DNA of 49,298 nt from Rikenellaceae bacterium (GTDB taxonomy: Bacteria; Bacteroidota; Bacteroidia; Bacteroidales; Rikenellaceae), in the NCBI GenBank assembly GCA_031262465.1, contig JAISHQ010000094.1, positions 1 to 49,298 of the forward strand. Reading direction: 5' to 3'. How positions within the stretch are numbered: position 1 is the first letter of the stretch; every line of letters begins with the position of its first letter. This document shows positions 1 to 49,298 of the stretch, in pieces. The notes beneath the pieces are model-generated. The model worked only from the letters and a program-made list of their open reading frames with translations. It was not told the origin of the DNA and made no database searches. Both the position numbers and the translations under genes were made by a program.

Positions 1-255
1 CAGGACGTGCTGTTCTTCCCGCAGATGCGCCCCGAGAAGAAAGCTCAGGTCGATGCCATCGAGCTTTACACGGCCATCGGCATCCCCGCCGAGTGGGCCG
101 AGGTGTTGCAACGGATGGGCTATATCACCGTCGAGTCGCTCTCGCGGCTGGCCCCCGGCAAGTTGCACAACGACCTGTGTGGCTTCAATAAGAAAAACAA
201 ACTTGGCCTCTCTGCCCCCACGCAGGAGGATGTAAAACGGTGGATTGAAAGATAA
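1..255 (+). CDS. lysS: lysyl-tRNA synthetase, C-terminal end (5' truncated by window)
   Basis: Only the last 84 codons are present; the reading frame is open from base 1. The fragment begins with QDVLFFPQMRPEKK, which matches my memory of the end of the class II catalytic domain of Bacteroidales LysS. It is followed by a roughly 60-residue extension (ELYTAIGIPAEWAEVLQRMGY... and a helix-hairpin-like KLHNDLCGFNKK) that is added to LysS in this group and absent from the E. coli enzyme. The full protein charges tRNA-Lys in the cytoplasm. tpiA starts 28 bp downstream on the same strand with no terminator between, so the two may be co-transcribed. The identification rests on recalled family sequence; the catalytic core is outside the window. 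Confidence 0.85.
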   Translation, partial: QDVLFFPQMRPEKKAQVDAIELYTAIGIPAEWAEVLQRMGYITVESLSRLAPGKLHNDLCGFNKKNKLGLSAPTQEDVKRWIER

Positions 256-283
256 AAACACAGAATCAAACAACAAATAAAAA

Positions 284-1042
284 ATGAGAAAGAAAATTGT
301 AGCGGGCAACTGGAAGATGAACACCACCCCCGCAGAAGGTGTAGAGCTGTTGAAAGGGATTGCCGCGCAGATGAGCGAGGTGCCGCAAGGCGTGACGATG
401 GTCGTGGCTCCGCCCTTTACCCACCTGAGCATGGTCGCTGAGGCCGCCAAAGGGACGGGCATCCACGTTTCCGCGCAAAACTGTGCCGCTGAGGCCAAAG
501 GAGCCTATACCGGCGAGGTTTCGGCGCAGATGATCGCCTCCTTAGGGGTCGAATACGTGATCCTCGGCCACTCGGAACGCCGCCAATATTACGGCGAAAC
601 CAGCGAGACGCTGAACAAAAAGATGGTTCAGGCCTATGCCAACAACCTGATTCCGATCTATTGCGTCGGCGAAAAATTGGAAGAACGCGAAGCTGGCAAG
701 CATTTTGATGTAGTTCGTTCTCAGGTAGAAGAGGTGGTTTTCAACCTCACCCCGGAACAGTTCGCCAAGTTGGTGATTGCTTACGAACCGGTTTGGGCCA
801 TCGGCACCGGTAAAACGGCGACTTCGGATCAGGCACAGGAAATCCACGCCTTTATCCGCGGCGTGTTGGCCGAAAAATTCGGCGCGGCGGCGCAGGACAC
901 GGTGATCCAATACGGCGGAAGCGCCAACCCGGGCAACGCGGCCGAGCTCTTCTCGAAACCCGATGTCGACGGCGGTCTGATCGGCGGGGCTTCGTTGAAA
1001 GCCGGTGATTTTATCGCTGTGGCTCAAGGATTTAAGGCATAA
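284..1042 (+). CDS. tpiA: triosephosphate isomerase
   Basis: Interconverts dihydroxyacetone phosphate and glyceraldehyde-3-phosphate in glycolysis and gluconeogenesis (cytoplasm, normally a dimer). At 252 aa it has the usual TIM-barrel length. Catalytic residues are all visible: Asn9 and Lys11 in GNWKMN, the electrophile His96 in ILGHSERR, and the base Glu168 in AYEPVWAIGTGKTA, the latter followed by the mobile phosphate loop. The phosphate-binding YGGSANPGN and GLIGGASL motifs are near the C-terminus. The gene follows lysS closely and is followed by a hairpin at 1064-1091, probably marking the end of its message. Confidence 0.98.
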   Translation: MRKKIVAGNWKMNTTPAEGVELLKGIAAQMSEVPQGVTMVVAPPFTHLSMVAEAAKGTGIHVSAQNCAAEAKGAYTGEVSAQMIASLGVEYVILGHSERRQYYGETSETLNKKMVQAYANNLIPIYCVGEKLEEREAGKHFDVVRSQVEEVVFNLTPEQFAKLVIAYEPVWAIGTGKTATSDQAQEIHAFIRGVLAEKFGAAAQDTVIQYGGSANPGNAAELFSKPDVDGGLIGGASLKAGDFIAVAQGFKA

Positions 1043-1063
1043 GTACTTTTACATACTGAATAG

Positions 1064-1091
1064 AAGCAGGCTTCCGACAGGGAGCCTGTTT
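1064..1091 (+). terminator. hairpin after tpiA, weak intrinsic terminator
   Basis: A 12-bp stem (1064-1075 with 1080-1091, two G-T wobbles) closes a GACA loop, 21 bp after the tpiA stop. Only a short T stretch (TTTGCTG) follows, so termination may be partial. Confidence 0.55.
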
Positions 1092-1115
1092 GCTGTCTAA
1101 TAAAAAATAGAAACT

Positions 1116-1547
1116 ATGAAAAAAATGGGGATTATCGCCGCTGTGGCCTTGCTGGCTATCGCGGCAACGGGTTGCAAGCAGGCACCGAAGTATGCGTTGA
1201 CCGACGGCCAGTGGGTGCTGATTTCGTGGCAGGACGATGCCGATCAGGAGATTGTGGTGACGGCCAATCGCCCGACCATGACCTTCGACACGGCGGGAAC
1301 GGTGACCGGTTTTGCGGGCTGTAACGACTTCAGTGGCCGGTACGAGCAGAGCGGCGAGAAGATCACGGTCGACATGGGTGCGATGACGATGAAAATGTGT
1401 TTGGACATGGAGTCCGAAGACCGTATGGCCAAGCAGATGCCCCTCGTGACCGCTTTTGAGATCGACGGCAACCAGCTGATTCTGTTCAACGCCGACGGGC
1501 AAGAGCTTTTCCGTTTCGATAACACGGCGGCTGAGGCTCAACAATAG
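1116..1547 (+). CDS. META-domain lipoprotein, first of a tandem pair
   Basis: A 143-aa predicted lipoprotein. The N-terminus has a basic start, a hydrophobic core and a lipobox ending at IAATGC (lipidated Cys about residue 20). The mature part is one META/HslJ-type domain: an opening WVLISWQD strand, T-FDTAGTVTGFAGCNDFSGRYE, and MTMKMC near the end of the domain. The Gly-x-x-Gly-Cys-Asn motif and the second Cys are family hallmarks. META domains occur in heat-inducible HslJ and in envelope proteins of uncertain role. The next gene encodes a second META lipoprotein 16 bp downstream, so they look like a duplicated pair in one transcript. Precise function unknown. Confidence 0.85.
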   Translation: MKKMGIIAAVALLAIAATGCKQAPKYALTDGQWVLISWQDDADQEIVVTANRPTMTFDTAGTVTGFAGCNDFSGRYEQSGEKITVDMGAMTMKMCLDMESEDRMAKQMPLVTAFEIDGNQLILFNADGQELFRFDNTAAEAQQ

Positions 1548-1563
1548 ACTCATGCACAGCCCG

Positions 1564-1998
1564 ATGAAACAGATCGCTTTTCTGCTTCTCGTTGTGTGCG
1601 TGGGGCTGAGTGCCGCCGGGTGTTGCCGGGCGTGTCGCGCGGTGAAATCGAAGCCGGTCGAAGGCTCGCAGTGGGTGCTGTTGGAGCTGAATGGCCGGGT
1701 GGTCGGACGCTCTGCCGAAGAGACCCCGGCGAGTTATTCGCTCACTTTGGGCGAGGACGACCGGGTGACGGGGCGGGGCGACTGCAATAGCTTTTTTGCC
1801 CCTTACTCCCTGACCGGTGGAAAGCTATCCATCGGCACCATCGGCTCGACCCGAATGCTGTGCCCCAACTCGGCGCAGGAGGCCGAATATTTCCAAACGT
1901 TGGAGCGCGCCGCCACGGCCAACATCGACGGGCAGTACATGATTCTTCAAGATGCCGAGGGACGGATCATTGCTTCGTTCCGAAATACGGAAGAATAG
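1564..1998 (+). CDS. META-domain lipoprotein, second of a tandem pair
   Basis: A 144-aa predicted lipoprotein. The start at MKQIAFLLLV is preferred over an ATG 12 bp upstream because it begins a canonical signal peptide ending in LSAAGC. The mature region has a Cys pair next to the lipidated Cys (CCRACR) and then a META/HslJ domain: SQWVLLELNG, the GRGDCNSFFAPY motif equivalent to GCNDF in the upstream paralogue, and GSTRMLC. The two proteins are clearly diverged. The gene is followed by a strong terminator, so the pair forms a short operon. Envelope location inferred; function unknown. Confidence 0.82.
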   Translation: MKQIAFLLLVVCVGLSAAGCCRACRAVKSKPVEGSQWVLLELNGRVVGRSAEETPASYSLTLGEDDRVTGRGDCNSFFAPYSLTGGKLSIGTIGSTRMLCPNSAQEAEYFQTLERAATANIDGQYMILQDAEGRIIASFRNTEE

Positions 1999-2018
1999 AG
2001 AATCCCTCGAAAAAACCG

Positions 2019-2051
2019 AGAGCGAACGGATTGTCTGTTCGCTCTTTTTTT
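2019..2051 (+). terminator. intrinsic terminator after META lipoprotein pair
   Basis: A perfect 9-bp stem, AGAGCGAAC with GTTCGCTCT, and a 9-nt loop, followed directly by a run of Ts. It lies about 20 bp after the stop and separates the pair from cvpA. Confidence 0.9.
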
Positions 2052-2110
2052 GTCGTATTTCGCTGTCTGCCAAAAAAACAGTACTTTTACCCGGTAAAAT
2101 CAAAGGAAAC

Positions 2111-2611
2111 ATGACTGTTTTAGACATTATATTGCTCCTCCTGCTCTTGTACGCCCTGTACACCGGCGTAAAGAGGGGATTTATCGCCCAATTGGGGGGC
2201 ATTGTTGCCATTGTGGCGGGGATTTGGCTGGCCTGTCGGTACAGCGAGGCGGTCGGCGCGTGGCTGGGGATTGATCCGGAGGTCGCCCGCTATGTCGCTT
2301 TTGCGCTGATCGTTATCGCCTGCATCCTGCTGATCGGCGGCATCGGCTGGTGTTTGGGCAAGATGTTCCACCTGATCGGGCTGGGGTTTTTGAACCGGTT
2401 GGGGGGCGTGATCCTCTCGCTGGCGAAAATGACGCTGATTTTGGGTGCGCTGTTGATGGCGTTCGGCCAGATCAACAACCATACTCAGTTGGTCTCGCCA
2501 CAACAATTCGAGCGTTCGTTGCTCTACGGCCCGGTGGTGCGGGTCACGGGCTTTGCCCTGCCATTCCTGAAAAAAGCGGTCGAGGTGATCGACTTTGTTC
2601 CCGAAGAGTAA
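2111..2611 (+). CDS. cvpA: CvpA family inner-membrane protein
   Basis: A 166-aa membrane protein. The start at MTVLDIILLL is chosen because upstream in-frame codons run through the preceding terminator. Four hydrophobic segments are visible (about 3-17, 25-42, 57-80 and 91-118), with the family-typical GVKRGFIAQLGG in the first loop and RLGGVILSLAKM before the last helix. CvpA proteins are named for colicin V production and are linked to envelope stress and bile tolerance; their mechanism is not settled. rsgA starts 5 bp after the stop, so they are likely co-transcribed. Confidence 0.85.
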   Translation: MTVLDIILLLLLLYALYTGVKRGFIAQLGGIVAIVAGIWLACRYSEAVGAWLGIDPEVARYVAFALIVIACILLIGGIGWCLGKMFHLIGLGFLNRLGGVILSLAKMTLILGALLMAFGQINNHTQLVSPQQFERSLLYGPVVRVTGFALPFLKKAVEVIDFVPEE

Positions 2612-2615
2612 TTCT

Positions 2616-3554
2616 ATGGACGAAGGGTTGGTGATTAAAAATACCGGAAGCTGGTATCAGGTCGAGGACGCGAAGAGCCACCAGACGATCCTGTGCAAGC
2701 TCAAGGGGGCTTTCCGCCTGAAGGAGGGGGCGACGACCAATCCCGTGGCCGTGGGCGACCGGGTCGATTACCAAACGGAGCCGGACGGCACGGGGGTGAT
2801 CGCAAAAATTTACCCGCGAAAAAATTACATCATCCGCCGCTCGTCGAACCTCTCGCGGCAGGCACACGTCATCGCGGCCAACTTGGATCAGGCCTTTTTA
2901 TTGGTGACGCTCGATTTTCCGCAGACCCGGCTCGAATTTGTCGATCGCTTTTTGGTGACCGCCGAGGCGTACAATGTGCCGATGTCTATTATTCTGAATA
3001 AGAACGATTTATATACCGAGGCTTATGCTCCTGCGTTGGCCGATTTTCTGCATACCTATGCGCTGGCGGGCTATCCCGTGTACCGGGTTTCGGCCCGAAC
3101 GGGCGAGGGGATCGACACCCTGCGCGAGCTGTTGCAGGGGCGTATCACCCTCTTTTCGGGCAATTCGGGGGTGGGGAAGTCGACGCTGATCCACGCCGTC
3201 GACCCGACGCTGAACCCCCGCTCGGGCGAGATTTCGGCTGTTCACAACCGGGGCAAACACACGACCACTTTTTCCGAGATGTTCCCGCTGGTCGAGGGCG
3301 GATACATCATCGACACACCGGGGATCAAAGGCTTCGGACTGGTCGACCTAAAAAAGGAAGAGGTCGGGCGATATTTTCCCGAGATATTCCGCTATGCGCC
3401 CGATTGTCAGTACTATAACTGCACCCATACCCACGAGCCGGGGTGCGCCGTACAACAAGCCGTGGCCGAGGGCGAAATTGGTCGTTCGCGCTATGTCAGT
3501 TACCTGAAAGTGTTGGACGACGAGGATTCAAAGTACCGAAAAGGGGACTTCTAA
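2616..3554 (+). CDS. rsgA: ribosome small-subunit GTPase RsgA
   Basis: Circularly permuted GTPase that helps late maturation of the 30S subunit. The start at MDEGLVIKNT avoids overlap with cvpA. An N-terminal OB domain (about 1-75) precedes the permuted G domain: G4 LNKND (128-131), G1 GNSGVGKS (182-189), G3 DTPG (233-236). The C-terminal zinc-binding element has Cys264, Cys269, His271 and Cys277. At 312 aa the length is normal. A 120-bp repeat element starts one base after the stop. Confidence 0.97.
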   Translation: MDEGLVIKNTGSWYQVEDAKSHQTILCKLKGAFRLKEGATTNPVAVGDRVDYQTEPDGTGVIAKIYPRKNYIIRRSSNLSRQAHVIAANLDQAFLLVTLDFPQTRLEFVDRFLVTAEAYNVPMSIILNKNDLYTEAYAPALADFLHTYALAGYPVYRVSARTGEGIDTLRELLQGRITLFSGNSGVGKSTLIHAVDPTLNPRSGEISAVHNRGKHTTTFSEMFPLVEGGYIIDTPGIKGFGLVDLKKEEVGRYFPEIFRYAPDCQYYNCTHTHEPGCAVQQAVAEGEIGRSRYVSYLKVLDDEDSKYRKGDF

Positions 3555-3555
3555 A

Positions 3556-3677
3556 GGGAGCTCCTAAAAATCCAAAATACTGCGTTACGCTCCCTTAGAA
3601 AAATGCTCGAGTACCTTTAGTACACTGCGCTTTTTCTTCGGTCGCAAGCCTTGTCTTTTGAATTTTTAGAAGCTCCC
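3556..3677 (+). repeat. family 1 stop-codon-linked palindromic element, copy 1
   Basis: Complete copy of a ~120-bp dispersed element beginning one base after the rsgA stop. The outer arms are complementary (GGGAGCTCCTAAAAAT at the left, ATTTTTAGAAGCTCCC at the right), and the conserved core runs from CAAAATACTGCGTTACG to GTCTTTTG. The core shares long identical blocks with the copies at 7071, 13030 and (reverse strand) 21753. Confidence 0.9.
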
Positions 3678-3800
3678 CGAGAAAATAAATGGCATTTTTC
3701 CATTTTTTCCGGAATAATAGCTAACTTCATGCCCTCAAATTTGTTTGATGAAACAAGAAATAAAACAGAATAAGTGTATCATTCTTTAATTTTCTAAACG
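3678..3800. other. rsgA-serC intergenic remainder
   Basis: AT-rich stretch between the repeat and serC that should carry the serC promoter. No convincing TAnnTTTG box was found and there is no ORF. Confidence 0.4.
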
Positions 3801-4871
3801 ATGAAGAAGCATAATTTTAGTGCGGGGCCTGCCGTTTTGCCGCAGGAAGCGATTGAAAATGGCGCGAAAGCGGTGTTGGATTTTGACGGGACAGGTCTGT
3901 CGATCCTGACGGTCTCGCACCGTTCGAAAGAGTTTGAAGCCGTTATGGATGAAACCGAGGCGCTCTTCCGCGAGCTGTTGAACATCCCCGAAGGGTACCA
4001 CGTCCTCTTCCTCGGCGGTGGGGCCAGCACCCAATTCTACATGGTTCCGTTCAACCTGTTGGAGACCAAAGCGGGCTATGTCAACACGGGCGTGTGGTCG
4101 AAAAAAGCGATCAAAGAGGCCAAAGCCTTCGGCGGGGTCGAAGTGTTGGCTTCGTCCGACGATAAAAACTTCTCCTACATCCCCAAAGGCTTTGCCATTC
4201 CGAGCGACCTGGACTATCTGCACATCACGACCAACAACACCATTTTCGGTACCGAATACAAAGTCGATCTCGACAGCCCGGTGCCGTTGGTGGCTGACAT
4301 GAGTTCCGACATCCTGAGCCGTCCGGTCGATGTGTCGAAATACAGCCTGATTTACGGGGGCGCACAGAAAAACTTGGCTCCGGCGGGGGTGACCTTTGTC
4401 ATTGTCAAGGATTCGATCCTCGGCAAAGTGACCCGTCACCTGCCGACCATGATCGACTACCGCACCCACATCGAAAACGGCTCGATGTTCAACACGCCGC
4501 CCGTTTTCCCGATTTTCGTCATGCGCGAAACGTTGCGTTGGCTCAAAGGCCTCGGCGGGGTCGAAAAAATGTACGAGATCAACAAGAAAAAAGCGCAACT
4601 GCTCTACGACGAAATCGACCGCAACAAGGTGTTCAAAGGGACAGCCGCTGTCGAAGACCGCTCGTTGATGAATATCTGCTTTGTTCCGGCCGACGGCTAT
4701 GAAAACCTCTACGACGAGTTCATGGATTTCGCCAAAAAACGGGGCATGGTCGGCATCAAAGGCCACCGTCTGGTGGGCGGTTTCCGCGCCTCGACCTACA
4801 ACGCCCTACCGATCGAAAGCGTTCAAGCACTGGTCGATTGTATGCAGGAATTTGAAAAACTCCACGCCTAA
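3801..4871 (+). CDS. serC: phosphoserine aminotransferase
   Basis: PLP-dependent class V aminotransferase that converts 3-phosphohydroxypyruvate and glutamate to phosphoserine, the second step of serine synthesis. It is 356 aa, full length. The N-terminus [10 protein letters not shown] is diagnostic. GGGAS at 72-76 binds the cofactor phosphate, and the Schiff-base lysine is Lys190 in [12 protein letters not shown]. The C-terminal GFRAS supplies a substrate-binding Arg. The first-step enzyme gene serA starts 14 bp downstream, so the two form an operon with the DUF1015 gene. Confidence 0.97.
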
Positions 4872-4885
4872 GCTACTCTAACACC

Positions 4886-5809
4886 ATGAAAAAGATATTG
4901 ATAGCAACCGAAAAACCGTTTGCCAAGGCGGCGGTTGACGGAATTAGGCAGATCATCGACGGGGCGGGCTTCGAGGCCGTTCTGTTGGAAAAACACACGG
5001 ACAAGCAACAACTGCTTGACGCAGTGGCCGATGCCGATGCGCTGATCGTCCGGAGCGACAAGGTGACCGCCGAGGTGGTCGCCGCCGCCAGCAACCTGAA
5101 GATTGTGGTGCGCGCCGGTGCGGGGTACGACAACGTCGATTTGGCCGCTTGCAGTGCCAAAGGCATCGTGGTGATGAACACCCCGGGGCAAAACTCCAAC
5201 GCGGTGGCCGAGCTGGCCATCGGGATGATGATCTTTATGGCGCGCAACCAGTTCCATCCCGGCACGGGGCGCGAGATCAAAGGCAAAATGTTGGGTATCC
5301 ACGCCTACGGCAACGTGGGGCGTTTGGTGGCTAAAGCGGCGCAAGGCATGGGCATGAGTGTGTGCGCCTTCGACGCTTTTGTTCCGGCTTCGGCCATGGA
5401 GGCCGACGGCGTGAAGGCCATCGGGTCGGTCGAAGAGCTTTATTCTTCGTGCGACTACGTTTCGGTGCATATTCCGGCTGTTCCGGAGACGATCAAGTCG
5501 TTGAATTACGACCTGTTATCTCGCCTGCCCAAAGGGGCGACGGTGGTCAACACCGCCCGCAAAGAGGTGGTTGACGAAGAGCAGTTGGTCCAACTGTTGA
5601 CCGACCGCGAAGACCTGAAATACGCCACCGACGTGGCCACGGGCAATCAGGCCGAACTGAACGAAAAATTTGGCCTGCGCGTCTTCGCCACCACCAAAAA
5701 AATGGGCGCCGAAACGGCCGAAGCCAATCTGAACGCCGGTTTGGCCGCCGCCAATCAGATCGTCGATTTTCTGGTCAACGGCAACACACGCTTTCAGGTC
5801 AATAAATAA
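4886..5809 (+). CDS. serA: D-3-phosphoglycerate dehydrogenase, short form with Lys in place of the catalytic His
   Basis: NAD-dependent oxidation of 3-phosphoglycerate, first step of serine synthesis. The protein is 307 aa: the substrate and NAD domains only, without the C-terminal ACT regulatory domain of E. coli SerA. The nucleotide-binding loop reads LGIHAYGNVG (137-145), so the first Gly of GxGxxG is Ala. The catalytic Arg is probably Arg225 in NTARKE. The usual TPHIGG segment with the catalytic His reads TTKKMGA (269-275), with Lys in its place. Lys-type enzymes of this sort are known from Entamoeba and Bacteroidales. Lack of an ACT domain suggests no classical serine feedback. It lies between serC and a DUF1015 gene. 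Confidence 0.92.
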   Translation: MKKILIATEKPFAKAAVDGIRQIIDGAGFEAVLLEKHTDKQQLLDAVADADALIVRSDKVTAEVVAAASNLKIVVRAGAGYDNVDLAACSAKGIVVMNTPGQNSNAVAELAIGMMIFMARNQFHPGTGREIKGKMLGIHAYGNVGRLVAKAAQGMGMSVCAFDAFVPASAMEADGVKAIGSVEELYSSCDYVSVHIPAVPETIKSLNYDLLSRLPKGATVVNTARKEVVDEEQLVQLLTDREDLKYATDVATGNQAELNEKFGLRVFATTKKMGAETAEANLNAGLAAANQIVDFLVNGNTRFQVNK

Positions 5810-5819
5810 TCCGAAAGCG

Positions 5820-7058
5820 ATGGTAAAAGTAAAACCGTTCAAAGGGATTCGCCCCCCGAGGGAGTATGCCGCTGAGGTGGCCTCGCGCCCCTATGACGTG
5901 CTCAATTCGCGGGAGGCTCAGGCCGAAGCGGGCGAAAAGTCGCTTCTGCACATCATTAAGCCCGAGATTGACTTCTCGCCGATCATTGACGAACACTCTG
6001 GGGAGGCTTACGATAAGGCCGTTGAGAATTTCAAGCTGTGGAAAGAGCGCGGCTGGCTGGTGCAAGACCCCAAGGAAAATTACTATGTCTATGCCCAAAC
6101 GATGGATGGCCGGACTCAGTACGGGTTGGTTGTGGCCGCCCATTGGGACGACTATCAGAGCGGCAAGATCAAGAAACACGAACTGACCCGCCCGGACAAG
6201 GAGGAGGATCGGATGATCCACGTGCGCAACCAAAATGCCAACATCGAGCCGGTATTTTTCAGCTATCCGGCTGATACGGAGCTTGATGCGATTGTGGCTG
6301 AGGTGACCGCCGGCGAGCCGGAATACGACTTTGTGGCCGCCGACGGCTTCGGACACACCTTTTGGGTGGTCAGCGATCCGGCCCTGATCGAGCGGATTAC
6401 CCGCCGTTTCGAGGCCATGCCCGCCCTCTACATCGCTGACGGTCACCACCGTTCGGCGGCGGCCGCGCGGGTGGGGCAGGAGAAGATGACCCAAAACCCG
6501 GCGCACACCGGAGCAGAAGAATACAACTATTTCCTGACCGTGGCTTTTCCGGATAACCAGCTGAAAATCATCGACTACAACCGGACGGTCAAAGACCTGA
6601 ACGGGCTAACCCCGGCGGAATTGCTCGAAAAGTTGGGCGAAAATTTCTCGGTGGAACGGATTGGTGAGGCCATTTACACGCCGAAAAACCTGCATAATTT
6701 TGCCATGTACCTCGACGGACAATGGTACAGCCTGACGGCCAAAGCGGGGACTTACAACGACAGTGACCCGATTGGCGTGTTGGACGTGACTATCCTCTCC
6801 GACTTGGTGCTCGATCGGATTCTCGGGATCAAAGACCTGCGAACCGACAAACGCATTGATTTTGTGGGCGGTATCCGAGGCCTCGGCGAGCTGAAAAAAC
6901 GGGTCGACAGCGGGGAGATGGCCGTGGCTTTCGCCCTCTATCCGGTCTCGATGAAACAGCTGATCGACATCGCCGATACGGGCAACATCATGCCCCCGAA
7001 AACCACTTGGTTCGAACCCAAACTGCGCTCGGGCCTGGTGATACACGCCTTAGAATAG
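5820..7058 (+). CDS. DUF1015 family protein
   Basis: A 412-aa soluble protein of the DUF1015 family. Recognisable features are the N-terminal KPFKGIRPP and SRPYDVLN, and the central YIADGHHRSAAAARV motif (about residues 203-217), whose clustered Asp/His/Arg suggest a metal or phosphate site. The C-terminal half contains DPIGVLDVTILSD and a conserved RIDFVGG. Its biochemical role is not established to my knowledge. The gene starts 10 bp after serA, and this serC-serA-DUF1015 order is one I associate with Bacteroidota, so a role tied to serine metabolism is plausible. A repeat element and a strong terminator follow. Confidence 0.85.
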   Translation: MVKVKPFKGIRPPREYAAEVASRPYDVLNSREAQAEAGEKSLLHIIKPEIDFSPIIDEHSGEAYDKAVENFKLWKERGWLVQDPKENYYVYAQTMDGRTQYGLVVAAHWDDYQSGKIKKHELTRPDKEEDRMIHVRNQNANIEPVFFSYPADTELDAIVAEVTAGEPEYDFVAADGFGHTFWVVSDPALIERITRRFEAMPALYIADGHHRSAAAARVGQEKMTQNPAHTGAEEYNYFLTVAFPDNQLKIIDYNRTVKDLNGLTPAELLEKLGENFSVERIGEAIYTPKNLHNFAMYLDGQWYSLTAKAGTYNDSDPIGVLDVTILSDLVLDRILGIKDLRTDKRIDFVGGIRGLGELKKRVDSGEMAVAFALYPVSMKQLIDIADTGNIMPPKTTWFEPKLRSGLVIHALE

Positions 7059-7070
7059 GCTTGACAACTA

Positions 7071-7194
7071 AGGGGACTTCGAAAAATCCAAAATACTGCG
7101 TTACGCTCCCTCAGAAAAATGCTCGAGTACGTTTAGTACACTGCGCTTTTTCTTCGGTCGCAAGCCTTGTCTTTTGAATTTTTGGAAGTCCCCT
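7071..7194 (+). repeat. family 1 stop-codon-linked palindromic element, copy 2
   Basis: Complete copy 12 bp after the DUF1015 stop. Left arm AGGGGACTTCGAAAAAT, right arm ATTTTTGGAAGTCCCCT. The core matches copy 1 almost base for base, but the outer arm sequence differs and is compensated on the other side. Confidence 0.9.
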
Positions 7195-7215
7195 AACTAT
7201 GTGGTGGTGAGAAAC

Positions 7216-7250
7216 GAGCCGACCCCACGGGGTCGGCTCTCTTGGTTTTT
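7216..7250. terminator. strong terminator between convergent DUF1015 and FAH-family genes
   Basis: A perfect 11-bp stem, GAGCCGACCCC with GGGGTCGGCTC, followed on the + strand by TCTTGGTTTTT. The stem sits between convergent genes and could act in both directions, though the minus side has a poorer T tract. Confidence 0.85.
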
Positions 7251-7259
7251 ACGAGGCAG

Positions 7260-7883
7260 TTACCGGATGTCGAAGTCGAGCAAGGGGTGCCCTTCGAGAG
7301 AGGCTTCGAGGCGGTCGCCGGGGCGGACGGGGCCAACGCCCACGGGCGTGCCGGTGAAGAGCAGGTCGCCCATGCGCAGGGTGATGAAGCGGGAGACGTG
7401 GGCGATGATCCGGTCGACTCCGAAAATCATCAGCGCCGTGTCGCCCTGTTGGCGCGTTTCGCCGTTAAGGCGCATCTCAAAATGCAGATGCTGAACCCCT
7501 TTCCCCAATTCGGTCAGCGGAATAAACTCGGGCGAGACGACCGCCGAATGGTCGAACGCCTTGCAAATCTCCCACGGCAACCCCTCGGCCATGCACCTGC
7601 GTTGGATGTCGCGGGCGGTGAAGTCGATGCCCAGACCCACTTCGGCGTAACAACGCGCGGCGAACCGCTGGTCGATGCACTTGGCCATGCGGTTGATCCG
7701 GACAACCAATTCGGTCTCATAATGAACCTCTTGGCTGAAATCGGGGACGTAAAAAGGGTCGTTGTTGCGCAACAGTGCCGTGTCGGGCTTGGCGAAAAAG
7801 ATCGGGTCGGCGGGGATGTTCCGGTTGCCGTCCAACTCCTCGATGTGGTCGACGTAATTGCGGCCTATGCAGATGATTTTCAT
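7260..7883 (-). CDS. fumarylacetoacetate hydrolase family protein
   Basis: A 207-aa single-domain FAH-fold protein starting KIICIGRNYVDH. Metal ligands typical of the fold are visible: Glu56 and Glu58 in HYETELVVRI and Asp87 in GIDFTARD. The short C-terminal part GDLLFTGTPVGVGPV is a family signature. Such proteins act as acylpyruvate or 2-hydroxyhepta-diene-dioate type hydrolases/isomerases or as oxaloacetate decarboxylases; the substrate cannot be deduced here. The start overlaps the stop of lpxB by 4 bp, so it is the last gene of the six-gene operon that begins at rlmD. Confidence 0.88.
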   Translation of the reverse strand: MKIICIGRNYVDHIEELDGNRNIPADPIFFAKPDTALLRNNDPFYVPDFSQEVHYETELVVRINRMAKCIDQRFAARCYAEVGLGIDFTARDIQRRCMAEGLPWEICKAFDHSAVVSPEFIPLTELGKGVQHLHFEMRLNGETRQQGDTALMIFGVDRIIAHVSRFITLRMGDLLFTGTPVGVGPVRPGDRLEASLEGHPLLDFDIR

Positions 7884-9013
7884 GGTTTTGCGTGTAATAT
7901 CTTTACCATTTCGGCCCCGACACGTTCCGAAGCTCCGGAGTCGCCGATCACCCGGCGCAACTCGGCGTAGTCGGCCAACATCCGCTCGCGTTTGGCTCCG
8001 CCGGGCAGGATGGCCCGCAGTTCGGCGGTGGCCAGCGGCAGGGTCATATCGTCCTGAAGCAACTCACGGACGACCTCCCGCCCGAGGACGAGGTTGACCA
8101 GCGACACGTATTCGATTTTGACAAAACGCCGGGCAATGGCAAAGGAGAAGCGACCGCTCCGGTAACAGACCACCTCCGGGACGTTGAGCAGAGCCGTCTC
8201 CAGCGTGGCTGTGCCCGAGGTGACCACCGCCGCGAGGGAGTGGGCGAGCAGGGGATAGGTTTGATCCTGCACAAAGCGCACGTCGCTTCCAGCACTGTAT
8301 TTTTCATAAATCCCCCGGTCGAGCCACGAAACCCCGGCGACAACGAACTGATACTCGGGGAATTGCCCAGCGAGTTCGACCATAAACGGGAAATTGTAGT
8401 CGATCTCGTTCCTCCGGCTTCCGGCCAGCAGGGCGATGATCGGGCGGGAGTCCAACCCGTTTTCGGCGCGGAACGCCTCGGCGGTGGGGATGTTTTGGGT
8501 GCGCGCGGCGATGGAGTCCATCAGCGGATTGCCGCAATAGATGGCCTCGATGCCCCGCCGGGCAAAATAATCCTGTTCGAACGGGAAGATGATAAACAGC
8601 TGATCGACAAAGGCTTTGATCTTCTTGATCCGCCCCTCCTTCCACGCCCAGACTTTGGGAGCGATGTAGAAAAAGGTCTTGATGCCCAGCGTTTTGGCAA
8701 ATTTTGCGATCTTCAGGTTGAACCCGGCGTAATCAATCAAAATCACCACATCGGGCTGAAAATCAAGAATATCCCTTTTGCATTGGCGCAGTTGGCCGAG
8801 GATCACCCCCAAGTGGGTGATTACCTCCCAAAAGCCCATGAAAGAGGCCTCTTTGTAGTGTTTGAACAGGTTTTCGCGCCCTCCGCTCTCGGCCATCCGG
8901 TCGCCGCCCCAAAAGCGGAACTCGGCTTGCGGATCGCTCGCCCGGATGCCCCGAATCAGGTTGCCGCCGTGCAGGTCGCCGGAGGCTTCGCCAGCAATGA
9001 TGAAATATTTCAT
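7880..9013 (-). CDS. lpxB: lipid-A-disaccharide synthase
   Basis: Family GT19 glycosyltransferase joining UDP-2,3-diacylglucosamine and lipid X to form the lipid A disaccharide at the inner face of the inner membrane. At 377 aa it is standard length. Typical features: GEASGDLHGGNLIRGI at the N-terminus, DYAGFNLKIAKFAK, YIAPKVWAWKEGRIKKI, the FPFEQDYF segment, LLAGSRRNEI, and SGTATLETALLNVP in the nucleotide-binding half. It lies between a pseudouridine synthase gene (5 bp gap) and the FAH-family gene (4-bp overlap). Its presence shows a Gram-negative envelope with lipid A. Confidence 0.97.
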   Translation of the reverse strand: MKYFIIAGEASGDLHGGNLIRGIRASDPQAEFRFWGGDRMAESGGRENLFKHYKEASFMGFWEVITHLGVILGQLRQCKRDILDFQPDVVILIDYAGFNLKIAKFAKTLGIKTFFYIAPKVWAWKEGRIKKIKAFVDQLFIIFPFEQDYFARRGIEAIYCGNPLMDSIAARTQNIPTAEAFRAENGLDSRPIIALLAGSRRNEIDYNFPFMVELAGQFPEYQFVVAGVSWLDRGIYEKYSAGSDVRFVQDQTYPLLAHSLAAVVTSGTATLETALLNVPEVVCYRSGRFSFAIARRFVKIEYVSLVNLVLGREVVRELLQDDMTLPLATAELRAILPGGAKRERMLADYAELRRVIGDSGASERVGAEMVKILHAKP

Positions 9014-9018
9014 GGTTT

Positions 9019-9714
9019 TTAAGACTGACTCTCTTCAAAATACCGCCACAGGTTGTCTTCCCGGTTGGTCGGGGCGGTGAAGCGCATCGGCTCTTTGGTC
9101 ACCGGGTGGACAAACTCCAACCGGCGGGCGTGGAGGCCGATGCTTCCGTCGGCGTTGGAGCGGGGCGCGCCGTATTTTAGGTCGCCCTTGATCGGGCACC
9201 CGATTTTGGCGAGCTGGCAACGGATTTGGTGGTGGCGACCGGTCATCAGTTCGACCTCGATCAGCGTGTAATTCTCGCTTCCGCCGATCGTCGTATAGTG
9301 CAATTTGGCCTCTTTGGCCTCGCCCGAGGGCTTGGAAACGCATTTCGACTTGTTGGTCTTTCCGTCGCGCAGGATGAAGTTGACCAGTGTGCCCTCGATC
9401 TCGGCGGGGCGTTTTTCGGAGATCGCCCAATAGATTTTCTGAAACTCCCGGTTTTTGAGCATCTCGTTCAAGCGCACCAACGCCTTACTGCTCTTGGCAA
9501 AGAGCACCACGCCGCTCACCGGCCTATCTATGCGGTGAACGACCCCCAAATAGACGTTGCCCGGCTTGTTGTCGCGCTTTTTGAGGAAGGCCTTGATCTC
9601 GTCTTCCAAGCCCGGTTCGCCCTCGGTGTCGGACTGCACCAACTGCCCGGCGCGTTTGTTGACGACTAACAAGTGGTTGTCCTCGAAGAGTATTTGTTCT
9701 TTATTAAAAGTCAT
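9019..9714 (-). CDS. RluA-family RNA pseudouridine synthase
   Basis: A 231-aa enzyme isomerising uridine to pseudouridine in RNA. The catalytic Asp63 is in VVHRIDRPVSG, and later family motifs are present (KIYWA, TGRHHQIR, GDLKYGAP, LHARRLEF). There is no N-terminal S4 domain, so it resembles the shorter RluA/TruC-type members. Whether the target is rRNA or tRNA cannot be read from sequence. It sits 12 bp downstream of cdd and 5 bp upstream of lpxB in the same operon. Confidence 0.9.
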   Translation of the reverse strand: MTFNKEQILFEDNHLLVVNKRAGQLVQSDTEGEPGLEDEIKAFLKKRDNKPGNVYLGVVHRIDRPVSGVVLFAKSSKALVRLNEMLKNREFQKIYWAISEKRPAEIEGTLVNFILRDGKTNKSKCVSKPSGEAKEAKLHYTTIGGSENYTLIEVELMTGRHHQIRCQLAKIGCPIKGDLKYGAPRSNADGSIGLHARRLEFVHPVTKEPMRFTAPTNREDNLWRYFEESQS

Positions 9715-9726
9715 TTGTTCAATGTG

Positions 9727-10191
9727 TTATAATTCAAAAGTGAAGGGTAACAACCTCCGCGCCGTATCAACCACCGTACAGCTCTCGGCTCCGCACAAGA
9801 TGAGCCGAATCGGCGCGCCTTGCCGTTTTTCGGTATCGACAAAAACCTGAGCGCATCCGCCACAGGGGTAGACTTCGCGCAGGGTCGGAGCGTCGTTCTG
9901 CCGGGCGGAGACGGCCACCGCCGTGATTGTTCGACCGGCGAAATCCGACTGAAATTTGTAGAGCAGGATGCGTTCGGCGCACATCCCCGAGGGGAAAACC
10001 TCGCTCTCCTGGTTCGAGGCCGTGAGGATCGTCCCGTCGTCAAGCCGTGCCGCCGCGCCCACCCGAAACCCCGAATAGGGCGAGTAGGAGGTGCCGCAGG
10101 CCTGCCGCGAAAACTCGACCAAGCTCCGGTCGGCTTCCGGCAGATCGGCGATCGGCAGGTGCCGGTAAGGTATTTCGTGTTTTAATTCCAT
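9727..10191 (-). CDS. cdd: cytidine deaminase
   Basis: Zinc-dependent deamination of cytidine and deoxycytidine to uridine forms (pyrimidine salvage, cytoplasm). The protein is 154 aa, close to homotetrameric CDAs. Motifs: SPYSGFRVGAA (substrate loop), Cys71-Ala72-Glu73 in GMCAERI (zinc ligand and proton shuttle), and PCGGC with Cys110 and Cys113 as remaining ligands. The usual Arg after PCGxC is Ala here (PCGGCAQV), a small departure. It lies 7 bp after mnmD in an operon rich in RNA-modification genes. Confidence 0.93.
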   Translation of the reverse strand: MELKHEIPYRHLPIADLPEADRSLVEFSRQACGTSYSPYSGFRVGAAARLDDGTILTASNQESEVFPSGMCAERILLYKFQSDFAGRTITAVAVSARQNDAPTLREVYPCGGCAQVFVDTEKRQGAPIRLILCGAESCTVVDTARRLLPFTFEL

Positions 10192-10198
10192 ATTTTCT

Positions 10199-10870
10199 TT
10201 AGTCCTTGACAGCCCGTATCATGTGTCGTTTGCCCAGCGCGCCGGGCAGGCGTTCGACCCGGTAACCGGCACTGCGCAGCGCCTGTTTGACCGTTCCTTT
10301 GGCCGAATAGGTGACCAACACGCCCCCCGGAGCCGTGTGTTCATAGAGCCGACGAAAAATGGCTTCCGTCCACAATTCCGGCTGAGTATCCGGCGCAAAG
10401 GCATCGAAATAGATCACATCAAAGATAGCATCAAATTCGATCTCCGGCAACGATCCGCACACTTTTGTCAACCGAAACCGGGGGTCGACCTCGACGGCCT
10501 CGCCCCACGGTGCGCGGTGCATCGCCTCGAAAGCATCGAAAAAGCGGTTGTCGGGGGACTCATAGCCCAACGCCGAGGCCACTTCCGGAGCCACGGGATA
10601 ACGCTCCACAGCGAGGTATTCGACCGTTTTCCCCGCTTCGTGCGCCCGCCTCAGGGTCAGCAGGGCATTCAACCCGGTGCCGAAGCCCATCTCGAAAATC
10701 CGCAGGTGAGGTTTTTCAATCCGGTCGAACCCCGCCCGGATAAAGACGTGTTCCGACTCGCCGACCGCCCCGCGCAGGGAGTGGTACATCTCGCCCAAAG
10801 CGGGATGGCGCAGGGTAGGGGAACCGTCCTCGGTCGGGACGATTTCGGGGCGAATCGGGTCGATTTTCAT
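10199..10870 (-). CDS. mnmD: MnmD-like tRNA (5-methylaminomethyl-2-thiouridine) methyltransferase
   Basis: A 223-aa protein of the DUF752/MnmD type, which methylates nm5s2U to mnm5s2U at the wobble position of some tRNAs. The start at MKIDPIRPEIV is chosen because it overlaps the rlmD stop by one base (TAATG). The SAM-binding motif is IFEMGFGTGLNALL (58-71), and the active-site strand is DVIYFDAFAPDTQPELW. The FAD-dependent MnmC oxidase domain fused to this one in E. coli is absent, as in other stand-alone MnmD proteins. Codon context and overlap indicate translational coupling with rlmD. Confidence 0.9.
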   Translation of the reverse strand: MKIDPIRPEIVPTEDGSPTLRHPALGEMYHSLRGAVGESEHVFIRAGFDRIEKPHLRIFEMGFGTGLNALLTLRRAHEAGKTVEYLAVERYPVAPEVASALGYESPDNRFFDAFEAMHRAPWGEAVEVDPRFRLTKVCGSLPEIEFDAIFDVIYFDAFAPDTQPELWTEAIFRRLYEHTAPGGVLVTYSAKGTVKQALRSAGYRVERLPGALGKRHMIRAVKD

Positions 10871-12279
10871 TATCTCCGAAGTAGTTGCACCACATTCTCC
10901 ACATGGTGCGTGTGCGGGAACATATCCACAGGCTGAACCCGCGTCACCCGATAGGATGCCTCGAAAATCGCCAAATCGCGCGCCTGAGTGGCCGGGTTGC
11001 AACTGACATAGACGATGCGCTCGGGCGAGGCCGAAAGGATCGTCTCGGCCACATCGGTGTGGATACCGGCGCGAGGCGGGTCGAGAATCACCACATCGGG
11101 GCGGCCGTTCTCGTCGATGAAAGCATCGGTCAGCACGTCTTTCATGTCTCCGGCGTAAAAAGTGGTGTTGGTGATGCCGTTGAGCTGGGAGTTGACCCGC
11201 GCATCCTCGATCGCCTCGGGCACATACTCCACGCCGACCACCCGGCGACACGCCCGGGCAACGAAATTGGCGATCGTCCCCGTGCCGGTGTAGAGGTCAT
11301 AGACCACATCGTCCGGTTTCAGCTCGGCAAAGTCGCGCGCCACCTCATAGAGCCGATAGGCCTGCGCCGAATTGGTCTGGTAGAACGATTTCGGGCCGAT
11401 TTTGAACCGCAAACCCTCCATCTCTTCAAAAATGTGGTCGCGACCGTAAAAGGTGTGCACCGGCAGGTCGTGGATCGTGTCGTTCAGCTTGGTGTTGATG
11501 ACATACATCAGCGAGGTCAGCTCCGGGAAGCGTTCGGTCAGGTGCTCCAACAGCGCGTTTTGCCGCTCGGTGTCCTCCGCCGCGAAGACCACAATGACCA
11601 TCGTCTGGCCGGTCGAGGCGGTGCGGACGATCAAGTTGCGCATATAGCCCGTGTGGTTACGCACGTCGTAAAACGGGTAATCGTGCTCGATGCAAAACTC
11701 CCGAACGGCCAGCCGCACCGGGTTCGACGGGTCGGGCTGGAGCCAACAATGGCGGATGTCGAGCACCTTGTCGAACATCCCCGGAATGTGAAACCCTAAG
11801 GCGCAGGGGTTCTCGATGGGCGCGCCGCTCTCGATCTCCTGACGGGTCATCCACCGTTTTGACGAGAAGGTAAATTCGAGCTTGTTGCGGTAATATTGCG
11901 TCTTTTCCGAGGCCAAAATGGGGGCGATTTCCGGAATTTGGAGGCCGCCGATGCGCCGGAGCTGATCCTCGACCTGCCGCTCCTTTTGCCGAAGCTGTTC
12001 GGGGTAGGGCAGGTGTTGCCATTTACAGCCGCCACAGGTGGCAAAATGTTCGCAAAACGGCTCCACACGCAGGGGCGAGCGGGTGACAAACTCGGTCACA
12101 TAGCCCTCCATAAAGCGGCGGCGTTTGCTGTTAATCTGCACATTGACCACATCGCCCGGCACGGTCATGGGGACAAAGACGACCATGTCGTTGTATCGGC
12201 CCAGCGACTTGCCCTCAGCGGCAATCGCGGTAATTTCAAGCCCCTCAATCAGGGGATAGGGTTGTTTTCTTTTGGACAC
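10870..12279 (-). CDS. rlmD: 23S rRNA (uracil-5-)-methyltransferase, RlmD/RumA type
   Basis: SAM-dependent 5-methyluridine methyltransferase of the TrmA/RlmC/RlmD group. Domain order: N-terminal TRAM RNA-binding domain (about 1-65), the Cys-rich motif CEHFATCGGC that with a later Cys (RHCWL) can hold a [4Fe-4S] cluster, then the Rossmann domain with DLYTGTGTIANF, DPPRAG and the nucleophilic Cys in YVSCNPATQARDL. Members of this group modify 23S rRNA (U747 or U1939) or tRNA, so the exact target is inferred. A GTG start at 12279 gives 469 aa and fits a minus-strand promoter box at 12296-12303. The longer upstream frame would run through that promoter. Confidence 0.9.
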   Translation of the reverse strand: MSKRKQPYPLIEGLEITAIAAEGKSLGRYNDMVVFVPMTVPGDVVNVQINSKRRRFMEGYVTEFVTRSPLRVEPFCEHFATCGGCKWQHLPYPEQLRQKERQVEDQLRRIGGLQIPEIAPILASEKTQYYRNKLEFTFSSKRWMTRQEIESGAPIENPCALGFHIPGMFDKVLDIRHCWLQPDPSNPVRLAVREFCIEHDYPFYDVRNHTGYMRNLIVRTASTGQTMVIVVFAAEDTERQNALLEHLTERFPELTSLMYVINTKLNDTIHDLPVHTFYGRDHIFEEMEGLRFKIGPKSFYQTNSAQAYRLYEVARDFAELKPDDVVYDLYTGTGTIANFVARACRRVVGVEYVPEAIEDARVNSQLNGITNTTFYAGDMKDVLTDAFIDENGRPDVVILDPPRAGIHTDVAETILSASPERIVYVSCNPATQARDLAIFEASYRVTRVQPVDMFPHTHHVENVVQLLRR

Positions 12280-12295
12280 GGTGAGTTTATTTTTG

Positions 12296-12328
12296 CAAAG
12301 ATAACCAAAAACTTTTGTGTTATCTTTG
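12296..12328. promoter_or_regulatory. divergent pair of -7 boxes between rlmD and MBL hydrolase gene
   Basis: CAAAGATAAC and GTTATCTTTG form a perfect 10-bp inverted repeat separated by 13 bp. Each arm contains TATCTTTG, matching the Bacteroidota -7 box TAnnTTTG: + strand at 12321-12328 for the hydrolase gene, - strand at 12303-12296 for rlmD. Well-spaced TTTG -33 boxes are not obvious on either side. Confidence 0.65.
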
Positions 12329-12358
12329 CTCCTGCGAATCCTTAAAAATCTGCTGGCC

Positions 12359-13024
12359 ATGATTAACGTTGCTGTTCTGCCTTTTAACTCTTTTCAGGAA
12401 AATACGTATGTCCTTTCCGACGAGACGGGAGCTTGTCTGATTGTCGACCCCGGCAACAACAACGACCGGGAGGATGAAAAAATAGCGGGCTATATCGAGG
12501 GTAACGGCTTGAAGCCCACGCTGATCGTCAATACCCACGGCCATGTCGACCACCTGTTGGGGGTGCGGTTCCTGCAAGAGCGGTACGGCATTCCGCTGGC
12601 CATGCACGGGGGCGATGCCTTTCTGTTGCCCCAGGTGCCGTTGCAGGGGCGGATGTACGGCTTCACGATCTCGGAAGTGCCGGTCGTCGACCGCGATCTG
12701 GCCGACGAAAAAAGCCTCCGGTTCGGAAATTCCGAGTTGGAAATTCTCCACGTGCCGGGCCATTCGCCGGGGCATATCGCCCTGTATAGCCGCGAGAGCG
12801 AATTTGTGATCGTCGGCGACGTGCTTTTTCGCGGGAGCATCGGCCGAACCGACCTGCCGGGCGGCGATTACCACCAGCTGATGACCTCGATCATCGGGCA
12901 AATTCTCCCGCTGGGCGGGCATATAACCGTCTATCCGGGGCATGGCCGCCCGACGACCATCTCGCAGGAGGTCGACCGGAATCCGTTTATTCGGGAGGTA
13001 ATAGACGGCGAAGTAAACTTTTAA
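12359..13024 (+). CDS. MBL-fold metallo-hydrolase (glyoxalase II-like)
   Basis: A 221-aa protein with the metallo-beta-lactamase fold. The start at MINVAVLPFNSFQ lies about 30 bp after the -7 box. The metal-binding motif is NTHGHVDHL (His60, His62, Asp64, His65), followed by PGHSPGHIAL, VGDVLFRGSIGRTDLPGGD and a final YPGHGRPTTI. This pattern resembles YcbL-type type II glyoxalases and persulfide dioxygenase relatives. A thioester-hydrolase role is likely but the substrate is not shown. A family 1 repeat starts 5 bp after the stop, and trmD follows on the same strand. Confidence 0.9.
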   Translation: MINVAVLPFNSFQENTYVLSDETGACLIVDPGNNNDREDEKIAGYIEGNGLKPTLIVNTHGHVDHLLGVRFLQERYGIPLAMHGGDAFLLPQVPLQGRMYGFTISEVPVVDRDLADEKSLRFGNSELEILHVPGHSPGHIALYSRESEFVIVGDVLFRGSIGRTDLPGGDYHQLMTSIIGQILPLGGHITVYPGHGRPTTISQEVDRNPFIREVIDGEVNF

Positions 13025-13029
13025 AGGCC

Positions 13030-13151
13030 GGGAACTCCTACAAGCCCAAAATACTGCGTTACGCTCCCTCTGAAAAATGCTCGAGTACGTTTAGTACACT
13101 GCGCTTTTTCTTCGGTCGCAAGCCTTGTCTTTTGAACTTGTAGAAGTTCCC
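13030..13151 (+). repeat. family 1 stop-codon-linked palindromic element, copy 3
   Basis: Complete copy 5 bp after the MBL hydrolase stop and 16 bp before trmD. Left arm GGGAACTCCTACAAG, right arm CTTGTAGAAGTTCCC. The core is nearly identical to copy 2, including GAGTACGTTTAGTACACTG. Confidence 0.9.
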
Positions 13152-13167
13152 ATATATAATTATTTCC

Positions 13168-13842
13168 ATGAGAATAGATATACTAACCGTCGTTCCCGAG
13201 CTGTTAGAAAGCCCGCTGAACGAGTCGATCCTCAAACGTGCCCGGCAGAAGGGGTTGGTCGAGATTGTCGTCCACAACATCCGCGATTACACCACCGACA
13301 AACACCGGCAGGTCGACGACTATCCCTTTGGGGGTGAGGCGGGTATGGTCATGAAGATCGAGCCGATTTTCCAGATCATCGAAAAACTCAAAAGCGAGCG
13401 GGAGTACGACGAAGTGATCTACACCTCGCCGGACGGCAAAACATACAACCAGCAGGAGGCCAACTACCTCTCGACACTGGGCAACATCATCATCCTCTGC
13501 GGCCATTACAAGGGGATCGACCACCGCATTCGCGAGCACCTGATTACCCGCGAGATTTCGATCGGCGACTATGTGCTGACCGGCGGCGAGCTGGCGGCGG
13601 CCGTGCTGACCGACAGCATCGTGCGCATCATCCCCGGAGCGATCGGCGACGAGGCCTCGGCACTCACCGACAGCTTTCAGGACAACCTGCTTGCACCGCC
13701 GGTCTACACCCGTCCGGCAGAGTTCAACGGCTGGCGAGTGCCCGACGTGTTACTCTCCGGCAATTTCGCCGAAATCGCCCGCTGGCAAGAAGAACAAGCC
13801 TACGACCGCACCCAACGCCTGCGCCCCGATTTGTTGGAATAA
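13168..13842 (+). CDS. trmD: tRNA (guanine(37)-N1)-methyltransferase
   Basis: SPOUT-class methyltransferase that makes m1G37 next to the anticodon and prevents frameshifting; it works as a homodimer. The 224-aa protein shows the family start [22 protein letters not shown], the trefoil-knot SAM site with [11 protein letters not shown] and [12 protein letters not shown], and the C-terminal [15 protein letters not shown] with [10 protein letters not shown]. It is not in the rpsP-rimM-trmD-rplS cluster seen in many bacteria. The AT-rich DUF4365-like gene begins 31 bp downstream. Confidence 0.97.
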
Positions 13843-13873
13843 CTCTGTTTTTGTTGAAATTTTATCCGTAATT

Positions 13874-15679
13874 ATGGACAGTGATAGCATAGAACAATAC
13901 GCAGTTAATGCAGTCGTGGACAGCATACACGAATCGCCAATATTAAAGGCAGATATATCAAAAGGCGATAAAATCCCATCTTGGGATGGTCATGTTATTG
14001 TGTACAAGAGTTCATCGAAGAAAAAGGATAATATAGATGGGAAAATCGATGTGCAAGTTAAGGGAGAAAATAACAACAACCATTCTCCTAAAACGATCTC
14101 GTATTCGGCAGAAGTATCTGATTTGAGAAATTACTATAATAATGGAGGCGTTATCTATTTTGTGGTGCGCATTCATAAAACGGAGCCGACTAAACGAAAA
14201 AAGATTTATTACGAAACATTGACACCTGTTAAAATACATAGTTATCTTAAAGAGATAGGAAATCAGAAAAAAAAGTCCATAAGGTTAAAAGAATTTCCTG
14301 ATGATAATAACGTAAAAACTGAAATTTTTTTGAATTTTCTCAACGAAAGCAGGAAACAAACAAGCTATACGAAAACCGGATTTATCTCTGTGGAGGAGAT
14401 AAAAAATAATGGGGCGAACTATACTAAGCACTTTGAGGTTTTGGGCTATTCAAGTTCGGACAAAAAAACGTTGTTTCCGAGATTGTTTGAACATGAAATA
14501 TATATGTATGTTTCTATTGAGGGAAGCAATGCTAAGATACCCGTAGATGAACCTTTTTCAATAGAAAAGATAATCAAAGAACGAGAAGGTAAAATTTCTG
14601 TCAATGGAAGAGATTATTACAATAACTTCGAAGTCATAACTTCCACTGAAGGTATGTCTGTCAAAATCGGAGACAGTACAACAGTGACTTTTGGAAAACT
14701 TGAAGGAATATCAGAAAAGGTTTCCGCTCAGATGAATTTTACTCTTTCTCCTTTTTTGCGAAAACGAGAAAACGATATTCGATTTATTCTTGCCGTAGCC
14801 AATGAAAAACGTTTTAATATAGGTAGTCTCGAACTACCTCTAAATTCCTTTGAGGAACTGCCCTCGGATTTTATTTCGGAAATGGAAAGATTATTAGTGG
14901 CAGATCAACGAATAATCAAAATGTTAGAATTACTTGATGTTGACGAAGATATTGACACACAAAAGTTGAACGAAGACCAAAATCGAAATATAGAGATTCT
15001 TGTCAAATCTTTTATCGATCAAAAAGACATTCCAAGTCTGCGCAATAATAAACCGATAATGAATATAATAATAGCCCCAAATATAACTCTAAAACTTATA
15101 ATAAACGAGGGTAAAATATTCAATTTTTTCAATGCTTCTATTTCGTTCACATTAAAAGAAGATGATGGAGGTCGAATAGAAGTGCCACCGTATTTCGCTC
15201 TGTTAAAAGAAGATTATCTCAAAATTTCAAACATTAATTATAGAAAAATGCTATTATCATATCAAGAATTTGCGGATGGAAATACTAAAATTTTTAGTCT
15301 TGTCAATAATGATATATTGAAAATGCTCTCTGCTTATGACGAGAAACCCAATAGCAAGCTATTGGAAGCGGCCAAAGAAATCGCATATTGGATTTTGACT
15401 GATGAAAGGAATCATGATGTAGGTGGTAATATTTTAATCCTCAATTATTTACAGATTATCAAACGAGAAAGACCTCTTGCCCCCGACGAAGAAGCTCAAT
15501 TATACGAAATCATAGAAAACCAAAATGCAAATGAGCAGGAAAAGATAGGAGCTTATTTATTGCTCGACAACCAATTATCTGCTGAAAGACACTGGGATAA
15601 TTTAGACAATGATGAAAAGGATAAATTTAGAGAGTTCCCTATATATCGATTTTGGTCATTAGCCTCAAATGAAAAATAG
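13874..15679 (+). CDS. DUF4365-like protein, probable PD-(D/E)xK-fold N-terminus, AT-rich accessory gene
   Basis: A 601-aa protein that I recognise only by its N-terminus. About residues 1-135 look like a DUF4365 domain with a restriction-endonuclease-like core: Glu7 in the first helix, Asp38 in PSWDGHVIVY, and DVQVKG with Gln61 and Lys63. After these come VSDLRNYYNNGGVIYFVVRI and a KKIYYETLTPVKI strand. The following ~465 residues match nothing I can name; the last ~120 look helical and repeat-like. No signal peptide or membrane segment is visible. The start is taken at MDSDSIEQYA because the longer frame runs through trmD. Base and codon use are strikingly AT-rich against both neighbours, indicating recent transfer. 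DUF4365 proteins are often stand-alone accessory genes and a defence or nucleic-acid role is plausible, but this is inference. Confidence 0.75.
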   Translation: MDSDSIEQYAVNAVVDSIHESPILKADISKGDKIPSWDGHVIVYKSSSKKKDNIDGKIDVQVKGENNNNHSPKTISYSAEVSDLRNYYNNGGVIYFVVRIHKTEPTKRKKIYYETLTPVKIHSYLKEIGNQKKKSIRLKEFPDDNNVKTEIFLNFLNESRKQTSYTKTGFISVEEIKNNGANYTKHFEVLGYSSSDKKTLFPRLFEHEIYMYVSIEGSNAKIPVDEPFSIEKIIKEREGKISVNGRDYYNNFEVITSTEGMSVKIGDSTTVTFGKLEGISEKVSAQMNFTLSPFLRKRENDIRFILAVANEKRFNIGSLELPLNSFEELPSDFISEMERLLVADQRIIKMLELLDVDEDIDTQKLNEDQNRNIEILVKSFIDQKDIPSLRNNKPIMNIIIAPNITLKLIINEGKIFNFFNASISFTLKEDDGGRIEVPPYFALLKEDYLKISNINYRKMLLSYQEFADGNTKIFSLVNNDILKMLSAYDEKPNSKLLEAAKEIAYWILTDERNHDVGGNILILNYLQIIKRERPLAPDEEAQLYEIIENQNANEQEKIGAYLLLDNQLSAERHWDNLDNDEKDKFREFPIYRFWSLASNEK

Positions 15680-15700
15680 CAGAATCAGAGTAGTCTCTTC

Positions 15701-15738
15701 ACGCATCAGGGCGGATCGAATGATCCGCCCTGATGCGT
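15701..15738. other. 17-bp perfect hairpin between convergent DUF4365-like and greA genes
   Basis: ACGCATCAGGGCGGATC pairs perfectly with its complement around a GAAT loop. It lies 21 bp after the DUF4365-like stop and 16 bp from the greA stop. It is terminator-shaped but has no T tract on either strand. Confidence 0.75.
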
Positions 15739-15754
15739 GTTGCTCCGCCCGGGG

Positions 15755-16228
15755 TTAGAGCGAGATGTCTAACACTTCAAATTCGAGTTTGCCAGCGGGA
15801 ACCGTCACCTCCACGTGGTCGCCCTTTTTCTTGCCCAAGAGGGCTTGGGCGATCGGCGTGCCCACCGAGAGTTTGCCCTCGCGCAGATTGGCTTCGTTTT
15901 CAGAGACGAGGGTGTAGGTCACTTTGGCCTTGGTTTTCAGGTTCTTCAGCGTGACTTTAGTCAATATCTGAACGGTGTCGGTGCCCAGCCGCGACTCGTC
16001 GATCACGCGCGCGTTGGCCACAGTCGCCTCCAACTTGGCGATCCGCATTTCGAGCAGGCCCTGAGCCTCTTTGGCCGCGTCGTACTCCGCGTTTTCCGAC
16101 AGGTCGCCCTTGTCGCGAGCTTCGGCAATCTGTGCCGAGATAGCCGGGCGTTCCACGGCGCGCAGGTGTTCCAACTCGCTCTTGAGCTTCTCCAACCCGC
16201 TCTCTGTCATATAAACTACCTGTGACAT
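15755..16228 (-). CDS. greA: transcription elongation factor GreA
   Basis: Rescues backtracked RNA polymerase by stimulating transcript cleavage. The 157-aa protein has the N-terminal antiparallel coiled coil (about 1-75) with the acidic tip in GDLSENAEYDAAKE, where the conserved Asp and Glu coordinate the catalytic Mg2+. The C-terminal FKBP-like domain carries VGTPIAQALLGKKKGD. Transcription starts well upstream: a well-matched promoter at 16319-16350 leaves an ~85-nt leader with a small hairpin. Confidence 0.97.
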   Translation of the reverse strand: MSQVVYMTESGLEKLKSELEHLRAVERPAISAQIAEARDKGDLSENAEYDAAKEAQGLLEMRIAKLEATVANARVIDESRLGTDTVQILTKVTLKNLKTKAKVTYTLVSENEANLREGKLSVGTPIAQALLGKKKGDHVEVTVPAGKLEFEVLDISL

Positions 16229-16282
16229 AATAGAAAAGTTTCCTTGTTAAACGGCTTACCCGCTAAAAAACAAGAAAGAATC

Positions 16283-16300
16283 CCGGTTCGTGAGAACCGG
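16283..16300 (-). promoter_or_regulatory. hairpin in greA leader, possible attenuator
   Basis: CCGGTTC pairs with GAACCGG around a 4-nt loop within the predicted greA leader. On the minus strand a T-rich tract (ending in TTTTTT) follows about 10-20 nt later, which could make a weak attenuator. Confidence 0.4.
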
Positions 16301-16318
16301 AACTCTTTGCTTGTTGTA

Positions 16319-16350
16319 CAAAGATAAAAAAATAAAATCAGATTAACAAA
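16319..16350 (-). promoter_or_regulatory. greA promoter (TTTG, 20 bp, TATCTTTG)
   Basis: On the minus strand TTTG (16350-16347) and TATCTTTG (16326-16319) are separated by 20 bp, a full match to the Bacteroidota primary sigma consensus. The predicted start is near 16312. Confidence 0.75.
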
Positions 16351-16376
16351 TATCTCCGACCGAAGTTTTGTCCTTA

Positions 16377-16543
16377 AGAGTTTGTTTGGATTTTTCTACC
16401 GAAGCTATTTTTTAGCTATTTTTAGGCTCATTTTTCCTCGAAAACAAGGCGCATAGTGGTTCTACGTAACGAGTTTTCGAGGGAAAATGGGACAAAAAGA
16501 GCAAAAAAGAGCGAGAGTGGGAAATTCCAAACAAGCTCTAAAA
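16377..16543 (-). repeat. family 3 long palindromic element, intact copy
   Basis: A ~165-bp imperfect inverted repeat with arms of roughly 70 bp. The best-paired inner part is CATTTTTCCTCGAAAAC (16429-16445) with GTTTTCGAGGGAAAATG (16473-16489), one mismatch; the ends are AGAGTTTGTTTGGA and TCCAAACAAGCTCT. The apex holds GGCGCATAGTGGTTCTACGT (16448-16467), which recurs at 43781-43800. The right arm overlaps the TAG stop of the DUF3127 gene. Confidence 0.8.
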
Positions 16544-16912
16544 TGGCAGGTCGTCCGTTTCATCCGCGCTCGACGACTCGAAACTGCCCATTCCCACCGG
16601 CGGAAGATCGACCGGCGGCACCCCGGCATCGGCGGGCACCGGGGGTTGTTGTTGCTGGATGCGCCACACGCGCACTTCGGTAAACCACCGCCCGTTGTAT
16701 TCGCGCGATTCAAGGTTGACCGAGGCAGTTACCTTGTCGCCCTCGCGCAGTTTGGCCGCATCCATCACCCGGTCGCCCCAAAAGCTGAGGCACACCTTGC
16801 GGTTGTAATCGCCCGGCTGTTCGAGCACAACTTCCTGTTTCTGCCATTCGCCCCGCGCGCTCTGGCCTTTGACCACCGGCAACACCCGGTGAATGGTTCC
16901 TTCGATTTCCAT
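16538..16912 (-). CDS. DUF3127 protein with SSB-like acidic C-terminal tip
   Basis: A 124-aa protein. Residues about 1-85 form the DUF3127 region (GTIHRVLPVVKGQSA, EWQKQEVVLEQPG, SFWGDRVMDAAKLREGDKVTASVNLESREYNGR), whose pattern suggests an OB fold. A Gln/Pro-rich linker follows, then the end SSSADETDDLPF. The tail closely resembles the DDDIPF tip that single-strand DNA-binding proteins use to recruit repair enzymes, so a nucleic-acid role is a reasonable inference. The function is not established to my knowledge. It follows the cyclophilin gene by 7 bp. Confidence 0.8.
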   Translation of the reverse strand: MEIEGTIHRVLPVVKGQSARGEWQKQEVVLEQPGDYNRKVCLSFWGDRVMDAAKLREGDKVTASVNLESREYNGRWFTEVRVWRIQQQQPPVPADAGVPPVDLPPVGMGSFESSSADETDDLPF

Positions 16913-16919
16913 GGTGTAT

Positions 16920-17357
16920 TTATGCTTCGTTGATTACAATTTTTTCGATCACATCGCCGGGCCGAATGTCGTCGATCACATCGAGACCCTCGACCACCTT
17001 GCCGAAGACGGTATGCACCCCGTCCAAGTGCTGGGTGTTGCGCCGGTTGTGGCAGATAAAGAACTGAGAGTCACCCGTATCCTTGCCCGCGTGAGCCATC
17101 GAGAGCACCCCCCGGTCGTGGTATTGGTTGCCGCCCGAAGTTTCACATTTAATAGCGTAACCCGGCCCGCCGGTGCCGTTGCCCCTCGGGCATCCGCCCT
17201 GAATCACAAATTCGGGAATGACGCGGTGAAAGGTCAGTCCGTCGTAAAAGCCCGATTGAGCCAATTTGACGAAGTTGGCCACCGTCCCCGGAGCGTCCTG
17301 CTCAAAGAACTCGACCTTCATGACCCCCTTTTCGGTATGTATTTCAGCTGTTTTCAT
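16920..17357 (-). CDS. ppiB: peptidyl-prolyl cis-trans isomerase, cyclophilin type
   Basis: Cytoplasmic cyclophilin (no signal peptide), 145 aa. The active-site segment [13 protein letters not shown] contains the catalytic Arg and Phe/Gln neighbours. [15 protein letters not shown] matches the family's MANAGPNTNGSQFFI, with GKD replacing GPN and one residue fewer. [11 protein letters not shown] has His where cyclophilin A has the cyclosporin-contacting Trp, as in many bacterial members. It is the first gene of a probable two-gene message with the DUF3127 gene. Confidence 0.94.
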
Positions 17358-17380
17358 TTACTTCTTGTTTTTATGAGGTA

Positions 17381-17388
17381 CAAATTTA
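17381..17388 (-). promoter_or_regulatory. candidate -7 box for ppiB
   Basis: TAAATTTG on the minus strand, 23 bp upstream of the ppiB ATG, fits TAnnTTTG. No clear TTTG at -33. Confidence 0.4.
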
Positions 17389-17391
17389 ATA

Positions 17392-17428
17392 AAAAAGCGG
17401 GGATAAACAGCTGTTACCCCCGCTTTTT
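17392..17428 (-). terminator. terminator of the metal-efflux operon
   Basis: AAAAAGCGGGG pairs with CCCCGCTTTTT around a 15-nt loop, giving T runs on both strands. It lies 9 bp after the stop of the outer-membrane factor gene. Confidence 0.9.
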
Positions 17429-17437
17429 ATTCAAATT

Positions 17438-18628
17438 TTACAGCCTGAATCGGGTCAAATCGGCCAGTGCGCGGTACAGTTGCCACTCTAACTGAAGGTA
17501 TTCCAACTCCATTTCGGTGTAAAAATCGAGGTTGGCATAGTACTCCAACACCGAAATTTGCCGTTGCTCCAGGCTGGTGGTTAGCAGTTGTTTGCCCTGT
17601 CGAACCTCGTTCAGGTTGTCGAACAGCGCGAGGCTTTCGTTGAGCCGCCGGACGGTTCCGGCCTGTTCACGGAGGGTTGCCTCGGTGTCGGTCTGCACGG
17701 TGCGCTGGCGGTATTGCGCGGCCAACTGTTGACTGCGGGCGGCCTTGACCTTGCCGGAACCGCCCCAGAGCGGGATCGACACCCCGGCACTGATCCCCAA
17801 AAAACTGTCGGTCGGGGAGATGCGTTCTCCGGCCACCCCGATACTGAACGAGGGCAGGGTCGCGCTCCGGGCCAGAGCAATCTCCCGCTCGCTCTTGCGG
17901 CTGGCCAACTCCGCGCTCTGTCGCGCCGGGTCGGCCTGCGTAGCTTGGTCGATCAATGCGTTCAGGTCTTCGAGGGGGTTCTCCGCATAGTCGAACCCCG
18001 AGGGGTCGAAATCGCTGAAGCCCGCCAACAGAGTGAGTTGCTGTTTTAGGTTTTCCATCGTCCGCAGGCCGTCCGCTTGCTCCTGACGGATGCGCGCAAG
18101 GCCGATTCGGGCGTTGGTCTGGTCGAGGGCAGTCGCTTCGCCCAAAGCCAACCGGCTCAGGGTCAGCTCCAATACGCTTTCGGCACGGGCCTGCTGTTCG
18201 TCCAACAGGTTTTGGCGTTTTCGGGCGTAAATCAGCTCGTAACAGAGCTGTTTGGCGCGGAGCAACACCGCCTGCCGCTCCTGCCGGAAATCGACCTCGG
18301 CCTGCTCCCGTTCAAGGCGGTTGACCTGCCTCCGGGCGGTGTAAGCTCCCGGCCAGTCGAACGACTGGATCGCGCTGTACGAGCGGCGTATGGCCTCGGT
18401 TTGTTCTATGCCCGGCATATAGCCGTATTCGATCTCGGGGTTCTCCGGGTGGTTGTTGGCGCGAGTTTCGGCCACGCGGGCATCGGCCTCGGCGCGCCGG
18501 GCCTCCACATAGACGCTCTCCTTGGCCACCCGTTGCAGAAACCCTTCGAGCGTGGTCTGTGCCCCGAGTTGCCCGGCGGTGGTTGACCCCCATAGGACAA
18601 GGAGTAGGAAGAATATTTTTCTATTCAT
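17438..18628 (-). CDS. TolC-family outer-membrane factor of RND metal efflux system
   Basis: A 396-aa outer-membrane efflux channel of the TolC/CusC type, with a signal peptide (MNRKIFFLLLVLWGSTTA...). Long heptad-like helices rich in Glu, Arg, Ala and Leu form two OEP repeats (about 25-210 and 215-390). NPEIEYGYMPGIEQ and GVSIPLWGGSGKVKAA are typical of the repeat boundaries. No lipobox Cys is present. The start overlaps the stop of the RND pump gene by 8 bp. It is the last gene of the four-gene efflux operon. Confidence 0.9.
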   Translation of the reverse strand: MNRKIFFLLLVLWGSTTAGQLGAQTTLEGFLQRVAKESVYVEARRAEADARVAETRANNHPENPEIEYGYMPGIEQTEAIRRSYSAIQSFDWPGAYTARRQVNRLEREQAEVDFRQERQAVLLRAKQLCYELIYARKRQNLLDEQQARAESVLELTLSRLALGEATALDQTNARIGLARIRQEQADGLRTMENLKQQLTLLAGFSDFDPSGFDYAENPLEDLNALIDQATQADPARQSAELASRKSEREIALARSATLPSFSIGVAGERISPTDSFLGISAGVSIPLWGGSGKVKAARSQQLAAQYRQRTVQTDTEATLREQAGTVRRLNESLALFDNLNEVRQGKQLLTTSLEQRQISVLEYYANLDFYTEMELEYLQLEWQLYRALADLTRFRL

Positions 18629-21600
18629 CTTGTTTGCATTTTTTTGCTTCAGAAGATTTCATGCGCAGGTATATCACCGGAATCACATAGACGGTCAACA
18701 GCGTGGAACTCAGCAAGCCACCCAAAATAACGATGGCCATCGGGCTTTGAATCTCGTTACCGGCCTTAGTACTTTGCAGCGCCATGGGCAACAGGGCGAG
18801 GGAAGAGGTGAGCGCCGTCATCAGGATCGGAGCTAAGCGGTCGGCCGAGCCGTGGCGCACGGCCTCGTCGATCGGTCGGCCTTGCCCGATCAGCCGTTGA
18901 TAACGGGAGACAAGCAGGATGCCGTTGCGGGTGGCGATGCCCAACAGGGTGATAAACCCGATGATCGACGGGATGCTCATCACTCCGGACGAAGCCCACA
19001 CGGCGACAATGCCCCCGATCAGCGCAAAGGGCAAACTCAGCATGACCAAAACGGCCAGCCGTACCTGTTTAAACTCCTGATAGAGCAACAGAAAGATCAC
19101 CAAAATAGCCAACAGGGAGGTGGTCATCAGCGTTCGCGAGGCACTCTTTTCGCTCTCGAACGAGCCGCCGTACTCGATGCGGTACCCCTCGGGCAGGGCG
19201 ATGTGCTCATCGACGGTACGGGCAATATCGTCGACCACACTGCCCACGTCGCGCCCGGCCACGTTGACAGAGACGACCAATTTGCGCCGGGCGTTCTCGC
19301 GTGAGACGCTGTTAGGCCCGGCGGTGGAGACCACTTCGGCCAACCGGCTCAACGGCACGGGTTGTCCGTCGAACCCATCGACATAGAGGTCGCGAATCCC
19401 TTGCATCGACCCCCGATCTCGGTCGGCCAGTCGCATGATCAGGTCGAATTGCGCCCCGCCGTCGAAGATTTCGCCCACCGGTTGCCCGGCCAGACCGTAA
19501 CGGATCGCCCGGTTGAACCCCGGCAGGGTCACCCCATACTGCGCCATCATCGGGCGGTTGGGGACGATCTGCAACTGCGGGGTTTCGATCTGTTGCTCGA
19601 CATTCAGGTCGCCGATCCCCGCGACGCTCTCCGAGACTTCGGCCTTGATTTGCTGGCCGATGGCATAGAGCGTCGGCAGGTCGTCGCCGAAAATTTTGAT
19701 GGCGATGTTGGCACCCGTGCCTGAGAGCATGGCGTCGATCCGGTGGCTCACGGGCTGGCTGATCTCGGTCACGATGCCGGGAATTTCGGCCATTTTTTGT
19801 CGCACCTCGGCGATCATCTCCTCTTTCGAGCGTTTGTCGAGGGTGTACGGCACGTCGATCTCCGAAACCTGTGTGCCGAGCGAATGTTCGGCCAACTCGG
19901 CGCGCCCGGTGCGGCGGGAGGTCACGGCGATTTCCGGCACAGTGAGCAGGGCCTCTTCGACCTGTTGGCCGATCCGGTTCGACTCTTCGAGCGAAATGCC
20001 GGGCGTGGCCATCGCCATCACCGTGATTTGCCCCTCGTTAAACGGCGGCAAAAACCCGCTCCCGAAGGTGGTAAAGAGCAGGATCGAGAGCAGAAAAGCC
20101 CCGCCGGTCACGGCCAATGTCTTCTTTTGGTGGCGCAACACCCACTCCAAACTGCGCTGGTAATAGGGTTTCAGCCAGACCGACAGCCCTTTGTGCCCGG
20201 AATCCCCGGCCAGTTGTTTGGGCGAGGTCAACAACAGGCGACACATCACAGGGGTCAGGGTCATGGCCACGATGAGCGAGGAGAACAAGGCCACGATGTA
20301 GGCGATGCCCAGCGGTTTGAGCATTCGTCCCTCCATGCCGCTCAGGAAAAAGAGGGGCATAAAGGCCACGATCACGATCAGGGTCGCGTTCAGGATCGAG
20401 GCACGAATCTCGATTGAGGCATCGAAAACCACGTTGAAAATCGGCCTGCGCTCGGATTTGGGTCGGGCGGCGTTCTCTTTTAGGCGTTTATAGACATTTT
20501 CAACGTCGATAATGGCATCGTCGACCAGCGACCCGATGGCAATCGCCATGCCGCCGAGGGTCATCGTGTTGATCGAACCGCCCAACAGCTTCAGCAGGAT
20601 GATCGTCATGAGCAGAGAGACGGGAATGGCCGTCAGCGAGATGATCGTCGTGCGGAAATTCCACAGGAAGAAAAAGAGGATAATCACCACAAAGACAGAG
20701 CCTTCCAATAGGGCATTGCCCACATTGCCGACCGCCCGTTCGATAAATTCGCCCTGATTGAAAATATCTGTATGAATCTGAACATCCGGGGGCAGGGTGG
20801 GGGCGATCTGTGCCAGCGAGGCTTCGATGCGGCGGGTGAGCTCCAGCGTGTTGATTCCCGGCTGTTTGGTGATCGTGACAATAACCGCCGGAGTGCCCCG
20901 ATAGGCCCCGTCGCCGATCTTCGGAGCGGAACCCACTTGCAAATCGGCCACCTGCGACAGGCTCACCGAACGGTCGGCGGTGCGCGAGACCAACAGCGCG
21001 CCGATCTCGCTGAGCGTCTGCGCCCGTCCCATGCCGCGCACCACATATTCGTTGCCGAACTCGTTGAGCACACCGCCCGAGGCGTTTACGTTGGCGCCCT
21101 CCACCGCGTCGATCACCTCGGTGAGCGTCACGCCGTAATAGTTCATCCGGTCGGGACGGGGCATGATCTGATACTCCTTCTCCTCGCCGCCGAGGTAGGT
21201 AACCTGTGCCACACCGCCCAGCGAGAGGAGTTGGGGCCGGATTGTCCAAGCGACCAACGTGCGCAAGGCTCGGGCATCGGTCAGGCTGTCGGCTGTCAGG
21301 CCAAAGGTGTAAATCTCGCCCAAGAGCGAGGATTGAGGAGCGAGCACCGGCATCTCGACCCCTTGGGGCATCTGCTCGGTGACGCTCATGAGCTTTTCGG
21401 AGACGATCTGCCGCGCCTTGAGCTGATCGACCCCCCAATCAAATTCGACCCAGACGGTCGACAGGCCGACCTGCGACGAGGAGCGCACGCGGCGTACACC
21501 GGCGGCCCCGTTGACCACCGTCTCGATGGGGAAGGTGATGCTCCGTTCGACCTCTTCGGGGGCCATGCCGTTGGCCTCGGTCATCACCACCACGGTCGGC

Positions 21601-21731
21601 GCGGTCAGGTCGGGAAATACGTCGATTTCCAACTCGCGCCCCACGAACCAGCCCGCAATGACTAACACCACCGTCAGGGTGATGACCACCGGCATATTGC
21701 GCAGAGAATAATGGACTATTTTGCTTAACAT
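18621..21731 (-). CDS. heavy-metal efflux RND transporter, CusA/CzcA family
   Basis: A 1036-aa inner-membrane proton/metal antiporter, full length for HME-RND pumps. It has the standard order: TM1 near the N-terminus (MPVVITLTVVLVIAGWFVG), porter domain, TM2-6 with GSLVDDAIIDVENVYKRL (the charged motif in TM4 of the heavy-metal subgroup), a second porter domain, and TM8-12. Met residues suited to a Cu/Ag path occur in the porter region, but I cannot fix the metal. The gene lies between the adaptor and outer-membrane factor genes. A family 1 repeat separates it from the adaptor gene, which may affect their relative expression. Confidence 0.95.
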   Translation of the reverse strand: MLSKIVHYSLRNMPVVITLTVVLVIAGWFVGRELEIDVFPDLTAPTVVVMTEANGMAPEEVERSITFPIETVVNGAAGVRRVRSSSQVGLSTVWVEFDWGVDQLKARQIVSEKLMSVTEQMPQGVEMPVLAPQSSLLGEIYTFGLTADSLTDARALRTLVAWTIRPQLLSLGGVAQVTYLGGEEKEYQIMPRPDRMNYYGVTLTEVIDAVEGANVNASGGVLNEFGNEYVVRGMGRAQTLSEIGALLVSRTADRSVSLSQVADLQVGSAPKIGDGAYRGTPAVIVTITKQPGINTLELTRRIEASLAQIAPTLPPDVQIHTDIFNQGEFIERAVGNVGNALLEGSVFVVIILFFFLWNFRTTIISLTAIPVSLLMTIILLKLLGGSINTMTLGGMAIAIGSLVDDAIIDVENVYKRLKENAARPKSERRPIFNVVFDASIEIRASILNATLIVIVAFMPLFFLSGMEGRMLKPLGIAYIVALFSSLIVAMTLTPVMCRLLLTSPKQLAGDSGHKGLSVWLKPYYQRSLEWVLRHQKKTLAVTGGAFLLSILLFTTFGSGFLPPFNEGQITVMAMATPGISLEESNRIGQQVEEALLTVPEIAVTSRRTGRAELAEHSLGTQVSEIDVPYTLDKRSKEEMIAEVRQKMAEIPGIVTEISQPVSHRIDAMLSGTGANIAIKIFGDDLPTLYAIGQQIKAEVSESVAGIGDLNVEQQIETPQLQIVPNRPMMAQYGVTLPGFNRAIRYGLAGQPVGEIFDGGAQFDLIMRLADRDRGSMQGIRDLYVDGFDGQPVPLSRLAEVVSTAGPNSVSRENARRKLVVSVNVAGRDVGSVVDDIARTVDEHIALPEGYRIEYGGSFESEKSASRTLMTTSLLAILVIFLLLYQEFKQVRLAVLVMLSLPFALIGGIVAVWASSGVMSIPSIIGFITLLGIATRNGILLVSRYQRLIGQGRPIDEAVRHGSADRLAPILMTALTSSLALLPMALQSTKAGNEIQSPMAIVILGGLLSSTLLTVYVIPVIYLRMKSSEAKKCKQDE

Positions 21732-21752
21732 AACACATCTTTTTTAAACAAT

Positions 21753-21872
21753 GGAGTTTCTTACAGTTCAAAAGACAAGGCTTGCGACCGAGGCAAAAGC
21801 GCAGTGTACTAAAGGTACATGAGCATTTTGGCGAGGGAGTGTAACGCAGTATTTTGGGCTGTAAGAAGCTCC
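21753..21872 (-). repeat. family 1 stop-codon-linked palindromic element, copy 4 (inside efflux operon)
   Basis: Complete copy on the minus strand, beginning 2 bp after the adaptor stop and ending 21 bp before the RND pump start. Arms on the minus strand: GGAGCTTCTTACAGC at the left, CTGTAAGAAACTCC at the right. The core is more diverged (GCTCATGTACCTTTAGTACACTG) but clearly homologous. Confidence 0.9.
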
Positions 21873-21874
21873 AT

Positions 21875-23089
21875 TTAGTGTGAGTGTCCGGCATGTGCCG
21901 CCTCCGCCCCCAACTCTCCCAACCGCTCCACCAATTTCAGGCGGGTTGCTCCGGTGACAACCACCCGGTCGCCGGGGCGGATGCCCGAACGGATTTCGGT
22001 GAATAGGCCGTCACTGCCGCCGAGGCTTACATCCTGCCGCCGATAGCCGTGTTGGTCGAAGAGGTAGACGAAATAGTGGCCAAAATCCTCCACAATGGCC
22101 TCTTTGGGCAGAACAAGGCTTTCGCGCGAGCCGCTCAAAATATAGATTTCGGCATAAACCCCGGCCGGATAATCGGCACTGTACGGGAGGGAAAAATAAA
22201 TCGGAATCAGCCGCGAGCCGCTCTCCACGCTCTGCCCGACCGAGATCAGCCGACCGCCCAAATCCACCACCGAGCGGAACGGCTCGGAGGCCGAGGTGCG
22301 GAAATTGGCCGAGACAACTTGCGACAGGTCAGCCCGATACTCCGGCGAAACTTCCGCCCGCAGGAGCACCTCCCGGTTTTTCGACACGGTAAACAGCGGC
22401 TCGCCGATCGCCACAAACTGCCCTTCGGAGACCAGCATTTCGGTGATCGTTCCGGCCACCGGCGAGGCAACGCGGAGGCCGTCCTCCTCCATTCCGGCGC
22501 GCAGGTTCTCGTACCTCAGTTCGGCTGTGCGGAAGGCCGCCTCGCTCTCTTGCAGGTCGGTGATCGGGATCAGCCGTTCGTCGTAGAGCTTTTGGTTGCG
22601 CTGGTAAAGGGATTGGGCTTGATTATAAGCGATTTCGGCTTGCATGACGGCCTCCCGGTAATTGTCGCGGGTGATCCCCTCGGAGGAGAGCGCCATCACC
22701 TTTTCGTCGAGGCCGACCGGTGTGCCGGGAAGCATCCGTTTGGCACCGAAGAGTACGAACCCCTCGCTTTTGGCCGTCACCGTCACCCGGTCGCCCTGCA
22801 TGGGCACGATTTCGCCGATCGCGGGGATCGCCTTCGAGAAAGGCCTCGTGGTCGCCGGGGCGGTCGTGATCCCCGCCGCCGCCATCGCCTCGGGGGAGAG
22901 TTCGATCAGGCCCTCGTGACTGTGATCGTGATCTTCAGAGGCGTGGTCATGCCCCTCGTGGGAGAGGTCGTGAACCTCTTCGCCGTGATCGGCAATGTCC
23001 TGTTCCGAACGGTTTTCTTGCGAGCGATTGCCCCCGCACGAAACAAAGCCTGCATAGAGCAGACAAAGTAATAATAGCTTGATTTTCAT
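21875..23089 (-). CDS. RND efflux periplasmic adaptor lipoprotein with His-rich N-terminus
   Basis: A 404-aa membrane-fusion protein of the CusB/CzcB type. The lipobox is GFVSCGG (Cys about 19). Residues about 35-60 are a metal-binding stretch with repeated HDH/HEGHDH units, and the C-terminus ends HAGHSH. Between them: barrel-sandwich hybrid (RVTVTAKSEGFVLFG ... RVASPVAGTITEML), a helical hairpin (REAVMQAEIAYNQAQSLYQR), beta-barrel, and a membrane-proximal domain with IRPGDRVVVTGA. His-rich ends suggest periplasmic Zn, Co, Ni or Cu capture and hand-off to the pump. Confidence 0.92.
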   Translation of the reverse strand: MKIKLLLLCLLYAGFVSCGGNRSQENRSEQDIADHGEEVHDLSHEGHDHASEDHDHSHEGLIELSPEAMAAAGITTAPATTRPFSKAIPAIGEIVPMQGDRVTVTAKSEGFVLFGAKRMLPGTPVGLDEKVMALSSEGITRDNYREAVMQAEIAYNQAQSLYQRNQKLYDERLIPITDLQESEAAFRTAELRYENLRAGMEEDGLRVASPVAGTITEMLVSEGQFVAIGEPLFTVSKNREVLLRAEVSPEYRADLSQVVSANFRTSASEPFRSVVDLGGRLISVGQSVESGSRLIPIYFSLPYSADYPAGVYAEIYILSGSRESLVLPKEAIVEDFGHYFVYLFDQHGYRRQDVSLGGSDGLFTEIRSGIRPGDRVVVTGATRLKLVERLGELGAEAAHAGHSH

Positions 23090-23104
23090 GAATTTTGCGC
23101 TTAA

Positions 23105-23146
23105 TCAAATGGATAAATTGAACCGCCCATGATGGACGGCATTTGA
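23105..23146 (-). other. stem-loop between His/Cys-rich gene and adaptor gene
   Basis: TCAAAT and ATTTGA close a structure with an imperfect inner stem (CCGCCCAT / ATGGACGG). It lies in the operon leader just upstream of the adaptor start. Role unknown. Confidence 0.35.
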
Positions 23147-23150
23147 TGAA

Positions 23151-23170
23151 GGGAGCTTGTAGAAGTTCCC
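23151..23170 (-). repeat. family 1 element remnant, outer arms fused
   Basis: On the minus strand GGGAACTTCTACAAGCTCCC directly follows the stop of the His/Cys-rich gene. Its first 15 bases equal the complement of the right arm of copy 3. It looks like an element that has lost its core and kept a short hairpin. Confidence 0.55.
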
Positions 23171-23619
23171 TAAGCGCAGGGAGGGGCGCGTAAGCCGAAA
23201 TGGCTCGCAATCAGCAGGGAATGGAACCGGGGCGAGTAGGAGGGATAGTCGAATCGCGCCCCTTTGGCAGGCAGGCTCTCCGCCCACCGGTTTTCGGCCG
23301 ACAGGGCCAACAACAAGCCGAAGTGGCCGCCGTGGAAGAGGTGATCGCCGTCACAGTCGCAGGCAATCTCGTCGCGCCGCGAATCGTCAAACGGTGCGAC
23401 CAAATTGGTTTTTACCCCGCAACAACTGCCGTCGGCGGCGTGGTGAACCCCGTCGCAACACCCCGGTGAAGCGTCCGCTTGGTCGTCGGTTTGATCGTTG
23501 GCGAAGCAGACCTGAGCCTCCCGCCCGTGATGATGGTGGTGCGGCACAACGCTCCCGATCACCACCGAAACAGCAGCAAGAGCAACCAACAACGAAAAGG
23601 TAAACCGTTTGACCATCAT
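23170..23619 (-). CDS. small secreted His/Cys-rich protein (DUF6769-like), first gene of efflux operon
   Basis: A 149-aa protein with an N-terminal hydrophobic signal segment (FSLLVALAAVSVVIGSVV), then a five-His run (VPHHHHHG). Cys residues follow in QVCF, GCCDG, SCCG and CDCDGD, with scattered His (VHH, LFHGGH). This composition suggests periplasmic metal binding. Similar short VPHHHH-type proteins precede RND metal-efflux genes in other Bacteroidales (recalled, DUF6769-like). It is followed by the adaptor, pump and channel genes on the same strand. Two adjacent ATG codons are possible starts (23619 and 23616). No enzymatic motif is seen. Confidence 0.7.
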   Translation of the reverse strand: MMVKRFTFSLLVALAAVSVVIGSVVPHHHHHGREAQVCFANDQTDDQADASPGCCDGVHHAADGSCCGVKTNLVAPFDDSRRDEIACDCDGDHLFHGGHFGLLLALSAENRWAESLPAKGARFDYPSYSPRFHSLLIASHFGLRAPPCA

Positions 23620-23621
23620 CG

Positions 23622-23629
23622 CAAAGATA
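23622..23629 (-). promoter_or_regulatory. candidate -7 box for the efflux operon
   Basis: TATCTTTG on the minus strand sits only 2 bp upstream of the first ATG of the His/Cys-rich gene, so a message from it would be leaderless or nearly so. No TTTG at proper -33 spacing. Confidence 0.35.
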
Positions 23630-23717
23630 ATGAATTTTTTAACAAAAAAAGAGGCGATTCGTGCAATTTGGTTCGGAATTTGAAAGATTATGGCAAGTGA
23701 ATTTAAAAACCAAAGTT

Positions 23718-24335
23718 ATGATAAAGGCTTGTTTGTTTGATTTGTTCGGGACGGTGGTTTCGGACGCGAAATGCAGTAAGAATGCCCCGGAGCAGGCGAT
23801 GCCTGCCTCGCGGGACGAATCGCTTGACGCACTGAGTGATACGGGTGCAATTACCGGGCTGACACCGGGCGAGGTTCGCGATCGAGTGTACGAAAACACC
23901 AAAGCGTTCTTCGAATACGACGGCGCGCAGATGCCCGACATGATCCTGCCCGGAGCGTTGGATTTTGTCAAGGAGTTGCACCGCAATGGCATCCGGCTGG
24001 CTTCGACATCGACCCGTTGCCACCCAGATAAAGTACTGAGCAGTATTGGGTTGTACGGCTTATTTGATTACATTGTTGACCCGAAGGAGGTGGCCGGTCG
24101 GCCCGATCCGGAGGCTCTGTTGAAGGCGGCCAACCACTTGGGGGTTGCGGTCGAAGATTGCGTTGCTATTGAATCCACGCCCGAAGGCCTTCAGGCGGCC
24201 AAAGCCGCCGGGATCAGAAGCGTGGCCGTGGGCGATCTGTCGGTGTTGTACGATGCCAACATGGGGGTGACGAGCCTCAAGTCATTCACCTTGCTTCAGC
24301 TCAAAGACGGCATCGAGGGCAGAAAGTCCTGTTAG
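23718..24335 (+). CDS. HAD-superfamily hydrolase with atypical motifs
   Basis: A 205-aa HAD-fold protein starting MIKACLFDLFGTVV. Asp8 is the expected nucleophile; the residue two positions on is Phe10 instead of Asp, as in haloacid-dehalogenase and phosphonatase branches rather than ordinary phosphatases. A helical cap follows (about 15-85). Motif II is LASTSTR. The motif III Lys is replaced by Arg in VAGRPDPEALL, and the usual Asp pair is replaced by Ser/Thr in AIESTPEGLQAAKAAGI. Mg2+-dependent phosphatase activity is therefore doubtful; the substrate is unknown. A bidirectional terminator separates it from the convergent thioredoxin gene. Confidence 0.8.
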   Translation: MIKACLFDLFGTVVSDAKCSKNAPEQAMPASRDESLDALSDTGAITGLTPGEVRDRVYENTKAFFEYDGAQMPDMILPGALDFVKELHRNGIRLASTSTRCHPDKVLSSIGLYGLFDYIVDPKEVAGRPDPEALLKAANHLGVAVEDCVAIESTPEGLQAAKAAGIRSVAVGDLSVLYDANMGVTSLKSFTLLQLKDGIEGRKSC

Positions 24336-24350
24336 TCAGAATGGTAAAAG

Positions 24351-24389
24351 AAAGAGAGAGGTTGCGCGCGCATAGCCTCTCTCTTTTTT
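24351..24389. terminator. bidirectional terminator between HAD and thioredoxin genes
   Basis: AAAGAGAGAGG pairs with CCTCTCTCTTT around a 14-nt loop; T run on the + strand and TTTCTTTT on the minus. The stem touches the thioredoxin stop codon. Confidence 0.88.
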
Positions 24390-24690
24390 ACATATTGCGT
24401 TTGACGATCTCTCGAATAGGCTCTAACCCAATGGCTCCGACCTGTTTCCAACGAATTTGCCCCTTTTTGAAAAGGAACATCGTGGGGACGGATTGAACAT
24501 TGTACAGCTGAACAAGTTGCTGATTTTTAGGGGAGTCGATGTCGACCTTCAGGATGCGTACCCCGTCGCCCATCTCTTTTTTCAGCTCTTCCAAAATGGG
24601 GTGCATCACCTTGCACGGGCCGCACCACGTGGCAAAAAAATCGACCAAAACCGGTCGATCGCCGTCGATCATTGTTTTAAAATTATCCAT
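24388..24690 (-). CDS. thioredoxin
   Basis: A 100-aa cytoplasmic thioredoxin that reduces protein disulfides. The redox motif is WCGPC (Cys23, Cys26) in VDFFATWCGPCKVMHPIL. The cis-Pro segment is VQSVPTMFLFKKG, and the buried Asp is in VLVDFF. No signal peptide. The usual Gly pair near the C-terminus reads VGAIG. Several trx paralogues are common in this phylum, so I do not assign trxA. Confidence 0.93.
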   Translation of the reverse strand: MDNFKTMIDGDRPVLVDFFATWCGPCKVMHPILEELKKEMGDGVRILKVDIDSPKNQQLVQLYNVQSVPTMFLFKKGQIRWKQVGAIGLEPIREIVKRNM

Positions 24691-24765
24691 GTCGTCTCTA
24701 TCTTTTTATTTCTGTCGAAGCCACAAATCCCGCGCCACGGCCGTGCATTTAACGAAAAAAATAGA

Positions 24766-24773
24766 TACCTTTG
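24766..24773 (+). promoter_or_regulatory. candidate -7 box for DUF4837 lipoprotein gene
   Basis: TACCTTTG, 23 bp upstream of the ATG at 24797, fits TAnnTTTG; the -33 region is poor. Confidence 0.5.
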
Positions 24774-24796
24774 TATTTCATCTGAATGAAAGTCGC

Positions 24797-25822
24797 ATGA
24801 AAAAGATTCTTTTGTTTGCCTTGCTGGCGGGGGCCGTTGGTTTTACCTCCTGCGGAGAGCGGTCGAACCCTCTAAGAACCTCTACCGGAAAACCTTACGA
24901 GCTTTTTGTGGTGATGCCCGACGACAAATGGGAGGGGGCCGTGGGCGACACCTTGCGGTCGATCCTTTGGGAGCCTTTTCCGATGGTCAACCAATATGAG
25001 CCTTTCTACGCGACGTTTCAGACCAACGAAGAGCAGTTTATCAACCTGTTGAGGATGAACCGCAACGTGTTGTTTTACCGAACCGGCTCCGCCTATACAA
25101 AACCCGAGATGTGCGCCGAGTACGACAAATGGGCCAATCCGCAGATCGTTGTCTACCTGACAGGGCCAACCGACAGTGCGGCAATGGCTTATGCCGATGA
25201 GCACCGGGAGGCGTTGCGCCAAGTTTTTGACATCGCCGAATTGGATCGCTTCATCTACCGCGCCCAGCGGTTCAACGATAAAGAGATCACCGATCGGGTT
25301 TTTGACCAATTCGGCCTGCGAATCAATATCCCGAAAGGGTATAAAGTCGCGGCGGAACACCCTGATTTTATGTGGATTCGTTACGAGGCCCCGCTCATCA
25401 GTCAGGGGATCGTGATCTACAAATACCCGCTGACCAACCGCCGGACATTCACCGAACCCTACCTGCTGAAACGGCGCAACGAATTTGTCTCGCTCATTCC
25501 CGGCCCCAACGAGGGCACCTACATGACCACGAGCGACGTGATGATTCCGCAGTTGGCGCAAGTGACGATCAACAACCGGATTTGGTTCATGTCCCAAGGG
25601 TTTTGGGACGTGAAAGGCGGCTTTATGGGCGGCCCCTTTACCTCGTACAGCACCGCCAACGCCACCACGCGCGAGGTTATCACCATCGACACCTATGTTT
25701 TCTCGCCCAAATACGACAAACGCAATTACGTCCGCCAGCTGCAGGCCATCGCTCAAACCGCCCTCATCCCGGGCGACACGATCCACTCCATAGACTTTTC
25801 CACCCTGCCGGTGGAGGAATAA
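24797..25822 (+). CDS. DUF4837 family lipoprotein
   Basis: A 341-aa predicted lipoprotein (MKKILLFALLAGAVGFTSCGE, lipidated Cys about residue 19). The start is chosen because the longer frame overlaps the divergent thioredoxin gene and this ATG follows a -7 box. The mature part has the recurring DUF4837 features: GKPYELFVVMPDDKWEG near the N-terminus, YEPFYATFQTNEEQF, a run GLRINIPKGYKVAAE, and the aromatic-rich VKGGFMGGPFTSYS. It is a Bacteroidota-specific family of unknown function. No operon partner: a long palindrome-rich non-coding stretch follows. Confidence 0.85.
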   Translation: MKKILLFALLAGAVGFTSCGERSNPLRTSTGKPYELFVVMPDDKWEGAVGDTLRSILWEPFPMVNQYEPFYATFQTNEEQFINLLRMNRNVLFYRTGSAYTKPEMCAEYDKWANPQIVVYLTGPTDSAAMAYADEHREALRQVFDIAELDRFIYRAQRFNDKEITDRVFDQFGLRINIPKGYKVAAEHPDFMWIRYEAPLISQGIVIYKYPLTNRRTFTEPYLLKRRNEFVSLIPGPNEGTYMTTSDVMIPQLAQVTINNRIWFMSQGFWDVKGGFMGGPFTSYSTANATTREVITIDTYVFSPKYDKRNYVRQLQAIAQTALIPGDTIHSIDFSTLPVEE

Positions 25823-25843
25823 TTATTTCGCCCGCCTCTGACT

Positions 25844-25893
25844 GCGACTTTTTAGAAAAGTCGCCAAAATCGCAACTTTTTGTAAAAAGTTGC
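25844..25893. repeat. two tandem hairpins with GCRACTTTT arms
   Basis: GCGACTTTT / AAAAGTCGC (25844-25864, 9 bp) and GCAACTTTTT / AAAAAGTTGC (25872-25893, 10 bp) stand in tandem and resemble each other. The first begins about 20 bp after the DUF4837 stop and may help terminate it. Confidence 0.75.
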
Positions 25894-25925
25894 ATCAAAA
25901 ACTTTTGGGCGCCGTCTTTGCAGGC

Positions 25926-26042
25926 CGAAAATTCCCCTGCGGGAACTTCCACTTATTCAGGACACCCCTTTGCTTTCAAACAAGTTTGAGCAGGGGTGTC
26001 CCGAACAAGTGGCATTCACCTCCTGCGGAGTGAATGTTTTCG
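25926..26042. repeat. nested cloverleaf palindrome
   Basis: Four stems nest. A closing stem joins CGAAAA (25926-25931) and TTTTCG (26037-26042). A left hairpin pairs TTCCC with GGGAA (25932-25945). The large central stem begins CCACTT (25949-25954) / AAGTGG (26007-26012), continues GGACACCCC / GGGGTGTCC, and ends in CAAAC/GTTTG. A right hairpin pairs CATTCAC with GTGAATG (26013-26036). Both side hairpins carry CCTGCGG at the tip. No ORF is supported here. Confidence 0.8.
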
Positions 26043-26108
26043 CCCTGAAAACCCCATTCCGCTCTCCTGTTATCCCCTTAAAATCCACTCTGCCTCTCGT
26101 CTTTTTTT

Positions 26109-26317
26109 ACCTACCACCTCCCCCTCGCCTGTCGGCTCGGGTACTCCTCGTTACCGCCCTCCGCTTTTCGGCACCGCCCTGCGGGCGACTTGCCTGCTTC
26201 GGTCGGTGAGATAGTTCGGGGAAGGAGGAGATTTTTTGTATGATTTCAGGCTTTCCCCATCCTATAAAGTCCCCTCCTTCGGGAAGGAGGGGTGCCCGTA
26301 AGGGCGGGGTGGTAGGT
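26109..26317. repeat. family 2 MITE-like element with ACCTACCACC ends, copy A
   Basis: Ends are perfect 10-bp inverted repeats, ACCTACCACC and GGTGGTAGGT. Inside are CTCGCCTGTCGGCTCGGGTA near the left end and a CCCCTCCTTC / GAAGGAGGGG hairpin near the right. Compared with copy B it carries about 70 extra bases in the middle. No transposase is encoded. Confidence 0.8.
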
Positions 26318-26346
26318 TCCTCGTCTTTCGTATCCCGTCTGTAAAC

Positions 26347-26378
26347 GAAAAAAGCCTGTCCTTGAGGGACAGGCTTTT
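26347..26378 (-). terminator. terminator of the rpsF-rpsR-rplI operon
   Basis: AAAAGCCTGTCC pairs with GGACAGGCTTTT around a 5-nt loop; six Ts follow on the minus strand. It lies about 20 bp after the rplI stop. Confidence 0.9.
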
Positions 26379-26399
26379 CTGTATCGAAACCCGTGCGAA

Positions 26400-26906
26400 T
26401 TATTCGGCGGGAGTTTCTGCCGGGGCGGCTTGCTCTTCGGCGGCGGGAGCTTGTTCCTTCGCTGCGGAGAGGGCAACCACTTCGACCGGAATCTCGGCGG
26501 CCACTTCTTTGTGGACACGGATCGAGGCCACGAACGAACCCACCGTTTTGATGGTTTCGACGCTCACCTGTTTTTTGTCAACTTCAAAACCTTGAGCTAC
26601 AATGGCTTCGGCAATCATAGCCGGAGTAACCGAACCGTAGATTTTGACCCCGTCGGTGGTCTTCATCTCGAATTTCAGTTTAACCTGTTGCAGGGTCTTG
26701 GCTTTGGCTTCGGCATCGGCCTTGATCTTGGCGTCTTTGTGTGCGCGTTGGCGCAGGTTTTCGGCCAGCACTTTCCGAGCCGATTCCGTGGCGGCAGTAG
26801 CCAGCCCGCTGGGGATCAGGAAGTTGTTGGCGTATCCCGGTTTTACGCTGACGATGTCGTTGGCGTAACCTAAGTTTTCAACGTCTTGTTTCAGTATGAT
26901 TTCCAT
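26400..26906 (-). CDS. rplI: 50S ribosomal protein bL9
   Basis: Large-subunit protein binding 23S rRNA at the base of the L1 stalk. The N-terminal domain is clear (MEIILKQDVENLGYANDIV, VKPGYANNFLIPSGLA), followed by the long connecting helix and the C-terminal domain (VKIYGSVTPAMIAEAI, VGSFVASIRVHKEVAAEIPVEVV). At 168 aa it is longer than E. coli bL9 because of an Ala/Glu/Pro-rich tail of about 20 residues. Last gene of the S6-S18-L9 operon. Confidence 0.97.
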   Translation of the reverse strand: MEIILKQDVENLGYANDIVSVKPGYANNFLIPSGLATAATESARKVLAENLRQRAHKDAKIKADAEAKAKTLQQVKLKFEMKTTDGVKIYGSVTPAMIAEAIVAQGFEVDKKQVSVETIKTVGSFVASIRVHKEVAAEIPVEVVALSAAKEQAPAAEEQAAPAETPAE

Positions 26907-26924
26907 AGCTTCTGTCTCCCTTTA

Positions 26925-27191
26925 TTATTTGAACATATCGGTTACGAAGGGCAGGATAGCCAAGTGGCGGGCGCGTTTGACGGCGGTGGCCACTTTTTTC
27001 TGGTATTTCTGCGAGGTACCGGTCAGGCGGCGGGGAAGGATTTTGCCCTGCTCGTTCAGGAATTTTTTGAGAAATTCCGCGTCTTTGTAGTCGATGTATT
27101 TGATTCCGCTCTTTTTGAAACGGCAATACTTTTTCTTTTTCACGTCGACTGAAACAGGGTTCAGGTATCTGATTTCGGATTGTGTAGCCAT
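26925..27191 (-). CDS. rpsR: 30S ribosomal protein bS18
   Basis: Small basic 88-aa protein that pairs with bS6 on the platform of the 30S subunit. The core [20 protein letters not shown] and the [22 protein letters not shown] segment are diagnostic. The TAA stop of rpsF and the ATG of this gene share one base, so the two are translationally coupled. Confidence 0.97.
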
Positions 27192-27541
27192 TATTGTTGT
27201 TCCTCCTGTTTAGCGTTGTACTTGTTTCTGCGTTTTTCGGCGTATTCGACCGCGTATTTGTCCATGCGGAACGTGAGGAAGCGGATCACTTTTTCGTCGC
27301 GCCGGTACTGGGTTTCGAGTTTTTCGACCAGATCGCCCTCGCCCTGGAATTGGATCAGGTAGTAGAAGCCGGTCGATTTCTTTTCGATCGGGTAGGCGAG
27401 TTTTTTCAGCCCCCAATCCTCCTCGTAGTCGATTTGGCCTCCGTTTTCGGTGATAACACCGCGGAATTTGCCAGCGAGTTCCTTCACCTGTTGGTCGGAG
27501 AGAACCGGTGTGGCAATGAAAACGGTTTCGTAATGGTTCAT
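27191..27541 (-). CDS. rpsF: 30S ribosomal protein bS6
   Basis: 116-aa partner of bS18. Opening [19 protein letters not shown], then [21 protein letters not shown] and [10 protein letters not shown] are family signatures. There is no long acidic tail. First gene of the operon, with a full-consensus promoter 38-67 bp upstream of the ATG. In many bacteria this operon is autoregulated through an S6:S18-binding leader; the leader here is only about 30 nt and I do not see that motif. Confidence 0.97.
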
Positions 27542-27578
27542 AATGAATGAATTAAGTTTTGTTTAACAAATGCGAGTG

Positions 27579-27608
27579 CAAAGGTAGTAAAAAATTGGTT
27601 TCAGCAAA
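27579..27608 (-). promoter_or_regulatory. rpsF-rpsR-rplI promoter (TTTG, 18 bp, TACCTTTG)
   Basis: Minus-strand TTTG at 27608-27605 and TACCTTTG at 27586-27579, 18 bp apart: a full match to the Bacteroidota consensus. The -33 box lies inside a 19-bp sequence that recurs upstream of glyS. Confidence 0.75.
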
Positions 27609-27610
27609 CT
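27592..27610 (+). repeat. 19-bp direct repeat flanking lipoprotein/subtilase pair, left copy
   Basis: AAATTGGTTTCAGCAAACT; matches the copy at 29833-29851 in the same orientation with one mismatch. Confidence 0.7.
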
Positions 27611-27620
27611 TTTTCTTTCC

Positions 27621-28067
27621 TTAAATTTGTTGGTAACGATCTATTTCCAACGATACATCTTCCGCCCTTGTTTTCGGGATCACAAAAGCCCGTTGATAGG
27701 GGGTGACCACTGTCCAATAATTACCACCGAACAAGATAGATAATTTGACCCGATACTGGCCGTTGTCTTCCCGGATAACCTCGCTGTAAATCGTTTTGAA
27801 TGGAGTATTCTCGGTGCCGGCGACCAACAACAGCGTGTATTTGTCAAAATCGACCGGCATCAGGCGTTCCGGATAGGTAAATATCGCTTCAAAAGCCCGT
27901 TGGTCGTTGATGACGATCAATGTGTTTTTTTGGTCGTCCCGGAGATTCAGATCAGAAGGGGATAGTGACGGGTATTCCCGATAGACAAAATCGTCAGGCA
28001 GAGTATCTTTCTTGCATCCCGAAAACAGGTAACAGGTGGCGACGAGGAGGAACAGGAGTTTTTTCAT
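27621..28067 (-). CDS. hypothetical lipoprotein downstream of S8 protease
   Basis: A 148-aa predicted lipoprotein (MKKLLFLLVATCYLFSGCKKD, Cys about 18). I do not recognise a family. The mature part looks like a small beta-rich domain: TLIVINDQRAFEAIF, YTLLLVAGTENTPFKTI, YRVKLSILFGGNYWTVVTPYQRAFVIPK. It starts 3 bp after the stop of the S8 protease gene, so the two are almost certainly co-expressed. A role as partner or inhibitor of the protease is possible but only inferred. Both lie inside the repeat-flanked island. Confidence 0.75.
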   Translation of the reverse strand: MKKLLFLLVATCYLFSGCKKDTLPDDFVYREYPSLSPSDLNLRDDQKNTLIVINDQRAFEAIFTYPERLMPVDFDKYTLLLVAGTENTPFKTIYSEVIREDNGQYRVKLSILFGGNYWTVVTPYQRAFVIPKTRAEDVSLEIDRYQQI

Positions 28068-28070
28068 GGT

Positions 28071-29711
28071 TTATAATCTATTTTGGGCTTCTGATACGGC
28101 GGCATAGGCATTGACTACACCGTAGCCCATCTGTATGTTCCAAGTGCCGTTGGGTCGACCGGATGTCGTGGTGTAGCTGTATCCTCCCTTTTTTTGAGCG
28201 GTTTGTTCAAGGATTTCCGACACATCTTGATAGGTCAAGTCGTTGTTGACCGAAAGCATCAATGCTGCAACAGCCGCCACGTGTGGGCAAGCGGCCGAAG
28301 TTCCAGTAAAATTAAAAGTATATTGTGTAGAAGAGTATTCTTCAGGATGATAAAAAGAAAGATCGGTTGTTCGAATATTTACTCCTGGAGCCATAATGTC
28401 CAAAGCCGTACCGAAATTCGAACCATTCCATCTTGTGTCATTTTGATTGGTCGCTCCTACGGCGATAACACCATCGTGCGAATTTGCGGGAAATGAAACT
28501 AAACTGGAATTATTATTGCCCGATGCAAATACAACCACAGATCCGTTGCCACCGCGTCCCGTCCAAAGTGCTAAATAAATAGCATCGTCAATAATGGATG
28601 CTGGCGGCCCACCCCATGAATTGCTGATTACATCTGCACTCGATGCGGCAATCGATAAACCCGTTGCAAAATTTTGTGCTACATTTGGACTATCCATTGA
28701 GACACTAATACTCAAAATGTCCACGTCGGGAGCAATGCCGGCGATACCTATGTTGTTGTTGACCGTCGCTCCGATAATGCCTGCGCAAGCTGTGCCGTGT
28801 GGACCATAGATTGGTGCCACAAACCAAGAACCGGCGAAGGTATCATACGTAGGGATAACGTTAGCCAAATCGGGATGTAATTGATCGATTCCCGAGTCAA
28901 TTACTGCGACCGTAACGTTATCGCCTTGTGTGATTTGGTGTGCTGGCAACCAATTGATTGAATTTGTTCCGGAAAGGTTCCACTGTTGGCTGAAATAAGT
29001 ATCATTGGGATTGGAGTAAAACTTAAATCCTGTCATGATGTCTGGTTCTGAGGCTTCGAAAAGGCCGCTTTCGTAAAATAGGTTGGCCATTTGTAGCGCG
29101 TCGTCTTCCGAGTGAATATCACAGGACAAAGTATACCAAGTGGTTAGAAATTCGTTATACCCCAAAACTTCGACTTTGTATTTATCGGCCATTTCGTACA
29201 GTTTGTCCTTATCTGAATCTGTTTTTAATTTCACACGAAAGAGATGTGAAATGCCAATACTTTCTCCCGATGAATCCGTATAAAAGTCAGATTGATAGAT
29301 AATTCCGGGTATATTCCTGTAATTGGCTACATTTAATCCGCTCTTGACAATTGCCCAACATACAGGTGCGGCGACTTCGCTTGTATTTTCAGGAAAAACG
29401 ATCCCTGCAAGTTTCAATTCATCGTTTGCTGTGATGGATGCACGTTCGATGCCGCTTTTTGAGAGAAAGGACATTGTATTCGAACCCTCGTTCTGGTATA
29501 CGATATACTGTTTACTCGTATCTTTTCTGAGGGGAATTTTAGTGTCTCTGTACCAATAGTAATTCGTGGTTTCAACGGTATGTTTGGTGTCGTCGGTAAG
29601 GGAAGAAAACGACTCGTTTTGGATTTTTAGAGAATCGAATTCCTTAGAATCACTACATCCAATACAATAGAAACAAGAGCAAATAAAGGAGATTTTCATC
29701 AATGAATTCAT
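28071..29711 (-). CDS. S8-family (subtilisin-like) serine peptidase lipoprotein
   Basis: A 546-aa predicted secreted lipoprotein; the signal is short with a lipobox around FYCIGCSD, and a start at the internal MKISFIC (29699) is equally possible. Residues about 20-235 form an N-terminal region with no catalytic motif, probably a propeptide-like domain. The S8 domain follows with the full triad: Asp272 in VAVIDSGIDQLHP, His305 in YGPHGTACAGIIG and Ser472 in FTGTSAACPHVAA; SNSWGG and FASGNN (oxyanion Asn about 399) are present. It is therefore likely active. More AT-rich than the ribosomal and glyS genes on either side. Confidence 0.92.
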   Translation of the reverse strand: MNSLMKISFICSCFYCIGCSDSKEFDSLKIQNESFSSLTDDTKHTVETTNYYWYRDTKIPLRKDTSKQYIVYQNEGSNTMSFLSKSGIERASITANDELKLAGIVFPENTSEVAAPVCWAIVKSGLNVANYRNIPGIIYQSDFYTDSSGESIGISHLFRVKLKTDSDKDKLYEMADKYKVEVLGYNEFLTTWYTLSCDIHSEDDALQMANLFYESGLFEASEPDIMTGFKFYSNPNDTYFSQQWNLSGTNSINWLPAHQITQGDNVTVAVIDSGIDQLHPDLANVIPTYDTFAGSWFVAPIYGPHGTACAGIIGATVNNNIGIAGIAPDVDILSISVSMDSPNVAQNFATGLSIAASSADVISNSWGGPPASIIDDAIYLALWTGRGGNGSVVVFASGNNNSSLVSFPANSHDGVIAVGATNQNDTRWNGSNFGTALDIMAPGVNIRTTDLSFYHPEEYSSTQYTFNFTGTSAACPHVAAVAALMLSVNNDLTYQDVSEILEQTAQKKGGYSYTTTSGRPNGTWNIQMGYGVVNAYAAVSEAQNRL

Positions 29712-29832
29712 GGCTAAAAGTTTTTAAGTGAATAATTAGATTAGATATATAATGAAATCGCAATATAAACATAAAAAATTAAAATAAATACAAATTTCCT
29801 GTATTTATAAAAAAATGCGTACAAAAAGTAGG
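29712..29832. other. AT-rich upstream region of the S8 protease gene
   Basis: Very AT-rich with no ORF; presumably holds the protease promoter, but no unambiguous TAnnTTTG box was found on the minus strand. Confidence 0.35.
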
Positions 29833-29851
29833 AAATTGGTTTCGGCAAACT
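29833..29851 (+). repeat. 19-bp direct repeat flanking lipoprotein/subtilase pair, right copy
   Basis: AAATTGGTTTCGGCAAACT; 18 of 19 bases equal the copy at 27592-27610. Confidence 0.7.
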
Positions 29852-29869
29852 GTTCTTAGAATAATTTTC

Positions 29870-29877
29870 TATCTTTG
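29870..29877 (+). promoter_or_regulatory. candidate -7 box for glyS
   Basis: TATCTTTG 41 bp upstream of the glyS ATG; -33 region not clear. Confidence 0.55.
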
Positions 29878-29918
29878 CGTGTTGTAAAACACACGTTATT
29901 TATTTCGATCCCGAACCC

Positions 29919-31478
29919 ATGACACAGGAAGAACTCTTTAAGAAGCTGATCGCACACAGCAAAGAATATGGTTTCATTTTCCCTTCGAGCGAAATCTACG
30001 ACGGCCTGAGCGCCGTTTACGACTACGGCCAAATGGGGGTGGAGCTGAAAAACAACATCAAAAACTATTGGTGGAGCGCGATGGTCAAACTCCACGAAAA
30101 CATCGTGGGCATCGACGCGGCCATCTTCATGCACCCTCGCACGTGGGAGGCTTCGGGCCATGTCGGCGCGTTCAACGACCCGTTGATCGACAACCGCGAC
30201 TCGAAAAAGCGTTACCGCGCCGATGTGCTGATCGAGGAGTTTCTGGCCAAACAGGACGAGAAGATCGAAAAAGAGGTCACGAAGGCCGCCAATCGTTTCG
30301 GCGAGACGTTCGACCGGGCGATGTTCCTCGAAACCAACCCCCGGGTGAAGGAGGTGGTAGCCAAACGCGACGAGATTCACTCGCGGATGGTCAAGGCACT
30401 GACCGACAACGACCTCGAAGAGCTGAAACAGATCATCCTCGATGCCGAGATCGTCGACCCCGTTTCCGGTACCCGCAATTGGACGGACGTGCGCCAATTC
30501 AACCTGATGTTCGAGACCAAAATCGGCTCGGTGGCCGAGGGAGCCAATACCATTTACCTCCGCCCGGAGACGGCGCAGGGAATTTTTGTCAACTTCCTCA
30601 ATGTGCAGAAGACCGGTCGGATGAAAATTCCGTTCGGCATCGCGCAGATCGGCAAAGCCTTCCGCAACGAGATCGTGGCCAGGCAGTTCATCTTCCGGAT
30701 GCGCGAATTTGAACAGATGGAGATGCAGTTCTTTGTGCGTCCCGGCGAGGAGATGAAATGGTTCGGCTATTGGAAAAATTTCCGCATGAATTGGCACAAG
30801 GCGCTCGGTTTCGGCGAACAACATTACCGTTTCCACGACCATGACAAGCTGGCTCACTATGCCAATGCGGCGACCGACGTAGAATATCAATTCCCGTTTG
30901 GCTTCAAAGAGGTCGAGGGGATTCACTCGCGCACCGACTTCGATTTGGGCAACCACGAGAAATTCTCAGGGCGGAAATTGCGCTATTTCGACCCGGAAAG
31001 CGGCGAAAGCTATGTGCCTTACGTGGTGGAGACCTCGATCGGGGTCGACCGGATGTTCCTTCAGGTCTTCTCGGCGGCCTACACCGAAGAAAAATTGACC
31101 AAAGAGGACGGTTCGGCCGACGAACGCACCGTGATGAAATTCCCACCGGCCCTGGCTCCGGTCAAGGCGGCGATCCTGCCGCTGGTCAAAAAAGACGGAC
31201 TGCCCGAAGTGGCGCGCCGGATCATGGACACGCTGAAACTCGACTACGTCTGCCAATACGATGAAAAAGACAGCATCGGCAAACGCTATCGTCGGCAGGA
31301 TGCGATCGGAACACCGTTCTGCATCACCGTCGACCACCAATCGGCAGAGGACAATAGCGTGACCATCCGCCACCGCGACACGATGACCCAAGAGCGGGTG
31401 CCCATCGCCGATCTTCCCCGGATCATCGGCGAGGCGGTCAGCTTCCGCCCGCTGTTTCAGCAAATTGTGAACGAATAG
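29919..31478 (+). CDS. glyS: glycyl-tRNA synthetase (alpha2 type)
   Basis: Class II synthetase charging tRNA-Gly, of the single-subunit homodimeric kind rather than the alpha2beta2 GlyQ/GlyS kind. The 519-aa protein shows EIYDGLSAVYDYGQMGVELK, TWEASGHVGAFNDPL, motif 2 in FGIAQIGKAFRNEI followed by REFEQMEMQFF, and motif 3 in SIGVDRMFLQV. The anticodon-binding domain (about 400-519) contains ALAPVKAAILPL and the typical RYRRQDAIGTPFCITVD. A Crp-family gene follows 12 bp downstream. Confidence 0.97.
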   Translation: MTQEELFKKLIAHSKEYGFIFPSSEIYDGLSAVYDYGQMGVELKNNIKNYWWSAMVKLHENIVGIDAAIFMHPRTWEASGHVGAFNDPLIDNRDSKKRYRADVLIEEFLAKQDEKIEKEVTKAANRFGETFDRAMFLETNPRVKEVVAKRDEIHSRMVKALTDNDLEELKQIILDAEIVDPVSGTRNWTDVRQFNLMFETKIGSVAEGANTIYLRPETAQGIFVNFLNVQKTGRMKIPFGIAQIGKAFRNEIVARQFIFRMREFEQMEMQFFVRPGEEMKWFGYWKNFRMNWHKALGFGEQHYRFHDHDKLAHYANAATDVEYQFPFGFKEVEGIHSRTDFDLGNHEKFSGRKLRYFDPESGESYVPYVVETSIGVDRMFLQVFSAAYTEEKLTKEDGSADERTVMKFPPALAPVKAAILPLVKKDGLPEVARRIMDTLKLDYVCQYDEKDSIGKRYRRQDAIGTPFCITVDHQSAEDNSVTIRHRDTMTQERVPIADLPRIIGEAVSFRPLFQQIVNE

Positions 31479-31490
31479 GGGAGGGAGATA

Positions 31491-32192
31491 ATGGTGTCCA
31501 AACCCAAAATTGACGAGACAGAATATACCGAGCGGCTCTTTGCCCTCTTTCCCGAAATATCGGACAGTTGCCGCGACCGAATCCGCAAGCACACCGTGAT
31601 CCGGCTGGTGCCCAAAGGGAGTTTTATCTATCAAGAGGGAGAGGTGCCTCCGGGCTTTATCTGCCTGTTGGAGGGAAATGCTAAAGTGGTGAAAATCGGC
31701 ATCAATGGTCGGGGGCAGATCGTGCGCATGGTGCGCCCCAAAGGGATTTTGGGCTACCGGGCACTCTTTGCTCAGGAGAATTACCGATCGACAGCTATCA
31801 CGCTCGACAACAGCGTGATAGCCATCATCGACCGCGATATGCTCTTCGAGATCATGCGCGAAAATGCCGACCTATCGCTCCACATCCTCAAGCTGATTGC
31901 CAGCGAATTGGGGCTGTCGAACCTGCGGACCATGACCCTGACCCAGAAATACATCCGGGGACGGCTGGCCGACTCGCTCATCTTCCTCATCGAAACCTAC
32001 GACCTGACCCCGGACGGAACGATCGACGTCACCCTCTCGCGCGAGGACTTGGCGCAACTCTCCTCCATGACCACCTCTAACGCCATCCGCACCCTCTCGG
32101 CCTTCGCCTCCGAAGGCGTGGTCGAACTCGTCGGCAAACGCATCCGCGTTCCCGACCTCGACCGGCTTAAGAGAATCAGCGTGTTGGGGTAA
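31491..32192 (+). CDS. Crp/Fnr-family transcriptional regulator
   Basis: A 233-aa regulator. N-terminal cyclic-nucleotide-binding-like domain (about 15-135) with FIYQEGEVPPGFICLLEGNAKVV and YRALFAQENYRSTAITLD. The usual cAMP-contact Arg-Ser/Thr pair lies around NYRSTA, so an effector of the cNMP type cannot be excluded. After a dimerisation helix, the C-terminal winged helix (about 165-225) has LSREDLAQLSSMTTSNAIRTLSAFASEGVVEL. No Fe-S Cys cluster, so not an Fnr oxygen sensor. Co-directional with glyS and probably read through from it. Confidence 0.92.
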   Translation: MVSKPKIDETEYTERLFALFPEISDSCRDRIRKHTVIRLVPKGSFIYQEGEVPPGFICLLEGNAKVVKIGINGRGQIVRMVRPKGILGYRALFAQENYRSTAITLDNSVIAIIDRDMLFEIMRENADLSLHILKLIASELGLSNLRTMTLTQKYIRGRLADSLIFLIETYDLTPDGTIDVTLSREDLAQLSSMTTSNAIRTLSAFASEGVVELVGKRIRVPDLDRLKRISVLG

Positions 32193-32260
32193 CGAGTCCC
32201 GTTTCCAAAGTGCCGCGCCGGAGGCAAGAGGAGATGATGGTTACAAATTACTAAATGTGA

Positions 32261-32542
32261 TTACTCGGCAGAGACAGTTTCTTCTGTAAGAATTTCTTGC
32301 TTCGTAGCATCGATTAGTTTTTCTAATCTTGAAATAGCCCTTTTTAAATCTGTTTTAAAGAATTTAGCATCATCTAAGAAAAACTGGTCTAAGGCATTGG
32401 CATTTTCATCGGCAGTCAATAATTCGTACAGTTCTGGATTTCTTTTAAAATAGGATTGTGCTACGATGAAGGTGGTTTCCTCACCATCGTTCTTAAAAGA
32501 CTCAAGCACTCTGAGGTATTCTTCCATTTTTCTTTTTTCCAT
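32261..32542 (-). CDS. small AT-rich hypothetical protein
   Basis: A 93-aa charged, helical protein, MEKRKMEEYLRVLESF... with QSYFKRNPELYELL and a Lys/Glu-rich end. I do not recognise it. The start at 32542 is preferred to an ATG at 32560 because a TATCTTTG box at 32571-32578 would place the RNA start just upstream of 32542. No membrane segment, signal peptide or DNA-binding motif is visible. Composition is AT-rich against both neighbours, suggesting acquired origin. No partner gene that would suggest a toxin-antitoxin pair. Confidence 0.6.
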   Translation of the reverse strand: MEKRKMEEYLRVLESFKNDGEETTFIVAQSYFKRNPELYELLTADENANALDQFFLDDAKFFKTDLKRAISRLEKLIDATKQEILTEETVSAE

Positions 32543-32570
32543 GACAGAATGATTTAACAAATTTACAAAC

Positions 32571-32578
32571 CAAAGATA
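32571..32578 (-). promoter_or_regulatory. candidate -7 box for the small AT-rich gene
   Basis: TATCTTTG on the minus strand, 28 bp upstream of the chosen ATG; supports the shorter start. No clear -33 box. Confidence 0.45.
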
Positions 32579-32586
32579 GTAATTAC

Positions 32587-33864
32587 TTACGGCTGTGACC
32601 GTCGTCCGAAGGTCGCGGGGATTTTGAGGAAGGCGGCGGCGGCGAAGCTGGGCAGGGTGCAGAGGACGACCCAGGCGAAGAAGCGGGTGTAGCCGACGGC
32701 CTCTTGAATATCGCCCGAGAACATTCCGGGGATCATCATGCCGAGGGCCATAAATCCGGTGCTGATCGCATAGTGCGATGTTTTGTGTGCACCCTCGCTG
32801 AAGAGGATGAGGTAGAGCGTGTAGGCGGTGTATCCGAAGCCGTAACCGAATTGCTCAATCGAGATGCAGGAGCCGATCACCCAAAGGCTTTCGGGCTGAG
32901 CATAAGCCAGATAGACATAGACCAAATTGGGCAGGTTGATGGCCATAACCATGGGCCAGAGCCAATATTTCAGCCCTTTGCGCGAGATGAGGATGCCGCC
33001 CAAAATGCCCCCGATCGTCAGCGCAATCACGCCGATCGTGCCGTAAAGTACGCCATAGGTTTCAGCCGACAGCCCTAAGCCGCCGACAGCGCGAGCGTCG
33101 AGCAGAAAGGGTGAGGCGATTTTGACCAACTGCGCTTCGGCCAGCCGGAAGAGGAGCATAAAGGCCAGCGCGGCGACGATGCCCGGCTTGCGGAAAAACG
33201 AGGCAAAGGTGTCGAAAAAGGCCTTGAATGGGTTATCTCCCTCGCGGACAGCTACATCCGCCGTGGGGCGGGGGAGTATCCGGCTGTGGTAAAAGGCGAT
33301 GGCCAAAAAGACAATAGCCAGCGCACCAAAGGTGACCGCCCAAGCCTGTTGCGGGTCGTCCAACACCGATTTGCGCGCGAGGAATCCGGCCAGCACAACG
33401 ATCAGCCCCTGACCGGTGACCGAGGCGAGGCGGTAAAAGGTGTTGCGGATGCCGACAAAAAAGGATTGGTCGCGCTGGGAGAGGGCGATCATGTAGAAGC
33501 CGTCGGCGGCGATGTCGTGGGTGGCCGAGCTGAAGGCCATGAGCCAGAGGAAGATCAGGCTGTACCGAAAAAAGTCCGGCCCCGGCAGGGAGAGGCCGAT
33601 GGCGGCCAGCGAACAGCCGATGACCAACTGCATGGTGACGATCCACCACCGTTTGCGTTTCAAGAGGTCGACTAACGGACTCCAGAGCGGTTTGATGACC
33701 CACGGCAGGTAGAGCCAGCTGGTGTAAAAGGCGATGTCGGAGTTGGAGATGCCCAACAGCTTGAACATGGCCACCGCCGCCGACATGACCACCACATAAG
33801 GGATGCCCTCGGCAAAATAGAGCGTGGGAACCCACGACCAAGGGTTTTTGCGGAAGTCTTTCAT
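32587..33864 (-). CDS. AmpG-like MFS transporter (muropeptide permease family)
   Basis: A 425-aa inner-membrane protein with about 12 hydrophobic segments. AmpG-type features: NPWSWVPTLYFAEGIPYVVV at the start, LYLPWVIKPLWSPLVD, SSATHDIAADGFYMIAL, and a C-terminal half with GYGFGYTAYTLYLILFSEG followed by HYAISTGFMALGMMIPGMFSG. AmpG imports anhydro-muropeptides for cell-wall recycling; related permeases carry other substrates, so the cargo is inferred. The gene begins 9 bp after recQ and is likely co-transcribed with it. Confidence 0.85.
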   Translation of the reverse strand: MKDFRKNPWSWVPTLYFAEGIPYVVVMSAAVAMFKLLGISNSDIAFYTSWLYLPWVIKPLWSPLVDLLKRKRWWIVTMQLVIGCSLAAIGLSLPGPDFFRYSLIFLWLMAFSSATHDIAADGFYMIALSQRDQSFFVGIRNTFYRLASVTGQGLIVVLAGFLARKSVLDDPQQAWAVTFGALAIVFLAIAFYHSRILPRPTADVAVREGDNPFKAFFDTFASFFRKPGIVAALAFMLLFRLAEAQLVKIASPFLLDARAVGGLGLSAETYGVLYGTIGVIALTIGGILGGILISRKGLKYWLWPMVMAINLPNLVYVYLAYAQPESLWVIGSCISIEQFGYGFGYTAYTLYLILFSEGAHKTSHYAISTGFMALGMMIPGMFSGDIQEAVGYTRFFAWVVLCTLPSFAAAAFLKIPATFGRRSQP

Positions 33865-33873
33865 GTTTGTAGA

Positions 33874-36066
33874 TTAATTCCCCTGTTCCGACATAAATTT
33901 AATGCGCACCATCCGAATTTCCTCCTCGGTATAATCGGAACCCAGCTCGCGTTGCGCTTCGTCGATCGAGTCGGTTTCGGCCTCTTCGCGGAAATATTCA
34001 TAGATGTCCTCGACCTTGTCCTCGTCGATCACCTCCTGAATCATGTAGTCGATGTTGAGCTTCGTGCCCGAGTGAACAATGGCTTCGATCTCGGTCAACA
34101 GCTCGTCGATCGTCTGGTTTTTGGCTCCGGCGATGTCCTCGAAATCCATTTTGCGGTCGATGCTCTGGATGATAAAGACCTTGTTCGTGCTCTTGTTGAT
34201 GACGCTTTTGACCACCATGTCCTGCGGGCGAACGATCTCTTTCTCTTCGACATAACGGCGGATCAGGTCGACAAAATCTTTCCCGAATTTCCGGGCTTTG
34301 CCCGCACCGACCCCGGCGATGTTTTGCATCTCCTCCAGCGTGACGGGATATTGTACCGACATATCCTCCAGCGACGGGTCTTGGAAGACGACAAAGGGCG
34401 GCAGGTTGTTCCGCTTGGCTACCTTTTTTCGCAGGTCTTTCAGCATGGAGAAAAGCTCTTCGTCGGCCACACCGCTCTTGCCCGTTGGCATCGCCGCGCT
34501 GTCCTCCTCGTCGGCTTGCTCGTACTCGTGATCCTGGGTGAGCAGAATGGAGTAGGGGTGTTCCAAGTATTCGGCTCCTTTGGGGCTGATGAACAACAGG
34601 CCGTAGTTTTCGATGTTTTTGTCGACAAAGCCCAAAATCAGTGCCTGACGAAGCACCGCATTCCAAAACTTGGCATCCTTTTCGGCTCCCGCGCCAAACA
34701 GCTCGATTTTGTTGTGTTTGTACGACTTGTTCAGGGCGTTGACCTTGCCCGTGAGGATGCTGATGAGGTAATCGGTTTTGAATTTGTCGCCGATCGCCTC
34801 TAAGGTCTCCAACAGCAGGGACATATACTCCTTGCCCTCGAACTGCACTTTGGGGTGGGTGCAGTTGTCGCAACTGCCGCAGTTGTCCGGGGCGTACTCC
34901 TCGCCGAAGTAGTGCAACAGCGATTTGCGCCGACAGATCGACGATTCGGCATAAGCCACCGTCTCCATCAGGAGCAGTTTCCCGATCTCCTGTTCGGCGA
35001 TCGGCTTACCCTGCATGAATTTTTCGAGCTTTTGGATGTCCTTGTAACTATAAAAGGTCAGGCAGTGGCCCTCGCCGCCGTCGCGTCCGGCGCGCCCGGT
35101 CTCCTGATAGTATCCTTCGAGGCTTTTGGGGATGTCATAGTGGATCACATAGCGCACATCGGGTTTGTCGATTCCCATGCCAAAGGCAATCGTGGCCACA
35201 ATCACATCGACATCCTCGTGGATGAAACGATCCTGATTGCTGGCGCGGGTCGCCGCATCCATTCCGGCGTGGTAAGCCAGAGCCTTGATGTCGTTGACTT
35301 TCAGCAGGTCGGCCAACTCTTCGACTTTCTTGCGGCTCAGGCAGTAGATGATGCCCGATTTGCCCTCGTTCTGCTTGATATATCGGATGATCTCTTTGGT
35401 GGCGTTGTTTTTCGACCGGATTTCGTAATAGAGGTTCGGCCGGTTGAACGACGACTTAAAGACCTCGGCATCGGCCATCCCCAAGTTTTTCTGAATATCC
35501 AACTGCACCTTCGGGGTGGCCGTGGCGGTCAGGGCAATCAGCGGAGCTTTGCCGATGTCGTTGATAATGGGGCGGATGCGCCGGTACTCCGGACGGAAAT
35601 CGTGACCCCATTCCGAGATACAGTGCGCCTCGTCGATCGCGTAAAACGACACCTTTATTTTTTGCAGGAACGCGACGTTGTCCTCCTTGGTCAGCGACTC
35701 GGGAGCGAAATAGAGCAGTTTGGTCTTGCCCGAGAGGACATCCTCCTTGACCTTATTGACAGCCGCCTTGTTCAGCGAAGAGTTTAAAAAGTGAGCCACG
35801 CCGTCCTCCATACTGAAGGCGCGCATGGCATCGACCTGATTTTTCATCAGGGCGATCAGCGGCGAGATGACAATGGCCGTTCCCTCCATCAACAGGGCCG
35901 GGAATTGGTAACAGAGCGATTTTCCGCCGCCCGTGGGCATCAACACAAAGGTATCCTTGCCCGACATTACGTTTCTAATCACGGCCTCCTGATTGCCTTT
36001 AAACTGGGAAAATCCGAAGTGGATTTTCAGCTGTTCTAACAGGTAAGCCCGATCGGTTTGCATCAT
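33874..36066 (-). CDS. recQ: ATP-dependent DNA helicase RecQ
   Basis: 3'-5' superfamily 2 helicase of recombination and replication repair. The 730-aa protein shows the Q-like motif FGFSQFKGNQEAVI, Walker A MPTGGGKS (43-50), DEAH in YAIDEAHCISEWGHDFRPEY, and motif VI YYQETGRAGRDG. The RQC zinc site follows (SICRRK ... CGSCDNC), then a winged-helix region, an HRDC domain (about 520-600: EELFSMLKDLRKKVAKRNN), and a C-terminal acidic extension of about 100 residues not found in E. coli RecQ. A second ATG (36063) is possible. Diverges from lptB. Confidence 0.96.
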   Translation of the reverse strand: MMQTDRAYLLEQLKIHFGFSQFKGNQEAVIRNVMSGKDTFVLMPTGGGKSLCYQFPALLMEGTAIVISPLIALMKNQVDAMRAFSMEDGVAHFLNSSLNKAAVNKVKEDVLSGKTKLLYFAPESLTKEDNVAFLQKIKVSFYAIDEAHCISEWGHDFRPEYRRIRPIINDIGKAPLIALTATATPKVQLDIQKNLGMADAEVFKSSFNRPNLYYEIRSKNNATKEIIRYIKQNEGKSGIIYCLSRKKVEELADLLKVNDIKALAYHAGMDAATRASNQDRFIHEDVDVIVATIAFGMGIDKPDVRYVIHYDIPKSLEGYYQETGRAGRDGGEGHCLTFYSYKDIQKLEKFMQGKPIAEQEIGKLLLMETVAYAESSICRRKSLLHYFGEEYAPDNCGSCDNCTHPKVQFEGKEYMSLLLETLEAIGDKFKTDYLISILTGKVNALNKSYKHNKIELFGAGAEKDAKFWNAVLRQALILGFVDKNIENYGLLFISPKGAEYLEHPYSILLTQDHEYEQADEEDSAAMPTGKSGVADEELFSMLKDLRKKVAKRNNLPPFVVFQDPSLEDMSVQYPVTLEEMQNIAGVGAGKARKFGKDFVDLIRRYVEEKEIVRPQDMVVKSVINKSTNKVFIIQSIDRKMDFEDIAGAKNQTIDELLTEIEAIVHSGTKLNIDYMIQEVIDEDKVEDIYEYFREEAETDSIDEAQRELGSDYTEEEIRMVRIKFMSEQGN

Positions 36067-36163
36067 GGGATTTTTATCGAATTTTTCTTTATCTGGTGTG
36101 ATCTCAAAATTAAAGATAATAGCTTTTTTTGAAAAAACTATACTTTAGGCAAAAAATATCGCT

Positions 36164-36171
36164 TATCTTTG
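36164..36171 (+). promoter_or_regulatory. candidate -7 box for lptB
   Basis: TATCTTTG with a TTTA at 36144-36147, 16 bp upstream; leader of about 20 nt to the ATG at 36198. Supports the shorter lptB start. Confidence 0.55.
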
Positions 36172-36197
36172 AAGTGTTTTTTCGGAATAGACGGAAT

Positions 36198-36938
36198 ATG
36201 AGGCTATATACAGAAGATTTAATTAAACGCTATAAAACCCGCACGGTGGTCGACCACGTTTCGATCGAGGTTCGGCAAGGCGAGATCGTGGGGCTGCTCG
36301 GCCCGAACGGTGCCGGGAAGACCACTTCGTTCTACATGATCGTGGGGCTGATAAAGCCCAACGGTGGGCGCATTTTTTTGGAAAACGACAACGGCGAAAC
36401 CCTTGAAATCACGGGCGAACCGGTCTACAAACGGGCGCAAAAGGGGGTCGGCTACCTGGCGCAGGAGGCCTCTGTTTTCCGGAAACTCACGGTCGAAGAG
36501 AACATCAAGGCGGTTCTTCAGCTGACCAACCTCTCCCGCGAGCAACAACGGGAACGCTTGGAGCAGTTGATCGACGAATTTCGCCTGCACAAGGTGCGCA
36601 AAAGTTACGGGATTCAGCTCTCGGGGGGCGAACGCCGCCGCACGGAGATCGCCCGCGCGCTGGCCATCAACCCGAGTTTTATTCTGTTGGACGAACCCTT
36701 TGCCGGGGTCGACCCGATCGCCGTGGAGGATATTCAGAACATTGTCCGCACGCTGAAAGACAAAAACATCGGGGTCATCATCACCGACCACAACGTACAC
36801 GAAACCTTAGACATTACCGACCGCACCTACCTGCTGTTCGAAGGACGCATCCTTAAATCGGGGACAGCCGAAGATTTGGCCAACGACGAAGAGGTTCGGC
36901 GGGTTTACTTAGGACAAGACTTTAAGTTATCGCGATAA
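36198..36938 (+). CDS. lptB: LPS export ABC transporter ATP-binding protein
   Basis: Cytoplasmic ATPase of the LptB2FG complex that extracts lipopolysaccharide from the inner membrane. The 246-aa protein (start [15 protein letters not shown], chosen from the upstream -7 box) has Walker A GPNGAGKT (35-42), Q-loop at [19 protein letters not shown], signature LSGGERRR, Walker [16 protein letters not shown] and the switch His in [14 protein letters not shown]. The strongly conserved EPFAGVDP and DHNV are LptB marks. LptB has a short loop insertion around residues 55-68 ([13 protein letters not shown]). Followed 9 bp later by aroA. Confidence 0.96.
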
Positions 36939-36947
36939 AATTCATCC

Positions 36948-38195
36948 ATGCAAAAGATCATACATTCTGCCTCTGTTCATGGGACGCTGACCGCGCCCGC
37001 TTCGAAAAGTTATGCTCAACGGGCCATTGCGGCCGCGCTGTTGGCCGAAGGAGCCTCGGAATTGCACCATTTCGACCTGTGTGGCGACTCGGTGGCCGCG
37101 CTCGAAACGGCTCGCCGGTTGGGTGCGCGCATCTATTTCAACGACCGTTATTATGTGATCGAGGGGGGGCTGAATCCCCATTCCGACACGCTGAATATCG
37201 GCGAATCGGGTTTGGCGGCTCGCCTGTTTGCGCCGATCGCCGCCCTGTGTACCCGTCCGATCACCCTCACCGGGCAGGGGTCGATCCTTCGTCGTCCCTT
37301 TGCGGCCATCGAAGGGCCGCTGATGCGCTTGGGGGTAGAGGTCGAAACCAGCGGCGGATTTTTGCCGGTGCGCATCCAAGGCCCTATTCACGGCGGCGAG
37401 ATTTGGGTCGACGGCTCGCAGGGGTCGCAACTCCTGACCGGGCTGTTGGTGGCCCTGCCGTTGGGTGAGAAAGATAGTGTGATTCAGGTGCACGACCTCA
37501 AAAGCAAACCCTATATCGACATGACCATCGAGGTGCTGAAGGCCTTCGGGGTGGAGGTGTCGCACGAAAATTACGAACAGTTTTATATCCCCGGCGGCCA
37601 AACCTACACCCCGACGGTTTACAACATCGAGGGCGACTGGAGCGGAGCCTCCTGCCTGATGGTGGCCGGAGCGGTGGCCGGCGAGATCACGATCCAAAAC
37701 CTCAATCCCAACTCCCTGCAAGCCGACCAAGCGTTGGTCTATGCACTGGAACGGGCAGGGGCTTTGGTCAGCTCCGACGGCGATACCTATTATATAAAGA
37801 AAAAACGGTTGCAGGCCTTTGAGTTCGATGCCACGGATTGCCCCGACCTTTTCCCGGCTCTGGTGGCTTTGGCGGCCAATTGCGCCGGACGTACCGTGCT
37901 CCGGGGGACTAACCGCCTGACCCACAAGGAGAGCGACCGGGCCAAAACGCTGGCCGATGTCTTCGGCACGCTGGGCATCGCGGTCGACCTGTCGCAGGAC
38001 AATACGATGATTGTCGACGGCGGAACGATTCGCGGCGGCGAGGTGTCGAGCCACAACGACCACCGGATTGCCATGGCGGCGGCCGTGGCGGGGTTGACTG
38101 CCGAAGCTCCGGTGACGATCGACGATCCGGAGGCGGTGTCGAAGTCGTATCCTCGCTTCTGGGAAGATTTTGCAACGATTCTTGGGGGCTTATAA
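36948..38195 (+). CDS. aroA: 3-phosphoshikimate 1-carboxyvinyltransferase (EPSP synthase)
   Basis: Sixth step of the shikimate pathway, condensing shikimate-3-phosphate and PEP. The 415-aa protein has Lys20-Ser21 in PASKSYAQRA, the variant glycine motif NIGESGLAARLFAPI (classical class I reads GNAGTA), GSQGSQLLTGLL, DATDCPDLFPALVALAA, RLTHKESDRA and a C-terminal SSHNDHRIAMAAAVAG. The last codons and stop lie within a truncated family 1 repeat, so the C-terminus may have been shaped by that element. Confidence 0.95.
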   Translation: MQKIIHSASVHGTLTAPASKSYAQRAIAAALLAEGASELHHFDLCGDSVAALETARRLGARIYFNDRYYVIEGGLNPHSDTLNIGESGLAARLFAPIAALCTRPITLTGQGSILRRPFAAIEGPLMRLGVEVETSGGFLPVRIQGPIHGGEIWVDGSQGSQLLTGLLVALPLGEKDSVIQVHDLKSKPYIDMTIEVLKAFGVEVSHENYEQFYIPGGQTYTPTVYNIEGDWSGASCLMVAGAVAGEITIQNLNPNSLQADQALVYALERAGALVSSDGDTYYIKKKRLQAFEFDATDCPDLFPALVALAANCAGRTVLRGTNRLTHKESDRAKTLADVFGTLGIAVDLSQDNTMIVDGGTIRGGEVSSHNDHRIAMAAAVAGLTAEAPVTIDDPEAVSKSYPRFWEDFATILGGL

Positions 38196-38215
38196 AAAGC
38201 CAAAATACTGCGTTA
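38184..38215 (+). repeat. family 1 element, 5' truncated copy at aroA end
   Basis: GGGGGCTTATAAAAAGCC resembles the left arm of the full copies and runs into CCAAAATACTGCGTTA (38200-38215), an exact match to the element core, after which homology stops. It overlaps the aroA stop and lies 13 bp before cstA. Confidence 0.7.
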
Positions 38216-38228
38216 AACAAGAATAACC

Positions 38229-39665
38229 ATGGTAACCTTTCTCATCTGTCTGGTCTTGTTGGTGGCCGCGTACTTTACTTATGGGAAGTATGTGGAACGT
38301 CTGTTCGGAGCGAAAAAGGGGAGGGAAGTCCCCTCGAAAACCCATTTCGACGGGGTCGATTACATCCCCATGCCGATGTGGCGAACGTTCCTGATCCAAT
38401 TTCTCAACATCGCGGGCCTCGGGCCTATCTTCGGGGCGATTCTCGGGGCGGCTTTCGGGCCGGTGGTCTTTCTGTGGATTACGTTCGGCGGTATCCTGAT
38501 CGGTGCTGTGCAAGACTACGCCTCGGGCATGATGTCGATCGCCCATAAAGGGCTGAGTTTCCCGGAGATTGTGGGCATTTACCTTGGCAAGAACTTTAAG
38601 CAGTTTATGCGCCTGTTTACCGTCTTTTTGATGGTCTTGGTGGGCGCAGTTTTCATGGTCGGTCCGGCGGGGTTGCTCTCGGGGTTGACCACTATCGACA
38701 CCTCGATTTGGATCGGGGTGATCCTCGTTTATTACATCGTGGCCACGCTCTTGCCGATCGACAAGATCATCGGGCGGATTTATCCCGTGTTCGGCTTCTG
38801 CCTCCTTTTTATGGCACTCTCAATGCTCGCCGTGCTGATTTTCGGCTCGTACCACATTCCGGAGCTGACGGGCGAAACCCTCCGCAACATGAAGAGCGAC
38901 TCGGCCAATTTCCCGCTCTTCCCGGTGCTTTTCATTACCGTGGCTTGCGGGGCGGTATCGGGCTTCCACGCCACCCAATCGCCGCTGATGGCGCGTTGTG
39001 TGACCTGTGAAACGCAGGGGCGACCGGTCTTTTTCGGTGCCATGATCGTCGAAAGCATCGTTGCCCTGATTTGGGCGGCCATTGCAATGGCCTTTTTCGG
39101 CGGGGTCGAGGGACTGAACGCCAATTTGGTCGAAAACGGCAACAACACCGCTTGGGTGGTCAACGAAATCGCCAACTCGACCTTGGGCAAGTTCGGCGCG
39201 GTGCTGGCGCTGTTGGGCGTGGTCTTCGCACCGATCACCAGCGGCGACACGGCTTTCCGCAGTGCCCGGCTCATTGTGGCCGATTTTATGCATTTGGAAC
39301 AGAAATCCATGCGTAAACGCCTCTATATCAGCATTCCGCTCTTTGTCATCGGGTTTGGCATCACGTTGATGAATTTCGACGTGATTTGGCGTTATTTCGC
39401 TTGGGCCAACCAGACGTTAGCGGCCATTTCGCTTTGGGCGGTGACGATCTATTTGGTCTCGAAAAAATCGAATTTTTACATCGCTCTCTTTCCGGCCATC
39501 CTGATGACGATGATCGTCTCGACCTACCTCTTCACCGGCAAGGAGATGCTCGATATTTCCTACGGCCTGGGGGTTGTTTTGGGCGGTGTGATTACGTTGG
39601 TTGTGACCGTGGTGATGATTTCGCTGATTAAAACGTACAAAAAACATGACACCTCCCTCCGTTGA
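38229..39665 (+). CDS. cstA: CstA-family transporter (carbon starvation protein)
   Basis: A 478-aa polytopic inner-membrane protein. Family features: LVAAYFTYGKYVERLFG and VPSKTHFDGVDYIPM at the start, QFLNIAGLGPIFGAILGAAFGP, GGILIGAVQDYASGMMS, GCGAVSGFHATQSPLMARC-type segment, and FAPITSGDTAFRSARLIV. About 13 hydrophobic segments. E. coli CstA and its relative BtsT transport peptides or pyruvate; the cargo here is inferred. At under 500 aa it is shorter than E. coli CstA (about 700), matching the smaller Bacteroidota forms. The next gene overlaps its end by 20 bp. Confidence 0.92.
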   Translation: MVTFLICLVLLVAAYFTYGKYVERLFGAKKGREVPSKTHFDGVDYIPMPMWRTFLIQFLNIAGLGPIFGAILGAAFGPVVFLWITFGGILIGAVQDYASGMMSIAHKGLSFPEIVGIYLGKNFKQFMRLFTVFLMVLVGAVFMVGPAGLLSGLTTIDTSIWIGVILVYYIVATLLPIDKIIGRIYPVFGFCLLFMALSMLAVLIFGSYHIPELTGETLRNMKSDSANFPLFPVLFITVACGAVSGFHATQSPLMARCVTCETQGRPVFFGAMIVESIVALIWAAIAMAFFGGVEGLNANLVENGNNTAWVVNEIANSTLGKFGAVLALLGVVFAPITSGDTAFRSARLIVADFMHLEQKSMRKRLYISIPLFVIGFGITLMNFDVIWRYFAWANQTLAAISLWAVTIYLVSKKSNFYIALFPAILMTMIVSTYLFTGKEMLDISYGLGVVLGGVITLVVTVVMISLIKTYKKHDTSLR

Positions 39666-40449
39666 ACCGCAGGCCGACGGCTTTTTTAAGATCGTCCACG
39701 GGGCGGGATACGGTGTCGCTGTGCCGCTTTTGCGCCGAATTGAGGCGGGAAATATCGCCCCAGCCGATGCTGAAAAGAAACTTAAAGAAGCTCTGCGCAC
39801 TTATCCGTGGCAGTTCGAGGTGGCGTGGACACTCTCCACGCTCTACACCGCTTCGGGCGATTTTCGGCAGGCGTGCGAGGTTCGTTTTGAGGCGTGTCAA
39901 CGCCTGATGGACATCCTGCCCGAGGAGGAAGAGGCCGACCCCACGCCGTTGAATTTCGAGCACCGGGAGAGCCAATTCCCGCTCTTGTTGCTCCGTGGCT
40001 CGGCCATTGACCACTTTCTCTTCTACGAGTTCGAGATGGCCGCCGCCTTGTTCGAGACCCTGCTCGAATTGGACGAGGAGGATCACCTCGGTGTCACCCC
40101 AACGCTGGCGTGGTGCTATGTCGCGCTCGATGAGCTGGATTCATTCGAGGAAATTCTGTCCGATTTGGACGACAAAAGCGCCGAAAAGGCACTGCTCTCC
40201 CTGTGGGCCGAATTGAATTTCTCGCACTCGCTTCCCGCCGAGCGGGTCACCGAGTTCAGAGACCGTTTTCCCGCTGTTTTTCGGGAGTTTACCGCCGACG
40301 AGCACGAAGTGACCGAGGAGTATTTGGCCGAAATCGACAGCGATCGCCTCTCGCCGCAGGCACACGCCCGCCTCCTCTGGCTCCAAACCGAACACCTGTG
40401 GCAACGCTTCCCCGAATTGATCGTCACCCTGAAAGAATACGCCCGATAA
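39646..40449 (+). CDS. TPR-like hypothetical protein
   Basis: A 267-aa soluble, acidic protein that I cannot name. Helical pairs resembling tetratricopeptide repeats are visible: APADAEKKLKEALRTYPWQFEVAWTL, FRQACEVRFEACQRLMDIL, EFEMAAALFETLLELDEEDHLGVTPTLAWCYVALDELD. No signal peptide. The start overlaps the cstA stop by 20 bp, and a small membrane protein and an ABC ATPase follow on the same strand, so all four may be co-expressed. A protein-protein scaffold role is inferred from the fold only. Confidence 0.7.
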   Translation: MTPPSVEPQADGFFKIVHGAGYGVAVPLLRRIEAGNIAPADAEKKLKEALRTYPWQFEVAWTLSTLYTASGDFRQACEVRFEACQRLMDILPEEEEADPTPLNFEHRESQFPLLLLRGSAIDHFLFYEFEMAAALFETLLELDEEDHLGVTPTLAWCYVALDELDSFEEILSDLDDKSAEKALLSLWAELNFSHSLPAERVTEFRDRFPAVFREFTADEHEVTEEYLAEIDSDRLSPQAHARLLWLQTEHLWQRFPELIVTLKEYAR

Positions 40450-40482
40450 CCGCCGAGAAAGAGCAACCGAACCCCTGAAAAA

Positions 40483-40791
40483 TTGAAAAAATTCCGGATC
40501 AGCCTCCGTTTTTACCGCTCCCTCGCGCCGTTCAGTGTGTTGGTGACCTTGGCTTGTGCTTGGACGTTGGTTAATTTGGACGATCTCCGGGCGATCCCCC
40601 TGTTGGCCTTTTTTAAAGTGCTGACCCTCTTTCTCTTTTTGCTCTTTATCGGCTTTTTGCGCCCCCACGAGTTGTACTATTATTACAACCTGAACCTCTC
40701 CAAAGCCGCCCTGTGGGGCACGGCGGCGGTCGTCGACTTGTCGCTTTTTGCCCTTGTGCTGTGGCTTACTTCAAATCTTTTTCTCTCATGA
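40483..40791 (+). CDS. small three-helix membrane protein upstream of ABC ATPase
   Basis: A 102-aa protein with a TTG start; the in-frame stop at 40447-40449 leaves no ATG before LKKFRISL. Three hydrophobic segments are visible (about 14-33, 38-59 and 76-95), with an aromatic HELYYYYNLNLSK loop before the third. No family recognised. Its stop overlaps the start of the ABC ATPase gene in an ATGA arrangement, a sign of translational coupling. It may be the membrane partner of that ATPase, although far smaller than usual permeases. Confidence 0.7.
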   Translation: MKKFRISLRFYRSLAPFSVLVTLACAWTLVNLDDLRAIPLLAFFKVLTLFLFLLFIGFLRPHELYYYYNLNLSKAALWGTAAVVDLSLFALVLWLTSNLFLS

Positions 40792-41450
40792 TCCACCGGT
40801 TGGCCATAGACAGTGTGGAGCTGGCCTTCGGCGAGTTGGAGGTTCTTCAGGGGGCTTACCTCGGTGTGCAGACCGGCGAGGTGGTCGGGATGTTGGGGCG
40901 CAACGGCTCGGGGAAGACTTGCCTGATGAAGATCATTTACGGCGTGTTGCCCTGCCGCTACCGCACACTCAAGATCGACGACGTTTACACCCGTCACGCT
41001 TACCGCCAAAAGGGGCTGATCCGCTACGCCCCGCAATTCAATTACGTCCCGGCGGGGGTGCGCCTTGAGCGAGCGTTTGAAGAGTACGACATGGATATGG
41101 CCGGGTTTTTGCGCGATTTTCCGGAGATGGAAAAATGTCGAAAAAACCGCTTCGGGGAGCTGTCGGGCGGAGAACGCCGGTTGGCCGAAATTTACCTCGC
41201 CCTGGCCGCCCCGGTGGCTTTTGCCCTGTTAGACGAGCCGTTTTCGCTGGTGATGCCGCTCCACATCGGCCGCATCAAAGAGCTGATCCTGCGCGAGAAA
41301 GAGAACAAGGGGATCATCCTCACCGACCACATGTATCGCCACATTTTGGAGATCAGCGACCGGGTCTACCTGTTGGCCAACAAAGGGGTTTATGCCGTCA
41401 AAAACGCCGACGAACTGCAACGCCTCGGCTATGTGAGTTGGAAATCGTAA
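40788..41450 (+). CDS. ABC transporter-type ATPase
   Basis: A 220-aa single nucleotide-binding domain, start MIHRLAIDSVEL. Walker A GRNGSGKT (about 38-45), Q-loop YAPQFNYVPAG, signature LSGGERRLAEIYLAL, Walker B AFALLDEPFSLV and switch His in IILTDHMYRH. The region between Walker A and the signature (CRYRTLKIDDVYTRHAYRQKG) is unlike LptB, LolD or drug exporters known to me. The only membrane protein nearby is the 102-aa partner; no full-size permease is in the operon. Substrate and true partner unknown. Confidence 0.85.
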   Translation: MIHRLAIDSVELAFGELEVLQGAYLGVQTGEVVGMLGRNGSGKTCLMKIIYGVLPCRYRTLKIDDVYTRHAYRQKGLIRYAPQFNYVPAGVRLERAFEEYDMDMAGFLRDFPEMEKCRKNRFGELSGGERRLAEIYLALAAPVAFALLDEPFSLVMPLHIGRIKELILREKENKGIILTDHMYRHILEISDRVYLLANKGVYAVKNADELQRLGYVSWKS

Positions 41451-41524
41451 AACAGGCATATACTTTGCTTGCAATTACATACTTTGTACCCCCTATATTA
41501 CGTTATATGATTGGAAAAAAATTG

Positions 41525-41532
41525 TATATTTG
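41525..41532 (+). promoter_or_regulatory. candidate -7 box for clpP
   Basis: TATATTTG, 20 bp upstream of the clpP ATG. No TTTG at -33 spacing. An AAGGAG ribosome-binding sequence (41541-41546) precedes the start, stronger than is usual in this phylum. Confidence 0.4.
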
Positions 41533-41552
41533 AATCGAAAAAGGAGAAAAAA

Positions 41553-42239
41553 ATGACAAAAAACGAATTTGAAAGATACGCCCACGGCCACTTGGGGATC
41601 AACAGCATGAAACTGCATGATTTTCAGGCCATCGCCAACGAATACATCAGCCCGACGATCATTGAAGAACGCCAATTGAACGTGGCCCAAATGGATGTCT
41701 TTTCCCGCCTGATGATGGATCGTATCATCTTCCTCGGGGTTCCCATCTACGACGACGCGGCCAACATCATTCAGGCGCAATTGCTCTTTTTGGAGTCGAC
41801 CGAACCCGATCGGGACATTCAGATTTACATCAATTCGCCGGGTGGGTCGGTCAGCGCGGGCTTGGGCATTTACGACACGATGCAGCTCATCTCCTCGGAT
41901 GTGGCGACGATCTGTACCGGCATGGCCGCCTCGATGGGTGCCGTTCTGCTGGCCGCTGGCGAGAAAGGCAAGCGTTCGGCTCTGCCGCACTCGCGGGTGA
42001 TGATCCACCAGCCGCTGGGCGGGGCGCAAGGGCAGGCCTCGGACATCGAGATCACCGCCAAGCAGATCATGGCCACGAAAAAGGAGCTGTATGAAATCCT
42101 GTCGCAACACACCGGGCAGACCGTGAAACGCATTGAAAAAGATGCCGATCGCGATTATTGGATGACCTCCGCCGAAGCCGCCGAGTACGGCCTGATCGAC
42201 GAGGTGATGCGCAAACGCGACCAGATCAAGAAGAAATAA
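41553..42239 (+). CDS. clpP: ATP-dependent Clp protease proteolytic subunit
   Basis: Serine peptidase forming the barrel of ClpXP. The start [13 protein letters not shown] is chosen for the AAGGAG sequence 6 bp upstream; a longer in-frame ATG at 41511 precedes the -7 box. The 228-aa protein has the catalytic Ser127 in [14 protein letters not shown], His152 in [12 protein letters not shown] and, by alignment, Asp201 in [22 protein letters not shown] marks the oxyanion region. clpX follows after a terminator, so the two are adjacent but separately punctuated. Confidence 0.97.
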
Positions 42240-42244
42240 TTGAT

Positions 42245-42283
42245 AACTCAGCCGGGGAAAGCAAACCTCGGCTGAGTTTTTTT
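42245..42283 (+). terminator. intrinsic terminator between clpP and clpX
   Basis: A 13-bp stem, AACTCAGCCGGGG with CCTCGGCTGAGTT (one G-T wobble), followed by seven Ts. It begins 5 bp after the clpP stop. Confidence 0.92.
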
Positions 42284-42315
42284 ATTTACCTTTATCGACC
42301 CAAATTATCCTAAAA

Positions 42316-43581
42316 ATGTCAAAAAAAGATAAAACTTCCCACTCGGACCGTTGCTCCTTTTGCGGCTCAGAGGCCGACGAGGTGCTGATGCTGTTCCAGG
42401 GGCAGGACAACACAACGATTTGCAACCACTGCATCGAGCAGGGCTACCAAATCCTCAGCGAAAATGCGAAATCCAACGCCAAAGTCGCCCCGAAAGAGCC
42501 TGCCGAAAAGGAAGAGTTGCTGAAACCCGCCCAAATCAAGGCCTTTTTGGACGAATATGTGATCGGCCAAGATGCCGCCAAACGCTATATGTCCGTGGCC
42601 GTGTACAACCATTACAAGCGGCTGATGCACCAAGAGCAGGGCGCGAGCGACATTGAACTGGACAAATCGAACATCATCATGGTGGGGGAGACCGGCACGG
42701 GTAAAACCCTGTTGGCTCGAACGATAGCCCGCCTGCTGAAGGTGCCCTTTACGATTGTCGATGCAACGGTGCTGACCGAAGCGGGCTATGTGGGCGAGGA
42801 TGTCGAGGGGATTCTCTCGCGCCTGTTGCAGGTGGCCGATTACGACGTAAAAACCGCCGAGCGGGGCATCGTCTTCATCGACGAGATTGACAAAATCGCC
42901 CGCAAATCGGACAACCCGTCGATCACCCGCGATGTCTCCGGCGAGGGTGTGCAGCAGGCCCTGCTCAAAATCCTCGAAGGGACGGTGGTCAACGTGCCGC
43001 CGCAAGGGGGGCGCAAACACCCGGAACAGAAATTCATTCAGGTCAACACGAAAAACATCCTCTTCATCTGCGGGGGGGCCTTCGACGGCATCGAGAAAAA
43101 GATCGCCCAGCGGCTCAACACCCGCGCGGTGGGCTATGGCGCGGCACAAAAAACGGAGAACATCGACCGGAAAAACTTGTTGCAATACGTTATGCCTCAG
43201 GACTTAAAGTCGTTCGGGCTGATTCCCGAGCTGATCGGCCGTCTGCCGGTGCTGACCTACCTCGAACCGCTGGACAAAAAGGCTCTGCGAGCCATCCTGA
43301 CCGAGCCGAAAAATTCGATCATCAAGCAGTACATCCGGATGTTCGAGATGGACGGTATCGCGCTCTCGTTCGACGACGAGGTGCTGGATTACATGGTCGA
43401 CAAGGCCGTCGAGTTCCGCCTCGGGGCACGCGGCCTGCGCTCGATTTGCGAGGCGATCATGATGGACGCCATGTTCGAACTCCCCTCGATGCACAAAACC
43501 ACCTTCCGCGTCACCCTCGACTACGCCCGCCACAAAATGGAAAAAACCAAACTCTACGCCCTAAAAGCCACAGCTTCGTAA
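42316..43581 (+). CDS. clpX: ATP-dependent Clp protease ATPase subunit ClpX
   Basis: AAA+ unfoldase that feeds ssrA-tagged and other substrates to ClpP. The 421-aa protein has the N-terminal zinc domain (Cys13, Cys16, Cys36, Cys39), Walker A GETGTGKT (124-131), pore loop [10 protein letters not shown], Walker [12 protein letters not shown], the IGF-type ClpP-docking region replaced by or near [11 protein letters not shown], and sensor 2 in [14 protein letters not shown]. It has a likely -7-like TACCTTTA after the clpP terminator, so independent transcription is possible. Confidence 0.97.
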
Positions 43582-43587
43582 GGGTTG

Positions 43588-43800
43588 TTTTAGAGATTGT
43601 TTGGAATATATTTTAGTTACTCCAAATACCTACCACCCCGTCACTTCGTGCCACCCCTCCTTCAGGAAGGAGGGGACTTTATTCAGTTAAATTTTCTTAG
43701 GGAAAAATCTCCTCCTTCTGAGAAGGAGGAGTACCCGAGCCGACAGGCGAGGGGGAGGTGGTAGGTCTTTTCTACATTTTACATAGAACCACTATGCGCC
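43588..43800 (+). repeat. family 3 element interrupted by family 2 element
   Basis: The left end TTTTAGAGATTGTTTGGAAT lies 6 bp after the clpX stop, and the apex ACATAGAACCACTATGCGCC is at 43781-43800. Both match the intact family 3 copy (read on the minus strand) in the same order and orientation, with one mismatch each. The interior is replaced by the family 2 element at 43628-43766. Confidence 0.65.
43628..43766. repeat. family 2 MITE-like element with ACCTACCACC ends, copy B
   Basis: Same perfect 10-bp terminal inverted repeats as copy A, in opposite orientation. Contains CCCCTCCTTC / GAAGGAGGGG and CTCCTTC / GAAGGAG hairpins and TACCCGAGCCGACAGGCGAG. 139 bp long, no ORF. Confidence 0.85.
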
Positions 43801-43816
43801 GCTTTCTAAAAGCGGC
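43798..43816. other. hairpin GCCGCTTT/AAAGCGGC between clpX and RNase Z genes
   Basis: Perfect 8-bp stem with a CTA loop 13 bp from the RNase Z stop; no T tract follows on the minus strand. Confidence 0.5.
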
Positions 43817-43828
43817 CGTCAAAGGCTG

Positions 43829-44770
43829 TCAGAGGGCGGCGCGGGGATGGCGTTTGGGGGCGAGGGTGATGGTGTCGCCTTCGCGGGCGATGAGGGTGTT
43901 GGGAAAGAGGGTGCGGGCTTCGTCCAAGAGCAGGCTGTCGTCTTTGTACCGCGACGAGAAATGGCCGATCAGCAGTTGGCCGACTTCGGCCAGCGAGGCC
44001 GCTTTGGCGGCTTGGAGGGCGGTGGTGTGGCCGGTCTCTTTGGCCAGCGGGCGGTCTTTGTCGAGGAATGTGGCCTCGTGGTAGAGCAGGTCGACCCCGT
44101 GAATTAGTCGGACAACCTTGCCGGAATAGAGCGTGTCGCTGCAAAAGGCATAGGAACGGGGAGGGTAGGGCACGTAAGTGGCCTCGGCGCAGGGAAGCGG
44201 GGTCCCGTCGGCTAAGAGAATGTCCTCGCCCCGTTTCAGCGCGGTGATTTGCGCCAGCGAAAGGCTGTGGCGGCGGATGACGGCCTTGTCGACGTTGAGC
44301 GGCGGGGTCTTTTCCCGGAAGAGGTACCCCGTGGCGGGGATGCGGTGGCGCAGGGGGATTGTCGTGACCTCCATCACCCGATTTTCATAGATCAGGCTCT
44401 CCTGCCGCGCGTTGACTTCGTGGCAGACAATGGGATAGCCCAAGTTTTGCTCGAAATGTTTCAGGTGAAATTGCAGGATTTCTTCGATCGGCGCAGGGCC
44501 GAAGAGGTGCAACGGCGTTTTTCGCCCGAAGTGGTTGAGGGTCGACAGCACGCCCGGCAGGCCGAAAACGTGATCGCCATGCAAGTGGCTGATAAAGATG
44601 GCATTGAGCTTCAGGGGCGAAATGCCGTATTGGCGCATCCGATCTTGGGTGCCCTCGCCGCAGTCGATTAAAAAAAACTGCTCATGCACATTGAGTGCAT
44701 GAGCAGTATGGTGGCGGTTCGCAGACGGGGCGGCAGAGCCGCAACCCAGTATGGTCACCCGGAAAGTCAC
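43829..44770 (-). CDS. rnz: ribonuclease Z
   Basis: Zinc endonuclease that trims tRNA 3' ends. The 313-aa protein has the MBL motif SHLHGDHVFGLPG (His62, His64, Asp66, His67) and the N-terminal ILGCGSAAPSANR, plus later ligands in YSGKV ... YHEATF and IGHFSSRYKD. It starts 3 bp after the rpsA stop. A perfect intrinsic terminator is embedded in its codons 22-34 (EQFFL uses eight consecutive Ts), so most rpsA transcripts probably stop inside this gene and rnz expression may be low or regulated. Confidence 0.95.
   Translation of the reverse strand: MTFRVTILGCGSAAPSANRHHTAHALNVHEQFFLIDCGEGTQDRMRQYGISPLKLNAIFISHLHGDHVFGLPGVLSTLNHFGRKTPLHLFGPAPIEEILQFHLKHFEQNLGYPIVCHEVNARQESLIYENRVMEVTTIPLRHRIPATGYLFREKTPPLNVDKAVIRRHSLSLAQITALKRGEDILLADGTPLPCAEATYVPYPPRSYAFCSDTLYSGKVVRLIHGVDLLYHEATFLDKDRPLAKETGHTTALQAAKAASLAEVGQLLIGHFSSRYKDDSLLLDEARTLFPNTLIAREGDTITLAPKRHPRAAL
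44670..44706 (-). terminator. rpsA terminator embedded in rnz coding sequence
   Basis: On the minus strand CTGCTCATGCAC and GTGCATGAGCAG form a perfect 12-bp stem with a 5-nt loop, followed by eight Ts. It lies 68 to 104 bp after the rpsA stop, fully inside rnz. In form it is as good as any terminator in the window. Confidence 0.88.
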
Positions 44771-44773
44771 GGC

Positions 44774-46801
44774 CTATTCCTCCGCTTTTTCGGCTTCGGC
44801 AGTCGCTTCTTTTGCCTCTTCGATCGCTTCTTGAGCGTCCAATTCGGATTTCAGTTCTTTCGCTTCGCCTTTGGGAGCCTTAGCCGGCTTGGCCGGTTTT
44901 ACGGCATCTTCCATTTGGGCTTTCAGCTCGGCCAGACCGGCCAGATCGCCGAGGGTGGTCTTCTCAACGGCGGCATTCACCTTTTTCACCGCGCTTTGGG
45001 TCGAAGATTGCTCTTTGGCCCGTCCGGCGCGCTCTTCGCGTTCGCTTTCGCGGCGGCTGTCGTCGTGGATGCGGGTGTGAGAGAGCAGGATGCGTTTGGT
45101 TCCTTTGGAGAACTCCAACACCTTGAAGGGCAGTTTTTCACCCACTTTGGCCGGGGTGCCGTCCTCTTTGATGAGCTGTTTGGCCGGGACGAAACCTTCT
45201 ACGCCTTCGGGAAGAACCACGATAGCTCCCTTGTCGTTCACCTCGGTGATCTCGCCTTCGTGCACCGTACCAACGCCATAAGTCGATTCGAGGGCATTCC
45301 ACGGATTTTCTTCCACCTGTTTGTGGCCGAGGCTCAAGCGGCGGTTTTCTACGTCGATTTCCAGCACAACCACGTCGATGTCGGCACCGATTTGGGTAAA
45401 TTCCGACGGGTGTTTCAGCTTTTTCGTCCAGCTCAGGTCGGAGATATGGATCAGGCCGTCGACACCCTCTTCGATTTCAACGAAGACACCGAAGTTGGTG
45501 AAGTTGCGCACTTTGGCCGTGTGTTGCGACCCCACCGGATAGCGGGCTTCGATGCCTGCCCACGGGTCGGGAGTCAGCTGTTTGATACCCAGCGACATTT
45601 TGCGTTCGTCGCGATCGAGGGTGAGGATTTTGGCTTCGACTTCGTCGCCGACTTTCAGGAAATCCTGAGCCGAACGAAGGTGTTGCGACCAAGACATTTC
45701 CGAAACGTGGATCAGCCCTTCGACACCCGGAGCAATCTCAACGAAAGCACCGTAATCGGCCATCACGACCACTTTGCCTTTGACCGTGTCGCCCACTTTG
45801 AACTCTTCGCTCAGGGCGTTCCACGGGTGCGGGGTGAGTTGTTTGAGACCCAGCGCGATCCGTTTTTTCTGGTCGTCGAAATCGAGGATCACCACGTTGA
45901 GTTTTTGGTCGAGTGCCAGGATTTCTTCGGGGTGGTTGACCCGTCCCCAGCTCAGGTCGGTGATGTGGATCAGGCCGTCGACACCGCCCAAGTCGATAAA
46001 CACCCCGTAAGAGGTGATGTTCTTGACGGTACCTTCGAGAATCTGTCCCTTTTCGAGTTTCGAGATGATTTCGGCTTTTTGTTGTTCCAGCTCGGCCTCG
46101 ATGAGGGCTTTGTGCGAAACAACGACGTTGCGGAACTCTTGGTTGATTTTCACCACCTTAAATTCCATGGTTTTGCCGACATAGATATCGTAGTCGCGGA
46201 TCGGTTTGACGTCGATTTGCGAACCCGGCAAGAAGGCTTCGATGCCGAATACGTCGACGATCATACCGCCTTTGGTGCGGCATTTGATGTATCCCTTGAT
46301 AATTTCGTCTTTTTCGAGGGCTTCGTTTACGCGATCCCACGAACGCAGTTGGCGCGCTTTTTTGTGGGAGAGGAGCAGTTGGCCGCGTTTGTCTTCGGCA
46401 CTCTCTACATACACTTCCACCTTTTCGCCGATGGCCAATTCCGGGTTGTAACGGAATTCGGTGATCGGGATAATACCGTCCGATTTGTAGCCGATATTGA
46501 CAACGACTTCGCGCTTGTTCAGGGCGATCACCGTTCCTTCGACCACTTCGCCGATCTGTACGTTGTTCAGCGTTTTGTCATACTCGGCCGCGATCTCCTC
46601 TTTGCTTCCTTGATAGAGGTCGAGTTCGTCCTCGAATTTGCTCCAGTCGAAATTTTCTACCGGAACCGAGGCGTTTTTCACCGGGGCTTTTGCTTTCGGC
46701 TCTTCTACGGCCACGGTTTCTTCAGCCACTTCAGCGACTTCCTGTACGGGTTGTGCCACTTCTTCGGCAACTTCCTGTACCTCTTTTTGTTCTTCACTCA
46801 T
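44774..46801 (-). CDS. rpsA: 30S ribosomal protein bS1
   Basis: Binds single-stranded mRNA and helps initiation. The 675-aa protein has an acidic N-terminal region (about 1-70) and six S1 OB repeats, e.g. GEVVEGTVIALNKREVVVNIG, GTVKNITSYGVFIDLGGVDG, GKVVVMADYGAFVEIAPGVEG and AKVRNFTNFGVFVEIEEGVDG. A Lys/Glu/Ala-rich tail of about 120 residues follows, a Bacteroidota feature. E. coli S1 is shorter (557 aa). The upstream leader of about 85 nt may allow autoregulation as in E. coli; not shown. Confidence 0.96.
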   Translation of the reverse strand: MSEEQKEVQEVAEEVAQPVQEVAEVAEETVAVEEPKAKAPVKNASVPVENFDWSKFEDELDLYQGSKEEIAAEYDKTLNNVQIGEVVEGTVIALNKREVVVNIGYKSDGIIPITEFRYNPELAIGEKVEVYVESAEDKRGQLLLSHKKARQLRSWDRVNEALEKDEIIKGYIKCRTKGGMIVDVFGIEAFLPGSQIDVKPIRDYDIYVGKTMEFKVVKINQEFRNVVVSHKALIEAELEQQKAEIISKLEKGQILEGTVKNITSYGVFIDLGGVDGLIHITDLSWGRVNHPEEILALDQKLNVVILDFDDQKKRIALGLKQLTPHPWNALSEEFKVGDTVKGKVVVMADYGAFVEIAPGVEGLIHVSEMSWSQHLRSAQDFLKVGDEVEAKILTLDRDERKMSLGIKQLTPDPWAGIEARYPVGSQHTAKVRNFTNFGVFVEIEEGVDGLIHISDLSWTKKLKHPSEFTQIGADIDVVVLEIDVENRRLSLGHKQVEENPWNALESTYGVGTVHEGEITEVNDKGAIVVLPEGVEGFVPAKQLIKEDGTPAKVGEKLPFKVLEFSKGTKRILLSHTRIHDDSRRESEREERAGRAKEQSSTQSAVKKVNAAVEKTTLGDLAGLAELKAQMEDAVKPAKPAKAPKGEAKELKSELDAQEAIEEAKEATAEAEKAEE

Positions 46802-46894
46802 AGTCTTAAAAATTGTTCTTCTTTAATGTGTTGGACATTATGTATAGAGCCTTTTCTGCTGGGAAAGTCTCCCTCCCCGCCGCCAAAGGCGGAG

Positions 46895-46902
46895 CAAAGG
46901 TA
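46895..46902 (-). promoter_or_regulatory. candidate -7 box for rpsA
   Basis: TACCTTTG on the minus strand, about 94 bp before the ATG. The first part of the leader can form a CCGCC / GGCGG hairpin (46879-46893). Confidence 0.55.
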
Positions 46903-46940
46903 GTGTTTTTTTCTATCAATCAATTCATTTCGGTTCTTTT

Positions 46941-46971
46941 TTTGAAAGCACGGAAAAATTGATTACCTTTA
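46941..46971 (+). promoter_or_regulatory. nucleoside kinase gene promoter (TTTG, 19 bp, TACCTTTA)
   Basis: TTTG at 46941-46944 and TACCTTTA at 46964-46971 with a 19-bp spacer; one mismatch to the -7 consensus. Leader about 20 nt. Confidence 0.6.
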
Positions 46972-46998
46972 AATCTTGTTATCAAACGAACAGAGGCC

Positions 46999-48672
46999 AT
47001 GAACGATACAGTAAAAATAGTTTGCGAGAATACGGGGCGCACTCTCTTTGTGGAGATGGGCACCTCGCTGGACGAGGTCATCCGGATGATCTCCCTGAAA
47101 AATGGGTACCCTTTTTTGGCGGCTTATGTCAACAACGAGGTCAAGGAGTTGGGCTATCGCATTTTCGACCCGGTGTCGGTGCGTTTTATCGACATCACCC
47201 ATTTCGAGGGGATGCGGGTTTATGAGCGGACGTTGATTTTTATCCTGCACAAGGCCACCACCGACCTCTACCCCGAGAGGCAGTTGCGGATCAAATACTC
47301 CGTGGCCAAGGGATTTTACGCCGAGCTGGACGGCGGGCCGTCGCCGACCGAAGAGGAGGTCGCGGCGATCAAGGGGCGGATGGACGAGCTGATTGCCCAA
47401 AACATCCCCATTGTGTGGGAAAAACTGCTCTACACCGAGGCCGAAGAGATCAGCCGCGAGTTTGGTTTTAACGACAAGATGCAACTCTTAGAGACCCGTC
47501 CGAGCCTCTACGTCAAGCTCTACCGCTTGGCCGACCTGCCCGGCTATTTTTACGGCGCGCTGGCTCCCTCTACCGGATTCATCCACCTGTTCGACCTGCG
47601 CAAATATTACAACGGCTTCTACATCGGCAAGCCCCGCCGCACCGAGCCGAATCGGTTGGAGGACATGATCCCGCAGGACAAGATGTTTGATATTTTTCAG
47701 GAGTACAAGGAGTGGGTCAGTGTCTTAGGGGTGGCCACCGTGGGGGCGGTCAATGCCAAGATGCTGAGCAGTGAGCAGAGCGACATCATCAAGATTGCCG
47801 AGGCGTTCCACGAAAAAAAGGTGGCCTCCATAGCCGACAGCATCAGCGAGCGTCAGCGGGCAGGCGGCGGCAAGCTCGTGCTGATCTCCGGCCCATCGTC
47901 GAGTGGCAAGACCACCTTTGCCAAGCGGTTGGGCATCCAGTTGCGGGTGTTGGGCTATCACCCGGTGATGATCTCGATGGACAATTACTTCATCGACCGC
48001 GACAAAACCCCGTTGGACGAGGACGGCGAACACGATTTCGAGGCCTTAGAGGCACTCGATGTGACCCTGTTCAACCAGCAGTTGTTGGCCCTGCTCGACG
48101 GGCAGGAGGTCTCGGTGCCCCGGTACGACTTTCTGACCGGAAAGAGCGTGCCCGATGCTTTTCGGCTGAAACTGCCCGAGCGGTCGGTGCTGATTGTCGA
48201 GGGCATCCACGGCCTCAACCCGGCGCTGACCGCCGAGGTGCCGGACGACCAAAAATACAAGATTTACATCTCGGCGCTCACGTCGATCTCGATCGACAAC
48301 CTGACACGGGTTCCGACAACCGATAACCGCCTGATCCGCCGCATTGTGCGCGATTACGAACACCGCGCCCATACGGCCGAGGCGACCATTCGCCGCTGGC
48401 AGAGCGTCCGCCGAGGCGAGGACAAACACGTCTTTCCTTACCAAGAGCAGGCCGATGTGATGTTCAATTCGGCGCTGATGTTCGAGTTGTGTGTGTTGAA
48501 AAATTTGGCCGAACCCCTGCTCCACGAGGTGCAGGACATTGTGCCCGAATACGGCGAGGCTCGGCGGCTGTTGCGCCTGCTCAACCTCTTTGTGCCGATT
48601 TCCGGCGCCGAACTGCCCCCTACCTCCATCCTCCGCGAATTTATCGGCGGAAGCAGTTTTAAGGAGAATTAA
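46999..48672 (+). CDS. nucleoside (uridine) kinase fused to a ThrRS-like N-terminus
   Basis: A 557-aa fusion. Residues about 1-75 resemble the TGS domain, and about 75-250 resemble the second, editing-like domain of threonyl-tRNA synthetase (DLYPERQLRIKYSVAKGFYAELD, ELIAQNIPIVWEKL). The C-terminal half is a P-loop kinase of the uridine kinase/phosphoribulokinase type: Walker A GPSSSGKT (298-305), ISMDNYFIDRDKTPLDEDGEHDFE, VEGIHGLNP. It probably phosphorylates uridine or cytidine in salvage, though no substrate is proven. The stop overlaps that of the convergent MFS gene. Confidence 0.85.
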   Translation: MNDTVKIVCENTGRTLFVEMGTSLDEVIRMISLKNGYPFLAAYVNNEVKELGYRIFDPVSVRFIDITHFEGMRVYERTLIFILHKATTDLYPERQLRIKYSVAKGFYAELDGGPSPTEEEVAAIKGRMDELIAQNIPIVWEKLLYTEAEEISREFGFNDKMQLLETRPSLYVKLYRLADLPGYFYGALAPSTGFIHLFDLRKYYNGFYIGKPRRTEPNRLEDMIPQDKMFDIFQEYKEWVSVLGVATVGAVNAKMLSSEQSDIIKIAEAFHEKKVASIADSISERQRAGGGKLVLISGPSSSGKTTFAKRLGIQLRVLGYHPVMISMDNYFIDRDKTPLDEDGEHDFEALEALDVTLFNQQLLALLDGQEVSVPRYDFLTGKSVPDAFRLKLPERSVLIVEGIHGLNPALTAEVPDDQKYKIYISALTSISIDNLTRVPTTDNRLIRRIVRDYEHRAHTAEATIRRWQSVRRGEDKHVFPYQEQADVMFNSALMFELCVLKNLAEPLLHEVQDIVPEYGEARRLLRLLNLFVPISGAELPPTSILREFIGGSSFKEN

Positions 48673-49298
48673 GAACTTTTCATATTCGGTTGCTCCAGGC
48701 CATACCCTTTTTTCGCATCGTCGCGTTTGAGCCAGAGGGCAAAGAGGATCGAGAGTACCCCGAAGCCGGCGAAGATCATCATGGGCAGGGTGTAGTCGTA
48801 AGTCGGGGTCATCACGCCGTCGACCAGCGTTTGGCCGGTCTGGCTGTATGTGTTGAGCACCCAGCCGATGAGCAGGGGCACGAACGACAGGCCGATGTTC
48901 TGCACCCAAAAGATCATCGCATAGGCCGTCCCCAACATATTGTCGGGCATGATCTTAGCCACCGAGGGCCACATGGCCGAGGGGACGAGCGAAAAGGCGA
49001 TACCGAGCAAGACGGTCAGCGCCACAGCCACCCAAGCCGAGTCGAGCGTTGGCACGGAGAAGAGCGCGTGGACAATCACCAACAGAACCGCCCCGATAAT
49101 CATAATGGTCGCCCCTCGTCCGCGTCGGTCGTAGAGAAAGCCGAAGAGCGGGGTGAGGAAAAGGGTGCCCAAGGGCAAGAGCGAGGGAATCTCCCCGGCA
49201 CGGTCGAGCGGGATGCCGAATTTTTGGAACATGAAGTCCGGCGCGTATTTCAGGTAGGGGAACACCGCCGAATAGAAGAGGACACAGAGCGCGGTAAT
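48669..49298 (-). CDS. MFS transporter, C-terminal part (runs off window)
   Basis: Open frame continues to the window end; the first codons seen read ITALCVLFYSAVFPYLKY, so the apparent GTG start at 49265 is internal. Six hydrophobic segments are visible with the MFS loop motif GFLYDRRGRGATIM and FSLVPSAMWPSVAKIMP, AYAMIFWVQNIGL. It is about half of a 12-helix secondary transporter; substrate unknown. The stop overlaps that of the convergent kinase gene by 4 bp, with no terminator between. Confidence 0.85.
   Translation of the reverse strand: MTALCVLFYSAVFPYLKYAPDFMFQKFGIPLDRAGEIPSLLPLGTLFLTPLFGFLYDRRGRGATIMIIGAVLLVIVHALFSVPTLDSAWVAVALTVLLGIAFSLVPSAMWPSVAKIMPDNMLGTAYAMIFWVQNIGLSFVPLLIGWVLNTYSQTGQTLVDGVMTPTYDYTLPMMIFAGFGVLSILFALWLKRDDAKKGYGLEQPNMKSS

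Follow-up and report, generated by a model that had tools for sequence, protein, structure and literature searches.

The ribonuclease Z gene (rnz) of a Rikenellaceae bacterium (GenBank assembly GCA_031262465.1, contig JAISHQ010000094.1; the window is the whole 49,298-nucleotide stretch that was analysed) carries within its own codons a conserved stem-loop followed by a U-tract. This element is very probably the intrinsic terminator of the transcript of the upstream gene, rpsA, placed inside the downstream coding sequence as the two genes abut, and leaky enough to allow expression of the single rnz. The features of the locus are the following.

44774-46801, minus strand: rpsA, ribosomal protein S1 (NCBIfam equivalog), the gene upstream of rnz
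43829-44770, minus strand: rnz, ribonuclease Z, 313 aa, GTG start at 44770 (NCBIfam equivalog), the coding sequence that hosts the putative terminator
44677-44707, minus strand: putative terminator stem-loop of 13 bp with a 5-nt loop, in rnz codons 22-32 (fold, covariation, model matches)
44670-44677, minus strand: U-tract, eight T's directly 3' of the 12-bp stem, encoding Phe-Phe and part of a Leu
43709-43731, minus strand: terminator-like hairpin 3' of the rnz stop (hairpin scan)

The minus strand at positions 44707-44677 reads ACTGCTCATGCAC-TCAAT-GTGCATGAGCAGT, and the two arms enclose a loop of 5 nt. The core stem of 12 bp occupies 44706-44678 and becomes 13 bp when the closing A-U pair is included; position 44677 is both the first T of the U-tract and a partner in this outermost pair. 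Stem and U-tract together span rnz codons 22-34, and the stem begins 67 nt past the rpsA stop. The first-pass annotation had placed a 12-bp stem, eight T's and the encoded peptide at these codons and coordinates, and all of this is correct on the minus strand, as is the anatomy of stem and U-tract within the rnz coding region. It had also called the stem perfect, which is true of the source rnz (13 bp with the closing A-U) but does not hold as a rule, since many relatives retain 10-11 of the 12 pairs. The hairpin has the stability of an intrinsic terminator, with a fold energy of -23.7 kcal/mol (z = -8.5 against dinucleotide shuffles) and a consensus fold in 18 family members. The U-tract is likewise that of an intrinsic terminator, with eight T's here, U-rich sequence in relatives and selection at the codon level.

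Several other identities of the element were ruled out. A DNA-binding palindrome would not explain the tolerated G-U pairs or a U-tract on one side only. A repeat or uptake-type sequence is excluded as the stem sequence occurs once in the source genome. Transcriptional slippage at the U8 is excluded by the interrupted tracts TTTTATTT and TTGTTTTT, which are common among relatives, and a known RNA family by the lack of any Rfam match at the gathering threshold or at E values up to 5. It should be mentioned that a second, weaker covariance-model match in the source genome, at C72:15221, directly follows another ORF and has the appearance of an ordinary terminator.

The hairpin lies within rnz because rnz, present as a single copy in the source genome, starts only a few bases past the rpsA stop. 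A true rnz start 3' of the hairpin can be dismissed: the protein can be aligned from residue 6 onward with solved RNase Z structures, and conservation of the N-terminus extends to genomes without the hairpin. No exact match to a Bacteroidetes-type promoter was found between rpsA and rnz. The terminator-like hairpin at 43731-43709 suggests that some transcripts get to the end of rnz. At 43654-43731, between the convergent clpX and rnz, there are two back-to-back terminator-like hairpins of similar sequence (CTCCTTC..GAAGGAG). An encoded CCA is absent from 24 of the 32 tRNA genes seen, so that RNase Z would be expected to be necessary.

Other hairpins were noted in the window, all on the plus strand. 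A strong 13-bp terminator at 42245-42278, between clpP and clpX, would separate genes that are often co-transcribed elsewhere. A 13-bp terminator hairpin at 2018-2046 is flanked by two ORFs that were identified by eye, one for a META/HslJ-like lipoprotein and one CvpA-like; it was ruled out as a second intragenic terminator, being intergenic with the downstream start at 2111. An 11-pair hairpin with a U-tract at 27898-27922 is on the strand opposite to the ORF 27621-28067 (minus), and is possibly an antisense terminator or a product of chance.

A covariance model of the hairpin finds it in 127 of 393 Bacteroidales genomes, one match per genome, at E values up to 1e-7, a number of the match places having been compared with the places of rnz. 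The matches fall in 42 families, as counted from the match table. By direct sampling of sequences, the same rnz codons carry the hairpin in 32 of 51 families; its bearers include Alistipes, Perlabentimonas gracilis, Anaerophaga thermohalophila and one Marinilabiliaceae MAG. The hairpin is absent from the sampled Bacteroides, Parabacteroides and Prevotella. All 29 of the rnz genes examined outside Bacteroidales have neither rpsA upstream nor the hairpin.

To judge from gene order, the presence of the hairpin tracks the upstream gene and not rnz. Where rpsA lies directly upstream of rnz, or with a STAS gene between them (together termed rpsA-linked), the hairpin is present in 134 of 172 rnz genes, a share that is overestimated since the sequence sample was enriched for rnz close to the query, versus 3 of 107 unlinked genes. 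The same-strand upstream gene expected of an intrinsic terminator is therefore in place. In the final set of 43 loci, the hairpin is above threshold in 10 of the 26 rpsA-linked loci with a readable motif. The order is rpsA-STAS-rnz in most Bacteroidales families and rpsA-rnz in Rikenellaceae and some others. A STAS gene (anti-sigma antagonist-like) is seen just 5' of rnz across much of the phylum (L028, L030, L033 and others; L135-L162). Within the sample, rpsA precedes STAS-rnz only in Bacteroidales, and elsewhere in the phylum both rpsA and the hairpin are missing; STAS-rnz pairs without rpsA have the hairpin in 0 of 23 cases. In all three unlinked genes that bear the hairpin, another gene is inserted just upstream (L205:2722-3495, L250:527-2082 and L265:718-1701), and by eye the C-termini of these inserted genes look like type-9-secretion sorting domains. 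The first-pass annotation had looked to conservation of the stem in relatives, and the stem is conserved there with covariation, nearly confined, apart from these three, to genomes with rpsA upstream.

Space between the genes appears to matter as well. With few exceptions, genomes with the hairpin have ≤40 nt between the upstream stop and the rnz start, the two often overlapping, and the stem starts 52-180 nt (median 74) 3' of that stop. Where the hairpin is absent behind rpsA, an ordinary terminator is often present in a widened gap: a gap terminator of conventional type was found in 17 of 38 rpsA-linked genomes without the hairpin, versus 4 of 134 with it, and in these four (L090, L094, L099 and L102, from the first set) the stems are weak. 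The scan found no gap terminator in the other 21 of the 38, and there a terminator would be either dispensable or of another type. An element that accompanies a close upstream gene, and that is replaceable given space, is what is expected of that gene's terminator.

The contribution of codon usage was evaluated with a null model in which the rnz protein was kept fixed and synonymous codons were resampled from local usage in 2000 draws. Recoded versions of the source rnz form on average 5.8 of the 12 pairs, and none of the 2000 draws gave 12 pairs with eight T's; the hairpin in the source rnz is not due to chance. Among 112 rpsA-linked relatives, included regardless of hairpin presence, the mean is 10.8 pairs versus 6.6 expected, with a summed Z of 34 that is uncorrected for relatedness. 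For 20 rnz genes without rpsA upstream the same null gives 5.55 pairs observed and 5.27 expected. The choice of codons is biased at both ends of the element. At the foot of the stem, Arg is encoded by CGG in 61 of 73 codons, whereas CGG accounts for 9% of the Arg codons in the rest of these genes. Codons 32-34 in hairpin genomes encode mostly FFL, LFL or FYL, and the ratio of TTT to TTC at the U-tract Phe is 207:15, versus 1113:673 farther downstream in rnz.

Pairing has also been maintained through compensatory change. In 118 distinct hairpins, preselected at ≥9 of 12 pairs so that the percentage of paired bases is inflated, double changes occur in 10 of 13 pairs, with 151 cells versus 37 in shuffles, counts that are inflated by relatedness among the genomes. 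The covariation score is 0.357, versus at most 0.129 for slid versions. On a rough tree from which the codons of the hairpin were excluded, 10 to 14 changes among Watson-Crick types are required at every one of the five pairs nearest the loop; the well-supported branches alone gave too few pairs to decide.

Some of these changes reach the protein. At codon 24, which encodes either His (CAT) or Gln (CAG/CAA), the third position is the stem partner of the middle base of codon 29. Among genomes with the hairpin, the ratio of purine-centred to pyrimidine-centred codons at position 29 is 88:0 with His24 and 20:28 with Gln24. In genomes without the hairpin, the corresponding ratios are 10:1 and 123:7, with no association. 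One lineage has SAQILNVSEQFY with the stem GCTCAGATAC/GTATCTGAGC, and another has TACVINSHEQFF with a different but intact stem. The earlier proposal of joint selection on protein and terminator is supported by this conserved, covarying stem, with some of the changes apparently selected at the level of amino acids.

Considering that the anatomy, the selection on pairing and on the U-tract, the dependence on the upstream gene and the replacement by gap terminators are established by sequence comparison, we infer termination, its leakiness and its effect on expression as follows. The hairpin would end an abundant transcript, that of rpsA here and of rpsA-STAS in most other families. RNA polymerase that has passed rpsA would form the hairpin, which lies beyond the last ribosome translating rpsA or STAS, and would mostly terminate at the U-tract. 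A minority of polymerases would read through to give full-length rnz mRNA. Whatever its promoter, a full-length rnz mRNA crosses the terminator, so that some polymerase must read through. In this way a shared transcription unit could yield much S1 and little RNase Z, and leaky termination that sets the ratio of S1 to RNase Z would be the simplest account. As a plausible extra layer, a ribosome that enters rnz close behind the polymerase might cover the stem and so increase read-through.

Other explanations of the hairpin have to be weighed against leaky termination. The well-conserved peptide around NVHEQFFLIDCGEGTQ restricts the codons that can be used, and the hairpin might be a by-product of protein and codon constraint with no RNA function; this is contradicted by the codon null, the compensatory changes, the dependence on the upstream gene and an amino-acid covariation that is seen only in genomes with the hairpin, and its probability is close to nil. 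RNase Z might instead regulate itself by binding or cutting its own mRNA at the 12-bp helix. Its substrates are tRNAs with stacked acceptor and T stems, and the stem here appears about equal in length to these two together. However, such a site should accompany rnz, and it is missing from 104 of the 107 rnz genes without rpsA upstream; it would have no need of a U-tract, and the 5-nt loop encodes Leu-Asn, a pair of residues often seen in the RNase Z of this group. Autoregulation of this kind is very improbable. Terminator hairpins also stabilise upstream mRNA, and a hairpin that chiefly keeps exonucleases from attacking rpsA mRNA at its 3' end, or serves as a processing site, with little termination, would also be compatible with the dependence on rpsA. 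Neither role needs a U-tract, yet the U-tract is conserved and selected at the codon level, which makes this explanation unlikely, although somewhat less so than the preceding two.

A stronger rival is a translation-controlled attenuator, in which regulation is the main purpose: having completed rpsA or STAS, ribosomes that restart at rnz would trail the polymerase and cover the stem, and rnz expression would report the capacity for ribosomes or initiation. The stem is about 21 codons into rnz, within reach of a close ribosome, and coupled restart would be favoured by the placement of the rnz start, which in genomes with the hairpin is close to the upstream stop or overlaps it; the coding position is also retained in many families. 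In E. coli, the hairpins of intrinsic terminators are known to be blocked by ribosomes that trail the polymerase (PMC5021804). However, in the same study a terminator inside a translated E. coli reporter still lowered output about 18-fold (PMC5021804), so that translation need not open a terminator, and the substitution by ordinary gap terminators in some lineages indicates that the coding position is not essential. No conserved antiterminator fold was found in 18 family members, where prediction gave only two helices, the stem of the terminator and one of 4 pairs in which no double changes occur; read-through would then come from the ribosome or from plain leakiness. We regard the attenuator as possible but doubtful. 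It is with similar reserve that we consider a broader version, in which ribosomes entering rnz sense the terminator, so that across Bacteroidales the maturation of tRNA 3' ends would be coupled to how much S1 is made and to the capacity for translation, and the residues of RNase Z would have been shaped to keep this switch working. Leaky termination of the rpsA transcript remains our preferred reading.

The rnz hairpin resembles intrinsic (Rho-independent) terminators in its G+C-containing stem followed by a U-tract, on the sense strand 3' of a highly expressed gene. It differs from them generally in that all of it falls among the sense codons of the following gene and that it is kept partly by paired amino-acid changes. 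Mixed operons of E. coli such as rpsU-dnaG and rplL-rpoB have partial terminators that follow a ribosomal protein gene and are intergenic. Lower expression of the gene downstream of a ribosomal protein gene would be a shared property of rpsA-rnz, in which, by contrast, the terminator is coding. In E. coli frd-ampC, the terminator of the upstream operon sits in the ampC leader and can serve as the ampC attenuator; in both cases the transcript of the downstream gene contains the upstream terminator, but in rnz it is within codons rather than a leader. ORF-internal 3' ends, some with terminator-like structures, have been reported in E. coli and Borrelia (PMC7815308, PMC10319736). Those ends come from RNA mapping in single species, whereas the rnz hairpin is known from sequence, through order-wide conservation and covariation. 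The pyrL terminator is a translation-dependent attenuator whose hairpin can be blocked by an advancing ribosome (PMC5021804). An advancing ribosome could likewise block a hairpin such as that in rnz, which, unlike the pyrL type, has no leader peptide and lies inside an enzyme gene, with relief by the ribosome only plausible. Full-text searches, covering few subscription journals, found no published description of the rpsA-rnz terminator, and its novelty is provisional.

At this locus one can readily test how bacteria express a gene that they need when a terminator lies inside it, and whether translation opens that terminator. It would be a clear natural case, spanning much of a bacterial order, of one stretch of DNA that is both conserved protein and transcription terminator. 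As amino-acid pairs here appear to be chosen by RNA pairing, covariation between residues may stem from RNA and not from protein contacts.
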